Positions 1-37,277 of a DNA stretch of 37,277 bases are shown one piece after another. Location of the stretch: assembly GCA_016866785.1 (NCBI GenBank), contig VGLH01000024.1:1-37277 (forward strand), written 5' to 3'. Position 1 is the stretch's first letter. Each line of letters starts with the position of its first letter. This stretch comes from Candidatus Poribacteria bacterium. GTDB taxonomy: Bacteria; Poribacteria; WGA-4E; GCA-2687025. The notes beneath the pieces are model-generated. The model saw only the letters and a list, made by a program, of their open reading frames with translations, ran no database searches and was not told the origin of the DNA. The translations under genes were made by a program, and so were the position numbers.

Positions 1-1527
1 CAGACGCTCGGCGATGCGCACGGCATGGCTGCTACCGGGCAAGCCCACCTGCATTCGGAACGTCGGAGACAGCGTGTCGAGGTCGAACTCCATCGAAGCG
101 TTGATCAGATGCGGGCTCTCGTGGGCGTACGCCTTCAGCGCTCCGTAGTGCGTCGTGACCAGCACAAGGGCTCCCCGGTTCAGGAACCCGTCCAGGAGCG
201 CCATCGCCAGCGCGGCGCCTTCGTCCGGGTCCGTCCCGGCGCCGATCTCGTCGAGCAGTACGAGCGTGCTGGGCGAAGCGTTGGCCAGGTAGCGAATGAT
301 CCGAGTCAGGTGGGAAGAGAAGGTGCTGAGGCTCTGTTCGATGCTCTGCTCATCGCCGATGTCGGCGAAGACCCCGGTGAACAAGCCGAACCGGCTGCCG
401 TAGTCGGCAGGAACCGGGATGCCGGACATCGCCATGAGAGTCAGCAGTCCGACCGTCTTGAGAGCGACCGTCTTGCCCCCGGTGTTGGGCCCGGTGACGA
501 TGACCCCCTGGCTTCGCTCGCCCAGCGTGATGTCGATGGGGACGACCCTCCGCGCCGCGCCTTCGGTGGATCGCTCCTGGCGGATCCGGTGCTCCAGGAT
601 CGGATGGCGCGCCTTCCGAAGCTCGACAACGGCATGATCCTCGATGATCGGCGTGATGCACGCGTAGTCCACGGCGAAGCGTGCCTTCGCACGAAGGAAG
701 TCGAGCTCCGTCAGGACCGAGGCATTCGCCCGAAGTCCCTCCAACTGGGCACGCAGCTCGTCGCTCAGCTCGCGCAGGATCCGCTGCACCTCGACGTGTT
801 CGCGCTGGAACAGGGCATGCAGCTCGTTGTTGGCTTCGACGACTGCGAGCGGCTCGACGAAGACCGTAACGCCGGAGGCGGACATGCCCTGCACGACGCC
901 CGGAACCTGTCCCCGGAAGTCCTGCCGGATCGGCACGACATACCGGTCGTTCCGCAGCGTGATGACGCGCTCTTGGATCGCCTCCGCGTTCGACGGGTTA
1001 CGCAGCACGCCTTCGAGGCGCTCCTGGATCTGCTCACGAACGCGGTGCAGCGCGTGTCTGATTCGGCGGAGTTCCGGGCTCGCCGAATTGAGCACCTCGC
1101 CCTCTGGGCTGATAGACGCCTCTAGCCGTTCCTCCAGCGATGGGAAGCGCGCGAGCTCGGAGCAGCGACGGGCAAGCTCCGGGTACTCGTCTGCGACCTC
1201 GATACGGATCAGAAACGCCAACAGCTTTCGGCTGACCCGGAGATGACCTGCGATCTCGACGAGCGTCTCGGGCTCCAGGACGGAACCTTTCTCCAGGCGC
1301 GTCAGGTGTGCATCGACCGTCCGAAGACCATGCAGAGGCAGCCCTTGGTGGGACAGCTCTATGTGCTTGACGTCGTCGGTGGCTTGGAGCTCGCGCCGAA
1401 CGGCGTCGGCGTCGAGTTGCGGGGCGGCGGCTTGGGTGCGGCTCTTGCCGGATGAGGAGACCGCGTACGTCTCGACCATCTCCTTGAGTTTCTGAAACTC
1501 AAGAGTCCCGGCTTCGCTGGGGATCAT
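1..1527 (-). CDS. mutS2: MutS2 family DNA mismatch/recombination ATPase (3' end outside window)
   Basis: The first 509 residues of a MutS2 protein (the family is usually about 780 aa); the C-terminal part, where the Smr nuclease domain normally lies, is beyond position 1. An N-terminal core and helical lever/clamp region (about 1-330) precede the MutS-type ATPase, with Walker A TGPNTGGKT at 345-353, Walker B LVLLDEIGAGTDP near 422-434 and a conserved TTH at 458-460. MutS2 proteins bind branched DNA and suppress recombination, or act on collided ribosomes in some bacteria; they are not classical mismatch repair proteins. The ATG at 1527 is preferred because AAAGG lies seven bases upstream and MIPSEAGTLEF fits the usual family start. 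An upstream in-frame GTG is possible. A sigma70-like promoter lies just upstream. Confidence 0.95.
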   Translation of the reverse strand, partial: MIPSEAGTLEFQKLKEMVETYAVSSSGKSRTQAAAPQLDADAVRRELQATDDVKHIELSHQGLPLHGLRTVDAHLTRLEKGSVLEPETLVEIAGHLRVSRKLLAFLIRIEVADEYPELARRCSELARFPSLEERLEASISPEGEVLNSASPELRRIRHALHRVREQIQERLEGVLRNPSNAEAIQERVITLRNDRYVVPIRQDFRGQVPGVVQGMSASGVTVFVEPLAVVEANNELHALFQREHVEVQRILRELSDELRAQLEGLRANASVLTELDFLRAKARFAVDYACITPIIEDHAVVELRKARHPILEHRIRQERSTEGAARRVVPIDITLGERSQGVIVTGPNTGGKTVALKTVGLLTLMAMSGIPVPADYGSRFGLFTGVFADIGDEQSIEQSLSTFSSHLTRIIRYLANASPSTLVLLDEIGAGTDPDEGAALAMALLDGFLNRGALVLVTTHYGALKAYAHESPHLINASMEFDLDTLSPTFRMQVGLPGSSHAVRIAERL

Positions 1528-1574
1528 CAGCACGCCTTTGTGAACGAAGCGTTTCACGTACTCGCTGTTGATAG

Positions 1575-1603
1575 AATGTAATGCCCGAAAAACGGGATGT
1601 CAA
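1575..1603 (-). promoter_or_regulatory. Putative sigma70 promoter of mutS2
   Basis: On the minus strand, a perfect -35 TTGACA (1603-1598) is followed by a 17-base spacer and the -10-like TACATT (1580-1575), about 50 bases before the mutS2 ATG. The spacer contains CCCG-TTTTT-CGGG, a small inverted repeat that could be an operator or may be chance. Assignment is by consensus only. Confidence 0.55.
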
Positions 1604-1630
1604 GCCAATGAAGGGTGTACCGACCCGATC

Positions 1631-1646
1631 TGCCCCATTTGGGGCA
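1631..1646 (-). terminator. Hairpin between the aldo/keto reductase gene and mutS2
   Basis: TGCCCCATTTGGGGCA forms a 6-7 bp GC-rich stem about ten bases after the aldo/keto reductase stop codon. No clear T-run follows, so it may be a weak terminator or an mRNA 3'-end stabiliser rather than a classical intrinsic terminator. Confidence 0.4.
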
Positions 1647-1656
1647 TCGAAGCGGT

Positions 1657-2475
1657 CTAGCCTCCGTGCAGGGCTTTCAGATCGAGCCGGAGCGCCAAGT
1701 CGTCGGAGACACGGCAGGCTCGATCGACGTCCTCTCGGGACTGCAGGCTCAGCAGCGCAACATGCACAAAGGGGTTCGACAGGACGTAGTTGAGGAGGAA
1801 CGCCTCGACGTCCCCGCCATGCCGAATGCTTCCTCCGGTCGCGGCAAGCAGCCGCCCGAACGTCCCGCTCGTGGTGGACCGCATCGTGGCGACGCCCATC
1901 CCCATCTCGATTGCCTGCGGGATGATTCCTTCTCCTGTGAACCCATCCGACGTGCTCTGGTACATCAGGCTGTATTGCGTCTGGATCATGTCGAACTCGT
2001 CGGACGCGATCATGCGCTCCACTCCGGCGGATGGACCGTCTGCCGAGAAGCCGAAGAACCGTACCTTGCCCTCGTCGCGCAGTCGTGAGAACGCATCGAT
2101 CCCATCGTCGAGCGCCGCAGACGCCTCGTGTTCCTCGAACCAGCCTCCGTGGAACTGGAGCACGTCCACGAAGTCGGTCCGCAAGCGGCGGAGACTGCCG
2201 ACTACGTCATTGCCGATCTCGGTGGGAATGAAGGACTTGGTCTTGGTCGCGATGACGACCTGGTCGCGCCTGCCGCGCACCGCCTCGGCGATGACTCTCT
2301 CGCTCGACCCATCTCCATACGACGGAGCGGTGTCCAGGAAGTCGATGCCGGAATCCATGGCGTAGCGGATCACGTCAGCGCACTGCGGCACGTCGTCCGT
2401 GGATCGGATCCGTCCGCCTCCGAAGCCCACCTCAGACACGCTCAATCCTGTCCTTCCGAAAGTGCGTGTGCGCAT
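1657..2475 (-). CDS. Aldo/keto reductase family oxidoreductase
   Basis: A 272-residue NADPH-dependent aldo/keto reductase, expected to reduce aldehydes or ketones in the cytoplasm. It begins with the family signature RTFGRTGLSVSEVGFGGG. The catalytic tetrad is visible: Asp48 and Tyr53 (FLDTAPSYG), Lys78 (IATK) and His109 (LQFHGG). The length is shorter than the usual 300-330 residues, and the C-terminal region that binds the adenine end of the cofactor looks compact. The substrate cannot be told from sequence. It lies 46 bases downstream of the TPR-like membrane protein on the same strand and may be co-transcribed with it. Confidence 0.92.
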   Translation of the reverse strand: MRTRTFGRTGLSVSEVGFGGGRIRSTDDVPQCADVIRYAMDSGIDFLDTAPSYGDGSSERVIAEAVRGRRDQVVIATKTKSFIPTEIGNDVVGSLRRLRTDFVDVLQFHGGWFEEHEASAALDDGIDAFSRLRDEGKVRFFGFSADGPSAGVERMIASDEFDMIQTQYSLMYQSTSDGFTGEGIIPQAIEMGMGVATMRSTTSGTFGRLLAATGGSIRHGGDVEAFLLNYVLSNPFVHVALLSLQSREDVDRACRVSDDLALRLDLKALHGG

Positions 2476-2521
2476 GGATCTCCTGATCGTTCGCAGATGG
2501 ACAGCGGCCGGAGGTGACGAC

Positions 2522-3568
2522 CTACTGGCTCGTGCGAGCGGCAGCCGGTGCGTTGGACAGGCTCAGGCGTTCGATCTCGAGAGAGGCGCGCTGGTACTGT
2601 TCGCGACTGGGAGAGATGGGCCGATCGCCCGCAGCCGACACATACCCGTAGAGAGCGGCTTCGGTTCTGCCCTCGGCGTCAGCCTTCGTGGCTTCCGCGA
2701 GCGACCTCAGATGGTTCTCGATCTCGGTCTGGATGCGTATGGCGTCCTCGACCCGGGTGCGCTCGGACTCCGGTTTCGCCAGCGTCTCCTGCACCCACGC
2801 GTCCAGAGCGCTGCCGACACCGACGAGGTCCGTAGCCGTCGATGGGCTTTCGACGCGGGCGAGGAACGTGCTGGCTCGGCCGGCGAGGTCGTCAGCGTAC
2901 TGGCGAATCGCGGCCGCCCTCGACTCGACGTGCTTCGCTATGAGCGACTCGTAGGCAGCGCGAGCCTCGTCAGGCTTGCCCATCCTGCGCGCGACTCGGG
3001 CTCGCCCCAGGATCGCTTCGGCGGTCGCAACCCCGAATCCGGCCACGGACATGAATGGATTGAGCGCAGACTCCGCGTACGCCTGACTCGCACCTGTCCA
3101 GTCTTTCTTCTCCTCGAGCACGCCACCCAAACCGATCTGAGAGAACAGACCGTAGATGCCGTTCGCTGGCACTGCAGCCTCCCGGAAGACCCGGGCTGCC
3201 TCGTCGAGGTCGCCCTTGGCGAGAGCGGCTCGTGCCCGGTAATACTGGGCACGGGCGAGGCTGGAGGGCGCTTTGACCTGCGACAGCTTCTGAATCACCG
3301 CGTCGAGATCAGCGGATTCGGCCGCGGACGAAGCCTCGGTCGCCTTCTCGAAGTCCTCGACCGCCTCGTGCATCTGGACGAAGGACTGGACGTCCTCGGT
3401 TCGATTGTGCTCGAAATACCACGCGCCAGCGAGAACCGCGACCACGATCACTGCGGCGAGGAAAGCGACGGCAGCGATCCGCGCCTTCACGAAGTCGAGG
3501 ACCCGGTTGACCTTGTCTACGAACGGATCTGTCTCGTGTTCCTCGCCCAAGACACGCTTCTGGTTCAT
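2522..3568 (-). CDS. Membrane-anchored TPR-like protein
   Basis: A protein of 348 residues when started at the ATG at 3568, which is preceded by GGAAGGA. Upstream extensions of this frame look non-coding. A short charged N-terminus is followed by one transmembrane helix (about 31-52, rich in Ala/Val/Ile) and then Ala-rich helical repeats resembling tetratricopeptide repeats (for example SLARAQYYRARAALAKGDLD). This N-in anchor plus TPR layout is that of YfgM-like (TPR_21) proteins, which assist secretion at SecYEG. That function is an inference from architecture; no catalytic motif is visible. A strong promoter lies 55-85 bases upstream. Confidence 0.75.
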   Translation of the reverse strand: MNQKRVLGEEHETDPFVDKVNRVLDFVKARIAAVAFLAAVIVVAVLAGAWYFEHNRTEDVQSFVQMHEAVEDFEKATEASSAAESADLDAVIQKLSQVKAPSSLARAQYYRARAALAKGDLDEAARVFREAAVPANGIYGLFSQIGLGGVLEEKKDWTGASQAYAESALNPFMSVAGFGVATAEAILGRARVARRMGKPDEARAAYESLIAKHVESRAAAIRQYADDLAGRASTFLARVESPSTATDLVGVGSALDAWVQETLAKPESERTRVEDAIRIQTEIENHLRSLAEATKADAEGRTEAALYGYVSAAGDRPISPSREQYQRASLEIERLSLSNAPAAARTSQ

Positions 3569-3603
3569 CGTTCCTTCCGCTCTTGCAGGTCTCGATGAGA
3601 CGC

Positions 3604-3653
3604 CCTCGACCAAGTCGAGGCGAATTATAGACGTGACAGGCACCAGTGTCCAA
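3604..3653 (-). promoter_or_regulatory. Putative sigma70 promoter and leader hairpin of the TPR-like gene
   Basis: On the minus strand, TTGGAC (3653-3648), an 18-base spacer and a consensus TATAAT (3629-3624) form one of the best promoter matches in the window. Just after it, a perfect inverted repeat CCTCGAC-TTG-GTCGAGG (3620-3604) overlaps the expected transcription start and could be an operator or a leader hairpin. Confidence 0.6.
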
Positions 3654-3761
3654 CGATATTCGGCGGCGCGTGTCTTCGGATGTGCGTGAACCTTGTGCCG
3701 CGCAGGAACGAGTGCTAGAAGCCTGTGTGCATGTGCCGCCCCACAGGGACAGGAGCCGATC

Positions 3762-4661
3762 GTGCCAGACCGCATTCCCGTGATTCTCGACACAGACATC
3801 GGGTCCGACATCGACGACGCCGTCTGCCTCGCCTACCTGCTGAAACAGCCCGCGTGCGATCTGCTCGGGGTGACGACTGCGACGGGCGATACCAGCCAGC
3901 GGGCGGCGCTCGCCCAGCTCTTGTGCGAAGTCGCCGGACGCGACGACGTGCCGGTACACGCGGGAGCATCGGGACCGCTGTTGATCGGCTCCGGTCAACC
4001 CCACGTGCCGCAGTACGAGGCGATTCGGCACCGAGCTCACCGGATCGACTTCCCGCCGAACTCCGCGTTGGGCTTCCTGCGCGAGACGATCCGCTCGCGG
4101 TCCGGCGAGGTGACCCTACTCGCCATCGGCCCGATGACGAACCTGGGTCTGCTGTTCGCGGCTGATCCGGAGATTCCGTCGCTCCTGAAGGAACTGGTGC
4201 TCATGTGCGGCGTGTTCACGTCGGGCAATGGACACGGGCCCGGCGCGCGCGAATGGAACGCTCTGTGCGACCCGGTCGCGACCGCCATCACCTATCGAGC
4301 GCGGCCCCCACGGTTCACGTCAATCGGCTTAGAAGTGACGACGCAGTGCGTCCTGGAAGCCGACGAGTGCCGGCGGCGTTTTAGAGAGGCTGGGGGCCCG
4401 TTGGGCCTCGTGGCTGACATGGCAGAGGTCTGGTTCCGTGGCGGAGCGCGTCACATCACGTTCCACGACCCGTTGGCAGGAACCGTCATCTTCGAGCCCG
4501 GGCTGTGCGAATACACAGACGGAACCGTATCGGTCGAGACGACGAGCTCGGCGCTGGCTGGAATGACGGTGTTCAGCACGCACGGCGAAAGCAAACCGCA
4601 TCGGATTGCCGTCCGAGTTGACCCGGATCGGTTCTTTGAACACTATTTCGGCGTCGTGTGA
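3762..4661 (+). CDS. Inosine-uridine preferring nucleoside hydrolase family protein
   Basis: A 299-residue member of the IUNH family, which hydrolyses the N-glycosidic bond of nucleosides to ribose and base. The N-terminal calcium-binding motif DTDIGSDIDDA lies at 10-20. GPMTNL (123-128), the ribose-contacting EWNALCD (164-170) and the His-Asp pair in FHDP (235-236) are all present, so it should be active. The start is set at GTG 3762 because AGGAG lies six bases upstream and the family begins right there; the frame is open further upstream but that part looks non-coding. It is transcribed divergently from the TPR-like gene. The likely role is nucleoside salvage or catabolism. Confidence 0.93.
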   Translation: MPDRIPVILDTDIGSDIDDAVCLAYLLKQPACDLLGVTTATGDTSQRAALAQLLCEVAGRDDVPVHAGASGPLLIGSGQPHVPQYEAIRHRAHRIDFPPNSALGFLRETIRSRSGEVTLLAIGPMTNLGLLFAADPEIPSLLKELVLMCGVFTSGNGHGPGAREWNALCDPVATAITYRARPPRFTSIGLEVTTQCVLEADECRRRFREAGGPLGLVADMAEVWFRGGARHITFHDPLAGTVIFEPGLCEYTDGTVSVETTSSALAGMTVFSTHGESKPHRIAVRVDPDRFFEHYFGVV

Positions 4662-4797
4662 GCCCAGGCGTTCGTAGGATATCGGCGGTGTGTGCCCGGA
4701 TTGGACCAGCAAGACCGCTTTGGGAGAACGGGATGTGGTTATCGGTGTTCGCCCATACGTCAGACGCCGTACGCAGACGTGAAGGGAGCAGGCGGGC

Positions 4798-5025
4798 TTG
4801 ATTCGACCCAACTTGCGCTGGGGACCCGGGGTTGCGACAATCATCGTCCTCGCATGCCTGCCCCGCCTCGCGCATGCCTACATCGACCCCGGAACCGGGG
4901 CTTTTGTCTGGCAGATCGTCTTGTCGGTCGCTGCCAGTGGTTTGCTGGCAGTGAGAGGCGTGCGGACGCGGATCGTGGGCGCCATCCGTCGAGCCTTCGG
5001 GCGCGGCGGCGACAAGGAGCGTTGA
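4798..5025 (+). CDS. Small YIDPGTG-motif membrane protein
   Basis: A 75-residue protein starting at TTG 4798, with a GGGAG-like ribosome binding site. Residues 1-27 look like a secretion signal with a signal-peptidase-I-type end (AHA). The mature protein would then begin exactly at YIDPGTG (28-34). A hydrophobic segment (about 35-52) and a basic tail rich in Arg/Gly/Lys follow. Small proteins with a YIDPGTG/YIDPGSG motif recur, as far as I recall, next to sulfatase-fold and methyltransferase genes like the two downstream here. Its biochemical role is unknown; an accessory subunit of a membrane modification complex is the inference. The stop codon overlaps the ribosome binding region of the next gene. 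Confidence 0.75.
   Translation: MIRPNLRWGPGVATIIVLACLPRLAHAYIDPGTGAFVWQIVLSVAASGLLAVRGVRTRIVGAIRRAFGRGGDKER
5014..5019 (+). promoter_or_regulatory. Ribosome binding site that decides a CTG start
   Basis: AAGGAG lies seven bases before an in-frame CTG at 5027 and inside the last codons of the YIDPGTG gene. No ATG, GTG or TTG in the methyltransferase frame is placed correctly for it. The conserved family beginning (FRDPDGCVF) is encoded between this site and the first ATG at 5096. Confidence 0.6.
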
Positions 5026-5026
5026 C

Positions 5027-6457
5027 CTGCCACCCCGCACAACCTTCCGCGATCCCGACGGTTGCGTCTTTCTGGACGGGGAGCAGGTACTCCGAATGGT
5101 GTCGCCCCATGCTGCCCAGCATGTTCGGCGGCTTCTGTCGTCGGAGTTTCTTCAGGACCTGACACGTTCCAAAGCGGTCGTGGGTACGTGGGAGCTCGGC
5201 GCCGAGGAGTCCCGACGGGCTCTTCAGCACCTCAACGGCTACGTCCAGACTCCCGACCCGTCGCGTGAGCCCCCGTTGGTCTTGGCGCATGAGCGCATAT
5301 GGTTCCCGTCCTATCCTCACGAGTGGTGCCCGGAGACGCTTGCGGCAGCGGGCGAGCTGACGCTGGAGCTCGCTCTACGTGGACTCGATGCCGGATTCGG
5401 GCTCAAGGATGCCACGCCCCATAACGTTCTATTCCGTGGACCTCAGCCCGTTTTCGTGGATGTGCTTTCGTTCGAGTCGCAAGACCCACATGACCCGATC
5501 TGGCTCCCTTACTCGCAGTTCCTGACGACGTTCCTGATCCCGTTGCTTCTGGCAGACCGCGTGCCACTCAGCCAGGTCTTCGTGCGCAGCCGCGAAGGAT
5601 CGGCGCCAGAGGCGGCGATCCGAAGCCTGTCACGCTGGGAACGCCTTCGTCAGCCGTACCTCTCGTTGGTGTCGCTTCCCGTCCTTCTGGGGTCGCGGGG
5701 TACGGCGGCAAGAGCGCGTGTTCATCGTTCACGCCGACAGACGAACCCGGAGGCGGCTCGGACGATCCTCACGGGGTTCCTGCGACGCGTGCGGAAACAC
5801 CTCCGCCGAGTCTCGTCTCGACGCCCAACTCGATCGGTCTGGTCCACCTACGCCTCCTCACACGATCCAGATTATGCTGCCGTCAAGCTTCGCCAGGTCG
5901 AGCGCGTGTTGGCATCGAGGCGTCCCTCGCGAGTGCTCGACGTCGGCTGCAACACGGGCTCCCACAGCCTGACTGCGGCGCGTCTGGGCGCATCCGTTGT
6001 GGCGATCGACTCGGACCCGGTTGTCGTCAGCGAGGTTTGGCGCTCTGCGCGACGCGAGACGCTCGATATCCTTCCTCTCGTGGTCGACATTGCCGAACCG
6101 AGCCCGGCGTTGGGGTGGTGGAACTCGGAGTGCTTGTCGTTCCTCTCTCGCGCTGCTGGCTCCTTCGATTGCGTCTTGATGCTGGCGCTCGCACACCACC
6201 TGCTCATCCGCGCCCGAGTGCCCCTCGACGAGATCGCGTCGCTCGCGTCGCACTTGACCACCGATCTGCTCGTGATCGAGTACGTGCCCCCATCTGATCC
6301 TAGGTTTCGCGAGCTGACAGGTGGATGGGGTGACGCGTTCGAGCGCTTGTCGCCAGATGCGTTTGCCAGCGCGTTCAGCTCCACATTCGAAGTCGCGGAA
6401 TCGCTCCCTCTGCCTCCAACAGACCGACTCCTCTATGTCATGGCGAAGCGCCCATAG
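5027..6457 (+). CDS. Kinase-like domain fused to SAM-dependent methyltransferase
   Basis: About 476 residues if started at CTG 5027, or 453 from ATG 5096. Family members begin with a FRDPxGxVF-like segment; here that is encoded upstream of the ATG, so the CTG with its AAGGAG site is preferred. Numbering from the ATG, residues 60-150 carry LKDATPHNVLF (103-113) and VFVDVLSFE (119-127). These resemble the catalytic loop and metal-binding Asp of aminoglycoside-phosphotransferase-type kinases. The C-terminal half is a Rossmann methyltransferase with SAM motif VLDVGCNTG (280-288) and an acidic residue in VVAIDSD. Older annotations liken such proteins to the nodulation protein NoeA. The substrate is unknown, possibly a surface glycan or lipid. 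Its last 23 bases overlap the next gene, which implies translational coupling. Confidence 0.82.
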   Translation: MPPRTTFRDPDGCVFLDGEQVLRMVSPHAAQHVRRLLSSEFLQDLTRSKAVVGTWELGAEESRRALQHLNGYVQTPDPSREPPLVLAHERIWFPSYPHEWCPETLAAAGELTLELALRGLDAGFGLKDATPHNVLFRGPQPVFVDVLSFESQDPHDPIWLPYSQFLTTFLIPLLLADRVPLSQVFVRSREGSAPEAAIRSLSRWERLRQPYLSLVSLPVLLGSRGTAARARVHRSRRQTNPEAARTILTGFLRRVRKHLRRVSSRRPTRSVWSTYASSHDPDYAAVKLRQVERVLASRRPSRVLDVGCNTGSHSLTAARLGASVVAIDSDPVVVSEVWRSARRETLDILPLVVDIAEPSPALGWWNSECLSFLSRAAGSFDCVLMLALAHHLLIRARVPLDEIASLASHLTTDLLVIEYVPPSDPRFRELTGGWGDAFERLSPDAFASAFSSTFEVAESLPLPPTDRLLYVMAKRP

Positions 6458-7976
6458 CCCCCATGGTCGCTGGTTCGACCTGGGAGTAGCCCTCTCTCTC
6501 GCCAACCTGCTGTGCGCGGCGGCGTGGGTCGATTTGCTGAACTCAGCGCCGTTGTACCGCTACCTGGAGCGCAGCCTCACGAGGCACGCTGTTGCCGCTG
6601 TGCCCGTGAGTATCATCGCGATGGCGATCGCGCTTTACGGACTCGCGCAGATTGCTCGTCGGCTCCAGTTCACGCGCTATGCTCGCTGGTTGTTCTTCGT
6701 CGCCATGGTCGTCGCGGCGGAGAATATGCGTGGAGCCCTCATCCCCCACACGTTGCCACCTCTGAAACGCGTCGCTGTGCGCTTGACCTTCGAGATGGGG
6801 TTCGTCGGGAAAACCGTCGTCGTCGCGACATTGACGGCAGCAGTCGCGCTCAGCATTCGATGGGGGAAACAGCTTTCGCGCGGGCTCGCCTTGGGTCTGC
6901 TCTTCCTCGTTCCGTTCGCGGCAATCGTTCTGGCTCGATCTGTGCTTGAAGCGCTGTGGTGGGTTCCGCGTCCGCCGCCACACCGCGAGAACATCGTGAC
7001 CGTCACCGACGGGTCCAGAGCCATGCGGTCTGTCGTTTGGTTGATCTTCGATGAGCTCGACGAGGGGGTCGCTCTGGACACGACGCTCCCTGGGTCGCGC
7101 AAGGAGCTCGGCGCATTACGTCACGAGGCGTTCGTCGCGACCGCAGCGCGATCACCCGCGAACGCCACGCTCGAGTCCATACCGGCTCTGCTGACCGGCG
7201 AGCCCGTCGTCACGGCAACGCCGGTCGACGACTCAACGCTGACGCTCTCGTTGAGAGACCTAGAGCAGAAGTCCTTTATCTCCTTACCCAACGTCATCGA
7301 TGACGCCCGTGGCTTGGGCATGCGGACTGCGCTCGTAGGCTGGTGTCATCCGTACGACCGCCTTTTCACCGGGAGCTTGGATACCTGTCACACATACGGA
7401 AGTCGCCCCACGATGCTCGAGCCTCAGCCAACGGTTCTCCGTACAGTGGCGCAACACCTCCTGTATGTCTGGCCGCTGGCGCGAGACAGCTACTATCCAC
7501 GCCGACACCGCCACATGATGGCGGACATTGATGAGACGATAGCGAAGTGGGAGGGTTTTCAGCTCGCAATCTTTCACATGTCCATCCCCCACGCGCCCAC
7601 GATCTTCGACGCTGAACGCGGCGAGTTCTCGACACTGGACCGCGGCATCGGCGGTGCTATCATCCACAACACAGCACTGGTCGACTACACAATCGGTCAG
7701 ATTCGTCGGTCGTTGGATGCGCGGGGTCTGTGGGATAGCGCTGCGATCATCGTCAGCTCGGACCACGGCACGCAACGCCACAAGCGCGAGCCGCGAGGCC
7801 GCCATGTACCGTTCTTCGTGAAGCTGCCCGACCAGCACACGGGAGCCGTCTACGAGAAGCCGATCAACACGCTCATCACACGAGCGCTTGTCTCCGCCCT
7901 CGCTACCGGTAAAGTATCGACTCCCGAGGAACTCGCGGCATGGCTCGATGCCCAACCTGACGCCCAAGCCCCCTGA
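6435..7976 (+). CDS. Membrane sulfatase/phosphotransferase-fold protein (alkaline phosphatase superfamily)
   Basis: A 513-residue inner-membrane protein starting at ATG 6435 inside the end of the methyltransferase gene. The longer upstream frame is the shadow of that gene. The N-terminal 170 residues hold four to five transmembrane helices. The outer domain is of the alkaline-phosphatase/sulfatase fold: metal-binding Asp206-Glu207 (IFDELD), probable nucleophile Thr245 in NATLESIP, His381/His386 (HMSIPHAP), Asp443-His444 (SSDHG) and His457. A Thr rather than Cys/Ser in a formylglycine motif suggests a phosphotransferase (LtaS- or EptA-like) or phosphodiesterase rather than a true sulfatase. 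With its two upstream partners it probably modifies a surface polymer. The exact reaction is not predictable. Confidence 0.85.
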   Translation: MSWRSAHSPHGRWFDLGVALSLANLLCAAAWVDLLNSAPLYRYLERSLTRHAVAAVPVSIIAMAIALYGLAQIARRLQFTRYARWLFFVAMVVAAENMRGALIPHTLPPLKRVAVRLTFEMGFVGKTVVVATLTAAVALSIRWGKQLSRGLALGLLFLVPFAAIVLARSVLEALWWVPRPPPHRENIVTVTDGSRAMRSVVWLIFDELDEGVALDTTLPGSRKELGALRHEAFVATAARSPANATLESIPALLTGEPVVTATPVDDSTLTLSLRDLEQKSFISLPNVIDDARGLGMRTALVGWCHPYDRLFTGSLDTCHTYGSRPTMLEPQPTVLRTVAQHLLYVWPLARDSYYPRRHRHMMADIDETIAKWEGFQLAIFHMSIPHAPTIFDAERGEFSTLDRGIGGAIIHNTALVDYTIGQIRRSLDARGLWDSAAIIVSSDHGTQRHKREPRGRHVPFFVKLPDQHTGAVYEKPINTLITRALVSALATGKVSTPEELAAWLDAQPDAQAP

Positions 7977-7997
7977 GTACTGACTCCACATCAGGAC

Positions 7998-8013
7998 GAG
8001 GTCATGTGACCTC
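7998..8013 (+). terminator. Hairpin after the sulfatase-fold gene
   Basis: GAGGTCATGTGACCTC is a perfect 16-base palindrome 21 bases after the stop codon at 7976, lying between two convergent genes. It lacks a T-run, so bidirectional termination is only suggested. I see no gene in the rest of 7977-8249; short frames there have no recognisable content. Confidence 0.35.
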
Positions 8014-8249
8014 TTCGCCGCGTCTCAGGTTAGGCTTGGCGACGCACTGCAGGGCAATACGTGGGGTTCCTCGCTTCAAAGGTCTCTCCTGAAGCCCATC
8101 CTCAACATAGTGATGTGCGAGGCGAGAGATGGCATCCACTGGTTGTCGCACGAAAGCGGCACGGTCCCGCTGTCTGCCCGCCACCGATAAACGAAGCTCC
8201 TCCTCTCATCGAGAAGGGGCCCAAGAGCTCTGTTACCGCCTATCAGCCG

Positions 8250-11200
8250 TCACGAACAACCCGTGTTCGCGCCGCAGTTCGTGCACAGGTAGCACGAGCC
8301 TGCTCGACGCATCAGAGAGCCACAAACGTGGCAGGTCGGCGCGTCGGACTGCGTGTCGGCGACACGACGCTCCTCTTGCTGGAGCGGCGTTGACGTCGTC
8401 GGCGAGGACAGCGCGGGAAGCTCGAGCTGCGTCGCGTCGTCGGGCTCCAACTCCTCGCTCTCCACGTGAAGTCTCGAGCCATCCTGTTCGCCGTAGTACA
8501 CCGCAGCGGAACCGGCAAGCTCCTTGTCCTCCAGGAACTTGAGTCCCATCCAGCGGAACAGGTAGTCGATCAGCGACTTTGCCATGGGGATCTTCGGGTT
8601 GTTTGTGAACCCCTGCGGCTCGAACCGCATGTGGCTGAACTTCCGCACGAGCGTGTCGAGCGGCACGCCGTATTGCAGCGCGACGGACGTCATCGTGGCG
8701 ATGACGTCCATCAGCCCGGAGATCGTCGAGCCCTCCTTGGACATGGTGAGGAAGACCTCGCCTGGGGCTCCGTCTTCGTACATGCCGACCGTGATATAGC
8801 CCTCATGGCCGCCAACACTGTACTTGTGCGTGACTGCCGGACGCTCGTCCGGCAACCGACGGCGGACGGGCCGGTTCAATCGCTCCGCGGCGTCGTCCGC
8901 CTCGGCTTCGGAGCCTCGGGCAGTCAGCGGCTGGGACAGCTTGCTGCCGTCCCGGTAGATGGCGATGGCTTTGACCTTGAGACGCCATGCCTCGACGTAG
9001 ATCTGCTCGACGTCCTCGACTGTCGCCTCGGACGGCAGGTTCACGGTCTTGGAGATCGCGCCGCTCAGGAACGGCTGCGCCGAAGCCATGATCCGCACGT
9101 GACCCATGGGACTGATGAACCGCTGCCCAATCGCCCCGCACTTGCTGGCGCAGTCGAACACAGGGATGTGATCCGGGCGCAGATGCGGCGCACCCTCGAT
9201 AGTCATGGTTCCGCAGACGTGGCGAGTCGCCTCTTCGATCTGCTTGGACGAGAAAGACATCGCCCGCAGTAGGTTGAACTTCGGGTTCTGGTACTGTTCC
9301 GGCGTGAAGCCCAGCCTCTTGATGGTTGCCTCGCCAAGCGTCCATACGTTGATCGCAGCGCTGAGATCCATCGCCGACGGCAACGCCTTTTCGATCCGCT
9401 CGATCTCTGCCGGGGTCAGGCCCTTCTGTTCCAGCGATGTGGCATTGACATGCGGCGCGCCGTTGAGCGACGCCGTGCCGATCGCGTAGGTCACGATGTC
9501 ATCGATCTGACGCTGCGTGTACCCGAGCACCGCCAGCGCGCGTGGCACGGACTGGTTGATGATCTTCAGGTAGCCGCCGCCTGCGAGCTTCTTCATCTTG
9601 ACCAAAGCGAAATCGGGCTCGATGCCCGTCGTGTCGCAGTCCATGAGCAAGCCGATTGTGCCTGTCGGCGCGAGTACGGTGGTCTGCGCGTTCCGGTAGC
9701 CGAACTCCTCGCCGAGGCGTATGGCTCGGTCCCACTCCTCCTGAGCCGCCCGCAACAGCCCCGACGGACAGCGATCGACGCTGATGCGGTAGACGGCCGC
9801 GCGATGTTTGTTCATGACGCGCAGCATCGGCTCGCGGTTCTTCGCGAAGCCGGCGAACGGGCCCATCGACCGGGCGATCTCGGCGGACGTCGCATAGGCG
9901 TAACCGCCCATGATCGCGGTCAGCGCCCCGGTCATCGCGTAGGCTTCCTCGCTCTCGTACGGGATGCCGCAGAGCATCAGAAGCGTTCCCAGATTGGCGT
10001 AGCCGAGCCCGAGCGGGCGATACGCCGAGCTGTTCTCGGCGATCCGCTTGGTCGGATAGGACGAGAAACCGACAAGGATCTCCTGTGCGATGACGAAGAC
10101 GCGTATCGCGACGCGGTAGGATTCGACGTCGAACGACCCGTCCGATCGGAGGAACTTCGTGAGGTTCAGCGACGCCAGGTTGCACGCCGAGTCATTGAGG
10201 AACATGTACTCGGAGCATGGATTGCTGGCGTAGATACGATCCGTGTTCGGGCACGTGTGCCAGTCGTTGATCGTCGTGTCGAATTGGATGCCAGGATCGG
10301 CACATGCCCACGCCGCCTCACACACTCGCCGGAACAGGCTCCGAGCTCGCAGCGTCTGGTACGGTTCCCCAGTCGTCCGCAACGTGGTCGTCCAGTCGCC
10401 ATCGCGCGCGTAGGCATCCATGAACGCGTCCGCCACGCGGACGGAGTTGTTCGAATTCTGCCCCGATACCGTGCGGTAAGCCTCGCCGTTGAAGTCGGAC
10501 GAGTATCCGGCTGAGATGAGGGCACCGACCTTCTTCTCCTCGCGCACCTTCCAGTCGATGAACGACTCGATCTCGGGATGGTCCATGTCGAGGATGACCA
10601 TCTTCGCGGCGCGACGCGTCGTACCTCCGGACTTCGTCGCACCGGCGCCTCGGTCGAGGACGTCGAGGAACGACATGAGACCCGATGACGTGCCCCCGCT
10701 GGAGAGCCTCTCCATCGACCCACGCAGCGCAGAGAAGTTCGTGCCGGTACCGGACCCGTACTTGAACAGGCGCGCCTCGTTCCGAAGCAGCCCGAAGATC
10801 GACATCAAATCGTCATTGACGGACTGGATGAAGCACGCGGAGTTCTGCGGGTATCTGTAACTGTCGTCGACCTCCTTCGCCTCGCCCGTCTCATCGTCGA
10901 CCCGCCAGTTGCCCGGACTGCCGACGATGCCATACTCCTGCGACAGCCCGCAGTTGAACCAGACCGGCGAGTTGAACGCACCTTTCTGCGTGATCAGTAG
11001 GTGGGCGAGCTCGAGCTCGAACGTCTCGGCGTCCGTCGGCGAAGCGAAGTAGCCTACTTCCTCGCCATGGGCGCGGATGGAGTGGGCGATTCGGTGCACA
11101 ACCTGGCGAGCGCTCGTCTCGTTGCCAACGCCCGGAACCCCTGCCTTGCGGAAGTACTTGGACACGAGGATGTCGGTCGCCAGTTGCGACCACGACTTCG

Positions 11201-11378
11201 GCACCTCGACGTTGTCGCTCTCGAAGACGACCTCGCCCTTCTCGTTGTGGATGGCGGAGCGTCGGTGCACCCACTCGATCTCGTCGAACGGGTGCAACCC
11301 CGGCTTCGTGAAGTAAGGATTGATCGTCAAGCCGTCCTGAGCAGCTTGATCCGTGGTGTTCGAAGCAATGCCGGACAT
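8250..11378 (-). CDS. nrdJ: Adenosylcobalamin-dependent (class II) ribonucleotide reductase
   Basis: A 1042-residue class II reductase that converts ribonucleotides to deoxyribonucleotides using a B12-generated thiyl radical, with or without oxygen. The active-site set is complete: Cys182 (SACF), the radical motif NPCSE at 386-390 with Cys388 and Glu390, and the partner Cys399 in SACNLASLNL. The C-terminal 27 residues form a CxxC...CxxC zinc-ribbon-like tail (Cys1016, 1019, 1029, 1032 plus others), typical of long B12-dependent reductases and probably the thioredoxin-linked re-reducing arm. The start ATG at 11378 has GAGGAG six bases upstream. nrdR lies 156 bases upstream on the same strand, so co-transcription and NrdR control are likely. 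The activity needs cobalamin supply from elsewhere. Confidence 0.97.
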   Translation of the reverse strand: MSGIASNTTDQAAQDGLTINPYFTKPGLHPFDEIEWVHRRSAIHNEKGEVVFESDNVEVPKSWSQLATDILVSKYFRKAGVPGVGNETSARQVVHRIAHSIRAHGEEVGYFASPTDAETFELELAHLLITQKGAFNSPVWFNCGLSQEYGIVGSPGNWRVDDETGEAKEVDDSYRYPQNSACFIQSVNDDLMSIFGLLRNEARLFKYGSGTGTNFSALRGSMERLSSGGTSSGLMSFLDVLDRGAGATKSGGTTRRAAKMVILDMDHPEIESFIDWKVREEKKVGALISAGYSSDFNGEAYRTVSGQNSNNSVRVADAFMDAYARDGDWTTTLRTTGEPYQTLRARSLFRRVCEAAWACADPGIQFDTTINDWHTCPNTDRIYASNPCSEYMFLNDSACNLASLNLTKFLRSDGSFDVESYRVAIRVFVIAQEILVGFSSYPTKRIAENSSAYRPLGLGYANLGTLLMLCGIPYESEEAYAMTGALTAIMGGYAYATSAEIARSMGPFAGFAKNREPMLRVMNKHRAAVYRISVDRCPSGLLRAAQEEWDRAIRLGEEFGYRNAQTTVLAPTGTIGLLMDCDTTGIEPDFALVKMKKLAGGGYLKIINQSVPRALAVLGYTQRQIDDIVTYAIGTASLNGAPHVNATSLEQKGLTPAEIERIEKALPSAMDLSAAINVWTLGEATIKRLGFTPEQYQNPKFNLLRAMSFSSKQIEEATRHVCGTMTIEGAPHLRPDHIPVFDCASKCGAIGQRFISPMGHVRIMASAQPFLSGAISKTVNLPSEATVEDVEQIYVEAWRLKVKAIAIYRDGSKLSQPLTARGSEAEADDAAERLNRPVRRRLPDERPAVTHKYSVGGHEGYITVGMYEDGAPGEVFLTMSKEGSTISGLMDVIATMTSVALQYGVPLDTLVRKFSHMRFEPQGFTNNPKIPMAKSLIDYLFRWMGLKFLEDKELAGSAAVYYGEQDGSRLHVESEELEPDDATQLELPALSSPTTSTPLQQEERRVADTQSDAPTCHVCGSLMRRAGSCYLCTNCGANTGCS

Positions 11379-11385
11379 ATCTGTC

Positions 11386-11407
11386 TCCTCAATCGACCGG
11401 ATTGAGC
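11386..11407 (-). promoter_or_regulatory. Leader hairpin touching the nrdJ ribosome binding site
   Basis: On the minus strand CTCAATC-CGGTC-GATTGAG (11407-11389) is a perfect 7-bp stem. Its 3' arm shares three bases with the GAGGAG ribosome binding site (11391-11386). It could reduce ribosome access and so tune nrdJ translation. No cobalamin riboswitch was recognised in the 156-base leader. Confidence 0.4.
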
Positions 11408-11534
11408 CATATCGCCATACATAACAACGAAGTGCGCGCAGATCCGCTCCATCGGACCGAAGGTAGCCAACAGCGAAGCACGCGTCCGGGTCTGGGTACG
11501 ATCCCGTGCCCGGTCAACCGAACGACTTGCCCCA

Positions 11535-11999
11535 TCATGAATCCGGCGGCACCTGACCTAGCTGCTGGAGTACCTCCTGGAAGTCCTCTGCATCCCGGAA
11601 CTCGCGATAGACCGAAGCGAACCGGATATAGGCGATGTCATCGAGCGTCTTGAGGGCATCCATGACGAGTTCGCCAACGACACGGCTGGAGACCTCTCGA
11701 CGCGGTCGCGAGATGAACCCCTGCTCGATTCGAGCCACGAGCGCGTCGATTGCCTCTTGGCTGGCCGGACGCTTCCAGCACGCGCGCTGGACGCCCATAC
11801 GCAACTTCTCGCGATTGAACGGCTCACGCCTGCCATCCTTCTTGATGACCATCATGTCGAGGATGACCGGCTGCTCGAACGTCGTGAACCGGTTCTGACA
11901 ACGCTGACACTCACGACGGCGTCGGATGACGGCGCCTGATTGTGTGTCTCTCTTATCGGTCACCCGCGTATGCGGATGCTGGCAGAACGGGCATCGCAT
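11535..11999 (-). CDS. nrdR: Transcriptional repressor NrdR
   Basis: A 154-residue NrdR, the nucleotide-sensing repressor of ribonucleotide reductase genes. The zinc ribbon has its four cysteines (Cys3, Cys6, Cys31, Cys34) in MRCPFC and ECQRC. The ATP-cone follows, with VIKKDGRREPFNREKL and then VREFRDAEDF-like family residues (YREFRDAEDF) near the end. Length matches the family. Placement immediately upstream of nrdJ fits its target. Palindromes resembling NrdR boxes lie 14-37 bases before its own start, which suggests autoregulation and control of an nrdR-nrdJ unit. Confidence 0.97.
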   Translation of the reverse strand: MRCPFCQHPHTRVTDKRDTQSGAVIRRRRECQRCQNRFTTFEQPVILDMMVIKKDGRREPFNREKLRMGVQRACWKRPASQEAIDALVARIEQGFISRPRREVSSRVVGELVMDALKTLDDIAYIRFASVYREFRDAEDFQEVLQQLGQVPPDS

Positions 12000-12012
12000 G
12001 ACTCTGCAACTA

Positions 12013-12036
12013 TCTACAAGATGTAGTAGCTACTAT
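12013..12036 (-). promoter_or_regulatory. Candidate NrdR boxes upstream of nrdR
   Basis: Two adjoining palindromes: CTACATCTTGTAG (minus strand, 12026-12014) and the perfect TAGTAGCTACTA (12024-12035). The first resembles known NrdR boxes, whose core is an ACA...TGT dyad. NrdR usually binds pairs of such boxes near the promoter. The site is palindromic in sequence; the match to NrdR is from memory of the consensus. Confidence 0.6.
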
Positions 12037-12061
12037 CAGGAACGCACCCAAGCACTACGGG

Positions 12062-12091
12062 AGTCTAGCCCTGGTGGGCATCCCATGTCAA
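12062..12091 (-). promoter_or_regulatory. Putative promoter of nrdR
   Basis: On the minus strand, a perfect -35 TTGACA (12091-12086), an 18-base spacer and TAGACT (12067-12062) lie about 60 bases before nrdR. The candidate NrdR boxes would then fall in the early transcribed region. A second weaker promoter (TTGGGT, 17 bases, TACTAC) would place them over its -10. The remainder of 12092-12233 shows nothing recognisable. Confidence 0.45.
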
Positions 12092-12233
12092 AAAGAAAAT
12101 AGGGATCTGAGAAGCTGGACCGGAGTGGTCATTGCGGCGGAAGCATCCGGCGTGACAGGAGTCAATCGTGAGGCGAACGAGGTCGTTGCCGCCGTTGCTT
12201 ACCCAACCAGGGAGCGGTCAACAGCACGCGACC

Positions 12234-12833
12234 TCAGAGGCGTTCGGTCCGGAACCGGACGGCGCGGCGGGCGCGCTCTTCGTGATCTCGGTGCCATTCG
12301 ACGATGTCGTCGGGATAGAAGTAGCCGATCTCGACGGCTTCTTCGGTGGTCGTCGGCTCGCCGGTGACGCGGACACAATGGAACACGACGAAGTACGCGG
12401 TGTGGGGTCCGTATTGCCCCGGCAGTCGGCTGAAGACGTCGATCACCTCGCCCACTGACACGTCGAGGCATACCTCCTCGCGCACTTCTCGTCGAATGGC
12501 GTCGCGAGCGGTTTCGCCGAGTTCAGCCCATCCGCACGGCAGACACCACATCCCATCGTCGAACCGGCGAGTCAGCAGCAGCCTGCCCGCATCGTCGAAG
12601 ATCGCCGCATCGACCCCGACCTTGGGTGTGACATGACCGAATTCCGCCGCCAGCCGGCTCTTGACGTCAGGGACCGGCAACTCCGCAATCGCCGCGTACT
12701 CCTCGCACGTCAGAGTCATCAGTCGCTCATAGCGATCCTTGTCGTGCGGGTCGCTGGCGTAGCACAGACCGAGCTGTGCAATCGAGCGCAGCTCTTCCAG
12801 GAAAGCCTCGACGGTGCGGATTCTGTCTGGCAA
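12234..12833 (-). CDS. Nudix hydrolase with NUDIX_N-type N-terminal domain
   Basis: A 199-residue Nudix hydrolase with an added N-terminal helical domain (residues 5-60, including AQLGLCYASDPHDKDRYERL), as found in the ADP-ribose/nucleoside-diphosphate-linked Nudix subfamily. The Nudix box spans residues 101-123: Gly101, Glu107 and REVREE (115-120) that bind the metal are intact. The conserved Gly near the end of the box is Cys122. It starts at TTG 12833; an in-frame TGA a few codons upstream leaves no other start. It lies 27 bases after the ModB-ModC gene on the same strand and is probably its operon partner, though no functional link with molybdate is evident. The substrate is uncertain. 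Confidence 0.9.
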   Translation of the reverse strand: MPDRIRTVEAFLEELRSIAQLGLCYASDPHDKDRYERLMTLTCEEYAAIAELPVPDVKSRLAAEFGHVTPKVGVDAAIFDDAGRLLLTRRFDDGMWCLPCGWAELGETARDAIRREVREEVCLDVSVGEVIDVFSRLPGQYGPHTAYFVVFHCVRVTGEPTTTEEAVEIGYFYPDDIVEWHRDHEERARRAVRFRTERL

Positions 12834-12860
12834 TCCAGTACCGCTTCCGTGTTCGCGGCA

Positions 12861-14765
12861 TCACGGATAGACGCGTATCGCGGTCGCCTTGATCATCGCC
12901 CAGAGCTGCGCCCCGGGCTCCAGGTGCAGATTGTCGGCGGCTTCGCGCGTTACCTCGGCGACCATCGGTACGCCCACGTCGATGCCAACCCGGACGCGGT
13001 CCACGAGAGCTAGACACTCCACCACGGTTGCATTAAATACGTTCTGGATCGACATGGTGGGCACATCCATCATGAGCGCGACCTCCGACGGGGCAAACGC
13101 CAGATGCGCGCGACCCGATAGCTCCGCAGCCAACACGTGGAACGTGACGGTTCCTGCCCTGGCTTCTTTGAGACCACTGCCTGGCGCGAGCTCGCACTCG
13201 TAGAAGTTGACGCCGATCAGCTCCGCCACAAAGGGGCTCCTCGGATGCGCCAACAGGTCCTCTTTGGAGCCGGATTGGATGATCTTGCCTTGGTCGAGAA
13301 CCAGGATGCGATCCGCAAGCACGAGGGCATCCAACGGGTCATGCACCACCACGATGGTCGGTAGTCCGACGACATGGAGGAACTCGCGGAGCTCGGCGCG
13401 CACATTCGTCGCCGTCGTCGGGTCGAGCGCCGAGAACGGCTCGTCGAGCAGCAGCGCCTTGGGTTCGGACGCCAAAGCCCTCGCGATGGCGACTCGCTGA
13501 CGCTGCCCACCTGACAGATCCGTCGCGCGTCGATCTTCCAAGCCAGACAGACCCAGCCGCTCGATCCACTCCATGGCGGAACGCTTGCCGCCCGGACGCA
13601 TACCGTACGCCACGTTGCCGCGAACGGTCCGATTCGGAAGCAGCGCGTATTCCTGGAACACGACGCCCATGCGCCGCAGATGGGTCGGAACCCAAACGCC
13701 ACGATCCGAGTCGAAGAGCACGGTTCCTCCTAGGGCGATCCTGCCGTGTTCCGGCATCAGCAGCCCTGAGAGAACGCTCAGTGCCGTCGTCTTCCCCGCT
13801 CCGCTGGGACCCACGATGGCAACGATCTCGCCAACGCGTACCGAGACATCCATCGAAAGTTCGATGTCCCCTGCCGAGACACGAAAGCTCGCGGTGAGGT
13901 CGCCCGACGCCGCTTCGTGGGTCGCGCGCCAACCGGTCACGTCATCTTCCTCGCGGGCTGGGCACAGCTCACGGTTCTGCCATGACCGGAGAAGCGCTCG
14001 GGTTCCCAGCAAGGAACCGACAGCCAGGACGACGGTGAGCGACGAGACGGCAAGCGCCGTTTCCAGGTCACTCTCCATGGCGGACATGACCGCCATCGTC
14101 AGCGTCTGCGTGCGACCCGGGATGTTGCCGGCGAACATCATCGTCGCGCCGAACTCCGACAGGGCTCGAGCCCAAGCCGATACGACGCCTGCGAGCAGCG
14201 CCGGTAGCGCAATCGGCAGTGAGACGGTGCGGAACGTACGCCATGGGGTCGCGCCAAGGGTCGACGCTGCCTGTTCGAGGCGGACGTCGACCGCCTCGAA
14301 CCCAGCGCAGGCGCTCCTCACGAACAGCGGGCTCGCGACAAACACCTGGGACATGACGACGGCGAGGGTGGTGAATCCGATCCGAATGCCGGCTACGTCA
14401 AGGTACCGTCCGATGAGTCCGTGACGCCCGAACACCAGCAACAGCGCGACCCCCGCGACGACTGGAGGGATTGCGACCGGGAGGTCGAGGAACGTATCGA
14501 GCCACGCCTTGCCTCGGAACGGCACGCGTGCCAAGAGGTGTGCCACCGGAAGACCGAGCACGATGCAGGTTGCCGACGCGATCGCCGTCGTCTTGAGGCT
14601 CAGCCAGAGGGCGCGCAGAGCCATCTCGGATGCCAAACGAGATAGCACATCCGGGCGAACTGCAAGCAGCAAGACCGCGATGGGAACGAGGAGGAAGAGG
14701 ATCAAGCCAGAAGATCCGAGCCACAGGAGCGTCGAGGACCCTATCTGCCGTCGACGGGCCGTCAT
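12861..14765 (-). CDS. modBC: Molybdate ABC transporter, fused permease-ATPase (ModB-ModC)
   Basis: One 634-residue chain that joins the usual ModB and ModC. Residues 1-260 are a permease with about six membrane helices and the EAA loop EQAASTLGATPWRTF (164-178). After a 30-residue linker comes the ATPase (about 297-520): Walker A GPSGAGKTT (319-327), signature LSGGQ (417-421), Walker B LLLDEP (437-442) and switch His475. The C-terminus (about 560-632) is a TOBE/Mop-like domain of the ModC kind. Permease-ATPase fusion in this order occurs in some lineages but is unusual. The ATG at 14765 overlaps the modA stop (ATGA), so the two are translationally coupled. Tungstate or sulfate cannot be excluded as substrate; ModA and the TOBE domain favour molybdate. 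Confidence 0.93.
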   Translation of the reverse strand: MTARRRQIGSSTLLWLGSSGLILFLLVPIAVLLLAVRPDVLSRLASEMALRALWLSLKTTAIASATCIVLGLPVAHLLARVPFRGKAWLDTFLDLPVAIPPVVAGVALLLVFGRHGLIGRYLDVAGIRIGFTTLAVVMSQVFVASPLFVRSACAGFEAVDVRLEQAASTLGATPWRTFRTVSLPIALPALLAGVVSAWARALSEFGATMMFAGNIPGRTQTLTMAVMSAMESDLETALAVSSLTVVLAVGSLLGTRALLRSWQNRELCPAREEDDVTGWRATHEAASGDLTASFRVSAGDIELSMDVSVRVGEIVAIVGPSGAGKTTALSVLSGLLMPEHGRIALGGTVLFDSDRGVWVPTHLRRMGVVFQEYALLPNRTVRGNVAYGMRPGGKRSAMEWIERLGLSGLEDRRATDLSGGQRQRVAIARALASEPKALLLDEPFSALDPTTATNVRAELREFLHVVGLPTIVVVHDPLDALVLADRILVLDQGKIIQSGSKEDLLAHPRSPFVAELIGVNFYECELAPGSGLKEARAGTVTFHVLAAELSGRAHLAFAPSEVALMMDVPTMSIQNVFNATVVECLALVDRVRVGIDVGVPMVAEVTREAADNLHLEPGAQLWAMIKATAIRVYP

Positions 14766-15580
14766 CGATTGGTCACCGTGGACCGGCTCCTCGGGCCCGA
14801 CTCGGGCAGCAAGAACCCGTAGTCTGACAGGATGCCTCTGCCCGCGTCGCTCAGGACGAAGTCAACGAACGCACGCGCATCATCGCCGCGATCTGTGCCG
14901 GCAACGACGGCGATCGGGTAGTCAGCCAGCACGTTCAGGGATTCCGGGATGTCGATGATTCGGACGTCGGACTGCTGCGACGACACGTCCGTTCGGTAGA
15001 CGACGCCAGCATCTGCCTCTCCAAGCAGGACCTTCGCCAGGACGAGGCGCACGTTGGTCTCGCGACTCACAACGTGGCTTCTCACATCGGCGGCGAAGCT
15101 GGCGCCGAGCGCGGGGTCGGCTGCCGCCAGATCGAGCATCTGCTGGGTATAGCGTCCGACAGGCGCTTCCGGCGTGGCGACGACGACTCGGACCCCAGGC
15201 GACGCGAGGTCGGCGAGCGAGCGCACCGAGGCGTTTCGGGACGACGCTGCCACGACGAGTCGGTTGCGGGCGAACGCAGTCGCTGGCTCAACGAGGCCTC
15301 CGGCCACAAGAGCCTGCATGTTCACCTCATCGGCGGAAGCGATGGCATCCGCCAAGGCTCCCTGCTCGATCTGGGTGCGCAGGACATGGCTGCCGGCGAA
15401 GTTGAGCTCGACGCGGACGCCGTCTCGCGTTCCTTCGAATGATCGGGCGATCTCACCGAACGCGTCGGTCAGCGACGACGCCGCGAAGACGGTGAGTGCG
15501 GCATCGTGTCGGGCATGCCCGCCGCAACCGACGAGCGCCAGCGCCAGCAACGCCACGCGACTGTACATGCCTGCCGTCAC
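14762..15580 (-). CDS. modA: Molybdate-binding periplasmic lipoprotein ModA
   Basis: A 272-residue substrate-binding protein of the ModA family that hands molybdate to the fused permease. A lipoprotein signal ends in LVGC with Cys19 as the lipidated residue. The oxyanion-binding motif FAASSLTDAF follows soon after, as in ModA, and ADAIASADEVNMQAL, RNRLVVAA and DAGVVYRTD are typical family segments. The annotated start is GTG 15580; ATG 15568 is an alternative that still leaves a full signal peptide. It forms an operon with the ModB-ModC gene through a 4-base overlap. No Moco riboswitch or clear ModE box was recognised upstream. Confidence 0.93.
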   Translation of the reverse strand: MTAGMYSRVALLALALVGCGGHARHDAALTVFAASSLTDAFGEIARSFEGTRDGVRVELNFAGSHVLRTQIEQGALADAIASADEVNMQALVAGGLVEPATAFARNRLVVAASSRNASVRSLADLASPGVRVVVATPEAPVGRYTQQMLDLAAADPALGASFAADVRSHVVSRETNVRLVLAKVLLGEADAGVVYRTDVSSQQSDVRIIDIPESLNVLADYPIAVVAGTDRGDDARAFVDFVLSDAGRGILSDYGFLLPESGPRSRSTVTNR

Positions 15581-15773
15581 GGGTGGATACTCTCAGTTCG
15601 GGCGTTGGTCGGGGATGAGTCCGGCACGCGTCCGGCTTCGGCGACGAACCAAGGATACCATCCCTGACGACCAGGAGCCATCGTGTGGTCCGATTCGCCA
15701 GACACGCCGGCACGCTTTGCGGATCGGCGACACCGCCCAACCAGATGGAAGCATGCGAGAACTGAAACAAGCG
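15581..15773. other. Divergent intergenic region between modA and the sigma factor gene
   Basis: The gap between modA (minus) and the ECF sigma gene (plus) is 304 bases. Short frames in it show no recognisable protein. The sigma-proximal third contains a promoter-like pair and an inverted repeat, listed separately. The modA-proximal part must hold the modA promoter, but I could not place a convincing one. Confidence 0.5.
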
Positions 15774-15833
15774 CTGGACTTGGCGCGTAGAGTACGTATG
15801 ATGGGCTCAGTGTATCGGGCCCACGTGTACGTG
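15774..15833 (+). promoter_or_regulatory. Possible promoter and inverted repeat before the ECF sigma gene
   Basis: CTGGAC (15774-15779), a 17-base spacer and TATGAT (15797-15802) form a modest sigma70-like promoter. The repeat CACGT-GT-ACGTG lies at 15822-15833, just after the expected start point, and could be an operator. An ECF-type autoregulated promoter is also possible. Confidence 0.35.
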
Positions 15834-15884
15834 CGACGTCAGGAATCATCCATTCGCTCTGTCGTGTTCGGTTAGGAGTTCGTC

Positions 15885-16622
15885 ATGCTCAAGGGCTCAT
15901 TCGCGGTGCCCCTGCTCGAAGTCGATGCCGAGGCAGCATCGATGCGTGGAGTCGCCGGGCCCGCCTCGCGGTCGGCGGGCGCTTCGGGCACGGAAGCTGT
16001 CGATGACGAGATGTGGTGGCTCGCCTCTTTGCAGAATGGGCACGAGGAAGGTCTGCGCTGGCTCCTGCGACAGTATGGAACGTGGATCTACAGCAAGGCG
16101 TATCGGATGCTGGGGAACCACGAAGATGCCGAGGAGGCGTGGCAAGACATCTTCATGCGGGTGTGGCAGAAGATCGAGCTGTGGAATCCTGAGCGCGGCA
16201 GCTTCCAGTCTTGGCTGAACCAGATCGCCAAGAACGCGATCATCGACGTCTTTCGGAAGAAGAACCGCTTGCGCGAGGTGCTGCAGTACGGGGAAGACGA
16301 CGCCGTCGAGGAGATGCTGAACCGGTTCCGCGACGAGTCGCCCTTGCCGGACGAGCTGCTGGAGGCTCAAGAGATTCGGGAGCTCATCCAGCAGGCGTTG
16401 AATCAGATGACGAAGAAGAACCACCGAGTCGCCTGGGTTCTGCGTCACCTCGAGGGCATGAGCATCGCTGAGATCAGCGAAGCGCTGAACCAGAAAGAAA
16501 ACACCGTCAAGGTCTGGATCTTCCGCGCAACGCGCGAGCTGAAGCAAATCCTTGTGCGGCGCGGCTTTGAATACCAGGTGTCTGAGCCGGAGGGTTTCGA
16601 TGAAGACGAACGGGCCCTTTGA
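15885..16622 (+). CDS. ECF-type RNA polymerase sigma factor
   Basis: A 245-residue sigma-70 family protein of the extracytoplasmic function group. It has a 40-residue N-terminal extension, then region 2 (about 55-125) with YSKAYRMLGNHEDAEEAWQD and the FRKKNRLRE end, and region 4 (about 165-225) with the helix-turn-helix SIAEISEALNQKENTVKVW. Regions 1.1 and 3 are absent. The start at ATG 15885 has TAGGAG six bases upstream. The gene overlaps the FHA-protein gene by 23 bases, so sigma and FHA protein are translationally coupled. In ECF systems the coupled neighbour is usually the regulator, which makes the FHA protein the likely anti-sigma or sensor partner. Target promoters are unknown. Confidence 0.93.
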   Translation: MLKGSFAVPLLEVDAEAASMRGVAGPASRSAGASGTEAVDDEMWWLASLQNGHEEGLRWLLRQYGTWIYSKAYRMLGNHEDAEEAWQDIFMRVWQKIELWNPERGSFQSWLNQIAKNAIIDVFRKKNRLREVLQYGEDDAVEEMLNRFRDESPLPDELLEAQEIRELIQQALNQMTKKNHRVAWVLRHLEGMSIAEISEALNQKENTVKVWIFRATRELKQILVRRGFEYQVSEPEGFDEDERAL

Positions 16623-17676
16623 CCCATCGCAAAGGGACGCGAGGGACCGCGAGCTCGGCGACGCCCTCGAGGGCTACACGCTGCTGTTGGAGGGCAAGGA
16701 CCTTCCCAGACCGGAGCGGAAGTCGCTCCAGAAGCTCTCTGGCGACCCGGAATTCGAGGCAGTCAAGCGATTCCTGGAGGCGACACGCCAAGCTGCGTCG
16801 CTCACGGTAAGTCCATCGCCGTCTGCGCGCATCCGGATGGAAGAGACCGTTCTGGACCGGTTCCGCGACTCCCGCAGCCGCGCGCGCGCCTCCGTGAAGG
16901 CTCGCCAGACTGCCGCAGCCAGCCCGTTGCCGGCTGGCACGGACAGCGAATTGGCACAGCCTGCGTACCTGGAAGGCGAAACGCGCGCCCTTCGAGCGGG
17001 CGTCCCGGCGTCACACAGGACGGTTGGGTCCCCTGACAGCGCCGCCCGTGCATCGCGCTCCGACGCGGTGCGCGTGTACCTCGAAGTGAGCGAGGGCAGC
17101 GGGAGCGTTCGAGACATCGAAGTGACGCTCTACGACGCCGTGTTCGGCAGAGGCGACGTTCCTTTCCGTCTCGACGACGACCCGCAAGTTTCGCGACAGC
17201 ACGCCAGGATCATCCTCCTCGACGGCTACGTCGTTGTGCAGGACCTCGACAGCCGCAACGGCTCATATGTGAACGGGCTCCGCATCACGGAACCGACGCG
17301 GTTGGAACCAGGCGACGTGTTGGAGCTGGGTCGGTCGCGACTGACTCTCGATCGCGTCGAGCCCCTGAGCCCAGGATACGCGCGCGCCGTGTTCGCCTCC
17401 GACGACGGGAGCCGCTACACGCTTCACCTGAGCGAATGCCTGCTCGGAAGGTCGCGACGCGTCACGATCCCGCTGGAAGACGATTCGCGTCGCCTGTCAC
17501 GTCGCCATGCTCGCTTGGACCTCTCGGACGGGCGAGTGTTCTTGACGGACCTCGGTAGCACGAACGGAGTCGTTCTCGATCGATCCCAGATCGATGGCTC
17601 GGTCGTGCTCGAGTCGGACACGGCGATTCAACTGGGATCCGTGGCGTTGCGCGTCGTCGGTTTCGCGCGTGCATGA
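16600..17676 (+). CDS. Double FHA-domain protein, probable regulator of the ECF sigma factor
   Basis: A 358-residue protein with start ATG 16600 preceded by GGAGGG. Residues 1-155 are charged, helical then disordered, with no known domain. Two forkhead-associated domains follow. FHA1 (about 157-252) has the phosphothreonine-binding residues FGRGD, SRQHA (198-202) and NGSYVNG (220-226). FHA2 (about 262-355) has LGRS, SRRHA (300-304) and STNG (320-323). FHA domains read Ser/Thr-kinase phosphorylation; no kinase gene is in the window. The N-terminus could hold the sigma-binding part, since the gene is coupled to the ECF gene. That is inference. It overlaps the next gene by ATGA. Confidence 0.85.
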   Translation: MKTNGPFDPSQRDARDRELGDALEGYTLLLEGKDLPRPERKSLQKLSGDPEFEAVKRFLEATRQAASLTVSPSPSARIRMEETVLDRFRDSRSRARASVKARQTAAASPLPAGTDSELAQPAYLEGETRALRAGVPASHRTVGSPDSAARASRSDAVRVYLEVSEGSGSVRDIEVTLYDAVFGRGDVPFRLDDDPQVSRQHARIILLDGYVVVQDLDSRNGSYVNGLRITEPTRLEPGDVLELGRSRLTLDRVEPLSPGYARAVFASDDGSRYTLHLSECLLGRSRRVTIPLEDDSRRLSRRHARLDLSDGRVFLTDLGSTNGVVLDRSQIDGSVVLESDTAIQLGSVALRVVGFARA

Positions 17677-18719
17677 ACCATACGCGGAGGACGTACCGAG
17701 TGAGGAAACCGACCTCCGAGGGCGTCGCCGGATCCCATTTCAACGCGGCGGTTGCGGCATTCCGTAGAGGCGACTACGGATCCGCCGTGCGCCACTACCG
17801 CGAAGGTCTGGACCACGCCCCGCGCTCCGTGCCAGCGTACCTGGACCTCGCCAAGGCGCATGAGAACCTCGGCGAGTGGGATGCTGCCCTTCGCGCCGTC
17901 GATCAGGGCCTCGAACTCGCGCCGGGCAACCCGACGGGTCTGCGGCGTCGCGCCCGCATCGTGGAGCAGAAAGCGACGTTCGATGCCATCTCAGAACGAC
18001 TCAACGACCCATCCTGCGACGCCTTCCAGCACTGTTTCACCTTGACCGTCGGACCCGGAGTGCCGCCGCGCATCCATGACCTGGCTCTCCGAGCGTTGTC
18101 TCAGGCGTACTGGGAGTTCGGCAAGGCGCTCGAGGTGTTTCCATCCGAGCCGGTGGTGGTGCACCTGCTGCCATCGCGTGCCGGCATTCGTCACGGCTGG
18201 CCCCCCTGGGCAGCGGGTATCGCCCAAGACAACGGCACGATTCTCGTCTTCCTGCACTCGCCAGCGCCGGGGCCCGGGCTTCTCGCCGGTCTGCTCCGGC
18301 ATGAGTACGCCCACCTGCTGATCATGGCGTCGTCAGCCGGTCGATGCCCCCACTGGCTCCAAGAGGCGATCGCGGAATGCCTCGCGAAGCCTCGCATGGC
18401 TTGGGAGGAAGCGCGATTGTCACAGGCAGTCCAAGAACAGCGCACGATTCGACTCCGTGACCTCACCGACTCGTTCACACAGCTTCGGCATTCGGACGTC
18501 GGTCTTGCCTACCACCAGTGCGCGCGCATCGGGGAGTTCCTGGTAGACTCCTTCGGTATCGAGGCGATCCGCGCTGCCTTGCGGTCGCTCCACGACGGCG
18601 CGACCATCGACGACGCCCTGCGGACAGCGTTCGATGTCGATGTGGACGAACTCGACGCGCTCCTGTTCACGCCTACGGCATCCGAGCCGCCTGGTTCCGT
18701 CGCGGAAGCGTCCGCTTAG
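17673..18719 (+). CDS. TPR protein with peptidase-MA-type metalloprotease domain
   Basis: A 348-residue protein. TPR-like helices occupy about residues 20-98 (AAFRRGDYGSAVRHYREGL and the following unit). The C-terminal part resembles the peptidase MA (gluzincin) domain, with HEYAH at 210-214 (an HExxH zinc site) and the probable third ligand Glu231 in WLQEAIAE. No signal peptide is visible, so it appears cytoplasmic unless secreted otherwise. It starts at ATG 17673, overlapping the FHA gene stop as ATGA. That makes sigma, FHA protein and protease one coupled unit. A role in stress-triggered proteolysis or in releasing sigma is conceivable but unproven. Confidence 0.82.
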   Translation: MNHTRRTYRVRKPTSEGVAGSHFNAAVAAFRRGDYGSAVRHYREGLDHAPRSVPAYLDLAKAHENLGEWDAALRAVDQGLELAPGNPTGLRRRARIVEQKATFDAISERLNDPSCDAFQHCFTLTVGPGVPPRIHDLALRALSQAYWEFGKALEVFPSEPVVVHLLPSRAGIRHGWPPWAAGIAQDNGTILVFLHSPAPGPGLLAGLLRHEYAHLLIMASSAGRCPHWLQEAIAECLAKPRMAWEEARLSQAVQEQRTIRLRDLTDSFTQLRHSDVGLAYHQCARIGEFLVDSFGIEAIRAALRSLHDGATIDDALRTAFDVDVDELDALLFTPTASEPPGSVAEASA

Positions 18720-18732
18720 ACTGTCGGCGGCG

Positions 18733-18761
18733 TTGCCATCCCCTCGGTCTTCCACGACAAT
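18733..18761 (+). promoter_or_regulatory. Possible promoter before the small-protein/creatininase pair
   Basis: TTGCCA (18733-18738), a 17-base spacer and GACAAT (18756-18761) lie in the 91-base gap after the protease gene. The -10 matches only four of six consensus bases, so this is tentative. Confidence 0.25.
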
Positions 18762-18810
18762 ACGATTACGCGGATACACGCGGACGCTCTGACTCACGTT
18801 GGAGGACGCG

Positions 18811-19041
18811 GTGGCTTACCACTACGATCCTCGAACGGCTTTGGAGGAGCTCGACGATCTCGCGCTGCTGCCGAGCCCGGCGCGGATGCGCGACATGCTG
18901 GCTCGCACGAGTCTGCCGGAAGAACTCGTCGTTGAGATGGTCCGGTCGTTTGCCAAGTACCAGGCGACGTTCGCGGGAGCGATGGCGCTTGCGCGAGAGT
19001 TCCTGACGAAACTCGCAGAGGAAGGTTCCCCCAAGACGTGA
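18811..19041 (+). CDS. Small protein of unknown function
   Basis: A 76-residue acidic, helical protein. GTG 18811 is preferred over the upstream TTG because GGAGG lies five bases before it. There is no signal peptide, membrane segment, cysteine or known motif. Predicted helices cover most of the chain (SPARMRDMLARTSLPEELVV and FAGAMALAREFLTKLAEE). It ends 13 bases before the creatininase-family gene and is probably co-transcribed with it. I do not recognise the family. Confidence 0.6.
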   Translation: MAYHYDPRTALEELDDLALLPSPARMRDMLARTSLPEELVVEMVRSFAKYQATFAGAMALAREFLTKLAEEGSPKT

Positions 19042-19054
19042 GTTTCCACGATCT

Positions 19055-19915
19055 ATGACTACCAGTTCGCTGGACAAGCACCTCTACGACGATCTGACGT
19101 GGGAAGAGATTAACGAGGCGGTTCTCGCCCGGAAGGTCATCCTTCTGCCGATCGGCAGCACGGAGCAGCATGGCAGGCATCTGCCGCTCGACGTCGACAA
19201 CTTCCTCGCCCGCAGCGCCTGCCTCGAGGCGGCGAAGCTCGCGCCGCGCGAGATACTCGTGATGCCGACCATCCCGTACGGCTACAACGAGCACGCCCTG
19301 GACTTCCCTGGGACGATCCACGTCCACTATGACCACTTCATCGAGTACGCCCTCGATGTGGTCAAGAGCATTGCGTACGCGGGCTTCGACCGGATCGTCG
19401 TGGTCGACGGACACGGGTCGAACGAGCACCTGTGCGAGTTCATCGCTCGGCGCGCCACGCTGGAGACCGACGCCCTGGTCGCCTCCACCATGTGGACGAA
19501 TCTCACCGTGGAAGCCTTCGAGTCGGTTCGCGAGTCGGGACCCGGGGGAGCCGCCCACGCATGCGAGCTCGAAACATCGGCGTACCTGTACCTCGACCCG
19601 TCTCGCGTGCAGATGGACAAGGCTGAGGATCACTTTGGCGGAGCCGCCGGCAGTGAAAGCTCGCGGTTCCTGCACGTCGATCTGACACAGGGCTGGGGAC
19701 CCGTGAAGGTCGTTCGATGGACGAGCAGCGCGACGCCGACCGGCGTTTCCGGCGCGCCGACCCTGGCAACCGCCGAGAAGGGACGCGCGATCGTACAGGC
19801 TGCCGCCAAGAATCTTGTGGCGTTTGTCCGCGAGTTTCGCGCCATGGACAGGGGAGAGCGCCGCGATCACCGCGTGAAGGTGCCCGGCTTACCCACACTC
19901 CCAAGCCTCGACTAG
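19055..19915 (+). CDS. Creatininase family amidohydrolase
   Basis: A 286-residue metal-dependent hydrolase of the creatininase/formamide hydrolase family, which opens cyclic amides or deformylates small molecules. The metal ligands are visible in GSTEQHGRHLPLDVDN (Glu37, His39, Asp48), in DGHGSNEH (His120) and in the HACELETS signature (168-175, with Glu171 and Glu173). The length is normal. Many relatives are not true creatininases, acting for example in riboflavin/F420 or mycofactocin pathways; nothing nearby points to one of these. The gene follows the 76-residue protein gene closely. Confidence 0.93.
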   Translation: MTTSSLDKHLYDDLTWEEINEAVLARKVILLPIGSTEQHGRHLPLDVDNFLARSACLEAAKLAPREILVMPTIPYGYNEHALDFPGTIHVHYDHFIEYALDVVKSIAYAGFDRIVVVDGHGSNEHLCEFIARRATLETDALVASTMWTNLTVEAFESVRESGPGGAAHACELETSAYLYLDPSRVQMDKAEDHFGGAAGSESSRFLHVDLTQGWGPVKVVRWTSSATPTGVSGAPTLATAEKGRAIVQAAAKNLVAFVREFRAMDRGERRDHRVKVPGLPTLPSLD

Positions 19916-20015
19916 CCCTTCTCGACCGACCAGCGTCATGTCCTGCTGAGCCAGGCGATGCCAATACAGAACCCGCGTACCGCGACCCACGGCATCACGT
20001 CACCCGAGGAACTCG

Positions 20016-21188
20016 ATGCGTTCCAGCGATCAACTGAAGATGCTCATGGACGGCGTGGAAGCATGGAACCGATGGCGTCGCGCGAATCCACGTGTGGTTC
20101 CCAACCTCTCCGCCGCGGACTGTCACGGACTAGACTTGCGCGGAGTTCAACTCGCTGAGACAGACCTGACGCATACCGACCTATCCGAAGCCGATCTATC
20201 CGGCGCGAACCTTGTCCGGGCAACACTGGATCGCGCCAATGTGTCATGCGCCAACGCGACCACGGCGACGTTCGTCGGAGCGAGTCTCAACAACGCGTTA
20301 TGCTACCGCACGAAGCTGACGGGCGCCGACCTGTCGCGCGTCCTGGCGAGCGGAACCAGCTTCATCCTGGCGGACCTGGGCGGTGCGACGTTGACCGAAG
20401 CGAACCTGCACGATGCCGACCTCACGGAATCGAGCATGGAAGGCGCTGTCGGTGATAACGTCGTCCTGCGAGGCGCAAAGCTGATCGGTGCGAACCTGCG
20501 GGGTGCGAGGCTCAGGAACGGCGACCTGGTATTCGCCGTCGCTCCCTACGCGAACTTCGCGGAGTCGGACCTGTCCGCGTGCCGCCTGGAGCACGCGGTC
20601 CTTGACCACGCCGTGCTGGATGGCGCTCGGGTTCACGGCACGGTCGCGCTCGACGCCCACATGCGCCGGTTGTCGGCGAATCAGCTGATCGTCTCGCCTT
20701 CAGGCGAGCCCGACGTCGCCGTCGACTCGTTCGATGCGTCGCGATATCTGCAGTTGGTGCTCGACAGCCCGTTGATGGCGCACGTCTCCCATCCGATGCT
20801 GGGCAGGTGCGCTCTGGTCGCGGGCATCCGGTGCGACTGGGCCCGAACGGTGGGGAGGACGATCTGCCAGGCTCTTCGGCTGGAGGGATGGTCGCCCGTG
20901 TCGGTCACCATCGATCCGGCACAAGCTGAGCTGAGCGTCGCCCATGCGCAGGCGGTCGTCCGACTCGCGGGGATCGCCTTCATCGTCGATGCGGACGGCG
21001 AGCTTGCCCATCAGGTGCTGGAACCGGTACGGTGGGGCAGCATGCCGGTGATGTCCGTCGCACAACTTCGGACGGACGCCCGGCGACGGCGGCGCGGGAG
21101 CCTGACCATCGACGAGGACGTGTGCGTCGAGGCGGTGATCGAGATGCTACGCAGCAGAATCCGCCAGGAGCTCGCCTCGGGCATCTGA
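20016..21188 (+). CDS. Pentapeptide-repeat protein with a C-terminal Rossmann-like domain
   Basis: A 390-residue protein. The lead-in DQLKMLMDGVEAWNRWRRANP (6-26) is typical of this architecture. Residues about 30-215 are A(D/N)LXX pentapeptide repeats (for example ADLSGANL, GADLSRV), which fold as a right-handed beta-helix. A linker with DASRYLQLVLDSPLMAHV leads to residues 255-370, an alpha/beta unit with alternating strands (GRCALVAGIRCDWARTVG, GIAFIVDA). It resembles in layout the TIR/SEFIR-like C-terminus of other pentapeptide-repeat proteins but is strongly diverged. No catalytic Glu of a TIR NADase could be identified. The start ATG 20016 has GAGGA five bases upstream. Function is unknown; signalling or protection are guesses. 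Confidence 0.85.
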   Translation: MRSSDQLKMLMDGVEAWNRWRRANPRVVPNLSAADCHGLDLRGVQLAETDLTHTDLSEADLSGANLVRATLDRANVSCANATTATFVGASLNNALCYRTKLTGADLSRVLASGTSFILADLGGATLTEANLHDADLTESSMEGAVGDNVVLRGAKLIGANLRGARLRNGDLVFAVAPYANFAESDLSACRLEHAVLDHAVLDGARVHGTVALDAHMRRLSANQLIVSPSGEPDVAVDSFDASRYLQLVLDSPLMAHVSHPMLGRCALVAGIRCDWARTVGRTICQALRLEGWSPVSVTIDPAQAELSVAHAQAVVRLAGIAFIVDADGELAHQVLEPVRWGSMPVMSVAQLRTDARRRRRGSLTIDEDVCVEAVIEMLRSRIRQELASGI

Positions 21189-21217
21189 CACGCCGCCGCG
21201 CCGCCCCAACGTATCCG

Positions 21218-21751
21218 CTATCCGGGAACCGTGACCCGGACCGTGAGTCGCTGGCGACGATCCTCATCGCGTGAGAGACGGGCGTTGTCAACGCCAAACG
21301 CTTCCTGAACGGCACTCCGCAAGTCGTCGGCTATGGCGTCGAATGCTTCGGGCGTGTTCGGGAAGCCCACCCGGTCGTTCACGGCGAACTCGCCAAGATC
21401 ACGACGAAAACGCACTGCCGGTTTGTCGCGCTCGATCCGCGCGGCGAACTCCGAAAGCTGTCTGAGGAATGCCACAATCCGCTCTCGGTTCGACCCGGCG
21501 AACGGCTCCCTCAGACTGAACAACATGCCCGGCTGTCCACGACGGTTGTCCATCGCGACGTGGCAGCGCTTCCCGACCAGCAGGATGCCGGGCCCCGACG
21601 GCACGTGCAGGTAGTCGGCGATATCCAGCCACTCATCCGGCGACTCCTTGAGCCACTCGGTGAAGTAGGATGTCCACTCTGACCACTTCACCGCCGCCGG
21701 GTCGTCGACGAACAGTTTCATGTCCATTCGCTCGAGAGTCGCTGCAGCCAC
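21218..21751 (-). CDS. Conserved uncharacterised protein paired with the sulfite/nitrite reductase
   Basis: A 177-residue protein starting at GTG 21751 with AGGAG seven bases upstream. It is a small alpha/beta protein marked by MKLFVDDPAAV near the start, WLDIADYLHVPSGPGILLVG in the middle and NDRVGFPNTPEAFDAI near the end. I recall homologues in many phyla without assigned function. The pattern 'DVADYxHVxxGPGxxLIG' looks like a small-ligand or nucleotide-associated fold. Its start lies 24 bases after the reductase stop, so it is a probable operon partner. No cysteine cluster is present, so it is not an electron carrier of the ferredoxin type. Confidence 0.7.
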   Translation of the reverse strand: MAAATLERMDMKLFVDDPAAVKWSEWTSYFTEWLKESPDEWLDIADYLHVPSGPGILLVGKRCHVAMDNRRGQPGMLFSLREPFAGSNRERIVAFLRQLSEFAARIERDKPAVRFRRDLGEFAVNDRVGFPNTPEAFDAIADDLRSAVQEAFGVDNARLSRDEDRRQRLTVRVTVPG

Positions 21752-21775
21752 TCCGTATCTCCTGTTGAGCGTCCG

Positions 21776-24202
21776 TCAGGCGTCTTTGCGGATCAGCAGA
21801 CGGAAGTGCTTGCCGATCTTCTTCGTGTCGAGGATCGCCTGCCCGTCGTTCCGCAAGCTCGCAGGCACGTTGCGAATCGGTTCGCCGTCATCGATCGTGA
21901 TCTCGAGGAGCTGACCGATCTCCATCTCCTCAAGCCGCAGCTTCGTGCGGACGTAGTTGTACGGGCACTCGACGCCCTTCAGATCGAGGCTGTCGACGAT
22001 CTCCTGCACGCCCTCCGGCGCCGGGGCAGGTTCCTGCGTTCGCGGCGCTGGGCGTTCCTGCGCCTGCTCCTGAATCTGCATCCTGCCGTAGACACCATGT
22101 GCCTCTTCGACGAACAGGGTGGCTTCCTCGAGGGCGAACCGCGCCCGTTCCTCGTTCATGTCGGACGGACTGTGTGCCATCCACTTGCCGATGAACTCGG
22201 CGAACGGTCCATAGAAACGAGCGCTCTCGACGAACAGGTGTTGAAAGTCGCGCAACGTGTCTTCGGGCTTCCGCGGTTGGATCCCGTGGGTCGTCAGCAG
22301 CGCGTCAGCCGCCCGCACCATCGCCTGCAGCGCGAGCTGCGCCGTCTGACCGTAGGCTTCCTTCTCCAGGTGCAGCGACGACTCGTAGAGCCATCGGTCG
22401 GCATCGGTCAGCATGAACTGAACCAACTCGACGAGCTCCCCGGCGCACTCCCCCGTTCCCGTCTGCAGCGAGAACTCGCGCGCGTGTCCCCAATCGACGT
22501 AGAGGTCGGGTCGCTCCTCGAAGGACGGGAGCGCGTCGTACTCGTTGAGGATCGACTTGATCTGCTCTTTGCCGAGCCGTGCGACGAAGTCTGAGAACGC
22601 CTCGCCGTCGGTCTTCCGCGACCTGTATTCGTCCAGCAGTCGCTTGACGAACGAAGGCGCGTTCTTCGACGGTACTTTGCCCACGGCGAGTCCATACGAC
22701 TTCGCGTTGCCCGCCTGCTGACCTCCCAACACGACCTGAAAGTGCGGGGCGACGTGTCCTGCCTGACGTTTGGACGAACCGAAGAAGCCGATGTCGGCAA
22801 TATGGTGCTGTCCGCACGAGTTGGGACAGCCGCTGATCTTGATCGACAGGTGACTGAGATCGTCGAACGACGGGTCGCTGAGCTGGTCGCGGAGCTCCGA
22901 CGCCAGACCGCGAGAAGAAGCGATCCCCAGCTTGCAGGAATCGGTTCCCGGGCATGCCAGTACGTCCGACAGCCCCTCGGCGTTCGGAGACGGCAGCTCC
23001 AACGTCTGCAGATCGCGGTAGAGCTCGACCAGATCGCCTTCTGCGACCCATCGGAACAGGATGTTTTGCGGAACCGTGAGCCGCACCGTGTCCTTGACGT
23101 ACTTGCGCGAGACATCCGCCAGGTCGCGCAGTTGATCCGACGTGATGTCGCCCAGCGGCAGCGTAATCTGGACGGTCGCGTATCCGACGTCTTTCTGAGC
23201 CGAGACGTTCGATTGATACCATCGCGCGAATCCGTCCGGCGCGTCGGCGGCGTCTAGCTGCGACGCCGGACGCAAGGGCTCTTCGGTCATCTCCGCGACG
23301 GTGTTTTCATAACTGGACCATCGTTCGTCGTACTCCAGCTTGCCGCGCTCCTCGAGAACCAGACGGCGGAACTCCTCGATCCCGAGCTTCTCCACGAGGA
23401 ACTTGAGCCGAGCCTTCATCCGAAGCTTGCGCTCTCCTCGTTGCGTGAACACGCGACCGATCGCGATGGCGGTCGGTAGCAGTTCCTCTTCCGGAAGGAA
23501 GTCGTCAAGCACTTTGGCTTGGTGGGGCACCGCGCCGAGCCCTCCACCGACCAACAGCTTGAACCCGCGCTTGGTTACCCCGCCCTCCTGCCGCGTCACA
23601 GCGACAGCACCGATGTCATGCATGTTGGCGAGCCCGCAGGGCTTGTCGTGGCAGCCGGAGAACGCGATCTTGAACTTCCGTCCGAAGTTCTGGAGCTCAG
23701 GATGTCCCAGCAGGTAGTACGCGAGCGCGTGGGCATAGGGGGTCACATCGAACGCTTCGTCGCGACAGGTTCCGGCTTCGGGGCATGCGGTGACGTTCCG
23801 TACCACGTTGCCGCAGGCTTCCTTGGTCGTGATGCCCACGGCTGCGAGCCGGCGCATCATCATCGGCGTATCCGCCAGCTTGACGAAGTGGAGTTGGATG
23901 TCCTGACGCGTTGTCACGTGGCAGACGCCGTCAGCGATCTCTTCGGCGATGTCCGCCAGCGTCTCCATCTGCTCCGCCGTCAGAGCGCCATACGGAATCT
24001 TGATCCGCACCATCTGCACGCCGTCTTGGCGCTGACCGTAGACTCCATGGCGCAAGCGGAACTCGGTGAAGACGTTCTCAGGCACGGAGCCTTCCCGGAA
24101 ACGCTCCACTTCGATCCCGAAGACCTCGACGTGTCGGGCGAACTCAGGAGGGATACGCGCAAACTTCTCGGCGAGCTCTTGGTTGGCAATTGCCTCTGGC
24201 AT
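21776..24202 (-). CDS. Sulfite/nitrite reductase fused to a TusA-like sulfurtransferase domain
   Basis: An 808-residue protein starting at ATG 24202 (GAGG eight bases upstream); the longer frame overlaps the promoter. Residues 1-560 form the two-fold repeated ferredoxin-type sulfite/nitrite reductase core. The siroheme/[4Fe-4S] cysteines are Cys417 and Cys423 (CPGTDSC) with Cys459 and Cys463 (SGCPNSCGQ). The N-terminal half has a parallel set, Cys140/Cys146 and Cys184/Cys189. Residues 575-700 are an all-helical domain, followed by a Pro/Gln/Glu-rich linker. Residues 735-806 are TusA-like, with the active Cys746 in GVECPYN. It probably reduces sulfite to sulfide in assimilation and passes sulfur on the TusA arm. 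Nitrite as substrate is not excluded. Confidence 0.9.
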   Translation of the reverse strand: MPEAIANQELAEKFARIPPEFARHVEVFGIEVERFREGSVPENVFTEFRLRHGVYGQRQDGVQMVRIKIPYGALTAEQMETLADIAEEIADGVCHVTTRQDIQLHFVKLADTPMMMRRLAAVGITTKEACGNVVRNVTACPEAGTCRDEAFDVTPYAHALAYYLLGHPELQNFGRKFKIAFSGCHDKPCGLANMHDIGAVAVTRQEGGVTKRGFKLLVGGGLGAVPHQAKVLDDFLPEEELLPTAIAIGRVFTQRGERKLRMKARLKFLVEKLGIEEFRRLVLEERGKLEYDERWSSYENTVAEMTEEPLRPASQLDAADAPDGFARWYQSNVSAQKDVGYATVQITLPLGDITSDQLRDLADVSRKYVKDTVRLTVPQNILFRWVAEGDLVELYRDLQTLELPSPNAEGLSDVLACPGTDSCKLGIASSRGLASELRDQLSDPSFDDLSHLSIKISGCPNSCGQHHIADIGFFGSSKRQAGHVAPHFQVVLGGQQAGNAKSYGLAVGKVPSKNAPSFVKRLLDEYRSRKTDGEAFSDFVARLGKEQIKSILNEYDALPSFEERPDLYVDWGHAREFSLQTGTGECAGELVELVQFMLTDADRWLYESSLHLEKEAYGQTAQLALQAMVRAADALLTTHGIQPRKPEDTLRDFQHLFVESARFYGPFAEFIGKWMAHSPSDMNEERARFALEEATLFVEEAHGVYGRMQIQEQAQERPAPRTQEPAPAPEGVQEIVDSLDLKGVECPYNYVRTKLRLEEMEIGQLLEITIDDGEPIRNVPASLRNDGQAILDTKKIGKHFRLLIRKDA

Positions 24203-24248
24203 GGAGTTGACCTCTTCGTCGTCAGCGATAGTGCGGGAGGACCCATCA

Positions 24249-24265
24249 GGCGGGACCCACCCGCC
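24249..24265 (-). promoter_or_regulatory. Hairpin in the reductase leader
   Basis: GGCGGG-TGGGT-CCCGCC on the minus strand forms a perfect 6-bp GC stem about 50 bases before the reductase start. A weaker GGG/CCC pair follows it. It may be part of a regulatory leader; no known sulfur-responsive riboswitch was recognised by eye. Confidence 0.35.
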
Positions 24266-24283
24266 GCTCGTGACCGTTGACGT

Positions 24284-24313
24284 ATTGTAGGCTTCGCGGC
24301 GCGCGGCTGTCAA
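24284..24313 (-). promoter_or_regulatory. Putative sigma70 promoter of the reductase gene
   Basis: On the minus strand, a perfect TTGACA (24313-24308), an 18-base spacer and TACAAT (24289-24284, five of six consensus). It lies about 80 bases before the ATG at 24202, leaving a leader of about 75 bases that contains a hairpin. Confidence 0.6.
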
Positions 24314-24419
24314 TCGGGCTTCGGCGCAGCCGCCTGAGCGCACGTTGAGCCCTGCCGCCGGTCGTGGTACAGAACGAGCGTCGGACGCGTGGTTCCCAAG
24401 ACGAACGGTCAGGATTCCC

Positions 24420-25565
24420 ATGAAGATCACGAAGGTCGAGACGCTCTGTCTGTCGCGTCCTCACGAGCCCAACGAGCAGTGGCGCACGGCGAAGTACCTG
24501 TGCGTCAAGGCGGACTGCGCCATCGTACGCATCCACACGGACGAAGGCGTCACTGGAGTCGGCGAAGCCAGCGCATACGGCGATCCCCCCAGCATTCGTT
24601 CGTGGGTGGACCACCTCGCTCCGGAGCTGGTCGGGAAGGACCCGCGCGATCCGCGCGTTGTGCCGCATCCGAACGGGCGTTCCCACGCCTACGACACGGC
24701 GGTAGCGGGCATCGACATCGCGCTCTGGGACATCCGTGGCAAACTCGAAGGCAAGCGGATCGCCCAGATGCTGACGGTGAAGCCTCTAGATCGTGTGCGT
24801 CTCTACGCGTCGGGCGGCTGTCGGTACGACTGGCGCGACCGACCGGAGCAGCTCATCGAGGAAGCCCTCGGCTACATCGCCGAAGGCTACACCGCGATGA
24901 AGTTCCGCATCGGAACCGACTGGTCGTGGTCGGGCGTGACCGTCGATCGGTTCCTGGGGCTCGTTCGCGAGCTTGCTCAGGCAGTGGGGAACCGAATGGA
25001 GCTCATGCTCGACGGCAATTGCCGCCTGGACGAGGACCAGGCGATGGCGATTGCGCGCGAGCTCGACCGATTGGGGTTCGCGTGGTTCGAGGAACCCATC
25101 CCGTGGAGCAACATCGACGGCTACGCGACGCTTTGCGCGGCTGTCGATATGCCGATCACCGGCGGCGAGAGCTTCACTACCCTGGAGCAGTTCCGACCGT
25201 TCTTCGAGAAGCGCGCGTATGACATCGTTCAGCAGGATGCCGGGCTCTGCGGCATCACGGAGACCATGCGCATCGCCGAAGCCGCGCACCGACACGGGAT
25301 CGACACGTGCCCGCACAGTTGGCACAACGGCTTGATGGCGATGGCGAACGCCCATTGCGTCGCGGCGCTGCCGAGACCGCGCGTGTTGGAGCTGAACCGC
25401 CATCAGGGACCTCTTCAGTGGGACATCCTGTCGCAGCGCCCCGACATCGAGGACGGATATCTCGTAATGCCGGGTGTTCCCGGTATCGGCGTCGACATCG
25501 CCGACCGGCTGGAGGAGCGGTTCCCGCACATCGCCGGAAGCTATGCGGTCGCCCTCGAGAACTGA
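24420..25565 (+). CDS. Mandelate racemase/muconate lactonizing enzyme family protein (sugar-acid dehydratase-like)
   Basis: A 381-residue enolase-superfamily enzyme starting at ATG 24420, with AGGA five bases upstream. Visible catalytic and metal residues are Lys161 in AMKFRIG (a KxR form of the usual KxK), metal ligands Asp198 (LMLDGN), Glu224 (WFEEP) and Glu250 (GGESF), and the Asp273-His299 general-acid/base pair (QQDAGLCG and CPHSWHN). This layout fits the mandelate racemase subgroup, most members of which dehydrate sugar acids to 2-keto-3-deoxy acids. The exact sugar is unknown. The RraA-type protein downstream could cleave the product. Its TGA stop lies inside the target-site duplication of a short inserted element. 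Confidence 0.92.
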   Translation: MKITKVETLCLSRPHEPNEQWRTAKYLCVKADCAIVRIHTDEGVTGVGEASAYGDPPSIRSWVDHLAPELVGKDPRDPRVVPHPNGRSHAYDTAVAGIDIALWDIRGKLEGKRIAQMLTVKPLDRVRLYASGGCRYDWRDRPEQLIEEALGYIAEGYTAMKFRIGTDWSWSGVTVDRFLGLVRELAQAVGNRMELMLDGNCRLDEDQAMAIARELDRLGFAWFEEPIPWSNIDGYATLCAAVDMPITGGESFTTLEQFRPFFEKRAYDIVQQDAGLCGITETMRIAEAAHRHGIDTCPHSWHNGLMAMANAHCVAALPRPRVLELNRHQGPLQWDILSQRPDIEDGYLVMPGVPGIGVDIADRLEERFPHIAGSYAVALEN

Positions 25566-25669
25566 GTGGTCTGTTTCGTAGGTATCCGTCGTGTCAACGG
25601 ACGCCGTGAAGGTAGGGGCGACGCGTCGCCCCTACGAATCGGAATGGGTCTACGAAACGCACCACTGAG
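25562..25669 (+). mobile_element. MITE-like element, copy 1, with CTGAG target duplication
   Basis: A 98-bp element (25567-25664) flanked by perfect 5-bp direct repeats CTGAG (25562-25566 and 25665-25669). Its ends are inverted repeats: TGGTCTGTTTCGTAG on the left, and CTACGAAACGCACCA on the right (13 of 15 matching when reversed). A perfect 24-bp palindrome with core GGGGCGACGCGTCGCCCC spans 25612-25635. It has no coding capacity. The left repeat includes the TGA stop of the upstream gene. About 38 bp next to its left end, and the TACGAATCG block, are shared with the second copy at 33288-33420. Confidence 0.85.
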
Positions 25670-25696
25670 TCTCCGAAACACGGGCAGGATTCACGC

Positions 25697-26578
25697 ATGG
25701 AGAAGTACGCGCCGCTCAACTTGTCGCCTGAAGAGCTCGTGGAGTACACGCCGGAGTGGAGCGGAGAGAGATTCCCCGATGGGCGTCCGCGTGTTCCCGA
25801 TTCGATCCTCGAACGGATGGAGCGCGTCACGATCACGCAGGCTTGGGGCGTTCTCCAGGGCGCGGGATTCCACTGGCAGTTCGAGGGTGGTTGGGTCTGC
25901 ACGCAGCCCGGAGAAACACTCGTGGGGCGCGCCGCGACGGCGCTCTACATGCCCAGACGCCCCGACATGCGGCGGATCATGGAGGAGAAGGGAGCTCGTA
26001 CCGGCTGCGTGGGGGACCAGATATCGTGGCCCATCGACCGTCTCGAACCCAGCGATGTCTACATCGCGGATGTCTACGGGAAGATCGAGCAGGGACCGGT
26101 GATCGGAGACAACCTATCGACCGCGATCTACGCCAAGTCGGGACGCGGCGTCGTGCAGGACGCTGCCGTGCGCGACATCGAGGGCATCCAGGAGATGACC
26201 GGATTCGTCTGCTTCGCGCGCGGGTTCCACCCATCCTACGCATCCCCGACGATCATGCTGGTGGGCCACAACTGCCCCGTCCGCATCGGTCACGCCACGG
26301 TGATGCCGGGCGATGTAGTGCTCGGACGAGGCGACAGCGTCATCTTCGTGCCGCCGCATCTTGCGGAGACGGTCGTGCAGACGTCCGAATTGGTGACGCT
26401 CAGAGACCTGTTCGGCAAGCAGCGGCTTCGGGACGGCGCTTACAGCCCGGGTCAGATCGACGCGCGATGGACCGACGGCATCGAGCGCGACTTCTCTCGA
26501 TGGCTCGATGACCACCGGGCAGAACTCCCGGTGCCGGAGGGCGCGATCCAGGAACTGCTCAAGCAGAGAACCTGGTAA
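25697..26578 (+). CDS. RraA family protein (class II pyruvate-type aldolase-like)
   Basis: A 293-residue member of the RraA/4-hydroxy-4-methyl-2-oxoglutarate aldolase family. The family core is clear: GDNLSTAIYAKSGRGVV from Gly137, then the catalytic pair Arg159-Asp160 (AVRDIEG) that binds metal-bound pyruvate, followed by the typical VRIGHATVMPGDVVLGRGDSV segment. At 293 residues it is longer than RraA itself (about 160), with added N- and C-terminal parts. Its place after a sugar-acid dehydratase-like gene suggests aldol cleavage of a keto-deoxy acid, rather than RNase E inhibition or the old 'dimethylmenaquinone methyltransferase' label. The gene starts 27 bases after the inserted element. 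Confidence 0.9.
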   Translation: MEKYAPLNLSPEELVEYTPEWSGERFPDGRPRVPDSILERMERVTITQAWGVLQGAGFHWQFEGGWVCTQPGETLVGRAATALYMPRRPDMRRIMEEKGARTGCVGDQISWPIDRLEPSDVYIADVYGKIEQGPVIGDNLSTAIYAKSGRGVVQDAAVRDIEGIQEMTGFVCFARGFHPSYASPTIMLVGHNCPVRIGHATVMPGDVVLGRGDSVIFVPPHLAETVVQTSELVTLRDLFGKQRLRDGAYSPGQIDARWTDGIERDFSRWLDDHRAELPVPEGAIQELLKQRTW

Positions 26579-26585
26579 GATCGTC

Positions 26586-26610
26586 CGGTGAGTCCGTATA
26601 TGGCTCACCG
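26586..26610 (+). terminator. Putative terminator after the RraA-family gene
   Basis: CGGTGAG and CTCACCG pair as a 7-bp stem, extended by CC/GG inside the loop, eight bases after the stop codon. TGTTGTTG follows in place of a strict T-run. The position supports termination of the dehydratase-aldolase unit. Confidence 0.5.
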
Positions 26611-26659
26611 TGTTGTTGCCCTGCGCCGTCGACGCAGCCGGGGAGACGCTTGAGGGTTG

Positions 26660-26692
26660 AGCTTGCCGATGCGGCAGGCTGTGTGTTACTGT
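26660..26692 (+). promoter_or_regulatory. Hairpin and promoter-like sequence in the rpsO leader
   Basis: AGCTTGCCG-ATG-CGGCAGGCT (26660-26680) forms a 9-bp stem with one G-T pair. TTGCCG (26663-26668) and TACTGT (26687-26692), 18 bases apart, could be a promoter overlapping it. Alternatively the hairpin is a terminator or part of an S15 autoregulatory leader. The sequence does not decide between these. Confidence 0.4.
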
Positions 26693-26802
26693 ACGTGCTG
26701 AAATGGACTCACACATGGGCTCATGTCGCCGCGGTCGGAGTCGAGGCTTGGAGAGGGCCCGGCGCGCGGAAGCAGTGACTACGTGACGAAGGGAATCCGG
26801 CG

Positions 26803-27084
26803 TTGTCGTTGACGAAAGAGAACATCGCGTCAATCGTTCAAGACCATCAGCGTTCCGAAGGTGATACGGGAAGCGCCGAAGTCCAAGTCGCCCTCCTGAA
26901 CGCGCGAATCCAGTACCTGACCGAGCACTTCAAGTCTCACACGCATGACCACACGTCGCGGCGCGGGCTGTTCCGTCTGGTCGGTAAGCAGCGACGCCTC
27001 CTGCGCTATCTCTACGATACGGATGTGGAGCGCTACCGCGCTCTGATCGGCAAGCTCGGCCTCCGAGACCGTATTGGCCGCTAA
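26803..27084 (+). CDS. rpsO: 30S ribosomal protein S15
   Basis: A 93-residue S15 (the family is usually 88-89), binding 16S rRNA in the central domain of the small subunit. Typical segments are [31 protein letters not shown], the conserved HxxDHxSRRGL (here [11 protein letters not shown]) and [12 protein letters not shown]. The start is TTG 26803, with AAGGGA nine bases upstream; no better start exists in frame. It is followed by pnp, the widespread rpsO-pnp order, which supports both calls. Confidence 0.98.
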
Positions 27085-27212
27085 GCGCGCATCGATGCCA
27101 CGACCTGACGACGATCCCGGAGAGGACGACGGCCCCTCGCCGGTGGGCGCGTCAGGTCTCCGTGTTTCTGGTGGAGATGCCGTCCAATGCGGAAGGTCCG
27201 GAGGAGCGCACG

Positions 27213-29597
27213 GTGCATAGCGTAGAGATCATCCTGGGAGACGAACCCGTCGTCCTGCAGACGGGAAAGGTCGCGAAACAAGCGGACGGCGCGGTCTGGG
27301 TGCAGCAGGGCGGAACCGTCGTGCTGGTTACCGCCGTCGCCGCCGCCGAGGCGAAGGAAGACACCGATTTCTTTCCGTTGACGGTCGATTACCGAGAACG
27401 CGGGTACGCTGTTGGCAAGATTCCTCCTGTCTACGGCCGGCGCGAGCCTCGTCCTGGCGTCGGCGAGACGCTGATCGCCCGACTGATCGATCACTCGATT
27501 CGTCCTCTGTTCCCCAAGAAGTTCAGGAATGAGACCCAGGTTCAGGCGATGACGTTGTCGTCGGACCAGGTCCATCCGACCGAGACGCTCGCCATGATCG
27601 GCACGTCGGCGGCGCTCTCGATCTCCAGCATCCCGTTCAACGGGCCCATCGGCGGCATCGTCGTCGCGCGCGTGGGTGGGGCGTTCGTCGCCAACCCGAC
27701 GTACGCGCAGCTCGATGAGGCGGACCTGCACTTCTTCGTCACCGCCAACAAGCGCGCGGTCATGTCGGTCGAGGGAAGCGCCCACGAAGTCCCTGAAGAC
27801 GACGTGATCGCTGCGATCGATTTCGCCCACGGCGAGATTCAGCGTGTGATCGCGGTTCAGGAAGAACTCGTTGCGGCTGTCGGCAAGCCGAAGCGCCCAG
27901 TCGGGAAGGCGTCCGCGCAGGAAGAGATGGCGGTTCGCATCCGCGAACTCGCAACGATGCCGATCCGTCAGTCCATCGGGATCGCGGACAAGCAGGAACG
28001 CGACACGTACCTGCAGTCGGTGCTGGAGAACGTCGTCGCCGAAATCGAGGGCGAGGGCACCGACATCCACTCGGACGACGAGCAGATCGCGGCTGTGTTC
28101 ACCGAGATCGAGCGCGAGGAGATGCGCCGCTCGATTCTCGAAGAAGGCAAGCGAGTCGACGGGCGCGGCACGCGCGACATCCGCGACATCGCGTGCGAAG
28201 TGGGCGTATTGCCGCGAACCCACGGCTCCTCCCTGTTCACGAGAGGGCAGACGCAAGCGCTCTGTACCGTCACCCTCGGCACCGGCATGGACGAGGAGGT
28301 CATTCGCGACCTTACCGGGGAGCACTCGCGCGCCTTCTTCCTCCACTACAACTTCCCCGGATTCAGTGTCGGGGAGGTCCGGCGCATCACCGGCGCCGGG
28401 CGTCGAGAGATCGGGCACGGCTCGCTCGCGGAGCACGCGCTCATGCCCGTGATCCCCGACGCCGAGACATTCCCGTACACGGTGCGGGTCGTCTCGGAAA
28501 TCCTCGAGTCGAACGCGTCGTCGTCGATGGCAACGGTCTGCGGCGCCAGTCTGGCGCTGATGGACGCCGGCGTGCCAGTCGCCAAGCCCGTCGCTGGCGT
28601 CGGGGTCGGGCTCATCAAGGACGGAGACCGTGAGGTGATCCTGACGGACATGTTGGGAGCCGAAGACCATCTCGGCGACATGGACTTCAAGGTCGCCGGA
28701 ACACGGGACGGCGTCACGGCGATCCAGCTCGACATCAAGATCGACGGCATCACCGTCGACCTGATGCGCCGCGCCATCCACCAGTCGCACGAAGCGCGGA
28801 TCAAGGTTCTGGACCTGATGGACGCCTGCATCGGCACGCGCCGCGAGGACATCTCGCCGTACGCGCCGCGCATTTACACGATGAAGGTCCATCCGGACAA
28901 GATCCGCGAGATCATCGGTCGCGGCGGATCCGTCATCCGCAAGATCCAGGAAGACGCCGGCGTCACCGTCAACGTCGAGGACGACGGGACGGTGCGCATC
29001 GCCTCGACCAGCCTCGCGGCGGCGAAGGTTGCCGAGGACATCATCCGCGGCATCGTCGCCGAGGCGGAGGTCGGCAAGGAGTATGTCGGACGTGTGACGC
29101 GTGTCACGCCGTTTGGTGCGTTCGTCGAAGTGCTCAAGGGCGTGGATGGGCTAATCCACATCTCGGCGCTGTCGGATGGCTATGTGCGCCGCGTCGAGGA
29201 CGTCCTGAACATCGGCGATACCGCGACCGTCCGAGTCACGCGAATCGACGAGAAGGGGCGTATCGACCTGGAGCTCGTCACGCGACCCGACGGGACGCCA
29301 ATGCCTCCGCGCGCCGAGCGCGTTCACAGCGAAGACGCGGACGAGGAGGAGTCGGACGAACCGTCCGCTCCGCGCGTTCCGCAGTATCCGCGCGCGACCG
29401 GCGGCGACCGCGCTGCCGGCAGCGAGCCATCCCAAGAGACCGGCGAGCGCGAGCCTCAGTACGAAGCCGACGGTTCGCGTCAGTCGCGCGACCGGCGAGG
29501 CGGCGACCGCGACCGGGGCTCTCAATCAGGCGGGCGCCCGCGCGACGGACGCGGCGGGAGCCGAGAGACGCCCAGGGTGCCCAAGCGGCGCTACTAG
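27213..29597 (+). CDS. pnp: Polyribonucleotide nucleotidyltransferase (PNPase)
   Basis: A 794-residue PNPase, the trimeric phosphorolytic 3'-5' exoribonuclease. Domains in order: RNase PH 1 (about 5-140), helical domain (150-290), RNase PH 2 with the active-site region GAEDHLGDMDFKVAG (482-496), KH with IIGRGG (567-572) and S1 (621-690, GKEYVGRVTRVTPFGAFVEV). GTG 27213 is chosen because GGAGGA lies seven bases upstream and MHSVEIILGD matches the family start; earlier in-frame GTG and ATG codons lack such a site. The last 100 residues are an unusual acidic then Arg/Gly-rich disordered tail (SRDRRGGDRDRGSQSGGRP), probably an RNA- or protein-binding arm. Confidence 0.97.
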   Translation: MHSVEIILGDEPVVLQTGKVAKQADGAVWVQQGGTVVLVTAVAAAEAKEDTDFFPLTVDYRERGYAVGKIPPVYGRREPRPGVGETLIARLIDHSIRPLFPKKFRNETQVQAMTLSSDQVHPTETLAMIGTSAALSISSIPFNGPIGGIVVARVGGAFVANPTYAQLDEADLHFFVTANKRAVMSVEGSAHEVPEDDVIAAIDFAHGEIQRVIAVQEELVAAVGKPKRPVGKASAQEEMAVRIRELATMPIRQSIGIADKQERDTYLQSVLENVVAEIEGEGTDIHSDDEQIAAVFTEIEREEMRRSILEEGKRVDGRGTRDIRDIACEVGVLPRTHGSSLFTRGQTQALCTVTLGTGMDEEVIRDLTGEHSRAFFLHYNFPGFSVGEVRRITGAGRREIGHGSLAEHALMPVIPDAETFPYTVRVVSEILESNASSSMATVCGASLALMDAGVPVAKPVAGVGVGLIKDGDREVILTDMLGAEDHLGDMDFKVAGTRDGVTAIQLDIKIDGITVDLMRRAIHQSHEARIKVLDLMDACIGTRREDISPYAPRIYTMKVHPDKIREIIGRGGSVIRKIQEDAGVTVNVEDDGTVRIASTSLAAAKVAEDIIRGIVAEAEVGKEYVGRVTRVTPFGAFVEVLKGVDGLIHISALSDGYVRRVEDVLNIGDTATVRVTRIDEKGRIDLELVTRPDGTPMPPRAERVHSEDADEEESDEPSAPRVPQYPRATGGDRAAGSEPSQETGEREPQYEADGSRQSRDRRGGDRDRGSQSGGRPRDGRGGSRETPRVPKRRY

Positions 29598-29679
29598 CGC
29601 CCGACGCGGAGTGTCCAGGTTGGCGCTTCGAGGCGACGGACTTCACAAGCGATGGCGTCGGGGCTAGTACTTGTACGTA

Positions 29680-29749
29680 GCGATGGCGCAGGCGCCGCCC
29701 GCATGGCGTCGCTCACGCTACGGTCGACGAGCCGCCTAGGCGCCATCGC
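29680..29749 (+). repeat. Perfect 10-bp inverted repeat after pnp
   Basis: GCGATGGCGC (29680-29689) and GCGCCATCGC (29740-29749) are exact reverse complements with 50 bases between them, in the 189-base gap between pnp and the next small gene. The transcript could fold into a long stem with inner pairing. A terminator, a processing site or chance are all possible. Confidence 0.4.
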
Positions 29750-29786
29750 GGTGTCCAGCCCGGTAACGGGCGGAGAGGACGTCGCC

Positions 29787-29996
29787 ATGCGAATCGGTCA
29801 ACACGAGACGCAGCAAGCCAACGGCAGCCTGCTCGAGAAGACGTGGTTTCAGGCGTTGATGGTGGCGGTCGTTGTCCTGCTGGGAGTGGGCGTCTGGTGG
29901 ATCTCGTCTCACCAGAACCAGATATCGCGCTGGATCAATCCGGACAAACCCGCGCCTGCCGAGAAACCGGTGATCGCCAAGCCCACGGTCCAGTAG
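29787..29996 (+). CDS. Small single-pass membrane protein
   Basis: A 69-residue protein starting at ATG 29787 with GAGAGGA seven bases upstream; earlier in-frame codons look non-coding. A charged N-terminus is followed by one hydrophobic helix (about 20-40, FQALMVAVVVLLGVGVWWI) and a Pro/Lys-rich tail ending KPVIAKPTVQ, which would face the periplasm or the cytoplasm depending on orientation. I do not recognise the family. It sits between pnp and lptE on the same strand. Confidence 0.6.
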   Translation: MRIGQHETQQANGSLLEKTWFQALMVAVVVLLGVGVWWISSHQNQISRWINPDKPAPAEKPVIAKPTVQ

Positions 29997-30060
29997 TGGG
30001 CATGAGGACGTTTCAACCCGGGCATGCGAGCCGCTGCCCCGCCGGAGGTGCTCCGAAGAC

Positions 30061-30615
30061 GTGGACCGTCGCGCTGCGTCACAGCGTAGGATTCTCACGG
30101 ATTCGGTGGCTTTCGCCCTGTGTCGGGGTCGAGCGGCTCTAGGTGCGGTTTTGTGCCTGTTTCTGGTCACCGCGTCCGGCTGTGGGTACGTGTCCGTCTC
30201 GAACTACCTCGAACACATCAAGACGATCCGCATCCCGCCTGTCCAGAATCAGACGATCCTCTTCCAGCTCGAAGACGAGATGACGACGGAGCTCCGCAGC
30301 CGCTTCAACTCGAAGTGGACGGACGGCGACGACGCCATCCTGCTAGTCACCGTGCACGACTATGAAATCCGACCCATCGCGTATGACGTGAACGCCCTTC
30401 CTGAACGCTATCGCATGCGTGTCGTGCTTGACTACGAGTTCCGCGACAATGTAAAGAGCAAGCTCGTCGACGCGAAGCGGGATGCCGAATACCATCGCGA
30501 CTTCTATGTCGTGACCGGCAGAGGCGAGCAACCGGAGGACGAACAGACTGCACGCCAGCGGCTGCTGCGCGACGTCGTCGATGAGCTCTACTACACGCTC
30601 GCGGAACAGTGGTGA
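30061..30615 (+). CDS. lptE: LptE-like LPS-assembly lipoprotein
   Basis: A 184-residue lipoprotein of the LptE/LPS-assembly family, which plugs the LptD barrel that inserts LPS in the outer membrane. After a hydrophobic signal the lipobox TASGC gives Cys41, followed by GYVSVSNYLEHIKTIRIPPVQNQT. This matches the family pattern (Cys-Gly-Tyr, then HIKTIxVPxxxNxT). The C-terminal half (YRMRVVLDYEFRD and the RLLRDVVDELYYTLAEQW end) also fits. The GTG at 30061 gives a long n-region; GTG 30106 is an alternative start. It is direct evidence for a diderm, LPS-type envelope. Confidence 0.85.
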   Translation: MDRRAASQRRILTDSVAFALCRGRAALGAVLCLFLVTASGCGYVSVSNYLEHIKTIRIPPVQNQTILFQLEDEMTTELRSRFNSKWTDGDDAILLVTVHDYEIRPIAYDVNALPERYRMRVVLDYEFRDNVKSKLVDAKRDAEYHRDFYVVTGRGEQPEDEQTARQRLLRDVVDELYYTLAEQW

Positions 30616-30681
30616 GTGCGCGGGCAGTCTGTTGAGACCCGAACGCCTGCTGCCAGCCCCAATCGGTGAGGAGATGCCTGA

Positions 30682-31458
30682 ATGACACCGCTGGGCAAGC
30701 CCGGCCCGTTGACCGACGTCGAACGATTCGTCTTTGAGTCCACCGGCTATCTGGTCATCCCGGGCGCCCTGACGCCCGAGGAGTGTGACGCCTGCATGCA
30801 GGCAGCGATCCGCTGTCACTCCAAGCATCCGAAGGGCTCGTGGCGTCAGATCGGCAACTCATTCGAGCAGGAACCAGCATTCGAGAACCTGATCGACCAT
30901 CCTTCAGTGCTTCCGAAGGCGCGAGCCCTGTTCGGAGACCGGTTCATCCTGCAAAGCAGTTGGTGCACATCCGTCCCCGCGCACTTCGCGGGCGGAGGGT
31001 GGCATCAGGATGGATCGAGCGCCTACGAGTTCCGCAAGCTGGCAACCCTCACACCGCTGGTTCAACTCCGCATCGGGTTCTTCCTGACACACCAGCCAAC
31101 GCCTGGCTACGGCAACATGGAGATGATACCGGGATCGCACAATGCGGCGACGTCCATGCCAAGCGGATCGGGCACGCCTGAGAACCCGATACCGACCGCG
31201 GAGATCATCTGCGGAGAGCCCGGCACGGCGCTCATGTTCCATCAGGGCGTCTACCATCGCGGGGGTCCGAACCACCAGGACTACGACCGGTACATCATCC
31301 ACATGGTCTACGCTCCGCCGTGGCTGATCCGGTCCGACCGGATGGGGAACTCGCTGGAGTTCCTTGAGCGACTGACACCGATGCGGCGCGCGCTGATGGG
31401 GCAATGGACGTTCCCGGAGGAATCGTTCCACATGCCTCCTCTGCCGTTCAACGACTAG
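30682..31458 (+). CDS. Phytanoyl-CoA dioxygenase (PhyH) family protein
   Basis: A 258-residue Fe(II)/2-oxoglutarate-dependent oxygenase. The iron triad is visible: His108 and Asp110 (GWHQDGSS) and His192 (GVYHRGGPN). Arg203 in DYDRYIIHMVY is placed to bind 2-oxoglutarate. The family hydroxylates very diverse small molecules, so the substrate is open. It lies 66 bases after lptE and ends nine bases before the DUF6599-like lipoprotein gene. PhyH proteins are strikingly abundant in Poribacteria-like genomes, and a second one lies at the right edge of the window. Confidence 0.93.
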   Translation: MTPLGKPGPLTDVERFVFESTGYLVIPGALTPEECDACMQAAIRCHSKHPKGSWRQIGNSFEQEPAFENLIDHPSVLPKARALFGDRFILQSSWCTSVPAHFAGGGWHQDGSSAYEFRKLATLTPLVQLRIGFFLTHQPTPGYGNMEMIPGSHNAATSMPSGSGTPENPIPTAEIICGEPGTALMFHQGVYHRGGPNHQDYDRYIIHMVYAPPWLIRSDRMGNSLEFLERLTPMRRALMGQWTFPEESFHMPPLPFND

Positions 31459-31467
31459 GATCGCAGC

Positions 31468-32499
31468 ATGATCGGTCGCACAGCCCGTTTCCTGCTGCTC
31501 TGCTGCATGGCATCGGCGATCCATGTCGGTTGCGGCGAACCGATTCCCGAGACCTGGGTGGCGCGACAGGGATCTGTCGTCTTCGGCGTGTGGGACTGCC
31601 CATCGCCGAAGATCGCCAAGGCGTTGCTGACTCAGTGGCTAGCGCTGCCGGCACCGGATAGGCAGACCAGCGCTCCAGTCCGAGACGACACGTTCCTCTT
31701 CTCGCTGCTCCCAGCGGATGATCGGATCCAAGACTGGCGGACCGTCGGCGAGCGGCAGTACCTCAGACCCCACGAACTCACGGCGTTCCTGCGTCGACCC
31801 TCGGTCGAGTACGAGGCTTTCGGCGTTCGCGGGTTGGTGACGGCGGAGTACGCCAACGTCCGCTTGGGACCGAAGCCGTTGCTTCGCGTCGAGGTGTACG
31901 ACATGGGCACGCCGGCGAACGCCTTCGGGCTCTACAGCCAGAAGCGAATCCCAGGCGGCATGTTCGTACCGACGGGGGGCGGCGCGTTCATCGGCGAGAC
32001 GGAGCTCTTGTCCTGGTCGGATCGCTACTACGTGTTCATCCGTATCTACGAGTTCTCAGATGACACGCGCGACGGCATGCGGGCGTTCGCCTCTACGATC
32101 ACTGGGATGATCGGCGGCGTCCGAGACGAGCCCGAGTGGACCACACGATACGCGACGATCCCGAGCCTGGTGCTTCACAGCGAGCGATGGTTCGCCAACA
32201 CGGCTCAGGCTCAGGTCTCGACCAAGGACCCTTCGCTTCTGGTCATGCCGCTGGACGACGACGTCGAGGGATTTGTGTCGAGACTGCGCATCGACGACAC
32301 GAGGACTTCGGAGGCGTTCTGCATCCTGTTTCCGACGGTTCCAGCCGCGGAGGATGCTTACGCCGCCCTCGAGTCTGCGCTTGCGTCGCTGGGAGGCAAC
32401 GAGCCCGAGGCGCTGTCCAAGATGGGCGACGAGGGCTTCCGCGTTCGGACCAACGCGGCGAGCCCAGCCGAGGAGGGTTCCGATGGACATCAGCCGTAG
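31468..32499 (+). CDS. DUF6599-like lipoprotein of unknown function
   Basis: A 343-residue predicted lipoprotein: hydrophobic signal, lipobox HVGC with Cys22. Recognisable family segments are LLPADDRIQDWRTVGERQYL, YEAFGVRGLVTAEYAN and VEVYDMGTPANAFGLYS, which I associate with the DUF6599 domain (the identification is from memory). No catalytic motif is apparent. A second, weaker repeat of the same layout may occupy residues 210-325. It follows the PhyH gene by nine bases and overlaps the convergent SIS gene by ten bases at its 3' end. Confidence 0.75.
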   Translation: MIGRTARFLLLCCMASAIHVGCGEPIPETWVARQGSVVFGVWDCPSPKIAKALLTQWLALPAPDRQTSAPVRDDTFLFSLLPADDRIQDWRTVGERQYLRPHELTAFLRRPSVEYEAFGVRGLVTAEYANVRLGPKPLLRVEVYDMGTPANAFGLYSQKRIPGGMFVPTGGGAFIGETELLSWSDRYYVFIRIYEFSDDTRDGMRAFASTITGMIGGVRDEPEWTTRYATIPSLVLHSERWFANTAQAQVSTKDPSLLVMPLDDDVEGFVSRLRIDDTRTSEAFCILFPTVPAAEDAYAALESALASLGGNEPEALSKMGDEGFRVRTNAASPAEEGSDGHQP

Positions 32500-33260
32500 A
32501 GAACACCCACGCGTCGGCGGTAGTCGTCATACGTCTCGTCGAATAGCTGCTGGGAGCGCTCCGCGCCGATGTGAACCGGGCTGGTGAGAACGAACGGCGG
32601 CTTGCCAGCCTGAGTGAGGAGTTCGGCGACCTCGGCTTTGATGGCGTTGGCGATGGCGCACGCCGCCAGCGTCGATACCGGCGACACGGGGTACTCAAGA
32701 CCTTCGATCCAGACAACGGCGTCACCGGGAGGTACGCAGTTGTCTACCACGATGTCGCACACCTCCGCCAGGTTCTTCCCGCCCGCGTGTCGCGTCCGCG
32801 ACGACGCGTTATTCGCCAAAGACGTGACGGCGATGGTCGTCATGCCGGTCTCGCGAGCTTCGAGCGCAATCTCGATGGGCACGATGTTCGTGCCGCCCGT
32901 CGAAAAGACGACCATCGCGTCGTCGGCTGTCAGCGCGAAGTTGCGCAGGATCCTGGACGCCAATCCCGGCACGTTCTCGATGAACATCGCCTGTCGCTGT
33001 CCGTTCGCGCCGACGACCTCGTGGTGGTAGGTCATCGACAGCTCAACGATCGGGTGGAACCCAGGAAAGCTGCCGTAGCGCGGGAACATCTCCTCAACGG
33101 GTATGCGCGAGTGACCTGCGCCGAAGAGGTGCACCAGGCGGTCGCGCAGGATGACGTCCGCGCAGACCTGAGCGGCGCGGCGGATGTTGTCCGCTTGTTC
33201 CGCGCGAATCCGTTGCACGACGCCGATGGCAGCATCGAAATAACGATCCATGGGGTACAT
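32490..33260 (-). CDS. SIS domain sugar-phosphate-binding protein (UPF0309-like)
   Basis: A protein of 256 residues when started at ATG 33260, which has AAGGAG ten bases upstream; ATG 33281 and ATG 33251 are alternatives. The SIS domain carries the phosphosugar-binding motifs GAGHS (47-51) and FSTGGTN (119-125), and the C-terminal NAIKAEVAELL helix of the family. Homologues bind or isomerise phosphosugars such as N-acetylglucosamine phosphates, or regulate their use. The catalytic role here is not certain. It lies downstream of corA on the same strand, from which the second short inserted element separates it. Confidence 0.87.
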   Translation of the reverse strand: MYPMDRYFDAAIGVVQRIRAEQADNIRRAAQVCADVILRDRLVHLFGAGHSRIPVEEMFPRYGSFPGFHPIVELSMTYHHEVVGANGQRQAMFIENVPGLASRILRNFALTADDAMVVFSTGGTNIVPIEIALEARETGMTTIAVTSLANNASSRTRHAGGKNLAEVCDIVVDNCVPPGDAVVWIEGLEYPVSPVSTLAACAIANAIKAEVAELLTQAGKPPFVLTSPVHIGAERSQQLFDETYDDYRRRVGVLYG

Positions 33261-33282
33261 GCGCGCTCTGCTCCTTGGCATA

Positions 33283-33425
33283 CTCAGCGGTCTGTTTCGT
33301 AGATATCCGTCGAATCAACGGACGGCGTAGAGTAGAGGCGACGCGGTGCGTCGCCCGTTTCACGACGAAGGCGACCCGACGGGTCGCCCCTACGAATCGT
33401 AACCGATTTTCGAAAAACCACTCAG
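33283..33425 (+). mobile_element. MITE-like element, copy 2, with CTCAG target duplication
   Basis: A 133-bp element (33288-33420) flanked by perfect 5-bp direct repeats CTCAG (33283-33287 and 33421-33425). Its left end CGGTCTGTTTCGTAG and the following TATCCGTCG...TCAACGGACG block match copy 1 at 25567. The right end, CGAAAAACCA, is more diverged. Two hairpins lie inside: GGCGACGC-GGT-GCGTCGCC and GGCGACCC-GAC-GGGTCGCC, where copy 1 has a single palindrome. The right duplication contains the TGA stop of corA, read on the minus strand as CTGAG. It has no coding capacity. Confidence 0.82.
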
Positions 33426-34558
33426 ACCCGTGTGCGGTCCCGTCGCCTCGCGCTTGCGCCGGTTCCGATCCATCCACGCCTTCGGAAGTAGTAGGTGAGT
33501 CCTCCGGCGACTGCCGCCATCAACGCGAGGGCGAACGGATATCCCCAGTACCACCGCAGCTCTGGCATGTTGAGCGGCGATGACTCGACGCTGAAGTTCA
33601 TCCCATACACGCCAGCGATGAACGAGAGCGGGATAAAGATCGTCGCGATGAGCGTCAGAACCGTCATCACTTCGCTCAATCGGTTGTTGACGCTCGAAAG
33701 ATAGAGGTCGTGCAGGCTCGTCGCGATATCGCGGTAGTTCTCGATCAGGTCGAGAAGCTGGACTGCGTGATCGTAGCAGTCGCGGAGGAAGACCCGCGTT
33801 TCCTCGGCGATGTGCGCGGTCGTGTCGCGCGATAGAGCGTGGACGACCTCTCGTTGGGGCCAGACGGCTCGCCGAAGCACTAACAGATCGTGACGCACAG
33901 CGTGGAGCTCCGTGACCGAAGCTTGGCTCGGGCGTTCGACGATGTCGTCCTCCAACCGTTCAAGCCGGTCTCCGAGGACCTCGATGACTGGGAAGAAGCC
34001 GTCGACGACCGCGTCGATGAGCGCGTAGGCGAGGTAGTCGGGACCCGACGACCGGATGGTCGGTCGTCCCGAGCGGATACGCTCCCTGACCGGATCAAAA
34101 TCGTCGCCGGGCCTTTCCTGGAACGTGAGGACGTAGTCACTGCCCAGGAACAGGCTGATCTGCTCGGTGCCAATCGCCTCCCCGACCGTCGCCACCCGCG
34201 CCACAACAAAATGGTGCTCCGCGTAGGGTTCGATCTTGGGGCGCTGATAGACGTTGACGACGTCCTCGAGCGCCAGCCGATGGAGCCCGAACGCATCGCC
34301 GACCGCTTGAAGCGTCGCCGCGTCTCCCAGACCAGCAACGTCGACCCACGTGACGCGATGGCGTCCGACCCAGCGTCGTAGGTCGTCGACGTCCTCGATG
34401 TCGCGCTCTTCGACGGCGTCGGGACCGAACGCGATCACGTGGATCCTCGGTGACGGCGCTGCCGGATCGATGGCGAGAGTGCCCGGCGGCGCGCCGGGCG
34501 ATGCGCGGCGGTGGACCCGTATCTCGGACCGTTTACGGTTCAGAGACGTTCTGCCCAA
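33422..34558 (-). CDS. corA: CorA family magnesium/cobalt transporter
   Basis: A 378-residue CorA-type divalent cation channel of the inner membrane. A large cytoplasmic domain (about 40-295) is followed by two membrane helices. The signature GMN occurs at 319-321 (AGVYGMNF) at the end of the first helix, and the second helix is YPFALALMAAVAGGLTYYF. A basic C-terminal tail follows. It starts at TTG 34558 with GGAG eight bases upstream. Magnesium is the default substrate, but cobalt, nickel or zinc transport is possible in this family. Its stop codon is shared with the target duplication of the adjacent short element. Confidence 0.93.
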   Translation of the reverse strand: MGRTSLNRKRSEIRVHRRASPGAPPGTLAIDPAAPSPRIHVIAFGPDAVEERDIEDVDDLRRWVGRHRVTWVDVAGLGDAATLQAVGDAFGLHRLALEDVVNVYQRPKIEPYAEHHFVVARVATVGEAIGTEQISLFLGSDYVLTFQERPGDDFDPVRERIRSGRPTIRSSGPDYLAYALIDAVVDGFFPVIEVLGDRLERLEDDIVERPSQASVTELHAVRHDLLVLRRAVWPQREVVHALSRDTTAHIAEETRVFLRDCYDHAVQLLDLIENYRDIATSLHDLYLSSVNNRLSEVMTVLTLIATIFIPLSFIAGVYGMNFSVESSPLNMPELRWYWGYPFALALMAAVAGGLTYYFRRRGWIGTGASARRRDRTRV

Positions 34559-34678
34559 ACGGACATCTCCGGCAGTGGCGACAGCGCGTCGGTACCGGCT
34601 TGACAGTGCTGCTCCGGGCGCCTATGTTAGCCGTCGGAACCTGCATCCACAACCACCACGAAGAAGGAGCGCCTGGCG

Positions 34679-35428
34679 ATGCGATTCTCGTCTGTGCTCC
34701 TCGTCGTCGCACTGTTCTCTTCGTCCACCGGCGCCCGCAGCGAAGCGCAGGAGCCTCGTGCGATGCCGAACCAGAAAGCCCATACGTTCGAGACGCAGAT
34801 CACGAAGACTGTTCGACTGAACTACCTGCTGTTCCTCCCGAGCGCCTATGATGCGTCCGGCGGCGCGAAGTACCCGCTGATTCTCTTTCTCCACGGGGCA
34901 GGTGAGCGCGGCAGCGATGTGGAGAAGATCAAGGTGCATGGCATCCCGAAAGTGGCTGTCCTGCAACCGGACTTTCCGTTCATCGCCGTGTCGCCGCAGT
35001 GTCCTCAGAACTCGTGGTGGACAGCCGAAGTGGACGCGCTAACGGCTCTGCTGGACGATGTGGTCGCCCGCTATCGAGTCGACACGAACCGCGTCTACTT
35101 GACCGGGCTCAGCATGGGAGGCTTCGGAACCTGGGCGCTGGCGACGGAGCATCCCGAGCGGTTCGCCGCGATCGCACCGATCTGCGGCGGTGGCGACCCC
35201 AGCAAGGTCGACCGGATCAAGGACATCCCGGCGTGGGTGTTTCACGGGGCAAAGGACGAAGTCGTCAAGCCGGAGCAGTCGGAGACGATGGTCAAGGCGC
35301 TCCAGGCGCTGGGCGCTGACGTGCGCCATACCGTCTACGCCGAAGCCGGTCACGATTCATGGACCGAGGCGTACGACAACCCGGAGCTCTACACCTGGTT
35401 CCTGTCGCACTCGCTCAGTGACCGCTAG
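34679..35428 (+). CDS. Secreted alpha/beta hydrolase (esterase/peptidase-like)
   Basis: A 249-residue exported alpha/beta hydrolase. A signal peptide covers about residues 1-23. The catalytic triad is Ser145 in GLSMGG, Asp193 in GAKDEVV and His225 in AGHDSW; the oxyanion-hole segment is LFLHGAGERG. It resembles the phospholipase/carboxylesterase and feruloyl-esterase-like group with the LNYLLFLPSAY opening. A natural substrate such as an ester of plant or algal polysaccharide is plausible but not shown. ATG 34679 has AAGGAG nine bases upstream. Its last 14 bases overlap the convergent triple-HTH gene. Confidence 0.9.
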   Translation: MRFSSVLLVVALFSSSTGARSEAQEPRAMPNQKAHTFETQITKTVRLNYLLFLPSAYDASGGAKYPLILFLHGAGERGSDVEKIKVHGIPKVAVLQPDFPFIAVSPQCPQNSWWTAEVDALTALLDDVVARYRVDTNRVYLTGLSMGGFGTWALATEHPERFAAIAPICGGGDPSKVDRIKDIPAWVFHGAKDEVVKPEQSETMVKALQALGADVRHTVYAEAGHDSWTEAYDNPELYTWFLSHSLSDR

Positions 35429-35870
35429 ACGCAATGCGCCTGGATGTCCGACGCAGACCCAGGGTGACGAGGCGATGTGCCACGATGGCGTCCGTGGTTT
35501 CCAGTTGTGCCGCCAGATCGGCGGTGGAGTGCGTCTCATAGTTCGCGGCTAGGAAGTCGTCCTTCTCCGCGTTCCACACGAAAGCCCGACGCAGCTTTAG
35601 GAGATGGAGCCGTCGTGCGACCGCCGCTTCAGACCGGCGCAGCAACGTGGCGAGCGCCGCGTTGTCCGAGTGCATGTACAGCTCGCGCAACGTCTGGTCG
35701 TCCCGGTCCTTCCAGTGCCTTCGCCGCGCCAACCCCAACTGATTGAGGCGAACCGCGACCGCAGCCTCGGAGCGACACAGCTTCTCAGCCAGTTCAGAAT
35801 TGGTCAACGCCCTGTGGTGCTGCCGCAGCACTTCGTCGTCTTTGGTTGTCCAACGCCGTCGAGTGGCCAT
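35415..35870 (-). CDS. Protein of three tandem helix-turn-helix (Myb/SANT-like) repeats
   Basis: A 151-residue basic protein when started at ATG 35870; an upstream extension of the frame looks non-coding. It is almost entirely three repeats with an exact 46-residue period beginning at Trp7, Trp53 and Trp99 (WTTKDDEVLRQHH, WKDRDDQTLRELY, WNAEKDDFLAANY). Each repeat is followed by an (S/A)xxELAxxLxRSEAAVxxRLxxLGL-type second half. The W-x3-D/E-D-x2-L first helix and the HTH-like second half recall Myb/SANT or GcrA-like DNA-binding units. It is probably a DNA-binding protein with unknown targets. Confidence 0.75.
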   Translation of the reverse strand: MATRRRWTTKDDEVLRQHHRALTNSELAEKLCRSEAAVAVRLNQLGLARRRHWKDRDDQTLRELYMHSDNAALATLLRRSEAAVARRLHLLKLRRAFVWNAEKDDFLAANYETHSTADLAAQLETTDAIVAHRLVTLGLRRTSRRIASSGH

Positions 35871-36054
35871 GTCCAACTTGTCTCCGGTCTCGACGCATAG
35901 GCAGTCCCAAGTCCGCTCCTGGGCTCGCGGCAACCTTGCCCCTCTGGCGCTATGTTGCGCCGTTCGAACGCCCTCGCTATGCTCTGTCTGAGCTGCGTCC
36001 AACGCTGCGACGCCATGCTCTCATCACGCTCGGACACGAAGAAGAGGAGCCACG

Positions 36055-36921
36055 ATGTACGCGTCCATTCGCGATGGAACCGCGCTGAGCGCCGGGTTCG
36101 CCTCGATCCGTGAGGCGGCAGAGGCGTGCGAGATACACGCCTTTGAGCTCGATCTGACCCCGGACATGCGGGCCCCTTCCGCCGTCAGCCCAGACCAGTT
36201 CACGCTGGACTCCGACCAGGCTCTTACGCGGTACAAGTGCCATCTGGCAGAGAACGGACTCCGTCCCGCAGGCTTCCTGCTCGCCTCAGACTTCAGCTCT
36301 TCGGAGCGCGACCGTGTCGTCGACTGGGTCATCCAGGCGGCTCGGGCGGCGAATGCCGTCGGGATGGCGGCGATTCGCGTCGATTCGGCGATGCGCCGCG
36401 AACGTGAGATGGCCACGCCAGAGCGGATCGATCTCTTTGTCGAATGCCTGTCGCAAGCCGTCGAAGCCACGTCCGACTTGACCGTCGGATTCGGAATCGA
36501 GAACCACGGCGCGGGAGGCAACAACCGAGAGTTCCTCGACGGCGTGTTCGCGGGCGTCGGTTCAGACCGCGTCGGAATGACGATGGACATGGGCAACTTC
36601 TACTGGTCCGGGATGCCGTTGTCCGAGGTCTACCAAACGCTGGAGCACTTCGCGTCGCGGACGAAACACACGCACGTCAAGAACATCAACTATCCGGCCT
36701 CCGAGCGCGAGAAGCGGCGACCCATCGGCTGGGAATACGGCAAGTACGCATGCCCCATCGAGGAGGGCGACATCGACCTGCGCCGCGTCATCGGGTTCCT
36801 GCGCGCTGCGGGCTACACCGGCGACCTGTCGCTCGAGGACGAGTCCATCGGTCGGTTCCCGCCCGAGGAGCGCAAGGCGGTGCTCATCCGCGACGCGCAG
36901 TATCTGAGGAGCCTTTTATAG
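36055..36921 (+). CDS. Sugar phosphate isomerase/epimerase family protein (TIM barrel)
   Basis: A 288-residue xylose-isomerase-like TIM-barrel protein. Metal-site residues of the family appear in FGIENHG (Glu), MTMDMGNF (Asp), THVKNIN (His) and LSLEDES (Glu). Homologues epimerise or isomerise sugars or dehydrate inosose. The identity of the sugar is not visible. The start ATG 36055 has GAGGAG five bases upstream. It is convergent with the PhyH gene at the right edge. Confidence 0.88.
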   Translation: MYASIRDGTALSAGFASIREAAEACEIHAFELDLTPDMRAPSAVSPDQFTLDSDQALTRYKCHLAENGLRPAGFLLASDFSSSERDRVVDWVIQAARAANAVGMAAIRVDSAMRREREMATPERIDLFVECLSQAVEATSDLTVGFGIENHGAGGNNREFLDGVFAGVGSDRVGMTMDMGNFYWSGMPLSEVYQTLEHFASRTKHTHVKNINYPASEREKRRPIGWEYGKYACPIEEGDIDLRRVIGFLRAAGYTGDLSLEDESIGRFPPEERKAVLIRDAQYLRSLL

Positions 36922-36939
36922 AGCCCGCTCTCTGTCGGT

Positions 36940-37277
36940 CTACTCACGGCGAGGCCGCACGACGGTCTCGCCGTCGTCTTCGATCAGGGGACGATTGTAG
37001 ATGTACGGCGGCTCCAGCGTTGCGCGTTGCGCCTCTGTCAGTTCCTGCGTCCACTCCGGGAACGACGTCTCGTAGAATCCACCGGCGAAGTGGAGGTACT
37101 TCGGCGAATAGCGCACGAGCAGCGAGCGGCGCTCCCGGTCGGACGTCCACGGCAGCGTCCCATGCAGTGTCGCCTCGTTGAAGATCACCATGTCTCCCGC
37201 GTTGCACGGAATACCGCGCACGATGTCCTGATCCTCCTCCCAGCGGCGAATCCCGTCTGGACAACGGAAGTTGGCTT
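36940..37277 (-). CDS. Phytanoyl-CoA dioxygenase (PhyH) family protein (N-terminal part outside window)
   Basis: The C-terminal 112 residues of a second PhyH-type oxygenase; the 5' end lies beyond position 37277. The visible part has the segment CNAGDMVIFNEATLHGTLPW with the distal iron-binding His, then an Arg-rich strand RRSLLVRYSPKYLHF expected to hold the 2-oxoglutarate-binding Arg, and the family-like tail. The HxD pair must lie upstream and cannot be checked. It is convergent with the sugar-epimerase gene, 18 bases apart. Confidence 0.88.
   Translation of the reverse strand, partial: ANFRCPDGIRRWEEDQDIVRGIPCNAGDMVIFNEATLHGTLPWTSDRERRSLLVRYSPKYLHFAGGFYETSFPEWTQELTEAQRATLEPPYIYNRPLIEDDGETVVRPRRE

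Follow-up and report, generated by a model that had tools for sequence, protein, structure and literature searches.

Two insertions at gene ends in the window

The window analysed here (the whole 37,277-nucleotide stretch of Candidatus Poribacteria contig VGLH01000024.1, contig C24 in our numbering) holds a mandelate racemase/enolase-superfamily (MR/MLE) gene and corA, and the stop codon of each lies in a five-base word flanking a short repeated element (Table 1). A sequence-only reading of the window had described these elements as two MITE-like copies with perfect duplications and the stop TGA in the gene-side word, and the window sequence and ORF table confirm this to the base for both the CTGAG and the CTCAG duplications. 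In alignment, the left terminal repeats of the two copies are near-identical, while the right ends are more diverged, copy 2 lacking 2 bp there. The core of copy 1 folds as a hairpin and has solo copies at other genomic places. No Rfam family was matched in the window. Searching with CorA brought up no close relative in the genome_contigs collection. Downstream of copy 2, an AAGGAG motif resembling a ribosome site lies in a SIS-domain gene (window positions 33255-33281), and because this motif falls inside the longest ORF, the gene probably starts at an ATG ~20 bp downstream of the called ORF start.

Table 1. Features of the window (contig C24) and location of the resident IS5-family element elsewhere in the genome.
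Feature	Position	Strand	Basis and remarks
Mandelate racemase/enolase-superfamily gene, stop in target word	24345..25565	+	Pfam MR_MLE_C 5.7e-55, MR_MLE_N 1.2e-15
Left target-site word CTGAG, copy 1	25562..25566	+	Sequence, ORF table, Pfam
Stop codon TGA of the MR/MLE-family gene, inside left CTGAG	25563-25565	+	Sequence, ORF table, Pfam
MITE copy 1, 98 bp	25567..25664	+	Sequence; family at ~20 genomic places
Left terminal repeat of copy 1, TGGTCTGTTTCGTAG	25567-25581	+	Sequence
REP-like core of copy 1, GTAGGGGCGACGCGTCGCCCCTAC	25612..25635	.	Perfect palindrome with GTAG head; matches on own strand and in reverse
Inverted partner repeat of copy 1, CTACGAAACGCACCA	25650-25664	+	Sequence
Right target-site word CTGAG, copy 1	25665..25669	+	Sequence
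Left target-site word CTCAG, copy 2	33283..33287	+	Sequence
MITE copy 2, 133 bp, REP pair in place of the single palindrome	33288..33420	+	Sequence, alignment with other copies
Inverted REP pair of copy 2, GTAGAGGCGACGCGGTGCGTCGCC ... GGCGACCCGACGGGTCGCCCCTAC	33332..33393	.	Sequence; related solo pair on C66
Right target-site word CTCAG, copy 2, holding corA stop TGA (33424-33422)	33421..33425	-	Sequence, ORF table, Pfam
corA, stop in target word	33422..34558	-	Pfam CorA, E 1.3e-63
Resident IS5-family element	C121, C11, C133, C51, C142, C179, C197, C60 (loci L206-L217)		Ends G[AT]GTCTATCTCAA at C-TNA-G

Copies of the element in the genome

The genome is available as a 4.35-Mb assembly of 291 contigs, from which copies were collected by BLAST, pattern and profile searches, each place then being inspected. 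In this way, we found 23 copies or remnants that retain one or both outer ends. When two mismatches were allowed, the pattern CTNAGTGGTNTNTTTCG matched the genome 23 times and its reversed control twice, which is beyond chance, and the profile search retrieved full-length copies with E values down to 2e-35. The exact pattern CTNAGNGGTCTGTTTCGTAG had no match in the genome_contigs collection. As is characteristic of MITEs, the elements are short (68-136 bp in copies with both ends known), lack coding capacity and are multicopy, and they carry terminal inverted repeats and a target-site duplication, the ends being imperfect and the words matching perfectly in seven copies. Identity between copies is ~72-85% in aligned stretches, and because of this divergence the family is considered old; several copies are decayed or truncated. 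Pattern and profile searches detected no copy among 84 other genomes of the phylum, and a pattern search of six genomes of the family gave matches in the window's genome only. With the element confined to this genome in these searches, orthologous empty sites are therefore not available for comparison.

Two of the copies (C91:13661-13802 and C187:35-174) have a common right flank and different left flanks, which suggests a segmental duplication or recombination between copies. At C8:11440-11520 (locus L155), ~17 bp past a gene stop, a GGTGTCGT...ACGACACC hairpin has a further copy in its loop and is apparently a split terminator.

Target word and length of the duplication

The words on the two sides are identical in all seven cleanly two-ended copies, being CTGAG/CTGAG in C24a and C103a, and CTCAG/CTCAG in C24b, C18, C21, C49b and C190. 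This supports the common CTNAG target with an equal word on both sides that had been proposed from the two window copies, and CTNAG duplications do occur in other copies of the family. The possibility that CTNAG is a mere part of the inverted repeat was rejected for the middle base, as it agrees as a direct repeat in 7/7 clean copies (P about 0.008). C19 also has CTCAG on both sides, with a degenerate left end, and the remaining copies are one-ended or have one or two word changes. Beyond CTNAG, the flanks show no consensus much above base composition. A duplication of 5 bp (CTNAG) is favoured by the altered words of C49a (CTGAC/CTAAC) and C52 (CTAGA/CTAAA), while C229 (GTGAG/CTGAG) favours one of 3 bp (TNA); C144 has CTCAG/ATCAG. 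TNA is contained in the duplicated CTNAG word, and the present copies are compatible with either length.

A REP nested in the MITE

The GGGGCGAC core had been put forward earlier as a search key for the family, and it does occur in MITE copies, but it belongs to a separate mobile repeat (REP) that was missed in that reading. The interior of the MITE, GTAGGGGCGAC...GTCGCCCCTAC, is a GTAG-type REP or an inverted REP pair, and this first REP also stands alone at several places (C14, C66, C67 and others). A second kind of REP, GTAGGGGCGGGTCTCAGACCCGCCCCTAC, is found solo at some two dozen places as well as inside the MITE copies C117, C52, C8 and C124. C190, on the other hand, is a 68-bp MITE without any core, which is also located at a stop. 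Since both solo REPs and this core-less copy exist, we are dealing with two nested mobile systems, a REP inside a MITE.

The only Y1_Tnp (RAYT-like) gene that was found is on C66 (a single Y1_Tnp match at 13865-14029, E 1.5e-6 as protein), and it is adjoined by a REP pair of the first kind (C66 13754-13832). Within this RAYT-like ORF the second REP (GTAGGGGCGGGTCTGAGACCCGCCCCTAC) is in frame and encodes VGAGLRPAPT, with the other REP pair lying 3' (C66:13820-14400, L156).

Copies at stop codons

At 12 of the 22 scorable copies (55%) a long ORF terminates in frame at the TGA of the gene-side word, so that the harmless landing at gene ends noted for the window pair is no fluke. These copies are C24a, C24b, C18, C76, C190, C103b, C117, C144, C119b, C229, C31 and C124, a count that takes in decayed words and includes C76, in which the right end is deleted and TCAG is retained. 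A thirteenth case is C49a, where a MazG-domain gene ends in TAG in another register of the CTAAC word. Pfam domains were recognised in eight of the 12 genes (MR/MLE twice, CorA, beta-eliminating lyase, NAD epimerase, GFO/IDH/MocA, PhyH and the NADH dehydrogenase 49-kDa subunit), and the stop of the last of these is native, because the Pfam profile reaches the final residue before it. The ten copies away from stops (C49b, C21, C103a, C111, C119a, C32, C91, C19, C52 and C8) are simply intergenic, including one in a hairpin loop, and we saw no recognisable gene whose body was disrupted by a copy. According to our reading of the start codons, C24b, C18 and C49b lie some 20-35 bp upstream of a start.

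The suggestion that the duplication restores the stop codon did not hold, as the gene-side word stays joined to the gene, which thus keeps its stop, and the second word is redundant. We likewise rejected that the stop is created by the insertion itself, since the gene runs without a break into the gene-side word and the domain of the NADH dehydrogenase 49-kDa subunit ends there naturally.

Background expectation

Every CTNAG site is a potential stop, because its TNA reads as TAA or TGA on one of the two strands. To set the number of copies at stops against a background, genes were called in 662 kb of the same genome by means of a three-periodic Markov model, which gave 551 genes, 92% coding sequence and 252 TGA, 244 TAG and 31 TAA stops. 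With the MITEs masked, the CTNAG sites in this sequence comprised 893 coding sites and 128 intergenic sites, and a further 35 coincided in register with a stop. Under the assumption that insertions are lost from coding sequence only, the expected share at stops is 35/163 (21%), compared with which the observed 12/22 is an excess (Fisher P 0.0018; odds ratio about 4), as are the 9/17 obtained with strict CTNAG copies only (P 0.0075). When harm is also assumed for insertions into the intergenic 50, 100 or 150 bp that precede a start, a filter applied to intergenic sites only and thus generous to the null, the expectation rises to 28, 34 and 40%, and the P value for 12/22 to 0.014, 0.064 and 0.16, respectively.

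The sequence-only reading had left open whether the elements are targeted to gene ends or selected there. An excess at stops is indeed present (12/22 against 21-40% expected), but it is modest, about 1.4-2.5 times the expectation, and its P value varies between 0.002 and 0.16 with the choice of harmless sites. It is weak evidence for targeting, because one strand of TNA always reads as a stop trinucleotide, because about 21% to 40% of CTNAG sites outside coding sequence, according to which intergenic sites are counted, are gene stops, and because ten copies are plainly intergenic. The excess is probably real and mostly explained by the target word and selection, although these may not be the whole story when 55% is compared with the 21% of the simplest null (P about 0.002).

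Candidate transposase

The genome harbours a resident multi-copy IS5-family element (NF033580, DUF4096 and DDE_Tnp_1) with the ends G[AT]G[TC]CTATCTCAA, also given as G[AT]G[TC]CTATCTC. Its flanks are C-TNA-G at 9/12 ends and [AT]-TNA-G at the other three. Many contigs terminate inside this element. The end of the MITE, (C-TNA-)GTGGTCTGTTTCG, resembles the resident end GTG-TCTATCTC and is not identical to it; comparing GTGGTCTGTTTC with the latter, the two are similar with a gap and substitutions. A transposase gene with the same ends as the MITE, which the earlier reading had expected to be worth looking for, was not among the PF01609 and PF13340 loci: the ends there do not match those of the MITE, and no autonomous element with the MITE's ends was detected near these loci in the fragmented assembly. 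With no autonomous element having the exact ends, the assignment of a transposase follows from the target type and the partial resemblance of the ends, and based on these we infer that the MITE was most likely moved by an IS5-family transposase of the IS1031-group type.

Origin of the insertions at stop codons

Taken together, we consider it probable that the elements are an old IS5-like MITE family carrying REPs, for which landing on stops is mostly a matter of target sequence and purifying selection, with a small unexplained excess. A transposase would recognise the ends GTGG(TCTG)TTTCGTAG and cut at C-TNA-G, on either side of TNA, and GTAG-type REPs, separately mobile through a RAYT-like transposase, would have entered the MITE and then been amplified with it. 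The target word brings in TNA, a stop trinucleotide on one strand. Insertions inside genes would be lost, because 92% of the genome is coding, while an insertion in which the cut straddles the gene's own stop would persist, because the stop remains attached to the gene.

That chance and word composition alone, with no selective filter, have placed the copies is hardly credible. CTNAG is common at stops here, and 27/35 stop-site words are CTGAG or CTCAG, but 84% of all CTNAG sites are within coding sequence (893/1,064); because most sites are coding and no copy was seen in gene bodies, some filter must act. The element, or its transposase, might instead actively target translation stops or gene 3' ends beyond the CTNAG word. 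The share at stops under the simplest expectation agrees with such targeting, and C49a adds a TAG stop inside its CTAAC word, but significance is lost (P 0.06-0.16) once sites 100-150 bp upstream of starts are regarded as harmful, ten copies are away from stops, and strongly conserved flanking bases are absent past CTNAG. The resident IS5-family element, which has the same target, is at a stop in 0/7 testable ends, which argues against a stop preference built into the target class, although CTAAG/CTTAG prevails among its words and the number of ends is small. We therefore regard active targeting as improbable, and a preference of the transposition machinery for stop codons, e.g., through termination coupling or a DNA feature of 3' ends, as more improbable still; if the latter were true, the element would be a self-taming one that inserts at gene ends without damage.

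A somewhat better, though still unlikely, alternative is that the element is retained as useful, its REP hairpins stabilising the 3' end of the upstream mRNA or terminating this mRNA, with positive selection on position. The strong folding potential of the two window copies (z -5 to -6 for copy 1 and -2.5 to -3.8 for copy 2) and a stop share above the null are in line with this. However, stabilisation would not require a location exactly at the stop, any place in the 3' untranslated region being sufficient, the 68-bp C190 occupies a stop despite having no core, and several copies are decayed or truncated.

Target word and purifying selection, the reading that we prefer, offer a simple route to harmless insertion, in which the target word contains a stop trinucleotide, the cut straddles the stop and the gene is left intact. 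In this way, an element that targets TNA can insert at a stop codon and do no damage, and the argument extends to every such element (the IS1031 group and PIF/Harbinger relatives). It predicts more landings on stop codons in dense genomes whose main stop matches the target word.

Comparison with known systems

In the literature searched, we found no insertion sequences or MITEs that target stop codons. The closest parallels are those of the target and of the nested repeat. The IS1031 group of IS5 duplicates TNA (PMC12016507). Its members and the MITE have short inverted ends that begin with G beside a TNA, which in the MITE may be duplicated by itself or within CTNAG. The MITE end differs by several bases from that of the resident IS, and, unlike in the IS1031 group, the C and G on either side show hardly any variation and may belong to the duplication. 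The same target, C-TNA-G, and the same ambiguity between a 3-bp TNA and a 5-bp CTNAG duplication have been described for NuwaII of the eukaryotic PHIS (PIF/Harbinger-ISL2EU-Spy) transposons (PMC4482050). These are large, two-ORF elements of eukaryotes, having the target logic alone in common with the MITE.

The core, for its part, resembles GTAG REPs/BIMEs in being a GTAG-headed imperfect palindrome that occurs in inverted pairs and as many solo copies, with a linked, adjoining Y1_Tnp (RAYT-like) gene on C66. In Anabaena variabilis, GTAG-15 REP dimers sit inside long palindromes, and the ends of GTAG REPs often provide a TAG stop to flanking ORFs (PMC3733652). Here, in contrast, the REP is enclosed by an element with ends and a target duplication of its own, and it is the target word that supplies the stop, a TGA, and not the REP with a TAG. 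With its REP, the MITE adds to the cases in which one mobile repeat is carried by another.
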